Source: Prorocentrum cordatum (lineage: Eukaryota; Sar; Dinophyceae; Prorocentrales; Prorocentraceae). From it: a stretch of DNA of 64,000 bases. Below the pieces are notes generated by a model. That model searched no databases. It was not told the DNA's origin and saw nothing but the letters and a program-made list of their open reading frames with translations. The stretch is from contig CAUYUJ010000914.1 in NCBI GenBank assembly GCA_963575745.1, positions 173,290 through 237,289 of the forward strand. The letters run 5' to 3'. Of this stretch, positions 1 through 64,000 are shown piece by piece. The translations under genes and the position numbers were made by a program. Numbering within the stretch: position 1 is the stretch's first letter; each line of letters opens with the position of its first letter.

Positions 1-1515
1 GCTGGTCGCTCTGTACCCCCACTGCGCGTTTGACAGGGTCGCGAGCTCGATGGGGCCCGGTCCTCCAGGGAATGGCACTCCCTCGGTGGCCAGGGAGAGG
101 ACACAGCACGGACCTCCCGCTGAAGAGGCTGCCGCCAGGGCGGCGTCCATCTGCGCAGCTTGCGCATCTACCAAGAGGATCGTTGGGACGGAGCTCCCAG
201 GGGACTGATCTCTGCGTTCCGTGACCAGGGCTTTGATCTGCTCCCAAGCGTCAGGGCCAGCGAGGGCAAATGTGACCCCAGTTTCATCGGCGACTCGATC
301 GCCAACGTACGCAGTTCTGGAGACTATCAGATCGGCTGCAATGTCTCGGACCGCCGTGGTTAGTAGGCTCACGGGAAACCGCAGCAGTCCTGTCTTTCTG
401 GGTTCGTCCTCGGGAGGATTCCGTCCGAGAAGTAAGGCCCATCTTCCAAATGTGATCCGCGGAGCTTGTCGTATCCTGTCGGCCCTGCTGGTGGGACCGG
501 GAGGTCCTGCTGGCAGTGGTGATCCAGGGCTTTGCGAGCTGTCTTGCGTATCATCAGGGTCCGGGCCGGCTCCGCCGTCGGGCGGGGCTCCGTCCACATC
601 CATTGGGGCTTGTTCCCTCTCCTGTGCGGACCTCCTCTCGCTCACATGCTCGTGGATTCTGCGCATGTCGGCAAGCGTAACATACGTGTGGGGCCGTCGA
701 ATCGACAGCGTCTGTGCTCTAAGGCAGTCAAGGTCTGGGGCCGCCTGTCTGACCGCTTCGGCTAGCTCGTGTAGGCCCAGGAACGGCTGTAGCGGGGCTA
801 GGGCACCGTCCCGTAGTTGCAGCAGGTCTGGTGGTACTGCAACGGCAGCGGCGTCGGCGTCACAGACTCGTCCAGGCACACTTACGGGGATGCTACCCCT
901 GTCGTTCGAGCGGCAATTGGGGCAGTTTACTGGGAAGCATCTTCCATAGGTGTGGGCCTGCGTCGGCTGGCTCACTCTCCACTGGCTCAGACACTCGGCA
1001 TGGAACAAATGGCCGCATGGCATCAGGACTTCCGCGGTGCCCAGAATATTTTCGCCGCAGATCATGCTTAGGGGGGTTCCTTCGTCGAGGTCCCGGGAGG
1101 GGACCTCTACAGCGTCCATGTTATCTGGGGGAAGTCTGGCATTATCTCCAGGGGGGTGGCCGATCCGGGCAAGGCCGTCTCCCAGACTCTCGATGAGAGC
1201 TCTGGTGGAGACGCTCGCGCCAAGATGCGTCAGACAGGCCGCCTCGCCGAGGTGACTAATGAGGGCCTGGATTTGCAGGTTACTGAGTTCGGAGAATGGC
1301 GTCAGATTGGCTCCTGGCACCTCCCTGCTGAGACAAGTAACCACGTCTTCCGGTGTGTGCATCTCAGCTCTCGTCATCCACCGATAGAGTAAGTCGTAGG
1401 GCCGGGAGTCCAGCGCTCGCACAATCAGCACTGGCCTCAGGAGGGGGAAGTAGCGTGGTGCCAGGCAGAGCCACAGGGCTTTAGAGATCCAGGACCCAGG
1501 AGCCTGGTTGCCCAT
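1..1515 (-). CDS. RING-H2 zinc-finger protein, partial at window edge
   Basis: An open minus-strand frame from the ATG at 1515 runs without a stop to base 1, so the C-terminus lies outside. Residues about 150-203 form a RING-H2 finger: ICGE, then PCGHLFHAEC, then CPNC, i.e. C-x13-C-x1-H-x2-H-x2-C followed by C-x2-C. The Cys expected three residues before the first visible one is Ser (SMIC, codon AGC), so one zinc ligand is missing or altered. RING-H2 proteins are usually E3 ubiquitin ligases; that role is inferred from the family. After the finger comes a Pro/Asp-rich linker with the phrase APMDVD, which recurs in the segment upstream (1642-3198). The frame is the same as that upstream segment, separated only by TAG codons at 1642 and 1528, so both may belong to one broken gene. 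Compositional bias and sustained openness support real coding. Confidence 0.55.
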   Translation of the reverse strand, partial: MGNQAPGSWISKALWLCLAPRYFPLLRPVLIVRALDSRPYDLLYRWMTRAEMHTPEDVVTCLSREVPGANLTPFSELSNLQIQALISHLGEAACLTHLGASVSTRALIESLGDGLARIGHPPGDNARLPPDNMDAVEVPSRDLDEGTPLSMICGENILGTAEVLMPCGHLFHAECLSQWRVSQPTQAHTYGRCFPVNCPNCRSNDRGSIPVSVPGRVCDADAAAVAVPPDLLQLRDGALAPLQPFLGLHELAEAVRQAAPDLDCLRAQTLSIRRPHTYVTLADMRRIHEHVSERRSAQEREQAPMDVDGAPPDGGAGPDPDDTQDSSQSPGSPLPAGPPGPTSRADRIRQAPRITFGRWALLLGRNPPEDEPRKTGLLRFPVSLLTTAVRDIAADLIVSRTAYVGDRVADETGVTFALAGPDAWEQIKALVTERRDQSPGSSVPTILLVDAQAAQMDAALAAASSAGGPCCVLSLATEGVPFPGGPGPIELATLSNAQWGYRATS

Positions 1516-1641
1516 TAGCTCTGTGGTCTAGTAGCATGCTCTGTGCGAGGCACTGCGCCTGGTCGCCATTGACGGAGGTCCTTCCCTCGGGGGCGGGCAT
1601 GGTTCCCCTGCCTGCGCCCTCCTCGTCCCGCTGCCTGGCGT

Positions 1642-3198
1642 CTAGCGTGCGGATGCTCTGTCCAGGTGTTCTTCTCTCGTGCTGCCTGGTGGTAGTCTAC
1701 CCTGGGGGATAGCACCTTGCGCTCGGTTGAGCAGTTGTCGTATGTCCGCGTGCCAGGGGGTGGTTGTGCTCGCAGCTTCCGCAGCCGCGGCCTCTGTTCC
1801 AAGCCGCGCCCTTCCTACCTGCGTTGGCCATTGGTTCCTTGGATTCATTCTCTGCTCGGCCCTGGCCTGCTCCGCTCGCACCCTCGCTCCCGCTTCTACT
1901 GCCTGCCAATCCCCTGACAAGATGGCTGTCTGAAGGGAACCACTCGCGTCTAATTGCCCCATCATCCACTCCTGAAGCCGTGGCGCAATGTAACTGCCCG
2001 CTTCGGGTGCCTCAAGTGTGGATCCAGTGGCCCTGGAGGATGTGTCTGCCTCTGAAGCAAGGACCACCTGGGCGTCCCTGTGCGAGAGGACGTCTCGCGC
2101 TCTCCACCATGTGGCTGCCTGGTTGATGATGTTGGTATTGATGTTGGTGGTCCTAAACGCCTGCTCGAGCACGATGCGACCCCTGTCCGTGGCGGTGCCC
2201 CATAGGAAGGGGACCCGGATCCGGCTCCACCGCATGCCTGGGGTGACGGAGTTACTGGCCACCATCCTCCTGATTCGGCGTACCTCATCGACGAAAGCTT
2301 CTCGCTGGGAACGCTCAGCGGTGGAGAGGCCCTGCACGGGATCAGGGGGAGGTCTGTAGAGGGCTGTTCCTCTGCCTCCATCTCCGCTAGTGGAGCTTCC
2401 TCTGCCGCGCCTGGGGTCGTCCACGTCCATGGGGGCGCATCCGCCACTGGGTCGATCCGCGTGTTCGTAGCCACGGATACCACTGTCTGAATTTAGGCGT
2501 CGGATGACGGCATCTGTAACGAGGTTTCCCAGGGGGGGTCCTTGCCCCATTTGGGCATGTAGTGGGCGCCAGTCGGTGCGTGCTGCGGCCTGTAGCGCGC
2601 CTCTCATAACCTCAGCTGCCTGGTCGTGTGAGCTGTCTCTGGCGTGCCACCAGCGTCTGCTGAGGTCCACGTCGTTTCGGGTGTCGCTTATTGCTCGGTC
2701 CAGGTAGTCACCGCCGATGGTGGTGTTTAGCCAGCGCAGATCGTCGAGGTCTACCACCGTGTTCGGTCCTATCGTGATCGTCGCGGTTGGCCTGCTCATT
2801 GGGGGACCCCTCCAGAGCGGTGGTGGGTGCGCGTTCGGGTCTTCGTGATAAAGCTGCGGTGGGAACCAACCGTCCAGTCGTCCCTCTGGGCAAGTCCTAA
2901 GGACGCGGCGTACTCTTAGGCAGGCATTAAGGGCCCAGGAGTCTGGCGCGGAGCAAAGTAGGGCAAGGGAGGCCACTGCTGTGCGCAGTTGCCACTCGTC
3001 TCCAAGGTCTGCCCTGTCGATGGAGCCGCCGTTGGCCCAGATCTCGGCTTGGGCCGCCATGTGTCTCCAGGCCCCCGGGAGTTCGCCCACGAGCCAGGTC
3101 GGGGTGAAATCAGTGGGGCCCGGTTGAGCTGGGGAGTAGAGGTGCTCTGCGATTGGGCATGCCGCATGCCTGCCCTGACCAGCTGAAGTTGCAAGGTG
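1642..3198 (-). pseudogene. Hypothetical protein segment with two WW-x-AR repeats
   Basis: Minus-strand open frame; a Met at 3090 gives 482 residues, but coding similarity in style continues upstream to the stop at 3202. It contains two related segments about 181 residues apart, each centred on a Trp-Trp pair followed by x-A-R-D (residues 147-152 and 328-333 from that Met), each preceded by an Asn/Asp-rich stretch and followed by a helical segment. A CAPMDVDD phrase between them echoes the RING segment downstream. It ends at TAG 1642-1644, and the downstream RING part resumes in the same frame. I do not recognise the family. It probably continues from the zinc-ribbon segment (other frame, switch near 3130-3100), so I treat it as one piece of a frame-broken gene rather than a complete protein. 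Confidence 0.5.
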
Positions 3199-3659
3199 CT
3201 ATCAAGAAGGTCGAGTGCGTGCCTGTTGAATGGCTGGTCCGTTTCGGCGCTGGGGTGAACCTGGTGGGGGTCGCCCGATTGCCGCTCGCCCCCGTTGTAG
3301 CTCCACGGGTTGGCCAACCTCTGGCAGGTGATGCAGCGTCGGCCCGCAGGGCCTCGAATCATCCACGACCCGCAGAAGTCGCACCGTTGAGTCGGGCAAA
3401 AGAAATCCTGTACCAGCAGGCGGTGCGCTGTGGTGGACCAGGGCCATGCGTTGTCATTTCTGCCGCCACCTTGGATCGCTACCCCAGGGATGCCCATTGA
3501 GCTGGCCGTTACTCCTGTTAGGGCTGGCTCTGCCCATGGAACTGGGCCTCTACCTGCTTGTCGTCTCGAGTGTACGTCGTCACCAACCCGTTCGAGATTG
3601 CCTCTCCTGGTGGCCCACTGTCTGACGTCCCCGTGGTCCGGAAAGTGAACTATGTTTTG
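2916..3659 (-). pseudogene. Zinc-ribbon-containing segment of the same broken gene
   Basis: Another minus frame reads through a C-x2-C-x12-C-x2-C zinc ribbon (CDFC ... CITC, near 3390-3335) followed by a helical stretch. The useful part seems to be about 3659-3130; below that the neighbouring frame (1642-3198) takes over. Upstream, the frame 3651-3805 (ending RAYAYRVLIR) appears to flow into this one by a single-base shift near 3655. The zinc ribbon could bind nucleic acid or protein; no specific function can be given. Confidence 0.4.
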
Positions 3660-4212
3660 CCGCGGATTAGGACTCTATATGCGTACGCCCTGGTTTCGTC
3701 GTCCATGGGGTCCCGGGTACCGTCGGGTCGGTTCGGGCCGCTACTGTGCGAGGGCGCAGCGTCGCAGGGCGGCCTGGTGGGCGAGAGCATGCTGTCTGTG
3801 TCGTATCCATTCGGAAGTTCCACCCGATGTCGCAGTGGTGTGCTGCGGTCGCCATGGCGGCGTACTCGAGACGCGCTAGTTGCATTTCCACCACGGAGGG
3901 ATCGCCTGCGCCCAGTCTTTCCCACCTTATACTGGGGTCGTGGGTGGTACTCGCGAAGCGGACGGCTAGCACTTGCGTCGGGTCTGGTTGCGTACCCCCC
4001 AGGCGTCCTTCGTGGTCTCCGCCTGCGACTGACCAGACCAGCCAGGAGAGGTCCAAGATGGCGAGGGTTGGCGCCGCGGTGGCTCGTTGAGATCCGAGCC
4101 CACGGAGGAGAGCTTCGTTTGGAACTGCTCGCAGGGGGCTGCCTACCCGTATGCCTGGATGACCAGGGCGGCGCCCCCTCCATGCGTGGTGAGTGAGGAG
4201 CTCCAGGTTACT
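3651..4212 (-). pseudogene. Hypothetical segment, frame-broken
   Basis: Protein-like minus-strand sequence is spread over two frames: about 4212-3790 (containing LSWLVWSVAGG and a run VVEMQLARLEYAAMATAAHH) and then 3805-3655 (NGYDTDSMLSPTRPP onward). The Trp-rich, helix-forming style resembles the WW-x-AR segments at 1642-3198 and may be a further divergent copy. Family unknown. The frame switches suggest decay or assembly indels. Confidence 0.35.
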
Positions 4213-4595
4213 GGTTTCACGCGGTGTTCTCGGTGCCCCTCGTTCTGGAATTTCACGCCAGGGCCGTCGATACGCACCAGGTGGCGACGGAGGGCATTCA
4301 TGGTGCCTCCCCTGCCAGTGACCCTAGCGTCAGCAACGCGCGGCCCACACATGGGCCCGTCAGCCTCTCGACTGGCTGCCCAGTCTGCGTTCGTGTGCCC
4401 AGTGGCGTCCATCCATCGAGCGTGCAGGTCGGTTGCATACTGCCCCCTATCTCTATGGGCCTGGCTGGTGCCATCCTCGGCGTCCGAGGGGGCGCCCTGG
4501 TTTTCCATCCGCAGTTCCTCCTCCAGGGCCAGGTCAGGAGAAGGGTCGGGGAGTGGGACGGGCGTCGCGGGCGTTCTGGGAGCCGCGCGCCTCAA
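4143..4595 (-). pseudogene. Hypothetical segment, frame-broken
   Basis: A 150-residue minus frame with balanced, protein-like composition (for example YATDLHARWMDATGHTNADW). It appears to pass into the frame of the next segment near 4200. No domain recognised. It lies between the disordered part (4703-6562) and the Trp-rich parts of the same broken gene. Confidence 0.35.
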
Positions 4596-4702
4596 CGCGA
4601 ATGGAGAACCGCCGGCAGTCCTGATGAGGGGTCCACGGTCCAGTCCTTGGGACGGGTCTTCACGGCCGCGGTCACTACCGCCCAGAAAGACGTCTGGATG
4701 CT

Positions 4703-6562
4703 CTAGCCCAGGAGGTGAGTCGGGAGAGGAGTGGATGGGGGGGAGCGGGTAGGCGAGGAAAGGGAGACGCAGGGCGATCCCGCGACGACGATCGGAGGTC
4801 CGACGCGATCGATCAGATCGACCAGGGAGCCTGCCACGCAGGCGGGGTCTGAGGAGACCCTGCTGGCATCGGACGTGCGGAGTCGGCCCGCAGACAACGC
4901 CGTCGTCGTTACCAGGGAAGGTTGGTCGCGGTCGGTCGTTTCGGCGTTGTCGGCAGCGGGGCGCGCCGCTCTGTAACCCCTGTCGCCCACCCCAACTGTC
5001 TCCTGCTCGCTTCTTCCTGGCTGAAGGCCAGTCCCGTCGGTGGGGTTAGCGGCGTGGGAGCTGGGCGCTGCTGCTGCAGCGGTGCCCATGTCACCAGGGA
5101 GGGGAGCGGCGGTGTCATGGCGGCAGCCAAATAGTCCGCTTGTACCGCTGGCTGTGCCAGCCGCGCGGTCCTCGAAGCGTCTTCTCTGGGACGGCCCCGT
5201 TGTGGAGCCTGTCTCCTCCATGACTACGTCGGCGGGGTCGGCCGATCGCCCGCAGCTGGCCTGGGGATCCACCTGATGAGGGAGGCCCTGAGTAGATTCA
5301 CCAGGGATGGCAGGATGGTCGGTGTCGTCGTCACTCGTGGTCACAGCCTCTGCGGCGCTCTCGGCGTCCACTGGCGCCGCCTCTGGTTCTCGAGCTGAAG
5401 GCTCGTCCCTTCTGTGATTGTCAGATGCGCCTTGGAGACTCGAGCTGAAGGCTCGTCCCGCCTGAGAAGCCCGAGCTGAAGGCTCGTCCCGTCTGCGACT
5501 GTCCGACTGGGGGGCGGGTGGCGGACGGGAGTCCTCGGGATTGCGGGAGTGACCAGGGGGTTGATTGGTCGCCGCGTCGCCGTCAGCGCCCACCCGTCCG
5601 TTTAAAGCACCCCGAGCTACAGACTCGCCCAAACCTGTTGTCTCGCACGGCGCTCCCCGGGCTGAAGGCCCATCTTCTGCGTGTACCACGCTGCTGCGCC
5701 CAGGGAAGGCGGCGGGCGGAAGGCGGAGGCCGTCTCGACGTAGGCTCGCATCCGCGGGGGGGTGTCGGCTGTACGACAGGGGCGCCAGCCCCCACGGTTA
5801 GAGGATTGGCCCCTTCGCAGCTGAAGGCTGCTTCTCTCTGCATTGAAGCGTCCAAGGGAGGGCGTTCGGCGGAATGGAGGCGCAAGCCCATAGGATGCGG
5901 ATCGGGGACATGGGCAGACGACCGTCCGTCCCCCCACCCGTCGTAACCGTAATCGCCCCCCTGGGTGGCCTCAACCCTCGGCCAACCGCCCTCGTCGGCG
6001 AGGCTCCTGGGCCGCTCTTCGAGAGCGCCTCCTTGGCGGGAGCTCCTGCACGGCACGAATGGACCTGAGTCCGTCGGGGGATGCACTTGATCAGGAGTGG
6101 GGCCAGCGCCCCCCGTGGTCCTGGCATCGCCATGCGCGATCCAGTTCTGCCCTTCACCGCCAGGAGAGAAGGAAATTGGACGCCCAGCCAGGGGCAGAGG
6201 AAGTGTCGGGGTAAGGGAGGGAAACAAGTCTGGCGGGAAGGAGTCGTTACTGTCAATGTCAAACCCAGGGAAGCGACTGAAGGTCGCAATATCAGTGTGT
6301 CTCGCGGCGCTAACCGTGGCACCCCCCCCCTCCCGTCTGGCTGAAGGCCGATGGTTCTCGTGTGTATGCTAAGTCGACGGGAACGATCAAGGGGTCCGCG
6401 GACGCGTTCGGACCGCTCGAGCTCGGAGGGTCCCAGGGGGCGAGGGGCGACGGCTGCCCTGGCGGGATGGTGTCCTGTGATCCTGGGGGGGGATGGCTTG
6501 AACCAGCCAGTCACCCGCGGGGTTCCCAGGAATCCTAGATCTGTCGTCGATCGGGTTCCCAT
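4703..6562 (-). pseudogene. Low-complexity N-terminal part of the broken gene
   Basis: One minus frame is open from 6562 to a TAA at 5798-5800 and again from 5797 to 4703. The product is rich in Pro, Arg, Ser, Ala, Asp and Glu, with recurring RRDEPSAR and DGPSAR phrases that are translations of the short hairpin repeat described at 5017-6350. A competing frame (6227-5583) also looks protein-like, so the true frame is uncertain. It begins about 170 bases downstream of the spliced-leader relict at 6735-6756, which fits the 5' end of a transcript. No domain is recognisable; a disordered region is the most that can be said. Confidence 0.3.
5017..6350. repeat. Dispersed TGAAG-loop hairpin family (7 copies plus 1 decayed)
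   Basis: Seven short inverted repeats share the loop TGAAG on the plus strand but have different stems, all base-paired: 5017-5031 CTGGC/GCCAG; 5391-5405, 5441-5455 and 5472-5486 CGAGC/GCTCG; 5659-5671 GGGC/GCCC; 5817-5831 GCAGC/GCTGC; 6338-6350 TGGC/GCCG (one wobble pair). A decayed copy lies at 5613-5627. The three CGAGC copies also share the following GTCCC. The compensated stem changes imply that folding, not only sequence, was kept or copied. Confidence 0.75.
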
Positions 6563-6734
6563 CCATGCTAAGCCTGACCTGCAGGCTGGCTGCCGCGCCG
6601 CGCCGCAGGGGCGGAACCCAGGGAGTCTGATATGGCCGGAACGCGGCCCGGGGGGCAGCGCGCGGCCCGCAAACTCCTAGGGGATGACCCCTTGAGCTGG
6701 GAGACCCGGCCGAGGAACCAGGGCCCAGAGATGG

Positions 6735-6756
6735 CTTGAGCCAGAGGGGCTACGGA
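6735..6756 (-). other. Relict dinoflagellate spliced-leader sequence
   Basis: The minus strand reads TCCGTAGCC, three changed bases within the next four, then TGGCTCAAG: 19 of 22 positions match the dinoflagellate SL. No GT donor or Sm-like site follows, so it is not an SL RNA gene; it resembles the relict SL of a gene reinserted from a trans-spliced mRNA. A weaker echo (TGGTTCAAGCCATC) occurs on the minus strand near 6485-6500. It lies upstream of the minus-strand coding region 1-6562. Confidence 0.55.
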
Positions 6757-6762
6757 ACCTAG

Positions 6763-6790
6763 TGGGGATACGCGAAGCGTCAACAATTTT
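6763..6790. repeat. Conserved GGGGATACGCGAAGCGT module, copy 1
   Basis: The block TGGGGATACGCGAAGCGT followed by CAACAATTT is shared with 24587-24613, and its first 18 bases with 47196-47213. Its core ACGC-GAA-GCGT is a perfect small hairpin. Here it abuts the spliced-leader relict. Confidence 0.6.
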
Positions 6791-7092
6791 GGGCACGCCC
6801 AGTTGGGGTCCTTGGGCCAGTCCTACCATGATTTTAGACGGCGCCTGTAAGACGCCATCGCTTGCACGACCATGGTGCCCATGGATTGATCACACTTGTT
6901 GCCGACGTTGCAATCGACAATGTTCTGAACACCGTCATCGCCACTCAACCGCAACCCCGTGACTCGCCAACATAACTAGAAATGCAAATTTCACAACAAG
7001 GGATCCCAGAATATTATGGCGCCTCCCGTGGACGCGTGTGCCACAATACTCAGTAGCCAAAGCAGGGGGGGCAGCTTCTTGAGGGGGGGCGT
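6791..7092. other. No gene seen
   Basis: About 300 bases of mixed composition with no convincing reading frame, repeat or RNA signal. Confidence 0.4.
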
Positions 7093-7204
7093 TTGATGAG
7101 GGATGTGGAGCTAGCTGTGCGCAGGCTGTGTGATGCCGTGTGGCTTCGCTTCGTGGCGCAGGGGATGTGGTACAAGCTGCGTCGTGCAAGTTACGCGGCC
7201 GCCC

Positions 7205-7460
7205 ATCGCACGAGGCGCCCACGAAGCGGCCATGGGCGGGCACGGGGCGAGACCTCGGCACGACCTCCCAGCGCAAGCGGCACCGCGAGGCGCCCTCCGG
7301 CGGGCACTGGGCGGAGCCTCGGCACGCCCACCCCGCGCACCTGGCGCAGGCGACGCGCCCATCGAGGCGCCCACGGGGCGGACGCGGGGCGAAACCTCGG
7401 CAGACGCCCACGAGGCGCCAGTGGGCGGCCCACCAGTCGGGCACCGGGCGAGATCCCAAC
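7205..7460. repeat. Degenerate GC-rich minisatellite
   Basis: Four imperfect units begin GAGGCGCC near 7211, 7289, 7364 and 7410 and share a GGGCG...ACCTCGGCA core. Reading frames across it are repeat translations, not evidence of a gene. Confidence 0.5.
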
Positions 7461-7487
7461 ACACCAGGTCGATTCCTTCTACGATCG

Positions 7488-7510
7488 TTTTTTTGTGTTT
7501 TTTTTCTCAG
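7488..7510 (+). promoter_or_regulatory. Strong polypyrimidine tract with CAG acceptor
   Basis: A long T-rich run (broken by one GTG) ends TTTCTCAG|GCC, a textbook 3' splice site usable for cis- or trans-splicing on the plus strand. No convincing plus-strand gene follows, so function is unproven. Confidence 0.4.
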
Positions 7511-7529
7511 GCCAGCGTGACTTCCCGAG

Positions 7530-8270
7530 GCCTGCCGTGCCTGCGCAGTTGTGGGATGTATCGCTCTGTCTCATGACGCCTGCTGTCGTGATCTTGTTTT
7601 GTCTGCCGTGGCGCCTGCTGTTCGTGGGTACGATCAAATGAATGTTTCCCAGATCGTTGTGGCGTCGTGGCGCCTGACCTACTGCTTGATTTGGCCGCCT
7701 ACTGCCACAGCTGTCCTATCTGGTCGGGCTGTCTGCGGCGTTCTAACAGACGTGGTTGCACTTGGTACTTCATGGGCAACGTGAAATCGTGACGCCTGCC
7801 GTGCCTGATTAGTCGTGGGGTCATCATTCCAAGGTTGTACGATAATGCCATCTGTCTTGATGCACGCTACCAGCATGTATCACTGTGGTGCATGTATGTA
7901 GTGTTCACGCTCGTCTTGTCAAATAAACAAAACTCTTACTCATTACATCCGTGTCGTTGCAACGCTTTGTGTGTAGTGGGTCATCGGGACGCCGTGACGC
8001 CTGCCATGCCTAGCCTTTGAACGCTGATATAAGTTTGCCTTCCTTTTCTGCCAATCACTTGTACTGGTTTATATGGCGTGGCGTCTGTCGCTCATGAAAT
8101 GATAGTTGCTGCGCTGGGTTATAGTCAGGCAGGCGCGGCGAGAACGCGTCAGTCTTATACTAGTTGCCGTTTGCTGAATGGCCGCTTGTGCTCATGAACA
8201 TATTGGGACATAGTGACGTCGCGACGCCTGCAGGACGTCGCGACGCCTGCAGTGTCTGATTCGTCACCAT
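7530..8270. repeat. Spaced GACGCCTGC motif repeats
   Basis: Variants of GTGACGCCTGCCGTGCCT occur about nine times between 7530 and 8270, for example near 7575, 7605, 7668, 7790, 7994 and 8084. A perfect 20-bp tandem duplication containing GACGTCGCGACGCCTGCAG starts near 8215. No gene is visible in this stretch. Confidence 0.45.
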
Positions 8271-8760
8271 GTCGAATTACCAACGCAGAGTACCACATTG
8301 TATGGCAAATATTGTGTTCACTGTGTACGCTCATGAGGGAAGCTCGCTGTTTACCGCCAACGGCGTAAGGAAGGCACACATGATGCTTGTGTCTAGTGTG
8401 TGAAGATTGGTGGTTCATGTATGATAGCTGCGCTAGTGCAATATGATTGCTGCTTAGTTGTATGCTATACGTCATCATGCTGGGCGCAGGTACGTTGCAG
8501 GTGTCCGTGGTGCGCATGCGTGTCTTTACAGATTGCGCGCGTCTCCAGTGCATCACTATGGTGTCCCTGTGTTCTGCACGTCTGTTCCTGCTGTGCGTGT
8601 CTTACTGTCCAGCCTTCAGGCTGTGTGTTCTTCATGTCTGCATTCGTCAAGAGCGCGAGGCAGGGGAGGGAATTCTTCCTCTGAGTATCTAATGCCCCAT
8701 CCTGTGGGGTAGTGACGCATTTCGGCCGTCGATTCTCGAACCTCGATCTGCTTCTCCTCG
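8271..8760. other. No gene seen; one TGAA-loop hairpin
   Basis: No convincing coding. CAGCC-TTCA-GGCTG near 8610 is a hairpin related in loop sequence to the family at 5017-6350 (minus-strand loop TGAA). Confidence 0.3.
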
Positions 8761-8762
8761 AT

Positions 8763-8802
8763 GAGGAGGAGGAGGAGGAGGAGGAGGAGGAGGAGGAGGA
8801 GG
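8763..8802. repeat. (GAG)n microsatellite
   Basis: About thirteen uninterrupted GAG units. The following 8803-9210 shows no convincing gene. Confidence 0.9.
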
Positions 8803-9212
8803 AACACACCTCTTGTGGATTGACGTGTTTGCTCCGTGGAGCCCAAACATATTTCTGGGTACGGTTTGTGTTTGTATCCCAGGCCCTTGTTCGATAATCC
8901 TGGAGCTCAGAAGGGGGTTCCAAATGCCGAAATTGAGAAGAGATGCAGGGATTAAACACCACATTCCGCCAGCGGTCTGGGCCCCCTCGAAGAAGCCATG
9001 ATAACATAACACCGGTTACATATTTCGCTCCGCCCGTCAAAATGGCGTCCCCCCCTCCCCCAGACGTCGCGCTTTTGTTAATGCGTAGCCCCTGGACCTC
9101 TCGACGCTTCTTTCTTCCACGCCCTAGGGCTCGACAATTTGCCCAGAATGACGAGAAGAACCTGCGACTACGATAGCAGCCTGCCTCCAAAGAGCCAGGT
9201 CTAAAGAAAGCC

Positions 9213-9512
9213 AAGAGGAGGAGGAGGAGGAGGAGGAGGAGCAGGAGGAGGAGTAGGAGGAGGAGGATGGGGAGGAGGAGGAGAAGGAGGCGGAGCGGGA
9301 GAAGGAGGACGAGGAGGCGGAGGAGGAGGAGGGGGAGGAGGAGGAGGGGGAGGAGGAGGAGGAGGGAGGAGGAGGAGAAGGAGGAGGAGGCGGAGGAGGG
9401 GGAGGATGAGGAGAAGGGGGAGGAGGCGGAGGAGGAGGAGGAGGAGGAGGAGGGGGAGGAGGAGGAGGAGGAGGAGTAGGAGGAGGAGGAGGAGCAGGAG
9501 GAGGATCGTCGG
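9213..9512. repeat. GGA-rich polypurine tract
   Basis: About 300 bases of GGA/GAG units with few pyrimidines. Translations give poly-Arg, poly-Glu or poly-Gly and are not evidence of a gene. The following 9513-9870 is GC-rich without a convincing gene. Confidence 0.9.
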
Positions 9513-9870
9513 CGAGCCCAGGGGGTAAGTGAGAGGCGGCAAGGCTGCCTCAGAAACCTTCGCGCCTTATGAGTAAGCCTTGCGTACACATCGACCCGGG
9601 CTACAGGCGGATTCCCGGTAGGCGCAAGGTCTTCTGAGAAGCCCCGCCGCCCTCTGAGAAGGCCTGCCCCCTCTCCCTCTCACCCTGGGCTCGCCGCCGG
9701 TATCGGGAGCGCCCACTTCAGACATGTGTCAGTGGTCAGCCTCAGCCTGAGGCCTCGTGCGAGCGAGGAGGCTGTCCGCACGAGTAGGCGCAGGCGCGAC
9801 GCCGGGCGGCAGCAAGGGGCTCCCGAGCCCCATCGGGCCCGCAATAGGAAACAGCGCACATGGAAGATAC

Positions 9871-10200
9871 ACGATGAGGAGGAGGAGGAAAAATGGAGGA
9901 GGACGAGTGGGAGGCAGGAGGAGCATCAAAAGGAGGATGCGGAGGACGAGGAGGAGGACGAAAATAATACGAGTCTCGGGGCAACGGGCATGGCGACAGT
10001 GTTGATTGCCAGACGGAACAGAGCAGCTCCAAGGGAGGAGGATACCATGAAGAGGAGGAGGGGAGGAGGAATGGGAGAGGGATCATGGTGATAATGATGA
10101 TGACGAGGAGGAGGAGGAGGCGGAGGAGGGAGGGGGGAGGAGGGGGGAGGAGGGAGGGCACGAGGAAGAGGGAGGAGGACACTATGAAGAGGAGGAGGAC
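9871..10200. repeat. Interrupted GGA/GAG repeats
   Basis: Patches of GGA and GAT units with recurring ATGAAGAGGAGGAG phrases (near 10048 and 10185). No gene seen. Confidence 0.7.
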
Positions 10201-10479
10201 TAGTGTAAACCCAAGATTTATCAACGATGTTGGCATTAACCCTCCCTCCAAGCTCCCTCTTCATAGGCCCCATACAACGGTTCATTTCCATTGCGGGAAT
10301 TGCCTCGTTGGAAGACAACCATTTGAAGCCCCTGAGGCATGCCAAAACATCGCTCTTGGGATTTCAACGACACGGATCAACCTGACTGCTGCGTCTTGAC
10401 GCTCCGTACCAGAGCGCAATTTTGGGGACTTCAACACCGCGAACCAGCATCACGCTTGCATCCGCATAATCCTGACAAC

Positions 10480-11040
10480 TTCCAAAACACAATTCGGTAC
10501 GTTGACCATGCGAATCCGTGAAACTCTTCCAACTTGTATGAACGAATGTGCGCGGCGCTGAGGCGAGAGCCACATTTTGAAAAGGAACCACCCTCAGTTC
10601 GCAAAACTCTTGCACATTGTTCTAAACGAGTGTGCGCGGCGCTAAGGCGAGAGCCACATGTTGAAAACCATCCGCCCTCAATCCATGAAGCTCTTGCACA
10701 TGTTTGAAACGAATGTGCGCGGCGCTGGGGCGAGAACCACATTTTCAAAACCACTCGCCATCAACCTGCGAAACCCTTGCAAATGTTTGAAACGAATGTG
10801 CGCGGCGCTGAGGCGAGAGCCACATTTTGAAAACTATCCGCCCTCAATCCATGAAGCCCTTGCACATGTTTGAAACGAATGTGCGCGGCGCTACGGCGAG
10901 AACCACATTTTGACAACGACCCGCCCTCAATCCGTGAGGCTCTAAAAGTTGTTTCAACGAATGTGCCCAACGCTAAAGGCGAGAGCCACATCGTGAAAAC
11001 GACCCGCCCTCCATCTGTGAAGCCGTTGCCACGTTTTAAG
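10480..11040. repeat. 83-bp tandem satellite, six copies plus a partial
   Basis: Units begin CGAATGTGCGCGGCGCT at 10543, 10627, 10710, 10793, 10876 and 10958 (spacings 82-84), each continuing with GAGAGCCACATTTTGAAAA, a CCGCCCTCAATCC block and CTCTTGCACATGTTTGAAA. A partial unit precedes 10543. The last copy is the most diverged. Confidence 0.85.
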
Positions 11041-11113
11041 CTTCAGGGACAAAACTGGTGAGGGAATCTCAGGCGAAACGCCCGGCCCGCCCTGGAAACT
11101 GGCCTCGGGGTGC

Positions 11114-11900
11114 GACAGGAGGAAGGGGAGGAGGAGGACGAAGAGGAGGAGGAGGAGGAGGAGGAAGAGAGAGGAGGGGGGAGAGGGGCGAGGGGAGGAG
11201 GGAGGAGGGAGGGAGGAGGGCAGGAGGGAGAGGGAGGAGGATACTATGAGGATACTATGAATAGGAGGAGGAGGAAGAGGAAGAGGAGGAGGAGGAGGAG
11301 GAGGAGGAGGAGGAGGAGGAGGAGGAGGAGGAGGCCTGTGATTCCGTGAAAGTGTGATCACAAGGTTGGCCCTCGGGCCGCGGACACAGGCCCGTCACGT
11401 GCGCTCTCCGCCCGAGGAAGGTCGGCGACGAAGTGTCCGCAGCCGGTCGCAGGAGCAGGAGGAGGAGGAGGAGGAGAAAGGAGAAGAAGTAGGAGGGGGA
11501 GGGAAGGACGGGAATGGAGGAGGGAGGAGGAGGAGGAGGAGGAGGAGGAGGAGGAGGAGGAGGAGGAGGAGGATAAGGAGGAGGAGGAGGAGGGAGGAAG
11601 GAGGAGGAGGAGGAGGAGGAGGAGAAGAGGAGGAGGAGGAGGAGGAGGAAGGAGGGGAGGAGGAGAGAAGTGTGGGGAGGAGGACGAGATGGAGTAGGAG
11701 GAGCAGGAGCAGGAGGAGGAGGAGGAGGAGAGGAGGAGGAGGAGGAGAAGGAGGAGCGAGGAGAAGGAGGGGGGAGGGGAGGGGCGAGGGAAAGGATGAA
11801 TAGGGAGGGAGAGGAGGAATAGGGAGGGAGAGGAGAGAGGCGGATGAGAATGAGGAGGAGGGCGGAAGGAGAGAGGAGGATAATGAGCAGGAGGGGGTCA
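11114..11900. repeat. GGA polypurine tracts
   Basis: Two blocks (11114-11339 and 11458-11900) of GGA/GAG units, separated by about 110 bases of mixed sequence. Confidence 0.9.
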
Positions 11901-12107
11901 AGAAGGAAGGCGGCTTCCAGCTCACGGCCGAGACTGAGGAGGAGGAGGGTCCTCCAGCTCCTGGCCGAGGGCGTGGTCCCCCCGCGCCCGTCGAGCCACG
12001 TCCGCCGCGCGCCGCAGCTCGACGACGGCCATCGCGTTGGCGGGCACCAGGAATTGAAACGTCGTCGCGTCATCGCTGGGGCGGAACGCGCTGCGCACCA
12101 TCCTCTG

Positions 12108-12532
12108 GGGAGGAGGACTAGGAGGACTAGGAGGCGGAGGAGAAGGCGGAGGAGAAGGCGGAGGAGGAGGAGGAGGAGGAGGAGGAGGAGGAGGAGGAGG
12201 AGGAGGAGGAGGAGGAGGAGGAGGAGGAGGAGAGAGGGGAAGGGGGGGAGGAGGAGGAGGAGGAAGGGAGGAGGGGGGGGAGGGAGGAGGAGGAGGAGCA
12301 GGAGGGAGGAGGGAGGAGGAGGAGGAGGAGGAGGAGGAGGAGGAGGAGGAGGAGGAGGAGGAGGAGGAGGAGGGGAAGGGGGGAGGAGGAGGAGGGGAAG
12401 AGGAGGAGGGGAAGGGGGGGAGGAGGAGGAAGAGGAGGAGGCCGAGCAGGAGCAGGAGGGGGAGGAGGAGAGGGAGGAGGAGGAGGAGGAGGAGGAGGAG
12501 GAGGAGGAGGAGGAGGAGGAGGAGGAGGATCG
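12108..12532. repeat. GGA polypurine tract
   Basis: About 425 bases of nearly pure GGA units, ending at GATCGTCTCGG. Confidence 0.9.
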
Positions 12533-13397
12533 TCTCGGATGTAACCTTAGGCCGCGGATCAGGCTAACTCACCTGACCGATGTGAAAGACCTGCCGCGCG
12601 GCCTAAAGTGGGGGTCGGCGGACAGCGACGATACTGAGGTGCCTAGTGGGGAGCACCGATCGATACTCCACCTCGCGATCGCATTCGCTGGCCGCCGCCA
12701 CCTTCTCACCCATGCCCACGTGCGATCCTGTCGAATCAGGGCTCCTACAGGGTGGCATCCCAGGTCGGGGAAGCGAACTTGCCGCGGCAGTGGTCCGCAT
12801 TCTGATGAGCCTTGGGCCGTGCACTGCCCAGCTGTTCCCCTCAGGGGAGCGGATGGGCCCCAAATGGGTCCGCGCGCCTCCCGGCCGCTGAATTGAGGCG
12901 TGTGTGTTCGCATGGGCGTGCCATGCCAAAGCATGGAGGGTGCACCTGGAGGGGATCAATCCCCAGCATGACGGGCACCCGCATCAGGTGCACCGGGCCT
13001 GCCAGCCTGGTGCCAACGCATGCAAGTCCATCGCGCTGCGAGCATCCCTGATTGATATGTTTTTTCTAGCAGGGCATCTGCTATCCCACTTAATGGGATT
13101 ATTAGCCTAGCATGTGCTGTCTCCCGCTGCCGGCTGCTACCCGCGCCTCGGGGGTATTCCGTGACACCCAGAGCGGGCGGACAAATCATACCCCCCCCTC
13201 GAGAACACGAGGGCGGAAACCGTAACAACGCAGATTCTGGATGATACGAAACTGGGGGAAATTGTATCCCTCCCTTGTTGCGGCGTCTACTGCCACTCGG
13301 ATCCCGGACGGGACTGGCAAGGGGGAAAGGAGGAGAGATGGGAGAAGAGAAGCCTGGGAGTCTCATGCGCGTGCTTCAGGCTCGGGCGCGCGTGCGG
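12533..13397. other. No gene seen
   Basis: Mixed sequence with several overlapping frames on both strands, none with convincing protein character. Confidence 0.3.
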
Positions 13398-13646
13398 TTA
13401 ATAAATCCTCTGGTCCGCTCGTGTGCTCGGGGGCCCGACCGTCTGCTGAAGTGAAAGCCCACGCTCAGATATACACATCATGCATGTGAAGCTGCATGCG
13501 AAAGGAAGGGAACATATCAACTTACACTCTGCATCCAAGGTCACACAGAAAGCAACAACCACGGGAGCGGTGCGATGATCCTTTTTCCTCACAGCGACAA
13601 CGAGTACCGAATCGCATCCCTCTGGCGGTGGCCCGTTCAGGTCCAC
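13398..13646 (-). CDS. Short hypothetical reading frame
   Basis: An 82-residue minus frame starting DLNGPPPEGC has a balanced hydrophobic core (VLVVAV, APVVVAFCV). It contains GAGTGTAAGTTG, which matches a canonical 5' splice site, so it could be an exon. It lies just downstream of the LINE at 13820-20073 and could also be part of that element's 3' region. No family recognised. Confidence 0.2.
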   Translation of the reverse strand: MDLNGPPPEGCDSVLVVAVRKKDHRTAPVVVAFCVTLDAECKLICSLPFACSFTCMMCISERGLSLQQTVGPPSTRADQRIY

Positions 13647-13819
13647 CTCCTTTTTGATTGGTTTTCGCTAGGGGCTGCAATGCGAAGCACTCTGCAACAA
13701 TTGCTGCCGCGAGAGGGGTAATCAGTCCCGCCCATGTCCCGCTCTACTCTTCGCTGCCGCTCCGTGTGCCTTCCCTTCCCCACGACACCCTCAACATCGA
13801 ACCCTCTATAGGGATATAT

Positions 13820-15541
13820 CTACAGAAAGTCGTCTATAGGGACCAGCTCTTCCAGTACCTGCGCGTTCCCTCTCTTGTGTGACGGATGCTGGCCGTTACG
13901 AATTCTGTTCAAATTCTCTCTCGTGTGGGCGCTGGCCGGGCGTGTAGTGCAGCGCTTGCTGAGGTTGCTAATGCGCACTCCCTCCGGAATGCATCCGCAT
14001 TTCATGCAGACGAACAAAATGCCGCCCGGAGTAGAGGTGACGAACAGCGCGTGCCCGCGCCTTTCGCGCACCAGTTCGCTGAGCACTGCATTGTGCCCTG
14101 CGCAGGGGAAAGCTAGAAAAGGCGGGTCTCTGCGAGTTCGCCTAAGGCACTTCTGGCGCGCCCATCTGTGCCTGATCCACTTGAATTGGTGCCCATTTGT
14201 AGGTGAGAGGAACGGAAGAAGCGAGCCTCTTCTGGCTTCCTCTGGAACTGCTGGGCCCGAAGGTGTCGCGGGACTGTGAGGAATGGCTGCTGGCGCTGCT
14301 GGCGTCCTATGCGGACCTGGGAGAACGGCCGATCTCTCCACCTGGCCTGCACGCGTGCGCGGGCCATTTCTCCCCCCACCACCCCCTGTCTTCGACATCC
14401 TGCCGAGTTGGCGGGGTTCTGGCAATGCGTCCCGGGCCGACGCGGCCCCCATCGTAAAACAGGGGGCCCGCAAAACCGATTTGAAAGTAGAGCGCATCTT
14501 TTTAGACGGCGCCAGCCTCGGGTACAACAACAGACACTTAGCAACGTATCGAAGGTACTGCTGCAAAGTGGATGCATTTTCGGCATGGGCCTCCCTTTCC
14601 GCGCTGGAGGGTTGCGCCAGGGACGCCGCTCCTAACTTGGCATACCGGTCGGCGTAATCGTTGCCCGTCGCCAGGAACCACTCTCTGGATTGAGGCTCCA
14701 GCTGGTCCAGATCTACATGCGCCGCCACTTTGCGGATGGTGAATTCAGCATCCCAAGCTGGCGATGCACGTATTTTTATGCGCATGCCCGCGTAGATATG
14801 ATGCCGAGAGGCGACGGCTGTCCAAGGGGCGTCGGACAGCTGGACTAGACCAAGAAAGTCAGAGTGAATGTCGCTTGCGTCAGGACAGTGCTCCATTACG
14901 GCTAGGGCTGCTACATGCTCTGCCGCAGGGGACGTCTGCGGGTAATGGCTTCCAACCGCACCCCATAAAGCGGCAAAGATGTCGCCCCCCGCTGTGAGCT
15001 TGACTGCTGCCCACCCTGCTACGTGAAACTCCTCGGGCCCTTCCTTGAGGCACGATCCGTCTGTGAACACCTCCCCGCGAAATGCCTCCTTGACACTCAG
15101 TGCGGGGTCCGCGCACCAAAACTTAAAAGGTCTAGTGCCTGATCCACTTGGTGGCTGGACAGAAAAACCTGGCAACTCCAGGACCCCGCACACCAGGGGG
15201 AAGTTGCGTCGGCGGTCGCTGAGGATGGTCACGTCAATGGGCTCCAACATGTCGGCTCTGAGCGGGGCCGACAGCGGGCAGTGGTGGAGCCTGTGAGAGA
15301 GATGGTCCACTGGGGACCCGCATGCGCAAATGGAAGATGCCTCGTACCCTGCTTGCTGGAGCTTGTGTCCAGTCCACGCCGACTGGCACAGAAATGACAT
15401 GAGGATGCTGGCTTCCTGTCTGGGCAGCCTCCCTCCTGATACCAGGTTCCTGGCAACGCTTAAATCGAGAGATGCTTCGGGCCCCAATCCGAATTTGGCC
15501 GCGATGGTGTCTAAGTGGATTCGCTGCCATGCTGCGCTCAT
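13820..15541 (-). CDS. LINE RNase H domain with zinc knuckle (3' part of ORF2)
   Basis: This 573-residue frame is the C-terminal part of a LINE polyprotein. Residues 72-88 carry a zf-RVT-like knuckle (CACGSPVDHLSHRLHHC). Residues about 157-300 are an RNase H fold with all expected residues: Asp161 in FTDGSC, Glu209 in SPAAEHVAAL, Asp228 in HSDFLGL, His275 in AAHVD, and Asn294/Asp298 in TGNDYADRYA. Near the C-terminus FVCMKCGC and a later Cys suggest one more zinc site. RNase H degrades the RNA of the RNA-DNA hybrid during retrotransposition. The upstream frame continues in register through a single TAG (15548-15550), so the Met at 15541 is probably internal to the original ORF2. It ends in an acidic tail (VPIDDFL). 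Confidence 0.85.
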   Translation of the reverse strand: MSAAWQRIHLDTIAAKFGLGPEASLDLSVARNLVSGGRLPRQEASILMSFLCQSAWTGHKLQQAGYEASSICACGSPVDHLSHRLHHCPLSAPLRADMLEPIDVTILSDRRRNFPLVCGVLELPGFSVQPPSGSGTRPFKFWCADPALSVKEAFRGEVFTDGSCLKEGPEEFHVAGWAAVKLTAGGDIFAALWGAVGSHYPQTSPAAEHVAALAVMEHCPDASDIHSDFLGLVQLSDAPWTAVASRHHIYAGMRIKIRASPAWDAEFTIRKVAAHVDLDQLEPQSREWFLATGNDYADRYAKLGAASLAQPSSAEREAHAENASTLQQYLRYVAKCLLLYPRLAPSKKMRSTFKSVLRAPCFTMGAASARDALPEPRQLGRMSKTGGGGGRNGPRTRAGQVERSAVLPGPHRTPAAPAAIPHSPATPSGPAVPEEARRGSLLPFLSPTNGHQFKWIRHRWARQKCLRRTRRDPPFLAFPCAGHNAVLSELVRERRGHALFVTSTPGGILFVCMKCGCIPEGVRISNLSKRCTTRPASAHTRENLNRIRNGQHPSHKRGNAQVLEELVPIDDFL

Positions 15542-15550
15542 CTTTTTCTA

Positions 15551-17787
15551 AAGGAATTTTGGGGGGAATGCCGTGAGAGGCCAGAGGTTTCCCCTTTCAT
15601 CCTTGAAAACCAAAGCTGTGTGAAACTCCCACTTGATGCGCCGCAAGGACAGAACAGCGGCCGCTAGAGGCCCTCGCACCTCTTCCCATTTTCGCGGGGG
15701 GTGCCTGAGTATCGGGGCGGCCAATTCCAGCAGGCGTGGCATTTGGAAATGGTTGCCGTCGGACATGTCTGCGCCAGCTCTCCAAGCCAGCTTGGTCCAT
15801 AGCAATGCTGGCGCCAAGCCCTGTCTCCACGTGGGGTCCTGGTGCAGGGCCAGCGACAGGGAGCGTGAACGTACGTCCCCCCTGGATGAAGCTCCGCCGC
15901 ATCAACTCCCGCGACTTCAACACCGTACGTTCCGTGCGCATTGAGGCCGCTGACGAAAAGCTTCCTCATATCGGTGCCTGCTCTGCGGAGAGCAGCGAGC
16001 CTCCTCTTCCGAGACTGTAGCTTTTGCATTCGCTGCTTCAGCACTGGGCGACTGAGACGTCGGCAACGGAGGTTGCCAACTGCAAAATCTACCCCCAAGT
16101 TTTTCCCTGACGGTGCAACTTGCCCAGCTTTGGAGCCCAGCGCTTTGGCCAGCTTTTTGCGAAGGCCGTCTGAGTTGGCTAGAGTGATCGATTTTCTGCA
16201 AGCCACAGTACAACCCAGGTCATTCTCAATCACTTTAGCCAAGGCCTCTGCTCCCGCCGTCAACTCCCTCACGACAACTTCGGGGTCATCATCTGTGATG
16301 CCCACTTGGAAGTCGTCTATAAACAAGGAGAGCGGCAGACGCCGGTGCTTGGACTGCCACGCGTCCAGCGGCTCTAACGTGTACACCTGCACTAAATACG
16401 TGTCAAAAGGGCCCCCGGCAGCGAGCCCTTGGCCCGGATGCCCCGCAGGAACAGTCGCGCCCTCGTAAGACACGAAACGAAGGGCTTGATGCTGATTGAG
16501 CACGACAGCTAATATGGATAGCGGGAAGTGCGTTTTATCCGCGCGCTCCCAAAAGACTGGCCGCTGCACATGCTCGTAATAGTCAGACATATCCCACAGG
16601 AGAGCTGCTGAGTGTGCTGGGCGCCCCTCCGCTGTGGCCGCCTCTGGCACTAGCGCTTGCTGGAACACTAATTCCGCGATGCTGCGGCCCTTCTGGTGGC
16701 ACAGATAGGGTCTGGGGCGTGCTGTCTCCCAGGCCTTCGCGAGGGGCAGCCTGCATTTTGCCCAGACCCTGTAAAGAGCTGGTAAGAGGCCTATGCTTCG
16801 GAAGGCGGGTACTCCCGGTTGCTTTGCAGCAGCCTTCTGAAGAAGGGTCGCAACTACTGCTAAGATGGCCGTGGGGAACCTGCCGTGGCGTTCCACCGAG
16901 TGCAAAAGTATCGCAACCACTTCGAGTTGCTCCAACGAGAGAAAGCAAAAATGCCTAGGGTGGAAGCCGTCGTACGTTTGCGCCGTGTCCCTAGAGAATG
17001 ACATTGACGCTTCACGTATGGCCTCCGGCCTCAACGGGGGCAGATTTTCCTCCCGCGGTGGCTTACAAGGAGGTCTCGAATTCGGCGTGGTGCGCCATAG
17101 CTCGGCCAACCTGGCAGCTTTTGCATGCAAAAAACAAGATGGCCGCCCTGACCACTCTTCGTGCCATTTTACTTGGGCAGGCGTCCACATGGGTTGATGC
17201 TTGGACCATCTGTGGGCCCAGCCAACTGACTTATTATTCGCCCTGGTGACCCAGTCGCGCCACGCTTTGGTGCGATCTTGGGTCTCCAGTGCCAATTCGT
17301 TCGCAAGCTGGTCTGAAATTGCTTTTGCCGGCCCCTCGAGAAGCTCTGTGGCCTGCCTTACTGGCAAGCTGACTGTTTTGCCGTCTGGTGATATCTGTCG
17401 GCATGCTACCGCAATGTCCTGTAGTACGAGGCGGGTCTCTTCAGATGGGCTTGGCACCTCTGCAGGGGCCTCCTGTGCTCGAGCCGCCGCCTCCTCTATC
17501 GGGGCCCCAGTGGCTACGCACCGGGTGAAATCTTGCAAATTGTTCGCAATGGCCCTGAGGGTAGCCGCTTTGGACACCCAAGCCTCGTGCCCTTTCCCAT
17601 TCGTCTTGAAATCGGCTGCAGATCGCCAGTCGATGGTCGGGACTAGGCCGCGCGGCCGCTCGCTTCTTAAAGGCGTCCCCGTTATCCGCGAGATTTCAGA
17701 AGCAAGCTCTTTGGCGAAAGCCGTGTAAAATATGTCAAGCAAGTGTTGCTTGACATCGTCGTTCATCGATGAACGCATCTGGGACAA
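15551..17787 (-). pseudogene. LINE reverse transcriptase
   Basis: Minus-strand RT with motifs in order, counting from the Met at 17787: RSIGLLPALYRVWAK near 330-344 (motif 2), LLWDMSDYY with catalytic Asp399 (motif A), GQGLAAGGPFD at 452-462 (motif B) and FIDDF at 489-493 (motif C, the two Asp of the YxDD box). The N-terminal 250 residues are a helical linker after the endonuclease. Near 15850 the reading shifts by one frame and continues in 15817-15551 (PRLLELAAPIL, VFKDERGNLWPL) up to a TAG at 15548, then into the RNase H part. The upstream endonuclease frame is in register but separated by a TGA at 17818-17820. The shift and stops make this copy inactive unless they are assembly errors. 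Confidence 0.85.
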
Positions 17788-17817
17788 AAGTTGCCCCGCT
17801 GCCTCCCGGAGGTGGTT

Positions 17818-18640
17818 TCAGCTGGCAAAGCCCAGCTGCGGGCCTATCATTGCCTCCGCTGGGAACCGGGTCGGGCGCCTAAGCACTGGGACCAAAACTT
17901 CCCTATCTAGTAAGATAGACAAGCTGACTGGGCGACGCGGCGAAGATTTGAAAGAGGTTAGCGAGGCCACCTCCTTCACTAGCGGGTGAAACGCGACTGA
18001 TATAAGGAAATAATCAATCTTGGAAGCAGTCTTTTTGGCATAATGAGTGTCTTTTGCGGGGGCGATCAAATTGAAGCGCCCTCTCTCACCAAAGTCGGTC
18101 TTTAAAATAAACGAAGGGTCCATGTTCAGATCTCCCCCCGCTATGATTGGCAGACCTGTCTCATGCTGGAGAATGCCCAGGTGGGCAAGCAAGCTTCGAT
18201 TAGCCTCGCTGAGCTTCTCCACTGGGCGCAGATAGATAGAGACAAGTAAGATAGACTCGAAGCCAGGCGTCTCGTATCTGACGGCTGCCAGTCGCCAGGG
18301 TTCTGCACAGGTCGCGATGCCTTTCGGGAGTGGGGAAATCCCCACATCTTTGCCCGAACGCACCAGGATTGCACCCCCCCCACTGCCCTGTTTTCTGCTG
18401 AGCGGGTGGCCGGACTAAAAACTGGAAGCCAGCCCCTGCTGCGGCAGTGCTCTACAGCCAAGTGTATGTCATGCGGATCGCCCAAGAGAGTCTCTTGGAG
18501 AAACAAAACTGCGAATGAGGCCAAGGAGCCGTCATCCAGCCGGTCTCGCATGGTGGGCCAAGAACTCCCGTTGAAGGTGGCCATCAAACTGGGCCGCACC
18601 TTGCCCGGGATTAAAAGTGAGGCCGCCACGTCTGGCCGGC
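17818..18640 (-). pseudogene. LINE apurinic-type endonuclease (EEP fold)
   Basis: The N-terminal part (about 18640-18380) has ATFNGSSW and the metal-binding Glu in LFLQETLLGD. The second part (18363-17818) has AGGDLNMDP (the GDxN motif) and SKIDYFLIS. The expected final SDH motif is replaced by SSPRRPVS, so the catalytic His appears lost. The two parts are in different frames, joined at a run of eight G (18375-18382), typical of an indel in a homopolymer. This domain nicks target DNA for target-primed reverse transcription in LINEs. It ends with a TGA that interrupts the frame leading into the RT. Confidence 0.75.
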
Positions 18641-18672
18641 TTGCACCAGGAACTGTGCCGCTCAGTCGGCTG

Positions 18673-20073
18673 TTACCCCGGCGACCGGGGTGGCCCTGCC
18701 GCCGCAGCCGCCTCCGCTGCGCCGCTGGCGCCAGCGCCCGCCGGCGCGTCCGCCCTTGGTGCGGCGGCCGTTTGGCTACTGTCGCCTGCGCCTGCCGGCG
18801 CCGCTTCCTTCTTGGTCTCGGGGCGTGTTTGCCCAGAGACGTGTTCATCCTCTTGCTCCGCTAGCCCCACTGTCGCCAACTGATTGGCGAGCTGCTCCGA
18901 GGTCTGGTTGATCGCCAAGACTTTCTCCCGGAAGGGCGCTGCCCCCAGGTTTGGCGCAGGCTCCAACTCTACCTCTGGTGTGTGTCCAAGCGGTGCGAGG
19001 AGGGTCTTCCGCACCTTATCCATGAGCTCATTCTCGGGGAGTTCGATATCTTCGGGGCGCGCTTTGCAGTGTGCGAGCAGCTGCGACCCAGTCGGGTCTG
19101 GCGGACCGCTCTCGGGCTTCATCGATGCCTCGATGAGTTGAAGCTGCGCCTTTTTGCCCTGGAGGTTGCTGATCTTTACGTTGATCTCGTCCCCCAGGCG
19201 CTCGTAGTCGTCGCAGGTCTCATCAATGAGGTCCTCTAGCTACCTGAGGTCGCCCTTCTTGCGCTGAATGACATCCGTCTCGTCCTTGATGGACTGTTTC
19301 AGGCGGTCTGCCTGCGACGCCAATGGGGGCGCGAGGAACGATTTCTTCCGGAGGTCCTCTAGCTCTTGTGTCGCCTGGAGCAGCTTGGGGTGGTCTGGCT
19401 GGACTTTGCTCTTCCAGAAGTCTACTTCCGCCTTGGCCAGGTCAATTGGTGACAAGTTGTGCTTCTGGGGCAACTTCAAAGGACCGGTAAAACCATCTTG
19501 GCCCTTGTCCTTCCCTTTTCTTTTGCCCTTCAACTTGCCCTTGCCTTTTCCCTTGCCCGCGCCTTTGGGTTCGTGGTTGCCCTGGCCTTGCTGGTAGGCG
19601 GGCGGTGGCTCTGGCCAGGTGTGTCCGCCGTAGTGCTCGGGCGCACTCAGCAAGGGCATAGGCAATACAGGGTGCCCGCTCTGGCCCTGCGCATGCTGCG
19701 GGTAATGCGGCACTGGCCACATGCCGCCATAGCGTGCTGCGGGCACGGCCATGGGCGGTGTCGTCAGGGGCGGCGGCGGCGGCGGCGGCGGCGGGGCCTC
19801 CATGGCCACCTCCAGCGGCCTCTCTGCCTCCGTCCTGGGGTGCGCTGCTCGCTGCTGCTCTGGCCCACGGTCGTCACTCGCAAGCGCGCGCTTGCCGCAC
19901 ATGGACCCGCGGCTGCATGAGCGAGGCTGGCTGCGAGTCCTTGAGCAGCCCCGTGCAGCCCGGCGGAGGGCAAGGGCGGGCCCTCTCTCCCGCGCACGTC
20001 GGTGCCCGAGTGGGGTGGGGCTCGCCCTTGAAGAAGCTGTTTCCGCCGCTGTAGGCCATGATGACTGGGTCAA
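18673..20073 (-). pseudogene. LINE ORF1-like protein, Pro-rich and basic
   Basis: A minus frame from Met 20073 encodes a Pro-rich part (poly-Pro, GHTWPEPPPAYQQ), a very basic GKGKGKGKLKGKRKGKDKG tract and a coiled-coil-like part. It is interrupted by one TAG (19240-19242) and then continues in the same frame (LEDLIDETCDDYERLGDEIN) to a stop at 18673. The layout of a basic nucleic-acid-binding segment plus coiled coil upstream of the endonuclease fits a LINE ORF1, though no known ORF1 domain is recognisable. The endonuclease frame overlaps its end. Confidence 0.6.
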
Positions 20074-20433
20074 AGACTGGCCACTTACTGCGGGGCGAGC
20101 TTGGTGGCTGGAGACGTCGCTTGCTCCCAGATGATCCCAGATGCTGCGGTGACGTCTGCCCGCAACTCAAGGGGGGTCTCAACGTTGGCTCAACGCCGAA
20201 ACCTCTACTGCAGCCTAAGCTGGCTAGTGGGCCCCCCTACTATGGGGGCGCGAAGGCGGCCTCTAGAGGCTTCCTGGCCGGTTGGTCAGGGATCCCTGGA
20301 CACCTCTTTGGGTTTCCTGGCTCTATAAATCGAGCTATTGAATCTCGACTAGGAAGCGCCCCGCGCTCCCAGACAGGCGGCACGGACAGCGCCCAACCAT
20401 AACTTAAATGCGATTATCTCAACTCCGAGCTCC

Positions 20434-20982
20434 AGCAACCGCAACCTCAACAGCAAGCGGTTGCATTTGAGACGGGATTTATTCCTCACCTTACGCTCGC
20501 ACTCCAGTGCCGGGTCAGAAGAACGACACGCTCAGGGAGCTCAGGAGAGTGTTCTCCTAAGCAGTGGCGGGAAATCGCCCGCGCACCGACTCCGTGACCT
20601 TTGTGTTGTCGTGCATGGCTGAATGGCGTTAGACACGGCCTAGCAAGGCCTTGCCCCGGAGCCCGAAAACGGGCAGGAAGCGCAATTATGTTTACACCCC
20701 GTGCTTCGACTAGGGGCCGCCAGCGGTCCGCGACAGCCAGTTCCCCCGTTTTGGGGGGATGCCAGCCCGTCGGCTTTCGATGGGCTCTGACCTACAAGCA
20801 ACCGCAACCTCAACAGCAAGCGGTTGCATTTGAGACGGGATTTATTCCTCACCTCACGCTCGCACTCCAGTGCCGGGTCAGAAGAACGACACGCTCAGGG
20901 AGCTCAGGAGAGTGTTCTCCTAAGCAGTGGCGGGAAATCGCCCGCGCACCGACTCCGTGACATTTGTGTTGTCGTGCATGGC
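20434..20982. repeat. 186-bp direct repeat, two copies 363 bp apart
   Basis: 20434-20619 and 20797-20982 are near-identical (differences seen at CACCTTACG/CACCTCACG and GTGACC/GTGACA). The 177 bases between them have no coding. They may be two units of a ~363-bp tandem repeat or the ends of a small element. Neither copy has a convincing gene. Confidence 0.8.
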
Positions 20983-21160
20983 GGGCAAACGGGAACAACA
21001 TAAGATTGACATCCCCATTTTCGGTGTACCGGCCTATCCGTGGTTTTAGGCTCTGCTATGCCCGATCGTGCTTCACATACTCGCGCACTGACTCGAGAGC
21101 TGCAACAGCGGCAGGCGGATATAGCGATGTGCATGACGATGGCTGCGCGCGCGGCAGCTG

Positions 21161-21352
21161 GCAGGCTGATCCAGTCGAATCAGCGGGTCGGGGGCTACTG
21201 TGAACTTGCTATGCAGTGGTCCTTAGTCCCCGACCCTTTAGGCAATGTGCGTGGGGTGGCAGCATACTGAATGGGAAGCTGATCCGGGCGAATCAGCGGG
21301 CCAGGGGCTACCGCGAACTTGCTGTGCAGTGGTCCGTAGTCCCCGACCCGTA
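21161..21352. repeat. Diverged 113-bp tandem repeat
   Basis: Two units, 21161-21241 and 21274-21352, share GCTGATCC, GAATCAGCGGG, GGGGCTAC and CAGTGGTCC blocks. No gene seen in 20983-21750. Confidence 0.6.
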
Positions 21353-21750
21353 GGCTAAGCAGCGGAAAGCAGTGAGCATGGTACACAGACTGGCCACCTG
21401 CGTGGTGGTTGCTGCAGTGAGCTGCTCAACTACGTGTGACCTGGTCGCTCCTGTCGAAACGACCGGCTGTGTTACATGCGAACTTCGTGAGTCCGTAGCT
21501 CTTTGCCTCCATAACCCAAACTCTGATCCCGATCATCGGAAGAAAAATCTGGATCCCCGGGCCCAGCCTCGAGCCATGGCAGGCTCCTTTCGTGCATTCG
21601 CTGGCCGAATTAAGCCTTTGTCGCCCCGACCCCCACTCCCTGGCCCTCGTGGTCGGGGTGCTCGTCGGACCCCAGCAGGGATCCTTAAAGGCTGCCCCGT
21701 GCGTCCCCAACCACATCGAGAACCAAGAAGTCTGGGGGGTCATTGGCACG

Positions 21751-22612
21751 GGGAGGAGGAGGAGGAGGAGGAGGAGGAGGAGGAGGAGGAGGAGGAGGAG
21801 GAGGAGGAGGAGGAGGAGGAGGAGGAGGGGGAGGGGGAGGGGGAGGAGGAGGAGGAGGAGGAGGAGGAGGAGGAGGAGGAGGGAGGAGGAGGAGGAGGAG
21901 GCGGAGGAGGAGGAGGAGGAGGAGGAGGAGGAGGAGGAGGAGGAGGAGGAGGAGGAGGGAGGAGGCAGGGGGAGGTGTGGGAGGAGGGGTAGGAGAGGAG
22001 GAGGAGGGAAGAGGAGGAGGAGGAGGAGGAGGAGGAGGGAGGAGGAGAGGAAAGGGAAGGAGGAAGAGGGAGGAGGAGAGGAGGAGGAGGAGGAGGAGGA
22101 GGCGGAGGAGGAGGAGGAGGACGGGGAGGAGGAGGAGGGGAGGAGGAGGAGGAGGAGGGGAAGGGGGAGGAGGAGGACGAGGAGGAGGAGGAGGAGGAGG
22201 GAGGAGGAGGAGGAGAGCGGAGGAGGAGGGGAGAAGAAGGAGGAGGGGAGGAGGGACGAGGAGGAGTAGGAGAAGGAGGAGGAGGAGGAGCAGGAGGAGG
22301 AGAAGGATGATGAGGAGGAGGAGCAGGAGGAGCTGGAGGAGGAGGAGGAAAAGGGGGAGCCGAGCAGAGAGGAGCAGGGGGAGGAGGAGGGTGGGGATGG
22401 AGAGGAGGAGGAGGAGGATCAGGAGGAGGGGGAGGCGGAGGAGGAGGAAGAGGAGGAGGAGGAGGAGGAGGAGGGGAGGAGGAGGAGAGGAGGAGGAGGA
22501 AGAGGAGGAGAGGAGAAGGAGGAGGAGGAGAAGGAGGAGGAGGGGGAGGAGGAAGGTGGAGGGAGGAGGAGGAGGAGGAGGAGGAGGAGGAGGAGGAGGA
22601 GGAGGAGGAGTG
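21751..22612. repeat. 860-bp GGA polypurine tract
   Basis: Almost pure GGA/GAG on the plus strand with scattered single C or T. Frames open on both strands are translations of the repeat. Confidence 0.9.
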
Positions 22613-23645
22613 ACTCAGCTGGGAGGGGAATGCGGCACAACCAGGAGGGGGGCGTCCAAGAGGGGCCCCCGGCGTTTGCAACTCATAGCGGGCAGCATGT
22701 GCGCGGCCCGTGGTGGGGCGAGGGACGTATTGGCATAATAACGCGAAAGGGCTGTGAAATACGGGAACACATCACGGCATCTCCCCCGGCCACAACATCC
22801 ATCCCCCCATAGTCATTACACCATCCTGGCCTCGAACGAGACGGGAGGGTTTTGTCCGTGATCGGCTTCCAGGGGCCCTCGCCGGGCCCTGGGACCGTCA
22901 ACGAAACAACTCGGGACGCACAACCGGCCCCATCATAGGGGCCCAGACATCTGGGGCGCCACACTTTGACAGAATCACGACGTCGGGGGGCCTGGAACTG
23001 AGGGACAGGACCCGCCCAGGAGAGGAACCATCGACTGGACATCGGCGGCACATCGACAATGAGTTGGCGAGAACCCCCCGATGGCGGATTCGCACGTTCG
23101 TGGGCGCAGCGGACTATTCGGCCCCCACCGGCGAGAAATGGGCGATTCGGAGTCGATGCGTCCGCCTCTGAACCAGCGCCCCTCGAACTTTGCCCCTGAT
23201 CAATCAATATCGACTCGGGAAATCGGATCGGATCAGAGTGTGCGCCGGGCCCGGGTCAGGCCGCGCCAGGATGCACAACTCGGCCACTCAAGCGTTCTTT
23301 TCAAACCAAAAATGTAAATACCGCCACCCCCAAACCTCGCAAGGGATTCGTTCTGACAAGAAGCTCGAGGCGAATCCAGCCGTGACGACGAGGGCATCCG
23401 AGGAGGCCGCAAAAAGGGAAACGCGGGGCAAGGATAGCGGTATCGATACCTTGAACTCCCCTGAACCTCGGGCAGCATCGCATCGCCGGGATTGCGGAAT
23501 CGAGCCGGATCGGATCGGCCAGATTCCATATCGAACCCGATCGGCCGGACCAAGATGGACCCTGGGAGGGGGCGCGGGGGTTGCGGAAATTATTTGGTAC
23601 GGATGCCGATAGTCCCCAGTCCTCTCCCGGGGTGCGTTTTGGCCA
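22613..23645. other. No convincing gene; diverged dispersed repeat
   Basis: 22862-23000 read on the minus strand resembles 38095-38205 on the plus strand (shared TTGTCAAA, GGGCCCGGCGAGGGCCC and GTCTGG blocks). 23356-23400 resembles 24601-24648 (GGCGAATCCAGC...CGACGAGG). No supportable coding region. Confidence 0.4.
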
Positions 23646-23650
23646 GAATC

Positions 23651-24613
23651 CCACCAGCCCTCTGGGCGTAGGTGGTCTAGAGCAGATCCTCTTCCACCCC
23701 TCCCTCTTCCCCCTTGGGGAGGGGTTTACCCCTCCCCCTACCCCCTCCCCTGGACCTGGACGGGGGGGGCCGCGGGTAGTTAGAGCGTCCAAGATGGCCC
23801 AAGACGGCTCCAAGAGCGCCTCAGAGAACCCAAGATGAGCTCCAAGATGGCTCAAGATAGCGCAAGATCGCTCACGATGGCTCCTAAGATGGTTCCAAGA
23901 AGCCCAAAGACGGCCCCAAGATAACTCCAAGTGGCCAAACAGCTCCCCAAGGAGGCCCCGAAGAGGCCAAAATCGTCCCAAAACCTAAGGAAAATCAATG
24001 ATTTTTGCTTTCTCGCCTTTTCGCTTCCGATGGCCATCCGAGGCCTGGAGATGGCTCCAAGATGGCCCAAGAGGGCCCCAAGAGAGCCCCAAAAGAGCCC
24101 CAAGACGGCCCCAAGAGCGCCCAAGAGCACTCCAAGAGCGTTCCAAGAGGGGTCCAAGAGGCGATTTTAGGGGCTTCCGAGGGGGGACGCTAATTAAACC
24201 CCCCCTCTTGTTTGATCGACTCCCTCCAAGATGGCCCCAAAAGCGCCCCGAAGGCTCCCCAGAGCGCCTCAAGAGGGTCCCAAGAGGCGCCCAAGATGCC
24301 CCAAGGCGCCCAAAAAGCCCTCCAAGAGGCCCTCAAAAGACCCCCAAGAAGCTCCTTCCCCTCCTCCTCCTCCTCCTCCGATTCTTCCTCCTTCTCCGTC
24401 CTCCTCCTCCTCCTCCTCCTCCTCTTCCCCCTCCTCCTCCTCCTCCGACGACGACGACGACGACTCCTCTTCCATCCTCCCCCTCTCGGGGTCTGTGACA
24501 GCTTCCCCCGCCCTTTGTTATTCTGTATGCTCCCCGACTTCCCTGATCACCTCAACTCCCCTGAGCATCGTTTCTGGATGGGCTGGTGGGGATACGCGAA
24601 GCGTCAACAATTT
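23651..24613. repeat. Composite modular repeat, copy A
   Basis: Modules in order: CCACCAGCCCTCTGGGCGT...TCTAGAGC (23651-23683); CCTCCCCTGGACCTGGACGG (near 23747); a CCAAGA-rich block (23790-24350); a CTC/CTT block (24356-24480); CCCTGATCACCTCAACTCC...CATCGTT (24541-24572); and GATGGGCTGG plus the GGGGATACGCGAAGCGT module (24577-24613). The same order is partly seen at 46.1-47.2 kb and 62.2-63.7 kb. No gene seen. Confidence 0.65.
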
Positions 24614-24816
24614 GAAGGCGAATCCAGCAATGGCGACGAGGACCCCCCAGGACCCTGGAAGACATATATGGTCCAGGGCTTGGGCCCCCCCCCCCACAAT
24701 GCTAATGCCATCGGGCCCCCCGCCCCCCCCCGCCCCCCCGATGCCCCCCCCCCCCCTGTGGGCGTGGCGTGGTGGCCCTCCCCCTGTGGGGGTGGTGGCC
24801 CCCCTGTGGACGACAC

Positions 24817-24849
<33 letters not shown>

Positions 24850-25390
24850 AGACGACGTCGACGACGACGACGACGGCGGCACGGGCGCCGGCGACGACGA
24901 CGACAGCGTCAGCATCGGCATCGACATCGGCATATGCATCGCCGTCCCAGGCATGACGTAAAACTGCTACACTTGACGGAGGGGAGGTGCCAATCTGTAA
25001 TCGTGCATAACAGCCGTAATCAGTTTGGGCTGGCCTCTTCCGATGAAGTCAAGTGCGCGCTCAATCTGGCGTCCGCCCGCAGGTTAAAAGCTGGGGCGGA
25101 ACGATTGCGTCCTCGGCACGACGAAAACTGCCTTATTTTCAGTGTGCCTAATTAGGGGAAGCTAACGCCATTTTTTTTGTTTGTTTTTTTTGGCTCTGTT
25201 TCGTCCTTAGACATGCGGCCCTCCGTTGTCACGTAGCGTTCGTGGCGTGCCGGTGCGCGCAACAGTTGTGGTGTTTCTGTGTGTCCTTGGTTTGCCCTGC
25301 GTTCTTGGGCAACGCGCTGTGGTTGAGGCCGCTTGCGCTGGGGACCCTCTGCACGAAAAAAAGAAAGCTTAGGAGGCGGCAAGAGGGCAT
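24614..25390. other. Poly-C and (GAC)n patches; no gene seen
   Basis: Runs of C (24680-24770) and a GAC array (24812-24900), then mixed sequence without convincing coding. Confidence 0.4.
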
Positions 25391-25394
25391 GCGG

Positions 25395-25532
25395 AGAGGG
25401 GAGGATGACGTTGACGACGACGATGAAGTTGATGACTCTGCTGATTATGGTAATGACGACGATGATGATGATGTTGTTGTTGATGATGATGATGATGGTG
25501 ATGGTGATGGTGATGGTGATGATGATGATGAC

Positions 25533-25612
<80 letters not shown>

Positions 25613-26275
25613 GCTGCTGCTGCTGCTGGTACTTCTCCTCATCCCCATGCTGCTGCTCCTCATCTTCCTGCTCCTCTGCTGCTCCTCATCTTCCTCCCCC
25701 TCCTCTTGCTGCTCTGGCGCAGCTCCTCATGCTCCTCCTCTTCCTGCTCCGCCCTAGTGTCCGAGAAGGGTGCGCAGTTTCAGGCCACTCGGCACAGAAG
25801 AGCCGGCACTGCGAGCCCCTACGGGAGGCGGAGAAGGAGGAGGAGGAGGAGGAGGATGAGGATCCCTCTTCTATCTCCTCCCTGCTGCTGTTGCTCTTCC
25901 CTGCTGCTGTTGCTCATCCTCATCCTCCCTTCTACCCCGCCACCCTGATGATGATACCGATGACGATGACGACGATAATGATGATGATGACGATGCTGCT
26001 GCTGATGATGCCGCTACGGAGGGTAGTGACGACGACGATGCTGAAGACGACAACGAGGATGATAATGATGGTGATGATGATGTTGATGTTGATGGTGATG
26101 ATGATGATGATGATGAAAACGATGATGATGCTGATGATGATGACGATGATGCTGGCGAAGGTGATGCTTATGACGACGATGATGCTGATGATGGTGATGA
26201 TGCTGATCATGAAAATGATGATGACGATGGTGATGAGTTGTACGACGACGGCGATGCTGATGATGATGACCTCCC
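25395..26275. repeat. (GAT)n arrays with CTG patches
   Basis: Pure GAT at 25525-25610 and imperfect GAT/GAC at 25395-25524 and 25948-26275. The space between is CTGCTG/CTCCTC-rich. Met/Asp/Ser homopolymer frames are repeat translations. Confidence 0.85.
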
Positions 26276-26473
26276 TGCTGCTGCTGTTGCTTCTCCTCAT
26301 CTTCCTACTGCTGCCCCTCATCATCCTGCTGCTCTGCTGAAGCTCCTCATATTCCTCCTTCTCCTCTTGCTGCCCTGCTGCTGCTCCTCGCCCTCCTCCT
26401 TGTCCTGGTCCTCGACCTGATCGCACCAGTGCCGTTTACAGGCCCAAGTATTGCACCGAGAGACCTCTCCAGG

Positions 26474-27400
26474 ATGACGAACCTCGCAGCAGCACTGACA
26501 TTCCTGGAGTGCTTCCCTGAAGCCGCTGCATGGCACTTCACAGTCCTGGACAAGCAGAAGCATTGCATCACGAACACCCCCGCAATGGCCACTAACAAGC
26601 TGCGCGCTGCGTTGAAGACCTTCCTGGGCACGCACAATGTGCATGTGTTCGTGAGGCCGTTGCTGGGCAACCTTGTCTTCCTTGATTTGGACGACTTCAC
26701 GACCCATAACAAGGACCTCACGGAGGTGCTGAGTCTGAAGCCACGGGCCCTCGTTCGCACAAGCCCCAACAACTACCAAGCATGGCTGGTCATTCCAGAG
26801 TCGCTGGCATCCAGCCAAGCACTGTGGGCTGCTCGAGCCATGACCGCCCACTTCAAGGGGGACGACCGCTCGCTGAAGGCAACCCAGCAGGGGCGTGTGC
26901 CAGGCTCCATGAATGTGAAGGCGGGCAAGGGGACAGTGACAGAGCTGGTCCACAATACGCCGGGGGCGACCTTGAACGAGGCGGCCTTCTTCAAGATGGT
27001 GCTCAAGCAGACGGTCCACATTCAGGGTGCCACGGTCGCCTCTGCGTCTGCTTCCATCGAGTAGAAGGCCGCGGCGGACCGGTCAGGCCAGGATTGGAAG
27101 CTCTGCTGCCAATTCTTCGAAGACCCTGCCGGTTACTCGTTCCAGATGGGGCTGCAAGAGTTGCCTCCGAAGATGACGAAGGCCCACGCGAGGCCTGACT
27201 CGTATGCCAGCCGGACGATCAAGAAAGCATTCCAAAAGGTCCGCGGGCATGCCGCCATTGCGGCGGACCCAGCCGCCTCCTCCTCCAAGCCCGCAGCCGC
27301 GGTCAGCCAGAAGGTCGCCCAACTGCCTGCCAACGCGGCTGAGAGCCAGCAGGTGCCGTCCCAGGGCGCCGCCCCTAAAGCGCCTCAACAGCCCGCGTCA
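26474..27400 (+). pseudogene. RepB-like (archaeo-eukaryotic) primase domain
   Basis: The ATG at 26474 (MTNLAAALTFLECFPEAAAWHF) opens a domain with the hallmarks of RepB-type primases: a metal-binding DxD in NLVFLDLDDF, then RTSPNNYQAWL (the second motif, with Gln where many family members have His), then GRVPGSMNVKAG (the late R-x2-G-x2-N-x-K box). A single in-frame TAG (27062-27064) interrupts it. Coding continues in register with DWKLCCQFFEDP and SYASRTIKKAFQKVRG, which matches the usual helical C-terminal part of such primases, and then a Pro/Ala/Gln linker. Such primases start DNA strands during replication of plasmids, viruses and some transposons. Presence in a eukaryotic element beside an integrase suggests a replicating mobile element. 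Confidence 0.65.
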
Positions 27401-28511
27401 TCTGGCGCCAGGCGATGGCGGCAACCCACCTCAGGGCGACCACGCGCCGCCCCAGGGCGCCGCCCCGGAGGCGTCTCAACAGCCAGCGTCGTCTGGGGCC
27501 GTCCAGGCGCCAGGCGAAGGCGGCCACGCGGCAGCGCCTGGGCAGTTCGTGTGCGTCGGGGACATCCAGGCGATGATCGACGTCGCCTTGCAAGCTCGCC
27601 TTCCGCAGAAATCCACCCCCTGCCACAGGTCATGCTCATTGTGCCATAAGCAATTCCCCAAGGATGGCTTCTACGGCACCCAGTGGGCTGCTGACGACGC
27701 CGACCGCGCCTGCAAGGTTTGCAAGCCCCTGGACGAGGCGCAGCTGCGCCGTCTGAAGACAGAGTGGACGTGTAAGCAGTGTGGCTCCACGAAGGCGAGG
27801 GACATGTTCACGCCCACCCAGAGACGCGCGGAGGAAAGCGCTAAGTGCATGGCATGCACGCACGGAAACGCCGTGGCGAACACGGTCGCCTTCCACGTCT
27901 GCTGCTCCTGCAAGCGCGAGAAGCACGCCGGCCAGTTCACGCCCGCCCAGCGGACCAACCCGAAGGACAACCGGAAGTGCAAGGATTGCTGCGCCGCCGC
28001 GCTGAAGAAGTCCCAGCAGAAGGGCAAGGACAACGTGGTTGACCACAACGCGGGCTGGAAGAGGAACCTGGACGCCGAGCTCCCCACGTGGGAGCGCAAG
28101 ACGAAGGATGAGGCCATGCGGTGGATCATGCAGGCTGACGAGACGGCGTTGCCCTCCGAGTGCCTGCAGTCCTACCAGGCCTGCATCGCCCTGCGGGGCC
28201 GGCAAGAATGGTGGCTCAGCGACCCTGGCCAGTCCAAGTCGGAGTTCACGGCCGCCGAGAAGCTCAAGCACCTCGACGCTGCTCACACTGACTTGAGCCA
28301 CCTGCGCGGCCGCGACGGCATCGTCGGCGTCCTCAAGGAGGAGCTCGGAGACAGAGTCTGGCCTCACCTCGTGCACGACGCTACATTCTTCGTCCTGCGT
28401 TGCGAGGACCTACGAGGAAGAGGAGGAGGAGGAGGAGGAAGAGCAGCGCAAGCAGCAGCAGCAGCACGAGCAGCAGGAGCAGGAGGAGGTGGACGGCGAT
28501 CACAACGGTGA
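27400..28511 (+). pseudogene. Linker with three Cys4 zinc modules
   Basis: After a one-base shift near 27407 (the repeat QGAAPxxxQQPASSGA appears once in each frame) the frame carries three tandem zinc modules of the form C-x2-C...F...R-x-C-x2-C: CSLC...CKVC, CKQC...CMAC and CCSC...CKDC, at about 27630-28000. A helical segment with several Trp follows (WERKTKDEAMRWIMQ). The modules probably bind nucleic acid or protein; the family is not identified. The frame then runs into a GGA array (28412-28650) where another frame gives an acidic Glu/Gln-rich linker. Confidence 0.55.
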
Positions 28512-28650
28512 TGCCGATGAGGAGGAGGAGGAGGAGGAGGAGGAGGAGGAGGAGGAGGAGGAGGAGGAGGAGCAGGAGGAGGGGGAGGAAAAGGGGGGGA
28601 GGAGGAAGAGGAGGAGGGGGAAGAGGAGGGGGAAGAAAGGGGAGTAGGAG
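28412..28650. repeat. GGA array inside the primase-integrase element
   Basis: GGA/GCA-rich sequence; one plus frame reads a run of Glu and Gln. It may be a coding acidic linker or a later insertion. Confidence 0.8.
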
Positions 28651-28699
28651 GAGGGGCCCTCGCCCCCTCGCAGGAATGTCGTGCACGGAGCACGCGGGG

Positions 28700-29485
28700 C
28701 ACCGCCGACTCGCAGCCGAGGCACTTGCCAAGGCCGAACTCCTCCGGAGAGGTGGTCGGCTGGGACCTGAAGAAGATTACCCCGCTCAAAGGTCACCCCT
28801 GGGTGATGCTGCTGGCGGTCGACTTCGCCAGCAACAAGGCGTTCGCGTGGGATCTGGACCAGGACAAGATCAGCCTCCAGCACGTGCAGTCCATCATGCT
28901 CCGCTTCGCGCAGAGCCAGGACCTCATGTCCGTGGGGTGGACAGACAACGGGGCCAGTTCAGAAACGTCGTCGAGGATGCCATGCACGAGGCGTTCGGCG
29001 TCAAGGCGAGGCACATCCCCCCAGGCCACCCACAGTCCAACGGACTGGTCGAAGTGCACAACCGTATCCTGGATTTCATGCATGGTGGCCAGCGGGACCG
29101 CTTGGTGTCTGCAGTGATTGCCTTCAACAATTGCCCGGGCACGCACAACCAGCCCACGCCGGAGACGATCTGGCGCGTCCTCCGCCCTACAACCAGCAGG
29201 TGGCAGCACGCGGGCACTAAGGCGCTCGTCCACGGCAAGCAGCCCATGACGGATGCGGAGTGGGAGACCTTCCTGGAGCAACACCAGAAGATCATGGGCG
29301 AGGGCGCGGATCCACGAGCATTTGCGACGAGGTCGACGGGAAGTTGCAGGGAGTGCGCGATGCCATCGCGGACGTGAGGCGCCGTCAACAGCTCAGTCAA
29401 CGCCTTAAGCGGGAAAAGAAAGCGAACGCCAAGGGCGCCTACACGCTCGTGTCGGGCGACAGGGTCATTTGCCTCAACACGCAGT
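28700..29485 (+). pseudogene. Retroviral-type DDE integrase core
   Basis: The core starts with GEVVGWDLKKITPL (first catalytic Asp, codon 28764-28766), then AVDFASNKAFAWDL, then GWTDNG (second Asp, 28944-28946), then HPQSNGLVEVHNRIL (Glu, codon 29051-29053). The Asp-Glu distance is 107 bases. One G missing from the run at 28950-28953 would make it exactly 35 intervening residues, the D,D35E signature of rve integrases. After the core come a helical part and a basic part (RLKREKKANAKG) in a further-shifted frame, then SGDRVICLNTQ before a TAA at 29485-29487. Integrases join element ends to target DNA. At least two frameshifts break this copy. Confidence 0.75.
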
Positions 29486-29487
29486 AA

Positions 29488-30525
29488 GTGTCCAAGGCCG
29501 GGGACGCGAAGTTCCAGCACGCTGGCGGCGAGCGTCGGGAATACCTGGTGCGAAAGGTCAATGGCGGCTTGGTGGAAGTGGAAGAAATCGGCACAGGCGT
29601 CGTCTCGACCAAGCACGAAGCGCAGCTGAAACTCATGCCGAAAGCCGTGCAGCCCGACAAGCAGAGCGAGCGCGGGAAGTGGAACGACTCGAGCCAGCCG
29701 TGCGTGCTGGGCTCCTGCGCAACGGTGTGGCTTGGGGCAGACGGGGAGAAGTGGCGGATCTTCGCAGTCGAGCCCGACGGCGCCTGCTTCTACCAGTCGG
29801 CTAGCGTCAGGATGACAGGCGTGTTCTTGGATGACGGCCAGGAGAGCATGGCTTTGCGCCTCAGGGCCATTGGGGCCCAAAGCCCACGCACAGGGCGGAG
29901 GGGGGAGAGGAGGAGGAGGAGGAGGAGGAGGAAGAGGAGCAGGAGGAAGGGAGAGGACGGAAGAGAGATGAAGATCGACGGTGGGCCTCGGCAACATTCG
30001 AAGCCTCAGGTTATCGAGTACGCCAAGAAGTGGTACCACGAGTCGCCGCCCAAGCGGAAGAGGCTCTTGCGCGCGCAGATCATGAGGGAGATGGAGGAGG
30101 ACCCCACGTGGATGGAGTCCCACGCTGTGCAGGACTCATCCGACTTCGACATGGACGCGTATTTCGAGTACCAGAAGAAGCCCTACACCTTCGCGACTTT
30201 CTTCAACGTGGCGGCATTCGCGAGGCTCACGGGCGTGCCCACGATCGTGTACCGCAGGACGGAGGATATCAAAAACCTCCTCACCAAGTCGTGGGAGGAA
30301 GACGGCGAGGCCAGCGATGGGGACGGCGGTGAGGTTGGGGCGCCCCCGCTACGCGTACTGCTGTCGCCCAACCACTACGACCTGCTGTTCCAGGACCCGA
30401 AGGACGCCCAGGCAGACGACGCCGCCGACGACCACTCGGCCACCGACGCCCGCCCCACCAAGAGGCGCCGCATGATCGCCAAGACGTCTGGCGTCAAGAA
30501 GCGCCCGGCGAGCCGCACTGCCTAG
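29488..30525 (+). pseudogene. OTU-type cysteine protease domain
   Basis: In register with the integrase tail after the TAA, this frame has an SH3-like opening (REYLVRKVNGGLVEVEEIG), then EPDGACFYQSAS with the OTU nucleophile Cys (codon 29785-29787; D-G-x-C is the OTU signature), and PLRVLLSPNHYDLLF with the catalytic His (30373-30375). The spacing is longer than usual because of a basic low-complexity insert from a GGA patch at 29897-29960. The C-terminus is basic (TKRRRMIAK). OTU proteases remove ubiquitin or process polyproteins; here polyprotein processing or host evasion is only a guess. It ends with TAG at 30523-30525. Confidence 0.65.
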
Positions 30526-31147
30526 GCTGATGCTGCTGATTTTATGTTCCTGTGCTCTTGTGCGATTGTGCGCTTGTGCTGCGTGGCTGCTTTTGTAAGT
30601 CTTATGCACGCTGTCAGTTTCCATTCCCCCCTGCTCCTCATTTCCTCGTTCTCTGCGAGTTTTACAGGCGCGCAAGTTTACGTGGTGGCTCACGGAACTT
30701 TTGCGCGAGAACATGGGCCCGAGTTTCGCTGAGCTGGCACGGCCTAGGCGCGTGCCCTGCTGTCTGTGCGCAGGCCATGGTAATTCAAAGTTACCGACGC
30801 TCTCCGAGACAATCCATCATCGTCGGCGTCTTCGCCATCGTCGTCGCCCTCTGCTTCCGGAGAGTGGCGGATGCACAGGGAGAGGAAGTGGGAGGGGGGG
30901 GCAAGGTAGGGAAGAGAAGGCCAGGGAACGAGGAGAGGGGCAGGGGAAGCGGACGGAGGGTGGAGGAGAAGGAGGAGGGGAGCATCGTCGTAGACGGTGT
31001 TTCCCCGTCGTCGCCTCCCTCTGGGTGTGGCGTGGCGCTGCAGTGCTTCAGGGAGCCGAAGCGGGCGTCTTCGTCGTCGCCGCCGCCGCTGCCGCCGCCG
31101 TCGTCGTCATCGTCGTCGTCGTCGTCATCGTCGTCGACGTCGTCGAA

Positions 31148-31191
<44 letters not shown>

Positions 31192-31300
31192 TCCCCCCCC
31201 CCATCCCATCTGGGGAAAGGGGGGGGGGCCCGAGGAATCCTGGGACCATACCATCTGGGGGGGGGGGGGCCCGTGGGCCCGGAGCCCGGGATCATATATA
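30526..31300. repeat. (TCG)n array and GC-rich flank
   Basis: TCG units at 31070-31190, bounded by runs of C and G (31192-31270). No gene between the OTU frame and 31300. Confidence 0.6.
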
Positions 31301-31597
31301 AACGTCCATTTCGGTATCTAACATTCTTCCCTGAACCATATGTGCTTGACAGCGCTTTCCTTAAGAATACTGGACACGACCCGATATCTTTCAAACATAG
31401 ATAAGTTTGTACACGAGTGCCGATTTTTTTAGATACGAATAGATGCGGGATATGGTTTTCTTACTAATATTTCCCTACCTAGGCTCTGCCTAGAAAGGTT
31501 CTTACCGTACGAGTTCAAGGGGCCGGGCAGTGGACTACGCCCCGGGCGGTTCCCCCGGCATCCGCCCCGCGGTTCCCCCAGGATCCCCCGCTTTGCC

Positions 31598-32060
31598 TAG
31601 CCTAGCTTTAGCTTAGCTAGGCTTAGCTTAGCTTAGCTTAGCTAGGCTTAGCTTAGCTTAGCTTAGCTTGGCTTGGCTTGGCTTAGCTTAGCTTAGCTTA
31701 TTTTAGCATAACTTACCTTACCTTAGCGCAGCGCAGCACAGCGCAGCATTAGCATAGCATAGCATAGCATACCATAGCCAAGCATAGCATAGCACAGCAT
31801 AGCATAGCATAGCCAAGCATAGCATAGCATAGCATATCATAGCATATAAAGCAAACGCAAAACCAATGCGAAATTGTAGATGTAGATGTAGATGTAGGTG
31901 TAGATGTGGATGTAGGTGTATATGTAGATGTAGATGCAACGATAGGTGTAGATGTAGGTGTGGCTGTAGATGTAGATGTGAGTCTCGCTGTTGTGATGTT
32001 GGTGTAGATGTCGATGCAGGTGTATATGTTAATGTAGCTGTCGGTGTAGATGTAGATGTT
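31598..32060. repeat. Pentamer and hexamer arrays
   Basis: TTAGC/TTGGC pentamers at 31598-31700, AGCAT pentamers at 31735-31850, then GTAGAT hexamer variants at 31876-32060. None matches the usual TTTAGGG telomere repeat. Confidence 0.85.
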
Positions 32061-34415
32061 GCTTTCCTAGATGCTCCAACTCCTAGGTACGTCGCACTGG
32101 GATAATCGATACGGCTCTTGTTTAGCTACGAGTACATATGTATATATATATACATAAACACACATTTGTACACATGAATAGAAATGCTTATATACCGTTC
32201 AATCTGGCACCCATCGCTGGAACACATGTCTACCAACAATAAATACGAACAGATACGGCGCCATATCACTGCCACGCCGAGTCTGCTCATTGACAGCGAA
32301 CAGGGAAGACAATGCACATGCCAGTCAGGACGACAACGATAAGGATGATGATGATGAGGAGGAGGAGGAGGAAGTGTCGTGGGAAATCGTGACGAACCGA
32401 TGGGGTGAGGGGGGACGGCGGGCGAGCCGAACGATCACAGCGACGAGGAGGACGAAGCAGAGAAACCATTCTCTTCAATCGTTGCTCTATTTCATATCCG
32501 TCCTGGCCCCCCCTCCTCCACGTCATCCTCCCAACGTTCCCTCCTACTCCACCTCGCTTGTCTTGCCTCCTCGTCGCACGCCCTCGTCCTCCTCTTCGTC
32601 CGCGCTCACCGTCCGAACCACTCATCCCCATGCCTCCACATCATGATTCTTAATGCACCGTCATCGAACTTCATATCCCACCTCCCGCCTCTGATTCGTC
32701 CTCACATTTCTCCTCCTGCTCCTCCTCCTTCTCCTCCTCCTCGTTTTACGCCCCCGTATTCCTCCCAATTTCGCCCTCAAGAGTCCCGTGTTTTACCCCC
32801 CATTTCCGTCAACCTCCTCGGCACTCCCCCGCGATGGTCACCCTCCTGCTCTTCCTCGTCATCCCCATTACCGCCATTGCGATCGTCCTTCGCGTCCTCT
32901 GCGCACGCCAGCGATCGACCACTCGCGCTCTACACTCCTCTTAGATCCTCCTCATCCGCCCTCCTCGGTGCTCATTGTCTCTTCTCATTGCCCGCACCAC
33001 CCCCTTTCACTTTCGATTTGACACATCCTCCTCGTCGTCGTCCTCCGCCTCCTCCTCATCTTTGCGTTCCCCCTCCTACGGATTCCTGTTCCTTCCCCGT
33101 TCTCTTCTAAATCTCGTTCCATCGTTGTTATGAATCCTACTCCTCATCGTTTTTGTCGTCGTCGCGCGTCCCCTCACTCCTCATCGCTACGGTTTCCCAC
33201 GATCCCCATCCCATTGCTCATTGCTTCGGCCAGTCTTGTAGATCCTGTTCGTTCCGAGGGCACAGCCAACAGCATCCGTTCTGACAACATTTGATACACA
33301 TAGGTACGGCGCGGCAATGTCATTCTTCGAAAATTAGATACGAATAGATATGTTCTCTTGAAGAGAAATCGATACGCTCCCAACTGTCTGGATACGCTTG
33401 ACAAATACATACGTTTCGATACGGCGGCGCTCCCGTGCAGGCCCGGGGAGCGCATCTAAAATGCGTATCTCGCTTGTCGCCGTTGCAGAAAAGTCGATAC
33501 GATAGACTTCTCACCTGCACCAGGGCGCGATCGCATCTAAACGCATATGTTATTTTTACATGCGTCTTGCAGGGGAAGCCCAAACAGATGGAAACGAGGG
33601 AAGGGTAGGGCCGGGTAGGGGTAGAGGGACCTCTTCCTCCGCTGAGGAGGGGGCCCACGCGACCCTGGCGACTCGAAGGCGCCGCGCTGGCGGGGTGTCC
33701 CGCAGTGCCCGGCGAATGGAAGCCACTTCCAGGTCCAGGGTCTACTTGTTGTGACGGGCACAGCGGGCGGCAGGCGCGGTCGCCGACGCCCCGTACAGTC
33801 GGGCCCCGCAGGCGCGGAACCCAGGCTCCGCGCCTTGCGCTCTCAGACCGAACGCGCATGCCCGCAGATGTGCGCGCGCCGTGGCGGATCACGGCGGGCA
33901 AAGTGTGGCTGCTTGCGGCCCTGCGGGGGCTCGCTCTCGCCGGGTCCTGGGGCGACATCTGCGACCGTCGAAAAACGACTCCGGGTGAAAATCGGGCCCC
34001 GGGAAAAGGGGTCGGGACTTCCAGGGGCCCCGTGCAGAAAAAAGCAAGACATCAGGATGCGCACTCGGACCGAACATGCATCGGCATTGATGTTATCCCT
34101 ACGCGCTGTAACAAGGGAATTCGGCAGGCGCTTTGCCCCGGCAGACGTGTGAACAAATAGGAGACCGCTTGATGATCGCAAAACTGTTGCAATCATCGCG
34201 CGACCTGCCCTTGGCAACGAAACCACCCGCTCACGAAAACCGAATCCGTGAACGTGATTGTCAACGATCTTTGCGCCACAACCAGGCCGCTTGTCTTGCA
34301 CCGAATGGGACAAGTGACCGCGCTTGTGATGAGTCCGTGCCTCGCGCGGGACGTCAGCATCGCATGACGTAGACGGCCATCTGCAACACACTCGGATCTG
34401 ACATCTGCTCAATCT
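32061..34415. other. No gene seen
   Basis: Less GC-rich DNA with TCCTC patches (32330-33100) and scattered GATACG motifs (33290-33500). A TTAGATACGAATAGAT block is shared by the areas near 31430 and 33342. 33975-34035 resembles 37335-37385 (GGAAAAGGG...GGGACTT). No supportable coding. Confidence 0.35.
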
Positions 34416-34419
34416 TTAG

Positions 34420-34663
34420 AGGCCTCCTGGATCCTAGATGGGGTCCGAGAAAATGGGGTCCAAGGTTCGCGACGTATCGCCAATGCAGCATGCATCGTCG
34501 ATGCATCGGCGATGCATCGGCGATGCATCGGCGATACATCGGCGACGCATCCGCGACGTCGGCGTGGGGAAAATCGGGCTCCACATCGAGCCCTCTCGTC
34601 GATGCATCGGCGATGCGGCGCGATCCTCCGACCCCATCTACTCGGACCCCATCAAGGAGGCCT
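34420..34663. mobile_element. MITE-like element with terminal inverted repeats
   Basis: The left end (34420-34461) and the reverse complement of the right end (34630-34663) share AGGCCTCCT, GATGGGGTCCGAG and ATGGGGTC, with a short extra piece in the left arm. The interior (34490-34551) holds 11-bp tandem units CGGCGATGCAT. The element is about 244 bp and non-coding. Confidence 0.65.
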
Positions 34664-35020
34664 AGAATCTTGTAGTGGAACATGAATGCTCGTCGGGAGT
34701 GGCACAGCGCTGCCCACGAATGAGCGGCACCCGCGACACGAAGCGACGGCCCCGAATGCGGTGCGTCAGACTGCCTGGGAAGACTACTAAGCCAGGCAAA
34801 CCACCCAGGACTTCCCAGGACATGCGAAACAGTCAACCCGTGGAGTAAGGATGCACGGTGAGGATGCAAGAGCTTTGGAAAGCCACGTTGACGTTTTTCG
34901 AGGAGGACTCGCCAGCGAAAGTTTCCAGGGATGGGCCTAAGGGGCCAGGGTGCAAGGGTAACCCTAGAACACTCCACCATCCTTACTATGCAGGTTGCTT
35001 GAACCTTCATAACCCCGCAA

Positions 35021-35136
35021 TTCGCCGGCCCAACGGGCCAGAGGCGTGCTAAGATCTCCGGTAACTGCTCAACAATATTTCTAGTTCGCGCGCGCGGGGC
35101 GGGCCCTGGGGGTCCCCGGACGAAAAATACCCCGGC
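35021..35136. repeat. 116-bp dispersed repeat, copy 1
   Basis: Starts TTCGCCGGCCCAACGGGCCA and ends ACCCCGGC. A diverged copy lies at 38781-38896, just before the assembly gap. The bases after it (35137-35198) are short GACTCCCGGCA repeats. Confidence 0.75.
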
Positions 35137-35198
35137 AAGGTCCCGGCAAGGTCCTGGCAGACTCCCGGCAGACTCCCGGCAGACTCCCGGCAAGGTCC

Positions 35199-36330
35199 CT
35201 TTTCGGAGCCCAGGAGGGCTCCAAACGGTCCAAGAGAGGCCCGAGAAGCCCTCCAGACGGTCCAAGAGAGCTGGGAGACGCCGAAATATCACTCCCAAAC
35301 GCCTGCGATGGCCTCAAGACGGCCCAACAGGCCTTCAAGACGCCCCAAGAGGTCCCTAAGCGGCGCCCCAAGAGGGCTCCCACAAGCAAAAATCGTCCCA
35401 TTCCCTTAGGAAAGCGTGCATTTTTTACTATTCCGCCTCTTCGTCTTTCACCCCTTTCAAGGCGGTCCAAGAGGCCTCCAAGATCACCCCAAGACGGCCC
35501 GAGAGACCCTCTAGACCGCTCAAAGACGGCCCAAGAGCGCTCCAAGAAGGCCCAAGAAACCCTCAAGAACTCTTTTTCGGAGCCCAGGAGGGCTCCAAAT
35601 CGGTCCAAGAGAGGCCCGAGAAGCCCTCCAGACGGTCCAAGAGAGCCGGGAGACGCCGAAATATCACTCCCAAACGCCTACGATGCCTCAAGACGGCCCA
35701 ACAGGCCTTCAAGACGCCCCAAAAGGTCCTAGATGGTCCAATAAAGCGGCGTGTCCCAATGAGGGCTTTTTCCACTAGAAACATCGTTCCATATCTTCCC
35801 GGAAAAGTGCATTTTTAAACATATCCGATCCTTCGTCTTTCACACCTTTCAAGGCGGTCCAAGAGGCCCCCAAGATCACCCCAAGACGGCCCGAGAGACC
35901 CTCTAGACCGCCCAAGAGCGCTCCAAGAAGGCCCAAGAAACCCTCAAGAACTTTTTGTTCGGAGCCCAGGAGGGCTCCAAATCGGTCCAAGAGGGGCCCG
36001 AGAAGCCCTCCAGACGGTCCAAGAGAGCTGGGAGACGCCGAAATATCACCCCCAAGCGCCTGCGATGGCCTCAAGACGGCCCAACAGGCCTTCAAGACGC
36101 CCCAAGAGGTCCCTAAGCGGCCTCCCAAGAGGGCTCCCACAAGCAAAAATCGTCCCATTCCCTTAGGAGAGCGTGCATTTCTAACATATCCGCCTCTTCG
36201 TCTTTCACACCTTTCAAGGCGGTCCAAGAGGCCCCCAAGATCACCCCAAGACGGCCCGAGAGACCCTCAAGACCGCTCAAAGACGGCCCAACAGCGCTCC
36301 AAGAAGGCCCAAGAAACCCTCAAAACGGTC
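35199..36330. repeat. Three tandem ~375-bp units, CCAAGA-rich
   Basis: Units start CTTTTCGGAGCCCAGG or a variant at 35199, 35572 and 35951. Each holds CCAAGA-rich sequence plus an AAAATCGTCCCATTCCCTTA block or its variant and TCTTCGTCTTTCAC. Frames across it are repeat translations. Confidence 0.8.
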
Positions 36331-38610
36331 CAAGAGGCCCCAAGACGGCCCCATGATTGAGGTCCACAGGGGCAACCTGAACGGAAATTTTGAGCCTCCC
36401 GCCCAAACACGCCCCCGAAATGCCCCTACAAGCCCCCAAGTAGCCCCACGAAGCCCCCAAGAGAGCCCCAAGCGGCCCCCAACAGGCCGCAAGAAAGCCC
36501 CAAGAGGCCCCCAAGAGACCCCAAGGAAGCTCCCAGGAGGCCCCCAAGAGGCCAGGCAGACCCCCCCAATAGACCACCAAGAGGGCCCACCCAGAGCCAT
36601 CCACGAGGCCTCCCAAAGTTTCCAAGAAGCTCCCACGAAGCTTCCACGGGCTCCCAAGACCCCCCAAGACCCCGCGATGGCACAATACGGGCCGGCGGAA
36701 TGAGCGAAGCGATTCAATAAACAAAAGAACCTCATCACTACTGAGCTTCTGTTGAGCGCCCTGGCAGGGGCTTCCACTCACTGCACAGCTCGCATCGAGT
36801 CAACAGCTTCGTCGAGCCCCAACGACCCCGACCTCCAACGGACTGTCGTTGTCCATGCGCGGGCCCCGAAGAAGTCTCGAGCACTTCGCCAGGGGCTCGT
36901 CCTGGGCCCATGTCCGACGCCCCTGGGGGGCCCCTAAAACGACCCTCCCAGGAGGCCGAGATGGAGGAGAGACGCAGGGATGGAGCAACTCGGTCCTCCC
37001 AGAGCCTCGGGAGTTAGAGGAGCAATGGGGGAGGTTCTCTGCCTGTTCGGCCCGCCCCGCGTCCCCGTGCGCCGCGCCGGAGGACCCACGCCGCCCTCCA
37101 GCGTGTCCCGCGGGCTGCAGCTGCTGCAGCGCTGGAAGGAGTAGATCCCCTCGTCCTCCTGGCGGGGGGGGGGGGGGAGGGGAGAGGGACAGCCCACCAG
37201 CCATGCCATGAAGCCCCAGACGTGCGCGCGTCCTTGAACCAAGACGCGTTGGGAGGCTCTCGGCTGGCTTCGGCCCCCAAGAGCCCTGGCCGGGCTGGGC
37301 CCCAGGAGACCAACAAAAACAGCGCGGGACGAAGCAGACCCCAGGAAAAGGGCCGGGACTTGCCTGGGGACCCCGCACTATCAAAAGAACAGAAACGGAG
37401 CTCGCCATCGCTCGGACGTCCATCCCCCCTTTCGTGTTTCGATGTCGTGCGCTTGTTTTGTCCCGAGATTGTCTCGCTCGAGCGTGCATCCCCCGTGCGT
37501 GCTTCGATGTCGTGTTCATTGCTTCTCTGCAGGAGCCTCCTCGATGGTCCTCGCCGAGAAGAAAAACAACACGTCCGAGCGATGCCACGAAAGGGGCCGT
37601 GCGGGGCCAGAGGTGCGCGCGGCCAGCCCCGCACATGCGGTCACAGGTGAGGCGGCCGCGGGCCGGAGGCAGCGGAGCGCGGGGAGCTCTGGTCGTGCCC
37701 AGGGGCCGCGCGACCACCGGGTGCGCGCAGCATTCGCCTGGACTGGCCACCTCACGTGTGAAGCCAACCTGTTCTCGGCTGCAATCGGACCTGGGACAGA
37801 AGAGCATCCTTCACGAGCATGAGACCCTCCGCCGGCCAAGCTGAAGAAGCATTCGAGGGTACCCTCCCCTCAGATGCACAAGAACATCCCCAACAAACAC
37901 TAAGATATTACGGCAAGCTCCCCGAATCGACCTCGATCTCATACCTCGGTCCGACTGTACACGCAAGAGTGAACTGGGCTAGAGTGACCTGTAGCGCGCG
38001 GCTTTGAGGGGGGCGTGGGGAGGCCAAACCTAAGCACACAAGACGCTACCATCGCATCGCGCTCAGCGATCGGGGGATACTAGCCAGACCCCTGACGTCA
38101 TGATTTTGTCAAAACGTCGACCCCCCGAGGTCTGGACCCATTCACCAGGACTGGTTCTTCGTCAAGGTCCCGGGGCCCGGCGAGGGCCCTCAGAGGCCGA
38201 AAGCGGCGAAAAACCTCCCGTCCTGTTTTTGTTCATGACGCGAGGAGGGGTCTGGGTAGTGAGCCCGCATCAAGCGTCACTCTGGCAAATGTCACTCGTG
38301 TACGCGTATAAAAAGGGCCCGGGGACACACAAATAAATATACACCAGTAACAAGATTCCCCATCGTTTCCCATATGTTCTATGTTTTTGTCTTCCCCCCT
38401 TTGAAAATATTTCCCTAAGTTTTATGGGGAATCGACGATTCATTGTGTCTGTGTGTTTTTGTCCCTCCTGAATGTAGTCGATACACCTGTGCGGATGCCG
38501 CCCGCGCGCCCCTCGCCCGCCGACGCTCGGCGGCTGGGTTGGCCTCCTCTTCGCGGCGCGCACTCGGGGGTGGCGCGAGGGGGGTGGCCTTCGGAGGGGG
38601 GGCGGCACGC
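36331..38610. other. CCAAGA-rich tail, then no convincing gene
   Basis: CCAAGA-type repeats continue to about 36680. 36800-37850 is GC-rich with open frames on both strands that I cannot support as protein. 38095-38205 matches 22862-23000 in inverted orientation. Confidence 0.3.
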
Positions 38611-38613
38611 ACA

Positions 38614-38708
38614 TGAGAAGGCAGGGGCTCCTCTTAGAGAGGTCCGAAGGCTTCCGACACGGCCGCTTGGAAGCCGCGAGGGCTTCTAAGACGGCCCCTG
38701 CCTTCTCA
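38614..38708. repeat. Foldback (inverted repeat)
   Basis: Perfect 15-bp arms TGAGAAGGCAGGGGC and GCCCCTGCCTTCTCA (38614-38628 and 38694-38708) enclose an inner hairpin GGCTTCC...GGAAGCC near 38649-38674. Confidence 0.75.
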
Positions 38709-38780
38709 GGAGCCCCGCCGCCTTCCAGGAAAGCCGCCCCCCCCTTGTGCGCGCTCAAAGGGGGCCCAGGGAGACTTACA

Positions 38781-38896
38781 TTCGCCGGCCCAACGGGCCA
38801 GAAGCGTGCTAAAATCCCTGGCAAGAGTCTGGTAATGCTTCTACCTCGCGCGCGCGTGGCGGGCCTTGGGACCCCCCGCACGAAGAGTACCCCGGC
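38781..38896. repeat. 116-bp dispersed repeat, copy 2
   Basis: Same block as 35021-35136, starting TTCGCCGGCCCAACGGGCCA, abutting the run of N. Confidence 0.75.
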
Positions 38897-38900
38897 TGGC

Positions 38901-39000
38901 NNNNNNNNNNNNNNNNNNNNNNNNNNNNNNNNNNNNNNNNNNNNNNNNNNNNNNNNNNNNNNNNNNNNNNNNNNNNNNNNNNNNNNNNNNNNNNNNNNNN
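38901..39000. other. Assembly gap (100 N)
   Basis: Exactly 100 N, the usual placeholder for a gap of unknown size. The sequences on either side need not be adjacent. Confidence 0.99.
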
Positions 39001-39670
<670 letters not shown>

Positions 39671-39680
39671 GTAGGGGTCG

Positions 39681-41643
39681 AGCTAGCCAGCTCGAGCGAG
39701 TCAAGCATGGCATGCCCAGTCCCACCCGCCCTCCCACAACATAAGAAGCAAAGCTGGCACAACTGGGGGCCGAAGTCACACCGGCCAGCCGGTTTGGTAC
39801 AGCTGATGCGGCCGCGATGGCGGTTGCCGACGGGAACTGGCGAGCGCGTGTTGAATGCCGCGCACGCATTGCCAGACGAGTCGAGAATGGCCCGGTACAC
39901 CGCAGGAAGCCAGAGGTGGCCGTGTCGAGAACGGCCCGGTAAGCCGGGTCCCATTCCTGCCATGCATTTTGCGACGTGGACGACAGGACGTCCATGCGAC
40001 GGTGCCAATGACGGCGACGACTCTAGAAGGATTTGAGCATGCGCTCGCGGCGACGCGCGCGCATGTCGCCCGCGTTGTATTTTTTGCACAGGATTCGCGG
40101 CCTGGGTGCATGACAGAGCATCGCGAGTGCACCGCGCGATGACGTGAAATCGCTGGATTTGACCGAATTCTTAAGATTCCTATGGTTTTCCTATGATTTC
40201 AGCAAGAGAGCCCGGGCAGGAAATGTGTAGAATTTTTGTGAAAAAAGCATAGTGTTTTTGATGTTTTTATGTTGAAATGCTTGCAAACACACGGTGTTCG
40301 GTAGGATTCTGACATGAACGCGCGCGTGTGCTCTTTGTGGTATTTTCTGCAAAGGATTATCGCCGTGGACGACAGGACGTCCACGTCGAAAGGAAAAAAA
40401 AAGAAAAATGATGATTTTGTATTGTTTTTTACAGGTTAGGATGGGACCACCCGGATGCGGCCCCTATCTGCCGGCCTGAGGGGGGAGTAGGAGTATATTC
40501 TAATAAGGAATAAAGATAGGGGTAGGAAGAGGGGGAGGAGGAGGAGGAGGAGGAGGAGGAGGAGGAGGAGGAAAAGGAGGAGGAGGAGGAGGAGGAGGAG
40601 GAGGAGGAGGAGTAGGAATAGGAGTAGGAGTAGGAGTAGGAGTCAAGCTAGCCAGCTCGAGCGAGTCAAGCATGGCATGCCCAGTCCCACCCGCCCTCCC
40701 ACAACATAAGAAGCAAAGCTGGCGCAACTGGGGGCCGAAGTCACACCGGCCAGCCGGTTTGGTACAGCTGATGCGGCCGCGATGGCGGTTGCCGACGGGA
40801 ACTGGCGACCGCGTGTTGAATGCCGCGCACGCATTGCCAGACGAGTCGAGAATGGCCCGGTACACCGCAGGCGTTGGTGCGCGGCGCCGAGGCGAGATCG
40901 ACATGTCACCCCTTCGCGCGGGGTGTGCGCCGCGTCCCATTCCTGCCACGCATTTTGCGACGTGACGACAGCACGACCATGTTGACAAGAAAAACAAAAA
41001 CTGTGTATTGTCTTCTGCATATTAGAATGGGACGGATTGGATGGGCGGGCGCGGGGTGTGCGCCGCGTCCCATTCCTGCCATGCATTTTGCGACGTGGAC
41101 GACAGGACGTCCATGCGACGGTGCCAGTGACGGCGACGACTCTAGAAGGATTTGAGCATGCGCTCGCGGCGACGCGCGCGCATGTCGCCCGCGTGGTATT
41201 TTTTGCACAAGATTCGCGGCCTGGGTGCATGACAGAGCATCGCGAGTGCACCGCGCGATGACGCGAAATCGCTGGATTTGACCGAATTCTTAAGATTCCT
41301 ATGGTTTTCCTATGATAACAGCAAGAGAGCCCGGGCAGGAAATTTGTAACATTTTTGTGAAAAAGCATTGGGTGTTTGATGTTTTTATGTTGAAATGCTT
41401 GCAAACACACGGTGTTCGGTAGGATTCTGACATGAACGCGCGCGTGCGCTCTTTGTGGTAGTTTTTTGCAATGGATTATCGCCGTGGACGACAGGACGTC
41501 CATGTCGAGAGGAGAAAATAAGAAAAATGTTGATTCTGTATTGTTTTTTTTTTTTTCAGGTTAGGATGGGACCACCCGGATGGGGCCCCTATCTGCCGGC
41601 CTGAGGGGGGAGCACGAGTATATTCTAATAAGGAATAAGGATA
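39681..41643. repeat. Tandem duplication of a ~0.9-1 kb non-coding unit
   Basis: Copy 1 (39681-40518) and copy 2 (40646-41643) match along their length; both start AGCTAGCCAGCTCGAGCGAG and end TATTCTAATAAGGAATAA. Copy 2 has about 160 extra bases from an internal duplication (GTGTGCGCCGCGTCCCATTC near 40923 and 41057). Each copy has two TGGACG-ACAGGA-CGTCCA hairpins (39978, 40366, 41096, 41485) and a T-rich tract ending in CAG (40434, 41559). A GGA array (40528-40645) joins the copies. Frames in it are not gene-like. Confidence 0.8.
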
Positions 41644-42228
41644 GGAGTAGGAGGAGGAGGACGAGGAGGAGGAGGAGGAGGAGGAGGAGGAGGAGGAGGA
41701 GAGGAGGGGAGGAGAGAAAGAAGAGGAGTTGGGAGAGGAGGAGAAAGCGGCCATCACCCGCAATGACCTCGTTCCACAATGAACCAGGGGGAGGAGGAGA
41801 AGGAGGAGGAGGGACGGGGAGCAAGAGGAGAAGGAGGCGGAGAGGGAGGAGAAGGAGGAGGAGGCGGAGGAGGAGGAGGAGGACAAAGGAGGAGTAGGAG
41901 GGTAGGAGTAGGAGGAGGAGTAGGAGGAGGAGGAGGAGGAGGAGGAGGAGGAGGAGGAGGAGGAGGAGGAGGAGGAGGAGGAGGACAAAGGAGGAGGAGG
42001 AGGGGGAGGAGGAGGAGGAGGAGGAGGAGGAGGGAGGGGGGGGGAGGGGGAGGGGGGGGGAGGAAGAGGAGGAGGAGGCGGAGGAGGAGGAGTAGGAGCA
42101 GGAGGAGGAAGAGGAGGAGGGGCAAGAGGAGGAGCAGGAGGATGAGGAGAACGAGCAGGAGGAGCAACAGCATTGGGAGGAGGAGGAGGAGGAGGAGGAT
42201 GAGGAGGAGGAGGAGGAGGAGGAGGATC
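41640..42228. repeat. GGA polypurine tract
   Basis: About 590 bases of GGA/GAG units with G runs; no gene. 42229-42820 has no convincing coding apart from a diverged duplicated block (near 42610 and 42780, GGCTTCGGAGG/AGCTTCGGAGG). Confidence 0.9.
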
Positions 42229-42822
42229 TCACACCTTGAATGCCAACATTGTCGACATGTCTTGCTCGGGCGTGCTCTTACTCGCGACGACTGTTTATTC
42301 AAAAACGCAAACCTGTGAGGCTTTATAGGCCTTGAGTCTGGCTCTGGTACGGTGAACGTCGTTCTTTGGGAGGAAGGCGCGCATGCCATGCTCTACGCTC
42401 CATGGCCGCGGCTGTGGCCTCGAGATGGGGCTGGCCCCTGCAGCCACCGACGCATGAAGTAGCCACAGGGGACAAAGCAACTAAGAACGAGTGGCCTTCT
42501 CCTGCGCCAGTCGAAGAACATGTCTACTGCTGAAAAGCTGTTCATACTGGTGAGACCCAAGGGAAATTCTGAGGGAAACCAAAAACTCGGCAACCAGGTG
42601 AGCATTCGAAGGAGGCTTCGGAGGCCTCAAAGAAAGAGGAGGGGGTTGAACAGAACTGGCGGCTGCTCGCTGGCTGGCTGAGATCATTCGGAGAGGGGAA
42701 GGACTCACAGGAGGGGCCGAGGGCAAAAAAGACTTAGCAACTTCGCTCGGGCTCGTTTCGCTCGGAGGGGGGTTCGGAAGCTTCGGAGGAAAAGGGGGGG
42801 CTGAACAAAACTAGAGGCGACT

Positions 42823-43871
42823 TCACTCGGGCTCAGGTCCCCACTCCTCCTGTTCTGCATAACCCCGCCTCTGTGCCTGCGCCCGCGACATGAAGCTTTC
42901 CCGTTCAGCCGGAACCCACGGGGCGGTTGCTTCCAGAATCTCTGGTCCCGAAGCATCATCAACAACAACAATGCCACTCACATTCACATTCACAATGTCA
43001 TCGCCCAGAACATTCACTTGAGTAAAGTCTCGAGAGTCTGCTGAATCTCGCGCTCCATGTGCGCAGCAGGAGCCCGGCCGAACTTGCGCTTCACGTTGGA
43101 AATCTGGCAGATAGCTTCCGCAACCATCCTCCTGGAAAGTGGGTCTCAAAATCAAAGTGTCAGGCGGCGCGACTCCGTCTGATGCACGTTGTCCTGCCTG
43201 CAGAATTGAACGAGCTCGCACTTTTGATCGGTGGTATATTCCCCGTAGTCCGCGAACGCCGTGCTCAGCCCCTTTGCATTCTTGGCTGCGACCGCTTCTC
43301 CTAGAGTCGCCAGGCCCTTCAGTAGACCCCCCATTGCCCATGAGAAAGGCGGGCCCAGCGCGTGACCTTTCCCCTGTTCTTTGGCCTGTGCGCAGCGTAG
43401 ACCGCTGTCTGCTCGCCCATCTGCGCGGCGATCGCACGGTCCGCTGGCAAGATGGAGGCATCGAGCACCACGTCTGCTATGTCCCGCTGCTGTCGGGATA
43501 ACTTCAAGATCTGTCTCATCCGCAGGCAGAGCAGCTGCTGTGTCGGGCCGCTCATCGCGCGTCTGAGTGCGCCCGAGACCTCGGCTGCACCATCCCTGTC
43601 GCCCTGCTTGGCCGCCCTGGCCTTTTCTGAGAGGTTGGGGGTAGTGAAGCTCGCGAAGATGTCGATGCAATAGCAGGCTTGATTCAAAGACTGTGGAACC
43701 GCTCTCTGGGCACATCGGGCGCTTCCAGTCGGGCAAGACCTCCAGTGCCCATGGCATCTGATCTCTTCCCACAAAGCACATGCCATGTCCGTGCGAAGTA
43801 TCTAAATGCCTGCGGGCGTTGTGGACGTCTCGAAATACACTGCGACAATTAGGGCGCTGATTAGTTACCAC
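42823..43871 (-). pseudogene. LINE C-terminal zinc-finger region
   Basis: From the Met at 43871 the frame has two zinc-finger-like pieces at residues 5-65: RPNCRSVFRDVHNARRHLDTSHGHGMC and FESSLLLHRHLRELH, the C2H2-like region often found after the RT in LINE proteins. A frame switch near 43190 leads to a second piece ending EEWGPEPE (stop at 42823). This is the 3' part of the LINE whose RT lies just upstream on the minus strand. Confidence 0.5.
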
Positions 43872-44187
43872 CCCACTATGTAGAATCTATGCCGCTGTGC
43901 GCCCAGGTGTCGAATGTGAGGCCACAGGGGGCCCCGTCCGAGTTCTCTAGCATACATGTAAAGATATGTTCACTTTGTTCTTCTCGTTATTGGAGTTCGG
44001 GAAATAGAGTGCGCCGCATGGCATAGCCAGTAAAAGCCGACGCGCGGAGGAGAGAGGGGTCGCACTTCAGAAACTCATGGGGGGACTCGGAGCCGGGGTC
44101 GGAGGTTTTCACGCCAAGAACATCCCGCGTCTTCCCGGATCAAGGAAACTCTCAGTCCCACTGATCCTTCTGTAAAGCTGCGGATGT

Positions 44188-45304
44188 TCATCGGGCATTT
44201 TCGCCCGCGGGTTCGCGTTGCTGCCCATCTTCCCGCGGGGCTGTAGCGTGGGATCTTCGCCCGCCAGATGGCCAAACATTACAGCTATCGTCTGGCAGTG
44301 GGCGCGTCGATGCTGAAGAATACTCTGCAGCCACTCGATACGTCGCGCGGCGAGCTCGCAACGCGCTGGTAAGATCGGCCATCTGTAGAGGGATCTCTGA
44401 ATTACGTAGAGAGCGAGCGCGAGGGCCGTCGTAGGAAGTGGCACCACCTTTCATCAGCACCTTGAGATACTTCACGACACGCGAATCAACTCGTCTGCAT
44501 TCAGTGGGAGTCAAGGGGGAAGCTGCTAGTCCCGCGACGCCACTCTCTACAACCTTGCTCAATGAGAGTTCTCGTTTGAGACGGTGGAGTCCTCGCTCTT
44601 CCCCGCGCAATTTTATCACTGACCAGCCCGCTTGAATCGCGCGGATGCGGAAGTCGAGCTCCGCCGAGCTGGAGCCCTTCATGCGGTGCCTAGCTCTTAG
44701 ATGGCGGGCGCTGCTTCGAACGGCGCCGATGCCCTCGGGGCATTGATCCTGGAGACGCCTGTTCGAACGAACGGACCCGAGACCAGGTGCAATGTCTTTG
44801 TTGTTGCATGTTCTGGGGAAAATGCCACTTCGCCAGGATGTTGTCCATTGTTTCATCGCCTACTTTGATAGCCTCCAAAGCGCCCGAGACGGAGGACACC
44901 CCCCCCCAAACTCGACGTCGAAACAGGTCATCCGCAAAACCGACCGTGGAGCAATCCAGGGCTGGGGCCCCGATGGCGCTGTAGACGTCGATGGGGGCCC
45001 CGTCTGCCTCGCAGATCCCGCTGCGGCACCGATTAAATGCACCCCCGAACAAGCGCGGCATTTCACAGGAGCCTTGCAGTCCCCCGCTTTGTGTCAGGAA
45101 GGCCTTAACCTTGAGGAATACAGAAATTGTGACCGCACTGTTGATCAGTCGCTGTCGCGCAAATTCTGACATGTCCTCCCGCGCCATCTCCGCAGATTTG
45201 GTCATCAGGTCCAGTGTCGGGAGGCAGTTGAATGCATCTGCCATATCATGTAATCCACAAGTGCGGGAAATCCGCAGCCGTCTCATCGACCGGCCCATTC
45301 GCAA
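44188..45304 (-). pseudogene. LINE reverse transcriptase, broken
   Basis: 45304-44690 has RT motifs A (LHDMADAFNCLP), B (GGLQGSCEMPRLFGGAF) and C (VGFADDLF). A frameshift near 44750 moves into 44856-44188, which carries the post-catalytic 'thumb-like' stretch (AELDFRIRAIQAGW, LHRLKRELSLSKVVESG) typical of dinoflagellate-style LINE proteins. Catalytic Asp residues are present, but the frame is broken. Upstream fragments of the same element are found to 45980 and beyond the inserted repeat at 46.1-47.2 kb. Confidence 0.75.
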
Positions 45305-45578
45305 CTGTACAAGAATCGCGCCTTCGCGGCGCCTGTATCTAAAAAAACCATGCCAGTGTCCTGGGAGAGATTTGTCACACTGCCCGTCCTCGTCGCCATG
45401 GGCGCACAGGGCTGCATATAAGTAGTTCTAGAAAAGATCAGAGGGATGAGCAACGCGTTGGCTCAGCATCCTTCGTTTGCCTTTCGCTTTATCCAATAGT
45501 ACTCCTTCCGTAACCTAGGATGTCGAAGGAAGCTGGCCGCGTGGAATCGATCGAACCACTTATTATCCAACCCCAGAG

Positions 45579-45990
45579 TCAATGTTTTGTAGCTCGCAAA
45601 ATATTGCCCCCACCATCGGGAGATCGCCCATTGAATGCGTCATGTTCTTCATCACTGGCAATTGCAGGTCGTCGATCATCAGAGTGCACGTCGTAGCCCA
45701 AGCCGAAACGCGGATTGCGTTGCTTCGACAGGCAGCCTGGCTCGAGGATCATCACGGCGACTTCCGACGGCACACTCCATGACGGACCCGCTCGCCGTCG
45801 CCGTGCCTTTCGAAGTCGCCATATCATATTCTGAATCGTCACGTCAGCAGTCACTCCATTCTGAAACTCCTCATACGAACAGTCGCTTCTCCACGTAAGA
45901 AATCATCCAGCGTATATTGTAGATCGGGAGTATGATCTGCCTCCATCCCGCCTTCAGTTCCTGGCTTGGATACATTGTCTTTCTGCTCTT
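45579..45990 (-). pseudogene. Fragment of the LINE between endonuclease and RT
   Basis: Protein-like minus-strand sequence in two frames (RRYNTIASYRPTLEEQKDN onward near 46020-45851, and MIWRLRKARRR onward from 45854). It lies where the linker or the start of the RT is expected, but no motif is certain. Confidence 0.35.
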
Positions 45991-46120
45991 CTAGTGTCGG
46001 GCGGTAGGAGGCGATTGTGTTGTAGCGTCGGTTCTTTACACCAGTGGAGCAGCCCGAAAGAAGACGAGCCAATGTGTGAACTCCAGCTTGTTGGCCTGCA
46101 GCACGCGCTTCTCCAAGTCC

Positions 46121-47213
46121 CACCAGCCCTTTGGGCGTGAGTGGTTTAGGGAGCCCTGCTAAAAAACGACGACCCTCACGAGGATTCTGGCCCCGTCGGG
46201 GGGATACAGTTTGGCCCCTCTGCTCTTCTTTGAAGCCAAAATCATTGGTTTCACTAGGATTTTGGCCCCATGTTGGCCTCCTGAGGGGGCCGCGCTCATC
46301 TTCCTTCATAGCAAAATCATTGATTTTACTAAGGTTTTGGGCTCATTTTGTCCTTCTCAGGGGGCAGCGCTCCTTTGCGCTTCAGAGGAGGTCGCAAGAG
46401 GCCCCAAGATGGCCCCAAGAGGCCCCCAGGAGCCTCCCAAGAGGCCTCCAAGAGGTCCCCAAGAGGCCCCCAAGAGGCCCCAAGACCCCCCAAGAGGCCC
46501 CCAAGAGGCCCCCTGAGGCCCCACGAGGCCCCCCAAGAGGCCCCCAAGAGGCCCCCAAGAGGCCCCCAAGAGGCCCCAAGAGGCTCCAAGAGGCCCCCAA
46601 GAGGCCCCACGAGGAGCCCGAACGACTCACACCAGGACGAGGGGCCCGAACGACTCACACCACGAAGAGCCCGAACGACTCACACCACAAGGAGGGGCCC
46701 GAACGACTCACACCAGGACGAGGCGCCCGAACGACTCACACCACGAGGAGCCCGAACGACTCACACCACGACGCGGGCCCCGAACGACTCACACCACGAG
46801 GAGCCCGAACGAGTCACACCAGGAGGAGGGGCCCGAACGACTCACACCAGGATGAGGGGCCCGAACAACTCACACCACGAGAAGCCCGAACGACTCACAC
46901 CAGGACGAAGAGCCCGAACGACTCACACCACGAAGAGCCCGAACGACTCACACCAGGAAGAAGGGCCCGAACGACTCACACCAGGACGAGAAACCCCAAA
47001 CGACTCAAATCACGAGGAGCGCTTTCTCTCCCTCCTCCTCCGCCTCGTCCTTCTCCCGCTCCCCCCACAAGGAGGATGTACAAGGAGGCGGGAGGAAGGA
47101 GGAACAGGGGAGATATGCGGGGCCAAGCGGACGCACGCCTGAAAAACACGACTGTCGGCATGCTTCGCAAGAGTTGCTGCTGTGAGATGGGCTGGTGGGG
47201 ATACGCGAAGCGT
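46121..47213. repeat. Composite modular repeat, copy B, nested in a LINE
   Basis: Modules: CACCAGCCCTTTGGGCGTGA (46121), CCAAGA-rich block (46385-46610), minisatellite (46615-47032), CTC patch, and GATGGGCTGG plus GGGGATACGCGAAGCGT (47186-47213). It separates the LINE endonuclease/linker (47.2-48.6 kb) from the RT part (45.98 kb downward), so it looks inserted. Confidence 0.55.
46615..47032. repeat. CCCGAACGACTCACACCA minisatellite, 15 units
   Basis: Fifteen units of 25 to 29 bp. Two main types alternate irregularly: one ending CACGARGAG and a longer one ending GGACGAGGGG. Confidence 0.85.
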
Positions 47214-47224
47214 ACAGAATTCCT

Positions 47225-48639
47225 GGTGGAGTCGCTTCCGATGGATGGCGCGGCGCCGCCTGGCCCACTGGCGCAGCTGGTAATTATTCCTCTTGATGTT
47301 AGTGAGTACCTCTAGGTGTGTGTCGTCGTAGTCAGTTGTCTGACCATCAAGAGCACAGAACGCAGCCGCCTCCACGCGATGTGCCCGTCGTCGCCGAACC
47401 AACTCGGGTCGATGTCTTTGGAGGCGTCGCTCTGCTGTGTCGGCCTTCCTCGGAGTAGCGCCAAAGTGTTTGAGACCGATCCGGTGTACCTCCTCGGCAC
47501 AAGGATCGTAGTAGTGATCAGCGTGCTGGTGCAATTCCCTTCGCTCGGTAAAGTACGTGTCTCTGTCCTGCATGGCTTGCTCGAGGTCCCTATGGGATGC
47601 TTCCCTACCCGATCCTGTTTGGAGAGCTTCCGCCAGCTTCGCGTGGTCCCAGCGCAGCATATCATCACGGGGAATGAGAACGGGGCTCTCATAAAGGAAA
47701 TCCAGAATCACAAGGAGGTGGTCCCGAGGGGTGCTTGTCGGGTTCAACTGTAGAAGGCGGCCCACTCTCCAAACAACTCGGCACTGTCTGACTCCAGGCC
47801 CCAGGCCCTTCGGGATCGCGAAGATGTCGAAAATGGACTTGCCGCCCTGGGTACTAAAATATGTCGGTCCTGATCGCAACGTGTAGGTCCCAAGGGCCAT
47901 GCGGTCTAGATCCAGAAGCATGTCCGTGAAGATCGCGCCCGCGGGGCCATTCTTCTTGAGGCGATCTGGGCCTAGGTGGCTCTCGTCGGGGTCCACTGGG
48001 GAGCCGTCCTCCAGGAGTCCGAAGCCCGAGACGATGTCTAATCCCAAGATTGGAGTACTCCTAGCACGACATTGTCCGACTTGACTACTAACGTATTCCT
48101 CACGTTGGCTGCAGCGTCCTTCTGGGCTCGTCGTTTGCGTCCTGCTCCGTGTAGTGGGGGAGGGTAGACACAAATAACAGTCACATCCAGAAGTCCTGAT
48201 TTCAGTCGGATCCCCCATATCTTCCAGCGAACCTGCGCGGCCCAGGGACAACCGAGTAAACGCGTCCTGCCCGAAATCAACGGCCCAATATGATATAATA
48301 AATGCCTGCGCTGCTGTTGCTGTAAGGTGCTCGCTCCCATCCAACATGTATTGCTGTATAGTGCTTGCCCGCATCCTCCGTGTGGTAGCCCCGTCCCTCC
48401 CACTCCCTAATACACGTCCCTGGCATCATCAAAATATCACAATCCAGTTTTGTACAAATCTTTGCAACACGACCAGTGGAGCATAGAGAGAGAAGGTTAC
48501 ACACTGCAGCTCGAAGAAGGCTGCCCATCGCCACCAGTCCCCCGCATAGGCTCGCGACATGCATCAGCGGCCGAACATGGCAAGCCTGAGGTGCCGACCG
48601 CTGGGGGTTTGTCAGTCTTGGAATCGCCTCAACGTTCAT
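47225..48639 (-). pseudogene. LINE endonuclease and linker, broken
   Basis: The minus strand carries an EEP endonuclease in three frames: NLLSLCSTGRVAKICTKLDC (48560-48500), LKSGLLDVTVICVYPPPL (near 48210-48150), TPILGLDIVSGFG (the GDxN motif, with Val where Asn is expected) and TYFSTQGGKSIFDIFAIP (the S-x-x-D motif), then PRDHLLV. A long basic helical linker follows (ADHYYDPCAEEVHRIGLKHFG). With the RT at 44.2-45.3 kb it makes one decayed LINE. Confidence 0.65.
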
Positions 48640-48663
48640 TATGGTGTGTGTGTGTGTCTGAGG

Positions 48664-48733
48664 CTAGGAGGAGGAGGAGGAAGAGGAGGAGGAGGAGGAG
48701 GAGGAGGAGGAGGAGGAGGAGGAGGAGGAGGGG
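48664..48733. repeat. GGA microsatellite
   Basis: GGA units with one AAG change, followed by G-rich sequence to 48980. Confidence 0.9.
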
Positions 48734-49035
48734 GAGAGGGAGAGTTTGGGGGGGAAGGGGAAGGAGGGGGAGGGAAGGCAGGAGGAGGGATGGAGGGGAG
48801 GCAGAAGAGGGATTCAGGGGGAGAAGGGGGGGGGGGCATGGAGGACGATGGGGGAGGGGGCTGAGGAGGACGGCTCGTGGCTCGGGGAAGGGGCGGGAGC
48901 ACGAGCGGCAATGGAGGAGCAACGCACGGAGCAGGATGGAGGGGAAGAGCAGCTGGCAGCGGGAGTGGGGGGGGGGGGGAATTACTGAAAAGGAAATTGA
49001 TTAGTGGCGCTCACAGAGGGGGTAAGGGGAAGGTG

Positions 49036-49143
49036 GGAAGGCTTCTTAGAGGCACCCCTGCTTCTTAGAAGGCGCCCGCCTTCCATCTGTAGACGGCAAG
49101 GCCTGCGCCTTCCAAGAAGCAGCCTCGTTCTAAGAAGCCTTCC
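49036..49143. repeat. Nested foldback element
   Basis: Outer perfect 15-bp arms GGAAGGCTTCTTAGA / TCTAAGAAGCCTTCC (49036-49050, 49129-49143) and inner 16-bp arms GCTTCTTAGAAGGCGC / GCGCCTTCCAAGAAGC (49060-49075, 49105-49120, one mismatch). Non-coding. Confidence 0.8.
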
Positions 49144-49261
49144 CTCCTCCCCCTCTGCGCATGGCCGACTGGAGCAGGAGGGAGAGAAGCAGAGCTGTCG
49201 TTGCGTTGCCGCTGTTGGGGAACCGGCGGGCTGTCTCAAAGAAAGATAATCTCGGTGATCT

Positions 49262-49358
49262 CCAGAGGCCCTCGCAGGCCTCCGGGTGGTCAAGATGGGG
49301 CGGAAACGTCCAAACATCTCCTGCCTCGATCCCCGAGGGTCGATGGCAAGACTTCCTG
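49262..49358. repeat. ~97-bp dispersed repeat
   Basis: Begins CAGAGGCCCTCGCAGGCC and ends GACTTCCTG; a homologue lies at 58732-58827 in the same orientation. Both contain GATCCCCGAGGGTCG. Confidence 0.65.
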
Positions 49359-49505
49359 AAAGGTAGACTCTGGATCTCGCATCCAGTGCAGCAGAAGCAG
49401 AACGAGGTCTTTCCTCGGTGGACTTCTGCTGGGACCGCATCGTGGACAGAACGATCGACACCTCAGGGCCGCCCGTCCCGCGATCAACGTCCTCTCATCG
49501 TTGTC

Positions 49506-49899
49506 GTCGTTCTCCTCCTCCTCCTCCTCCTCCTCCTTCTCCTCATCCTCCTCCTCCTCTTCATTCTATGCCCTCTTCGTCCTCAGTCTCACGCCTCCAT
49601 CCTGCCCCCCACCCATCCGCCTCCGTACCATTCTCATCCTCATCCTACCTCGCTCCGTCCTCCTTCTCCTCCTCCTTCACCTCCTCCTCCTCCTCCTCCT
49701 CCTCATCGTTCCGCCGCCTCCTCCTCCTCCTCCTCCTCCTCCTCCTCCTCCTCCTCCAAATAACGTCCTTCCTCTGTCCTCTTCCCCTCCTGCGCCACCT
49801 CCTCCTTCACCTCATCCCCCTCCTTCCTCTTTCTCCTCCTCCTCTTCATTCCTCCTTCTCCTCCTCCTCCTCCTCATCATCATCAGTATCATCATCACG

Positions 49900-49965
<66 letters not shown>

Positions 49966-50450
49966 AGCACCATCATCATTGTCATCGTCATCATCATCCT
50001 CATCGTCATCATCAGCAGCATCTGCATCAGCATCATCATCATCACCAACATCATACGCATCACCATCATCGTAACCACCATCAGCATCAGCATGACCATC
50101 ATAAACATCATCATCAACATCATCAGCATCATCATCGCCAATCATCAGCATCATCATCATCATCATCATCGTCATCATCATCAGCATCATCATAGAGATC
50201 AGCATCATCAGCGACAGCCTCATCTTAATCAGCCTCATACGCAACATCAGCATCATCATCATCACCACCATCATCACCATCATCACCATCACCATCAGCA
50301 TCATCATCATCAGCATCATCATTACCAGCATCATCATCATCATCATCATCCTCCTCCTCATCATCATCATCATCATCCTCATCCTCATCCTCATCATCAG
50401 CATCAGCAGCAGCATCAACATCATCATCATCACCGTCACCATCATCATCG
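49506..50450. repeat. CTC arrays then (ATC)n arrays
   Basis: CTC/TCC units at 49506-49860, then CAT/ATC units with GCA and ACC variants to 50450. Homopolymer reading frames are repeat translations. 50451-50870 has no convincing gene. Confidence 0.9.
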
Positions 50451-50870
50451 TTCCATCCCATCCTCCCTTCTCCCTCGGTGTCCTCCTATAAGGAAGAAGG
50501 GAGAAGGGGGGGAGAAATCGCCAGATGAGAAGGAAACCCGGAAGAGCAAGGTGAGGAGGAGGAGCGCGCCCGATCCCCGCAAAGGCCGCGCGAAGGCGGC
50601 GGGCGCCGTCCAGCCCACGTCACCCGTGGCATTTGCCGCACGGGACAGTGGCCGCACATTTCCTACAAGATCTTCCTGCAGACCGCGCAGCACGCTTTTG
50701 GTGGTACACGCTCGGCGCGCATGCAACATCATGCATGGGCGCGAAGTGACCACTGACGCGACAAGGCAGAGGAGGAGCAGGAGGAGGAGGAATGAATGAA
50801 TGAATGAATGCGCTTCCTGCTGCGGCCGGTAGTCTTGAATTCTCGGGTGGCATTTGTCGCCTGAGTGCGG

Positions 50871-53800
50871 CTAATTCAGAGGTGTCGTCATGTCGTTGAC
50901 CTGATCTGGCGCCGCAGGGGCGTTCCAGGAATGGACGCGCTCCCGCAGGATCGGCGCGTAGACCGAGAGGGCGCGGCGGCCCTCGAGCGCGCCCCCCCTC
51001 GCGCCTCTGCGGCAGGCCACCACGCCCAGGGCCACGGCGCCCGCAACCATCAGCGCCGAGGCGAGCACGAGGGGCGACGTCATCGGCTCGGCGGCCCGCC
51101 GCAGAGGCACGGCGAACTTGGCCTCGGTGGCCTCCTCCTCCTCCTCCTCCTCCTCCTCCTCCTCCTCCTCCTCCTCCTCCTCCCCCTCCCCCACCTCCTC
51201 CTCCTCCTCCCCCTCCTCCCCCACCTCCTCCTCCTCCTCCTCCTCCTCCGCCTCCTCCTCCTCCTCCTCCTCCTCCTCCTCCTCCTCCTCCACCGCAGAA
51301 CTTGGCCTCGGTGGCGGGGCAGCCCACGTTCTCGGCCCTGCAGCAGTAGTCCTTCTGCCCCGCGCTCCAGTCCGAGGTGTCCACGGCGGCTGGGCCCTTG
51401 GACGCCCACTCTGGGCACCACAGGAGCTCGTTCGTGCAGCACCACTCCTTCTTGTCGTCGGTCCAGCCCCTGGCCCAATCCCACAGCCCTTCGTGGCAGT
51501 CGTAGTCCGCCGCGCCGTCGGCGGTCTTCGGGGGCTTGCCCTTGCAGCTGTATGGCGGCGAGGTCGTCGACGCCTCCGCTGGGCTGGCGGAGGAACTCGA
51601 AGTCGCGGACGAGCTGGAAGACGCGCCCTTGGAGGTCGATGGCACGCCTGGCGGACCCGTGAAAGTGTCCTCGTCCCAGCTGGATGTGGTGCTCGACGGC
51701 TTCTGGCTGCTCGGCGACTTCTCGGAGCTCGCGCAAGGGAAGCCCTTCGTCTTGCAGCAAAAAGCTTTCTTTTTCTCGGACCAACCCGTCAACCACATGC
51801 CGATGCCCGCCTGGCAGTCGAAGTCCTCGTCCTCGTCCTCGTCCTCCTTCTCGGCTTCCCCCCCGTCGCAGCCGCGACCTTGCGAGTTGCAACAATACTT
51901 CTTCTTCGCGTCGGGCCACCCCATCCTCCAATTGTCGTAGCCGTCCTTGCAGTCGTACTGCTGCGTGGTCGTCTCCACTACATCCGCGTCGTCGCCGCAG
52001 CCCAGACCTTCGGCCTTGCAACACCACTCCTTCTTCTTTGTGGACCAACCCAGCTTCCAGTTGTCGTAGCCGGCCTGGCAATTGTATGTTTCAGACGTGG
52101 TGGTCCCGTCCACGCAGCCGCGGTTCACCGTCGTGCAACAATATTCCTTCTTGTCGTTGGACCAGCCGGCCACCCAGTTCTTGAAGCCGGCATCGCAGTT
52201 GTACATCATCGTGGTAGTCGTGCTCTTCTTGACCACCTGTGTGGTGGTGCTGATGCTGGTGCTGCGACGCGACGTCGTGTTCTCGGACTCGTCGCATCCC
52301 TTGCCCTTGTTGTCGCAGCACCACTTCTTTTTGGAGTCCGACCAACCCTGCTTCCAGTTGTCCAGGCCATCCTTGCAGTCGAACTTGTCACTGGTCGCCG
52401 CCTTCTCAGGTGGCGGTGGCGGTGGCGGAGGTGGAGGCGGTGGCGCCGGCGTCGATGTCGGAGGTGTCGATCCGTCCAAGATGTGGTCCCAGCCTGCGGG
52501 GCACTCCAGGCCCTGCTCCCGGAACTGCACGCAGCAGTACGCCTTCTTGGCGTCGCCCCAGCCACTGTAGTGCCCGCCCCTGCAGTCCATGGGGTCGTCG
52601 CCCAGCGCGGTTGTCGTCGTTGTGGCCACGCGCGTCGTCTTCGTGCGCTTCGGGCAGCCAATGTCCTTATACATGCAGCAGAACTTGCGCGTGTCGGTGG
52701 GCCACTCCTCGTCCGCGTCCCACTGCGTGCAGCACGCACTCTTCTTCTCAATCGACCAATCGTTTTGCCAGTTGGCCAACCCCACCTTGCAGCTGTCCGA
52801 GGCCGAGCCCGGCTCCTGCGCCTCGTCGAGGGAGCAGCCCTTCTGCCTGTGCTTGCAGCACCACTTCACCTTCGTGTCGGGGTGCAAGATGGCTTCGTAA
52901 GTGAAGCCGGCGTCGCAATTGTACGGGTCGCCCGGAGCGGCCGTCTTGTTGTTCCCCGGGCAGACGCCCTTCACGTCGCAGCACCAGTGAACCTTCTCCA
53001 CCGGCCAGGAGATCTCCCAGCTCTTCAGCCCGTTTTCGCAATTGTACTGGTCCTCTGGGGTGGTCGAGCCGAAAGGCAAGCACCCCTTGCCCTCGTGCTC
53101 GCAGCAGTAGGCGACCCTCTCGTCTGGGTGCGTCCTTTCCCAGAGGCTGAAGCTTCCAGAGCAGTCGATGCCATCCTCACCAGTGGTGGCCTCGTCTGCG
53201 GGCGCGCACGCTTTTCCTTTGAAGCGGCAGCACCAGTGGACCTTGTCCTTGTCCCACTTCTTGTGCCAGTGCTTGTACCCATCGTTGCAATCGAAGGGCT
53301 CGTCCGCGCCCGAGGACTTCGCGTCCGACGCGCAGCCCTTGTTCTCGTGCTCGCAGCACCAGTTCTTTTTGGCGTCGTCCCACCACTGCTTCCACTTGGA
53401 GTAGCCGGTATCGCAATTGTACGGCTGATCCGGCTTGGTGGTCGTGACCCGCTGCTCCGCGTTGCTCGAACCCACGCAGCCGCGCTGCTCATGGTAGCAA
53501 CACCAATCCTTCTTGTGCTCTGTCCACTCGAAGGCGGGCCCGTCGCGGCAGTCGTAGTGGCCCTTGGGCGTGGGTCCCGACGGCGCCGGGGCGGGCCACG
53601 CCCAGGGCCAGAGCCACCCCAGCTGGGAGGGCGGCGCCGGAGACGGCGTCTTGTCCCGCGCCGTGGGTGGCTCCGTGGTTGGAGGCGCGGGGGGCCCGTC
53701 GCAGCCCAGACCTTCTGTCTCGCAGCAGTAGGTCGTCTTCGATAGGTTCCACGTCGAGGGCGTCCCCGAGTCGCAGTCGTGCGTTTCAGGGCATCCGCGC

Positions 53801-56075
53801 TTGTAGTTGGCGCAACACCAATCCTTCTTGTCGTCCGACCACCCGGTCTGCCAGCTCGGAAAGCCCGCCTCGCAGTCGTGCGGGAGCGACTTGGCGTCTG
53901 CGTTGTCCTCTTTGTCCTCGCCGTCTGGGCAAGCGAGGTCATACTTGCAGCAGTAGTACCTGGTGTCCTCGGGCCAGTTGTCCGCCTTTTTGAAGCGCTG
54001 GCAGCAGTACTCCTTCTTCGGTACCGTCCACACGTTCTGCCAATTCTCGATGTCTGCCTCGCAGTCCAGGCCTGGCTCCTCGGACGGAGGGGTCGAAGAG
54101 GCGCCCACGTCGCACCCGCGCCCGACGAGCTGGCAGCAGTGATCGTCCGCGCCAGCGGGCCAGACGGACGTCCGCTCCCAGCGCTCACAGCACCACCCCT
54201 GCTTTGCATCACTCCAGGTCTTCTCCCAATTCCGCAGGCCGTCCTCACAGTTGTAGGGCGTGTCCGGCCTGCGACTGGTGACGACCTCCGAGTCGCTGCA
54301 CCCTTTGTTCTCGTTGTCGCAGCACCACGTCTTCTTCGACTCCGACCAGCCCGTCGTCCAGGTGACGAACCCGGCTTCGCAATCGAAAGCGGGCGACGAC
54401 GACAGGCCGTTCAGACCTCGGGGAGACGTAAGACTCGGGTACGGGGGACTCGGGTTGGCCTGACGGGGGCCATCATGAAAATGACGATGCCCAATCTGGA
54501 ATCTGACGCGAGCTCCCGCTGCAGACATCCCACGAACGCCAGACCGTCCAAATCCGGGGCGCGCCCGTCAAAAAAACGACGGTAAACCCGAGCTCCGGCT
54601 TACTCGGGGGCGCGCAAACGTGGATTAGCGATCCATGGATTTGGCGCGCGGTCGCCAAATCCATGGATCGGGAAGGTGACCTCCACAAAACGCGGCCAAT
54701 GCCGCCTCGTTCGGCGGCGGGAATCCGCGATTTCCCATGGAAACGGGACCCGTCGCTAATCCACGCCCCCTTGATCCATGTTTGCGATTGCCTGGCTTCC
54801 TCGAGCCTTACGTTTCCCCGAAGACCGCCCACGAAGTCGCCGACGGCGTCCTCCGCCTCGGGCACGGACGCGAACGCGTCAAGCCCGTCTGGGCCGGAGC
54901 AGCCGACGCCCCAGTGCAGGCAGCACCACGCCATCTTCGACGCAGGCCAGGCCGTCCGCCAGTCCTCCGCGCCGGCCTGTCATTATAGCTCGGGCGTGTC
55001 CCCCCACAGGCAGCCTTGGACGAGAAAACAAAGGTACCCCGAAACATATTCTAACAATATTCAAACAGAATCGAGAAATCGTCCCCGGACTGTGTTTTGA
55101 CTATTGTTGAATCTCCCCCCCTGTAGAGGGACACGCCCGACTTAAGCCTGGCAGTCAAAGGCGAAGTAGCTCTTCTTGCAGCCCTGCTTGTGCGTCCTGC
55201 AGCAGAAGTGCCGCTTGAAGGGGCCCCACTCCTCCATGATCGAATCACCGTTGGACAGGTCGCATGAGAACTTTTTCTCCACGTCCGAGTGGTTCTTCCA
55301 GTCCTTGATGTTGTCCAAGGTCTGCTCGAGCTTCATGATCCACGGGTACTTCTTCAGAATCTTGCTGTTACTCCTGACCATCTCGAGCAGCTCGTCCTTT
55401 CCTTCGTCCGCCGTCAGCGTTCCGTCGGACTTCTCGGAAAAGGCCTCCCCGGGGAGCGGGAGCGCCCCGGCGTCTTCGGCGGCCGCCTTGGAAGCCGTGG
55501 TCGACGGGGCGAACGTCATCACGGGGGCGCCGCCTGATTGATTCTCACGGTCGTCCTCCCCTGACTGATTCTCCTGGCCGCCCTCGTTGAGCAGGGACCG
55601 ACCGGCCCGGCAATCCTATAGGCCTACCACGAAATGTTCCCAGAACCCAGAACTTCTGTTGATAACAGAACAGAATCAATGATCTTGGAATATGAGCCCG
55701 ATGTGATGAAACAAAACAGTCTGAGCCAGAAATGCCCCAATAACATTTCGTGCATACCACACAAGGTTCTTAGAACATGTTTTGGCAGGCCGATACGAAA
55801 ACCAGAACGCTACGTCGCTGCTTGACCTCGCCGTCGGCGCCCCGGCGCGGGGGCGCCAGCACGTCTCCAGGGCAGCCGATCTGCGCGCTGATGCAGCACA
55901 GGTCCCTCTCCTGCGCCGTCCACATCATGGGGTCGCCGTCCTGGCAGTTGACGTGTGCTTGCGCTCTCGCCACCAGCTGCAAGAGGACGGGCACGGCCGC
56001 GGCATACGAGCCGCGCATCTGGCCAAGCGTCCGACGCCCAGAGCCGCTGCGACGGCTGCGGCCAGCATGGGGCAT
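50871..56075 (-). CDS. Secreted/type I membrane protein with ~23 Cys-Cys repeats
   Basis: Five exons: 56075-55797, 55615-55148, 54976-54826, 54416-51307 and 51122-50871 (1,419 residues). The first ATG after the spliced-leader relict is 56075; Met 56018 gives a cleaner signal peptide (MRGSYAAAVPVLLQLVARAQA). The body is about 23 units of the pattern D-C-x-(A/D)-G...W...W...K-x2-(W/Y)-C-C-x5-GC, spaced by Ser/Thr/Pro/Asp-rich linkers. A membrane helix (SPLVLASALMVAGAVALGVV) and a basic tail (CRRGARGG) follow. This predicts a cell-surface protein with a disulfide-rich ectodomain; ligand unknown. I do not recognise a named family. Each splice junction restores frame and, at introns 1 and 2, completes the FDC(R/Q)AG repeat start. 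No stop or frameshift breaks the exons. Confidence 0.8.
51123..51306 (-). other. Intron 4: GGA array between 17-bp direct repeats
   Basis: The minus strand reads GCCACCGAG|GCCAAGTT at the 5' border and again at the 3' border (plus-strand copies 51299-51315 and 51115-51131). Splicing GAG|GC...GAG|GC removes 184 bases with GC-AG ends and brings the ectodomain into frame with the membrane helix; without it the frame runs into poly-Gly. The interior is almost all GGA. Confidence 0.75.
54417..54825 (-). other. Intron 3: terminal inverted repeats and nested palindrome
   Basis: Spliced GGCG|GTCTTCGG...CCCCGAG|GTCTG; 409 bases, phase 1. The ends are inverted repeats: CGGGGAAACGTAAGGCTCG on one side and CGGGGAGACGTAAGACTCG on the complement of the other. 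GGTCT occurs at both insertion borders like a target-site duplication. Inside, 54631-54668 is a perfect 16-bp palindrome arm pair (ATCCATGGATTTGGCG), itself within a wider inverted repeat (TGGATTAGCG near 54621 and its complement near 54755). Confidence 0.7.
54977..55147 (-). other. Intron 2: introner-like with 13-bp terminal inverted repeats
   Basis: 171 bases, TGCCAG|GC...ACAG|GCC, phase 0. Perfect inverted repeats TCGGGCGTGTCCC at 54990-55002 and 55128-55140 extend with mismatches to about 21 bases. Removing it joins FDCQ to AGAEDWRTAW, a normal repeat start. Confidence 0.8.
55616..55796 (-). other. Intron 1: introner-like with imperfect inverted repeats
   Basis: 181 bases, TTTTC|GTATCGGCC...GGCCTATAG|GATTGC, phase 0, GT-AG. 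The ends are inverted repeats that begin exactly at the splice borders: GTATCGGCCTGCC and, on the complement, CTATAGGCCTACC (18 of 24 matching when extended). Removal joins VLVF to DCRAG. Confidence 0.75.
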
Positions 56076-56115
56076 CACGGCACACCCGCGGCTGGAACCT
56101 GCAACCGCTAGGCTG

Positions 56116-56136
56116 CTTGAGCCACAATGACCACGG
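56116..56136 (-). other. Relict spliced-leader sequence upstream of the Cys-repeat gene
   Basis: The minus strand reads CCGTGGTCATTG, then TGGCTCAAG: 18 of 21 positions match the dinoflagellate SL. It lies 41 bases before the ATG at 56075, where a processed leader would sit in the mRNA. Confidence 0.6.
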
Positions 56137-56209
56137 CAGATGAGGAGGAGGAGGAGGAGGAGGAGGAGGAGGGGGGTAGGAAAGGGAATAATGATGTCAA
56201 GATAGACAA

Positions 56210-56309
56210 CATGAGAGAGAGAGAGAGAGAACAACAACAAAAAACAAAAAGGGAGAGTGAAAGTGAGAGAGAGAGGGACAACGGAGAGAGAGAGAGAGAG
56301 ACAGAGAGG

Positions 56310-56361
<52 letters not shown>

Positions 56362-56380
56362 GAGAGAGAGCGAGACACAA
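56210..56380. repeat. (GA)n tract
   Basis: GA dinucleotides with scattered changes; preceded by a short GGA array (56140-56172). Confidence 0.9.
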
Positions 56381-56437
56381 CAACATGTAGGCATGGAGAT
56401 GTCGGGGAGGTGAGGGACACATAGACGGGAAAAGACA

Positions 56438-56532
<95 letters not shown>

Positions 56533-56827
56533 CAATGATGGTATTGATGCAAAGGCTGCTGCTGATGATGAGGATGATGATGAGGAGGATGATGACGATG
56601 CTGATGATGATGCTGCTGATGATTGATGGTGGTGGTGATGTTGTTGTTAATGATGATGGTGATGATGATGCTGCTGATGATGAGGAATATGATGATGCTG
56701 ATGATGATTGATGGTGATGACGAAGTTGCTAATGATGATGATGAAGCTGCTAATGATTATTGATGCTGATGATAACGATAATGCAGGCGGTGATGATGAT
56801 GGTGATGATGATGCTGATGATGATGGC

Positions 56828-56862
<35 letters not shown>

Positions 56863-57380
56863 CAATGATGACAATAACGAGGATGATGATGATGATGCTG
56901 ATGCTGCTGCTGCTGATGATGATGATGCTGATGATGATTATGATTATGATGATGATGATGATGATGATGATGATGGTGGTGATGAGGATGAGGTTGATGA
57001 TGAGGAAGATGAGGATGAGGATGAGGATGAGGATGATGATGATGCTGATGCTGATGCTGATGATGATAATGATGATGATGATGATGATGATAATGATGAT
57101 GATGATGACAATAACGAGGATGATGATGATGATGATGCTGATGCTGCTGCTGCTGCTGATGATGATTATGATGATGATGATGATGATGATGACGATGATT
57201 AGGATCATGATGATGATGGTGGTGATGAGGATGAGGTTGATGATGAGGAGGATGAGGATGAGGATGAGGATGAGGATGAGGATGAGGATGATGATGATGA
57301 TGATGATGCTGATGCTGATGATGACGATGATGATGATAATGATGATGATGATGATGATGATAATGATAATGATAATGATA

Positions 57381-57467
<87 letters not shown>

Positions 57468-57475
57468 CTGATGAG
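56438..57475. repeat. (GAT)n array, about 1 kb
   Basis: GAT/ATG units with GCT, GAG, AAT and GAC variants. Two blocks resemble each other at larger scale (56860-57030 and 57105-57300), suggesting internal duplication. Confidence 0.9.
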
Positions 57476-57485
57476 GGGACCGGCA

Positions 57486-58560
57486 ACCATCTCTTTCACA
57501 CGTCTGGTGCCCGTACGGTGGCCCGGCTTGTTCAGCTGCTGTGGCGCGGTCCCGTTGGCCCGTCGCCTGCCGCGGTGGGCCCTGCTCTGCATCGCTTGCT
57601 TTTCAACTGGGGGCTCGGGCTGCTCCCTCGCGCCTCGCAAGCAAATGCCGCTAGGCCGAAGCCGTGGAGGCAACTGCGCAGAGCCCGCAGCGCACTCTGA
57701 CGTTCTCGTGCGCCCTGGCGTGCAGCTCCAAGGCCTGCGCCTTCGTGCGCTTGGGCGTGAAATAATGGGGGAGGGTAAATGGGGGGGGAGATGTGTGCCC
57801 TTCTCGGTCCCTGAAGGCCCCCTCTTGGGCCCTGAAGGGCCCCTTTCTGCAGCCCTCGCTGCCCCCCCATTCATCGCCCCCCCATTACGCGTCCTCCGAT
57901 GCGCTCCTTCTTGGTGGCTGCCGGGAGCTGGTGGCATCCCGCTGCCGCTTGTCAGCCGACAGTATGGCCCGACTGGCCAGGCGGTCAGACTGTGCTGCCG
58001 CGGCGACGCTGGCAGCCTCCCGCTGGGCCTCCTCCGCGCCCAGCATGGCGGGCAGCTCCGAGATCTGCTGTGTTGAGCGTCGTGACCGTCTCCCCCGAGG
58101 TCGCTGGTCGCCGAGCCGACTTCTAGCACTTAGCGGGGGGCGTGGACCGCTGGGCGACGCGCCGCCTCGTGGAGACCGGGCCGCTCGCGCTGGGCGCCGC
58201 CGCCGTGCTGCTGCCGGCCATGCTGGGCAACGTGATCGCGGAGTCCGTGGCGGCAGAAGTAGGGACTCCGGCAAGCGTACTCCCACGGTGGCGCCGCGGA
58301 GCGGTCGGCGCCCGCGCTTCCAAGGAGAAGGGATCCGCCGAGAGGGCTTGGCGAGGCATTGCGCGAGGCGGCATACGCGACCTTATGCGGTGGCGTACGC
58401 GGGTCGCCAGCGCGGCGCGCCAAGTTGGCAACGAGGGCGCGTACGCGCGACCTTGCGCGGGCAGCTTGCGCGCCAGTGTCGGCACGGTCGACCCCGATTT
58501 CTTTTTTTTTTCGCTCAGGTGGACGTCCGCTGGCACTGCAGTCTGCTCAGCAGCCGCGTC
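57486..58560. other. Possible exons on either strand, unresolved
   Basis: On the plus strand 58090-58265 reads VDRWATRRLVETG then a hydrophobic stretch (PLALGAAAVLLPAMLGNVIAES), and a T-rich tract ending in CAG (58498-58518) could be a splice acceptor. On the minus strand 58070-57885 reads a helical segment (MLGAEEAQREAASVAAAAQ). Neither is long enough to choose. Confidence 0.3.
57780..57900. repeat. Dispersed CCCTGAAGGGCCC module
   Basis: Resembles 58590-58720: GGGCCCTGAAGGGCCCC (a perfect hairpin with TGAA loop here), TTTCTGC, CCCT(C/T)GCTGCCCCC, then a CATTACGCG/CTTTACGCG block. Confidence 0.55.
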
Positions 58561-58589
58561 CCTTGGGCGCGAATGAATGGGTGCGACTA

Positions 58590-59400
58590 ATGGGGGTGTG
58601 GGGGGAAGGTACCCTCTTCGGCCCCTCAAGGCCCCCTTCTGGGCCCCATGTCAGGGGCCCTGAAGTGCCCCTTTCTGCGGCCCTTGCTGCCCCCGAATTT
58701 GATCGCACCCCCTTTACGCGACGCCCAACTGCAGAGGCCCTTGCAGGCCTCCGGGCGCCCCAGCTGGGGCAGGAACGCCCAAACACTTCCAACCTTGATC
58801 CCCGAGGGTCGGGGGCAGGACTTCCTGTTTTAGGCAGGCTCCCCCGCGGCTTCCCCCATGAACTTTCGGTCCCAAGTGGGCCCCAAGACGGACCACGAGG
58901 GCCCCACGAGGCCCCCAAGACGGCCCAAGAGGACCCCGAGACGCCTAAAGATCGGCCAAAGACACCCAAGATGGCCTCAAGATGGCCCAAGAGGCTTCTA
59001 AGACGCCCCAAGAGGCCTCCAAGAGGCCTCCCAAGAGGACCTCAAGAGGCAAGACGTCCCAAGATAACCTCGCCTTTTCAGCTTTCCAACGCTCCAAGAC
59101 GGCCCAAGAGGCTCCCAATACCACCCCTAAAACAGCCTCCAAAACGGCCCCCAAGACCAAGAGGCCCCCAAGAGGCCCCCAAGAGGCCTCCAATAGGGAG
59201 CAAAGGCCCCAAGACGGGCCCAAAAGGGGCCCAAGAGAGGGAACACGAACCGAAAATCCGAGCATTCCGCCCCAGAAGGCCCACAAGAGGCAAGAGGCGC
59301 CCAGGAGGCCCCAAGATGCCCCCAAGACGCCCAAAGAGGCCCCCAAGAGGCCCAAAAGAGGCCCCCCAAACGGCCCCTCAAAGGCCTACGAACTGCCTCC
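58590..59400. repeat. Dispersed modules and CCAAGA-rich block
   Basis: Holds the second copy of the 57780-57900 module, the 97-bp repeat (58732-58827) and a long CCAAGA-rich block (58880-59400). Open frames rich in Pro/Arg/Lys or Gly/Leu/Trp are repeat translations. Confidence 0.65.
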
Positions 59401-59830
59401 AAGAGGTCACCGAGAGGCCTCCAACGAACATCGAATAGCCTTCATAACCGCAGTAAGCAATTAAGACCCCCCGGGGTTATCGTTAACACCGCACCGAAAT
59501 TAAATCATTCTTGGGGGCGGTGTTCGCGGAACGATATCTTTAGCACCGCGCAAAAGAAAGGAAACTAAACAATTGCCGCGCCTTGGCTCGGGCGGTATCC
59601 CAATGGGGATCTGTAGGATTCCTAGATATTCCTATTCCCCTCCTGACTCGTGCTACTGCCGCTGCGACGGTAACGCTGATGACGACGATGGCGACGTGTA
59701 TGATTCGAGGCGGCCTGTGCGGGCGACTGGAACTCCAGTCTGAAACGCTGAGCGAGTCCTCAGCTAGGATGTCTCAGGCGAGGCGCTTGTTTCAGAACCA
59801 CACGGAGGCCATATTGCGAGAATAGTTTAG
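59401..59830. other. No gene seen
   Basis: Mixed composition without repeat or convincing frame. Confidence 0.35.
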
Positions 59831-59835
59831 GCGGG

Positions 59836-60476
59836 TTAATCGTTTCGGCGGGCAGACTCGTCTGCGTTAAGAGCAGGTTGCGAGGTGCCAGGGTAACGCT
59901 TCCAGGGTGCTGGAGCGTTATACTTTCGCCGGAGAGAGGGGAGGGGGGGATTTCTTAATTGCCTCTCCAGGTTGCCCACAGCCCAGGCACGGTGGCGGGA
60001 TGGGCCGAAAGCCATTCGAGAAGGAACGAAGCCTCTTCCTGGCCCCAGAGGAGAGCCTGCGTGAACGAGGAGGGCTGGAGGAAGAGGCACGGAGGGACCT
60101 GAGCAACAGCGAGCCCCTCCCGAGACCAGAGCGGCCCTTGTTCCCAGCGTCTTGACTGCAGCCGGGGTGGGCCGCAGAGCACGGGCCCCCGCGCGCACTG
60201 CCACCCACCTCCGAGCCGGCGCTCGGGCCTCGGCCTCGGCTGGGGCCCCGCACGCCTCCTCCGAGGTGGCCCTGCGCGCCTCACCGGCGTGCTCTCGTCG
60301 CCGCCTGCCCGGCGCCACTGAGAGGCTCTGGTCGGTTCTGTGCTGCCCAGGTCGCCGTCGTCCCCGCCAGTGCTGGCGGCCAGCTGCGCTAACGCACAGC
60401 GGGGCCACGAGCGCCCGACGGGCCCATGGCGATAGCATGCGCGCACGCGGAAAGACGCAAGACAACCCAACCGCAT
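59836..60476 (-). CDS. Hypothetical coding downstream of an SL relict
   Basis: Two overlapping minus frames are open here: 60495-59836 (219 residues, with MLSPWARRALVAPLCVSAAG resembling a signal peptide) and 60476-59955 (173 residues, MRLGCLASFRVRACY). Both lie right after the spliced-leader relict at 60513-60531. The first ATG after the relict is at 60476. Sequence is Ala/Arg/Gly-rich and I recognise no domain, so which frame is used is open. Confidence 0.3.
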
Positions 60477-60512
60477 GAGTTCGCAACAAGAGCAAGCGGG
60501 CCTAAGAGGTTC

Positions 60513-60531
60513 GAGCCAAAATGGCTACGGA
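60513..60531 (-). other. Relict spliced-leader sequence (19 exact bases)
   Basis: TCCGTAGCCATTTTGGCTC matches the SL exactly; the last three bases differ (GAA instead of AAG). The absence of GT after it argues against an SL RNA gene. Confidence 0.75.
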
Positions 60532-60535
60532 GGAG

Positions 60536-60560
60536 GAGAGAGAGAGAGAGAGAGAGAGAC
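60536..60560. repeat. (GA)n tract
   Basis: Short GA dinucleotide run directly upstream (minus sense) of the SL relict. 60561-61085 holds no convincing gene. Confidence 0.8.
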
Positions 60561-61089
60561 ACGGGGGAAGGGAGAGGGGAGCAGGACGATCTGTGTGTGT
60601 TAGCCCCATCTATCAAAAGACATCGTACTCCTCCCTCCCATTCCATACCATGGAGTTGGGCACGCTCTATTCGCAGAGGACATTGTGGAAGAAGACATGG
60701 GTCCCGATGGAGCGACTTTGTCCAGTAAGGCGCTGGAGACAAAGAAATGAAGGGAAATGACAAAAAACATGGGGAACTAGGAGGCGCATGCAACGAGGCG
60801 GAGGGGCGAAGACAGGAAGAAGAGCATTGACGGATGTCGAACAGAAGACTGTGACAGACGCCTCACAGGGAACTACACACATGCTGATGCAGCAGTACAG
60901 CCAGCGCTGCGGCGAGAGCGTCCTTCCATTGGGCGGGGAACCGACGGCATCCTTGAAACGTAAACTATTCTTCAGCGGGAATGCCACACTCTGTCCTCTC
61001 TCCATGCGCCCGCGGCGGCCCGATCGCGGCCGCCTCCCCCGCGCCGCGGGCGGGGCTCCGAGAGGCCCGAGCGCAGCTCTTGCCCCGCC

Positions 61090-61345
61090 CTCCTCCTCCT
61101 CCTCCTCCTCCTCCTCCTCCTCCTCTTCTTGCTATTATTATTCTTATCATTCGTTTGATGTATTACTATTATTATTAGTCGCATTATTCTTGTTATTGCA
61201 AGTTTTCTTCCTATTATTCTGCTTATTCTTATTATTATTATTATTTTTATTAATTCCTCCTCCTCCTCCTCCCACTCCCCCTCCTTCTCTTTCTCTTCTT
61301 CCTCCTCCTCCTCCTCCTCCTCCTCCTCCTCCTCCTCCTCCTCCC
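61090..61345. repeat. CTC arrays and AT-rich ATT patch
   Basis: CTC units at 61090-61125 and 61258-61345 flank ATTATT/TTATTC-rich sequence. On the minus strand this would be 3' of the 61425-61625 gene. Confidence 0.85.
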
Positions 61346-61424
61346 TCTCCTACCTATGGTAGAGGTTGTGGAAAATCGGCCCGGCCCATCAGACCGAATC
61401 CTCCTCCGCCGCTCCGCAAGGCGC

Positions 61425-61625
61425 TCACTTCCTTTTCGCGGCCCTCATCCGGGCCCTCCACGCCTCCCGCTTGCGCGTGTCGTGCTCGTCGAAGACGGGC
61501 TTCACGAAGCGGCAGTATACGTACCAGGCGCAGGCGAGGCCCACCAGCGCGGCCACGCTAGCCGGCCCGGCGCCGATCTTCAGGCCGGTGAGCTCGGCGA
61601 AGCTCGGCGGGGCCTCGCCCGGCAT
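61425..61625 (-). CDS. Small single-pass membrane protein, 66 residues
   Basis: The first minus-strand ATG after the spliced-leader relict (61833-61854) opens this frame after about 207 leader bases that contain no ATG in any frame. Residues about 22-41 are a membrane helix (ASVAALVGLACAWYVYCRFV), followed by a charged cytosolic-type tail (FDEHDTRKREAWRARMRAAKRK). The upstream leader is also open in this frame back to the relict, so a longer N-terminus is possible only with a non-AUG start. Family unknown. The context of leader, short ORF and no frameshift suggests a real, possibly retroposed, gene. Confidence 0.6.
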   Translation of the reverse strand: MPGEAPPSFAELTGLKIGAGPASVAALVGLACAWYVYCRFVKPVFDEHDTRKREAWRARMRAAKRK

Positions 61626-61832
61626 GGGCGGCGCGCCGCGGATGGGGCGGCAGAAGGCGCGCCCGCCGCCGCCCGCAGCGGTTCGCCGCGTGCCCGCCAG
61701 CCAGGGGAGCCCAGGGCTGGGCTGGCTGCAGCGGCCTTGCCCCTCCGCGGGCCGGCCAGGCTTCTCCCTTCCCCTCAGGGGGCGCGCCTGCGGCGGCGCC
61801 GCCAGCAGGGGCGCGCTCTTGTGCCGAGGCGG

Positions 61833-61854
61833 CTTGAGCCCAAACGGCTACGGA
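61833..61854 (-). other. Relict spliced-leader sequence (20 of 22 bases)
   Basis: TCCGTAGCC, one change, TTT, one change, then GGCTCAAG. It is followed by CCGCCTCGG, not a GT donor. Confidence 0.75.
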
Positions 61855-62165
61855 GGAGTGTATGCGGCCAGCGATGCAGCCAAAGCGGCTTCCCGCGGGA
61901 CGGACGCCTTTTCAAACTCCTATCGTGCGGCCAGTGCTGACGCCATAGCAAGGCGGCTGAGGGGCTGGAAGCGTTCTGATGAGATCGCACAAGTTCATCG
62001 AGTTACATCCCATGTGGTCAATCATGCGCGCGTGAAAAACTGATTTCAGCCAACCCCAGTAAGAGCGCGTTCCAAAGCAATTGCAAGCAATTCTGAGCCA
62101 TGCGTTGCCAAAAAACGCAAAGCGTTGCTTGGAGTCGTTGGTTGACATTGTTTGGCATGTATGTG
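61855..62165. other. No gene seen
   Basis: About 300 bases without a convincing frame or repeat. Confidence 0.35.
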
Positions 62166-62168
62166 AGT

Positions 62169-63722
62169 CCCATTGGCCCTCTGGGCGTGAGTGGGTTAGA
62201 GCGGTTCCTCTTCCAACCCCCCTTCATCCACCCCGGGGAGGGGTTTATCACTGCACCCGATCATCAAACACCTCCTCCCCTGGGCGACCGGCAGCCCCCC
62301 CCCACCATCCATATCAACAACATCAACTCCAAATACACTTTGAGGAACTTTGGGGGTCATGCCCGTGGGCCCCGCGAGCACTTTGCATCGTGCTTTTTGC
62401 AAGGGCGGCGGGGGGGCTATCATTTTGCCAGCTGTGCGCAGGGACACCAGGCAAAGTGCACTTCGCGGCTAAATCTGGATCATGCGCGGCAACCCCATGG
62501 TCACTTCGCATAGGTGTTTGTCAAAGGCGGCGGGGTACTAGCACATCGCCTGCTGTGCGCAGGCCCACAAGACACCATGAGAGCCACCCCGCCGCGAATG
62601 CGCAAAGGATTTCGAACAGGACGGTGGGTGCTGACATGCTTCCCGATGTGTGCTGTCACGTGCGTGGGTGCACCTGACACACTCTGCGCGTGCCCCGATC
62701 GTGGCACAACTGGCGCGGCTGGAACAAACGGCACACACATGGCGCACGTGGAGCACGTGGCTCATCTGGCGCGCCAGGCGTGCCTGGCACGCTTGGGCTC
62801 CAGGGGTACCTGGCGCACCTGGCGCGCGTGGTACGCCTGGCACGCGTGGCGCACCTCGCCCCAGCATCGCGCACATGGATATGTGTTTTGGTTCCTGGTA
62901 GCTGTCCATCCATAGACGACCGTTGCAGACGCTGTGGCTCTTGTGCTACTTATGTGTTCGGAGGGCGGGCGGGAGCGAGCGAGACAGCTTGTGCGCGGGG
63001 AGGGTGTACCGACTCCTCCCCATACCCCTCCCCTGGGTCTGGACAGGCGGTGTTCGCGACCCATTGGAGCGTCCAAGAAGGTCTCGGCGAGAAGGCACGC
63101 ATCGTTGATTGTACTAAGGTGATGGCACATGCTGGCCTCCTGGGGGATGGAATATGGTACCCCCTTCTATAATCGACCTCCTCAAAGATGGCCCCACGAT
63201 GGCCCCCAAAGCTCCGAAGGATGCCCCAAGACTGCCCCAAGAGGGCCCGAGGCACCCAAAAGGCCTCAAGAGGCCCCACGAGGTCCCCAAGAGGCTCCCA
63301 AGGGAGCCCCAGGTGGCCCCAAGAGGACCTCCCGAGGCACCCAAGGACGCTCCACGAGGCCGCTGGGACCGCCACGAAGCCCACAAGACGCCCTACTAGG
63401 ACATACAAGGACCCCAAGAAAATCTCAAAAGATCTCCGATGAGACTACGAGAGACAGCCAAGAAGCCTCTGGCCTCTCTGCTCGCCATCCTCCACCTCCT
63501 CCTCCTTCTCCTCCTCCTCCTCCTCCTCCTCCTCCTCCAACTCTTCCCCATCCACCTGTTCTTCCTACTCCCTCCTCCCTCCTCGCCCTCCCCCTCCCCC
63601 TCTTCCTGCTGCTCCTCCGATTCCTCCTCCATCTTCCCCCTCTTGCGATACGACCGCTTCCCCTCCACTCCACTGCATGCTCCTCCACATCCCTGATCAG
63701 GGCAACTCGCCTGGACATCGTT
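62169..63722. repeat. Composite modular repeat, copy C, with inserts
   Basis: Modules: TGGCCCTCTGGGCGTGAGTG (62169-62202), CCCCTCCCCTGGGTCTGGAC (near 63024), CCAAGA-rich block (63184-63425), CTC block (63488-63605) and CCCTGATCAGGGCAACTCGC...CATCGTT (63691-63722). Between the first two lie a diverged ~124-bp duplication (near 62400 and 62525, sharing GCTGTGCGCAGG) and a 9-bp CTGGCGCGC-type minisatellite (62745-62865). No gene seen. Confidence 0.6.
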
Positions 63723-64000
63723 CGGCCTTGCGTGGCATTGGTCGGGCAACCCTGGGCAACCTGGGGCGAGGCAGGGGGCCGCCTCTGAATCCCATGGACA
63801 GACAAGAACCCTTCAGGGAAAAACTAACAGAGAAATGTACGGGATAGACGGCGGCAGATAGAAAACAATCCCTGTGGTGAGAGGAGACAAGTAATCATAC
63901 TGAGCAGGTGTTAGATGAGGAGGTGGAAGAGGGGAGTGAGGACAAGCTAGGCGCGCTCGCGCCATATCGGACATCCTACTCCTCCTGCTCACCCCTCCCC
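63723..64000. other. No gene seen
   Basis: Mixed sequence to the right edge without a convincing frame. Confidence 0.4.

Follow-up and report, generated by a model that had tools for sequence, protein, structure and literature searches.

A gene of Prorocentrum cordatum bearing the relict of a spliced leader (SL) has probably been retroposed and later split by three unrelated introners, I1 to I3, a fourth segment, I4, having arisen by duplication around a GGA repeat. Located on the minus strand, the gene spans 50871-56075 and has an SL-like sequence at 56116-56136; the window (the whole stretch of DNA analysed, 64,000 nucleotides) is a portion of contig C914 (636,746 bases). The assembly searched comprises 4,128,499,153 bases in 21,875 contigs, and GC content in the window is 0.565-0.645 per 4-kb bin. 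A preliminary description had proposed that retroposition and gain of mobile introns are both recorded at this locus. This is the best reading for I1 to I3, and it does not extend to I4, which is not introner-like.

Cutting out the four segments leaves a single frame of 1417 aa if I1 is taken as a 187-nt version, and an open frame of 1398 codons if I1 is redrawn to 244 nt as explained below. All exons are on the minus strand. Exon 1 (55827..56075) contains the start codon, a first Cys repeat (7.5 bits) and, by eye, a likely signal peptide. It is followed by exon 2 (55148..55582), exon 3 (54826..54976) and the 3.1-kb exon 4 (51307..54416), which is made of Cys/Trp-rich repeats. Exon 5 (50871..51122) encodes a hydrophobic, probably transmembrane segment (by eye), a short tail and the stop. 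Third-position GC lies at 0.86-0.94 in 5/5 exons when the redrawn borders are used. Frames were also scored with a codon table trained on exon 4, which is therefore positive by construction. Throughout, the assigned frame outscored the two other forward frames; its score was positive in exons 2, 3 and 4, and negative in exon 1 (-0.165) and exon 5 (-0.151). One reverse frame of exon 1 scored slightly above the assigned one (-0.123 vs -0.165), and the exon 5 frame is the one that holds the hydrophobic segment and the stop.

The repeats give a separate view of the I2 junction. A profile was built from 15 exon 4 repeats, leaving out the repeat that spans I2, and run on the spliced protein, where 26 matches exceeded zero bits. 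The Cys/Trp repeat lying over the I2 junction is whole only once spliced, scoring 30.6 bits over profile positions 1-29, versus 24.2 bits over positions 3-29 in the unspliced version. Among the 7989 scored candidates sharing most words with the protein, 5 were homologous at E ≤ 0.001, two of them from P. cordatum (25-28% identity), and none was a near-identical public protein; environmental sets also hold Cys/Trp-repeat relatives. Pfam and PDB searches with pieces of the protein found nothing, and the 223-kb genome sample described below contained no paralogue of the gene. From its predicted features, the product would be a secreted or membrane-anchored Cys/Trp-repeat protein.

The SL relict, CCGTGGTCATTGTGGCTCAAG (56116..56136, minus strand), has 3 mismatches in 21 and a (TCC)n tract in front. 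It is on the same strand as the gene, and 40 nt separate it from the first in-frame ATG (56075) and 97 nt from the second, which bears out the initial report of a relict 41 bases before the first ATG. When the window was searched with the 21 bases of the SL, allowing at most 3 mismatches, 4 sites were found, all on the minus strand, as compared to 0 in 100 shuffles. These 4 sites have 2-3 mismatches, and the window has none with 4, 5 or 6. In a further 200 kb of the contig, 3 sites had 0-1 mismatch, 2 had 4 mismatches and 3 had 6, indicating that chance or decayed sites set in there from 4 mismatches upwards. Judged on these counts, the relict at this gene is real, and chance is an unlikely explanation. 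DinoSL retrogenes are marked by an SL or its relict directly in front of the coding sequence, and this gene shows such a mark. The internal AG of the CCGTAG motif is gone from the relict, so that, past the (TCC)n tract, the first AG encountered is the one on which the relict itself ends. This would allow a new leader to join exactly at the end of the old one.

Genome-wide, 14,218 exact copies of the SL were counted (7201 + 7017), a density of about 3.4 per Mb, and the reversed control gave 0. Among 8 sampled copies, 6 stand behind a TCC-rich tract (by eye) and none is directly followed by GT. In an SL RNA gene, the SL sequence is followed by GT. At two loci (L004, L008), a truncated second SL lies directly behind the first, a sign of repeated recycling. 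Two other exact copies, both on contig C1 (L001, L007), have partly similar sequences behind them, ending in GGATACCGCTAGT, and perhaps belong to one recycled gene family. The remaining relicts of the window are all on the minus strand. The one at 61833-61853 (2 mismatches) has downstream a short ORF for a possible 66-aa protein with a hydrophobic segment (by eye), in which no intron is apparent. Downstream of those at 60510-60530 and 6735-6755 (2 and 3 mismatches, respectively) no clear gene was identified.

Terminal inverted repeats had been announced in three of the four introns, and they hold up in I1 (187-nt version), I2 and I3: for each of them, 0/2000 dinucleotide shuffles scored as high, and random segments of the window rarely did (5/1993 for I1, 1/1989 for I2, 4/1988 for I3). 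All three can fold end to end into a hairpin, with z-scores of -5.1 for I2, -7.4 for I3 and -5.4 for the 244-nt I1, none of the shuffles reaching the same stability; the inner 187 nt of I1 give -4.2. Each has stops in all three frames and a codon score that is not exon-like. Flanking direct repeats, initially credited to a single intron, are in fact present at all three: GGTCT directly at I3, an 8-mer with 7/8 identity at I2 that is backed by three relatives, and CGAGG at I1, weaker when taken alone.

I2 (54977..55147, minus strand) is a predicted GC-AG introner of 171 nt with the terminal inverted repeat TCGGGCGTGTCCCTCTACAGG (19/21) and borders CAG|GC...CAG|GC. The left copy of its duplication, TGCCAGGC (55146..55153), and the right copy, TGACAGGC (54975..54982), both on the minus strand, are 7/8 identical, with two extra bases on the right. 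Three relatives were found in 223 kb, two of them in one locus (L018) and one in another (L013), at 62-71% identity. Around these outside copies, the 8-bp duplications match at 7, 8 and 7 of 8 positions, with an identical offset in all three. Random pairs of 8-mers match at 7/8 or better in 1821/200,000 cases, and a free grid of offsets brings this to 630/5000, so that it is the shared offset that counts. A 48-nt match to I2 inside the window, at 20597-20644 (E 5e-4), runs into one end of a 186-bp direct repeat and was set aside. This repeat (20434-20619 and 20797-20982) is 98.9% identical between its copies and has no Rfam match.

I3 (54417..54825, minus strand) is a predicted GT-AG introner of 409 nt with the terminal inverted repeat TCGGGGARACGTAAGRCTCG (18/20). 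It is directly flanked by GGTCT on the left (54822..54826) and on the right (54413..54417), both on the minus strand, giving borders G|GTCT...GAG|GTCT; such a direct 5-base match at both borders occurred in 639/99,289 random pairs. Positions 40-220 of I3 are, judging from a match at L019, a nested or shared repeat (54606..54786, minus strand), whose free-standing relative is 77% identical over 184 columns. For the outer part of I3, no relative was found in the window plus 223 kb. A GTAAG donor lying 14 nt further into I3 would, by arithmetic, make an intron of 395 nt, and the frame would not be restored.

The borders of I1 had to be redrawn. In the preliminary description, I1 ran from 55796 to 55616 (181 nt). 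Its relative on contig C1 (L002, the same locus as L029), 78% identical by BLAST over positions 36-240 of the redrawn I1, aligns past both of these borders, by about 30 nt on the left and about 33 nt on the right, into the supposed exon, and a multiple alignment likewise passes the left one. The earlier borders thus lie inside the element and were abandoned. Redrawn, I1 (55583..55826, minus strand) would be a GT-AG fold-back element of 244 nt between copies of CGAGG (left, 55826..55830; right, 55582..55586; both minus strand), with an outermost inverted repeat of 9/12. The relative on C1 can be bounded by a duplication of its own, TTTCT (borders by eye). A 5-base match within 3 bases of both borders, the nearer comparison for I1, occurred in 8982/99,289 random pairs, i.e. 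about 9%, and it is therefore the alignment rather than the pair that carries the weight for this border. Assuming that the earlier pairs of numbers give the final exon base and the first base of the following exon, the other borders (I2, 55147-54977; I3, 54825-54417; I4, 51306-51123) were exact. By-eye intron borders within fold-back elements can thus be wrong. The claim that removing each intron restores the frame is sustained for I1 to I3, and the earlier inner GT-AG pair of I1 also keeps the frame, by arithmetic, at 181 nt.

Relatives of the elements were sought in a genome sample of 223,306 bases, 200 kb of which come from the same contig. Near full-length copies numbered 1 for I1 and 3 for I2. 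The idea that the intron sequences recur in the genome is upheld in this sample for these two, and for I3 through its inner 180 nt only. No convincing further copy of I1, I2 or I3 was seen within the window. Scaled up to the genome, this one small sample would give about 18,000 copies of I1, 55,000 of I2 and 18,000 of the repeat inside I3, all with very wide intervals. As a control for BLAST, run with the settings used for the introns, a query was counted if it had a match of at least 100 bp at E 1e-4: this happened for 0/300 shuffled introns, 1/100 exon pieces and 47/300 random 200-nt pieces of the window. Having a relative is therefore weak evidence by itself, and these rates indicate that the introns resemble the repetitive part of the genome, not the exons. 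Four copies outside the window were inspected, 3 of I2 and 1 of I1, and no coding signal was seen in the flanks of any of them, so that none provides a further example of an intron.

I4 (51123..51306, minus strand) is of another kind: 184 nt made of an expanded (GGA)n repeat and bordered on either side by a copy of the 18-bp exon sequence GCCACCGAGGCCAAGTTC (51298..51315 and 51114..51131, minus strand). It has no terminal inverted repeat (74/2000 shuffles score as high) and was rejected as an introner, so that the initial count of four introns with insertion hallmarks stands for three. Its position between exon copies makes restoration of the frame automatic, which deprives this argument of any value for splicing. 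We lean slightly, and with odds that we put a little above even, towards an exonic expansion lying one base out of frame by assembly error or real mutation, over a GC-AG intron born by duplication. Copy 1 reads ..AAGTTC-T-GCGGTG and copy 2 ..AAGTTC-GCCGTG, i.e. 184 = 183 + 1 nt, 183 nt being 61 codons. In the frame of exon 4, departures from GGA fall at the third codon position in 7/7 cases, as if the repeat coded glycine; for 27 GGA runs elsewhere in the window the figure is 33/77. The number of independent events behind these departures may be small. An exon-like codon score (0.509) was obtained for one frame of I4, and the exon 4 frame read straight through stays open to 50620 (a 1302-aa ORF). 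This straight reading nevertheless drops the hydrophobic C-terminus and the stop of exon 5. The duplicated exon piece moreover has GAG|GC at both ends, the AG|G(T/C) arrangement expected of intron gain by tandem duplication, which fits GC-AG splicing, GC being the commonest donor type reported in P. cordatum (PMC10666404).

We infer the following history. A trans-spliced mRNA would have returned to the genome by reverse transcription, the SL relict being what is left of its leader. Near the 5' end, three non-autonomous DNA transposons unrelated to one another (introners of the fold-back, MITE-like type) would then have inserted, each duplicating a few exon bases: CGAGG, an 8-mer ending in CAGGC, and GGTCT. 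The duplicates, alone or with the terminal bases of the element, would provide both splice sites (GT or GC as donor, AG as acceptor), and splicing of the element plus one duplicate would exactly restore the original coding sequence. At I4, an exon piece with AGGC would have been duplicated around a growing GGA repeat, the result being spliced as GC-AG, or else coding or frameshifted.

Only if the copied mRNA was already spliced are I1 to I3 younger than the relict. The template may instead have been an SL-carrying transcript whose cis-splicing was incomplete, in which case the introners were present before retroposition and came along with the copy. Some dinoflagellate retrogenes have been interpreted as having retained introns (PMC6050394), and retention would suit the grouping of I1 to I3 within the first 20% of the coding sequence (54417-55826; P 0.008 if uniform), with none in the 3.1-kb exon. 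This grouping runs against the history that we favour, as simple random insertion after retroposition predicts none; it may be explained by 5'-biased insertion, by rewriting of the repeat-rich 3' part, or by selection. Divergences give no order, those of the relict (3/21) and of the introner relatives (about 22-38%) being too rough for that purpose. The introns of the gene are however few and short relative to the means given for P. cordatum, 9.8 introns per gene of 4709 nt each with exons of 240 nt (PMC10666404). A 4.2-kb coding sequence at this mean exon length should hold many more introns, mostly long, and a gene that carried its introns along should retain some ordinary ones, whereas I1 to I3 all bear insertion marks. 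We consider this origin unlikely, and keep gain after copying as the preferred reading.

The insertions might also be unspliced and the locus a broken gene or pseudogene, as the stops in I1 to I3, the presence of element copies in DNA without coding signal and the lack of a near-identical protein among the 7989 scored candidates would suggest. Against this, 1398 codons are open after removal of the four segments, third-position GC is uniformly high in the exons, and all three insertion sites offer GT or GC plus AG at the duplications, both donors being usual in P. cordatum (PMC10666404), so that we hold a dead locus to be quite improbable. Finally, as SL copies abound in this genome, the presence of one next to a gene could be fortuitous, and the relict would then be part of a separate upstream insertion, uninformative on this gene. 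The low density of exact copies given above speaks against such a coincidence, as do the relict's strand and its place just before the first in-frame ATG; relicts of retrogenes have been described at -50 to -100 (PMC6050394). We regard an unrelated relict as very improbable.

Introners have been described among dinoflagellates in Symbiodinium microadriaticum (PMC9860276), P. cordatum (PMC10666404) and Polarella (reviewed in PMC11453091). In Symbiodinium they have inverted repeats and take their donor from the duplication (PMC9860276); in P. cordatum, 51.4% of donors are GC and introns are enriched in introners (PMC10666404). The elements described here are similarly short, with terminal inverted repeats, short flanking duplications that would supply the donor, and several families in one genome. 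They differ by duplications of 5 and 8 bp, versus 4 bp in S. microadriaticum (PMC9860276), and by a predicted acceptor AG lying partly or wholly inside the duplication, unlike in the dinoflagellate introners compared. The introner elements of Amoebophrya (PMC7789003) likewise have inverted repeats close to both ends, short direct repeats that straddle the exon borders, and a hairpin; their borders are highly variable, whereas those here are GT/GC-AG. Putative splicing of I4 would recall the tandem-duplication gain modelled by Rogers (PMC4974935), in which a duplicated exon piece with AGG provides both splice sites; I4 has AGGC rather than AGGT, and its middle is an expanded GGA repeat.

DinoSL-tagged retrogenes, some of them with introns, have been reported as well (PMC6050394, PMC12014239), and resemble this gene by a relict just upstream of the start codon and by the presence of introns. 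Unlike in those, the introns here bear insertion marks, a point in favour of gain after the copying step rather than of retention. Among the titles and opening lines of abstracts listed, no work on introner gain in SL-tagged retrogenes was found; PMC10666404 and PMC11453091 treat both introners and SL retrogenes, and the portions of their text that were available contained no link between the two. Introners and SL-tagged retrogenes are thus each known in dinoflagellates, and what is added here is their occurrence at one locus, together with three apparently distinct elements, two of which (I1 and I2) have candidate borders backed by relatives.

Intron gain is usually inferred by comparison across species, and a tagged retroposed gene gives a starting point inside one genome. 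If the proposed order is correct, the SL-tagged retrogenes of dinoflagellates would permit direct measurement of how fast, where and by which families introns are gained. From this locus one can also see a way in which splice sites may be supplied by flanking duplications. It is quite possible, as a generalisation that we put forward tentatively, that SL relicts mark a zero point, thousands of SL-tagged retrogenes of P. cordatum having begun intronless and been re-colonised by many unrelated introner families; here, there would be three gains from three families.

A scan of the window for fold-back structures returned 32 inverted repeats, several of low complexity, where each of five shuffles gave between 6 and 11; it listed I2, missed I1 and the outer repeats of I3, and is given no weight as evidence here. 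Long imperfect inverted repeats at 34432-34658 and 49025-49154 (arms of 56 and 26 nt) are possible fold-back elements outside the gene. Elsewhere in the window, an ORF at 27204-28508 on the plus strand matches the Pfam Stc1 family (E 2.7e-6) and has two relatives in P. cordatum, one with 65% identity over 73% of the query and the other with 94% over 23%.
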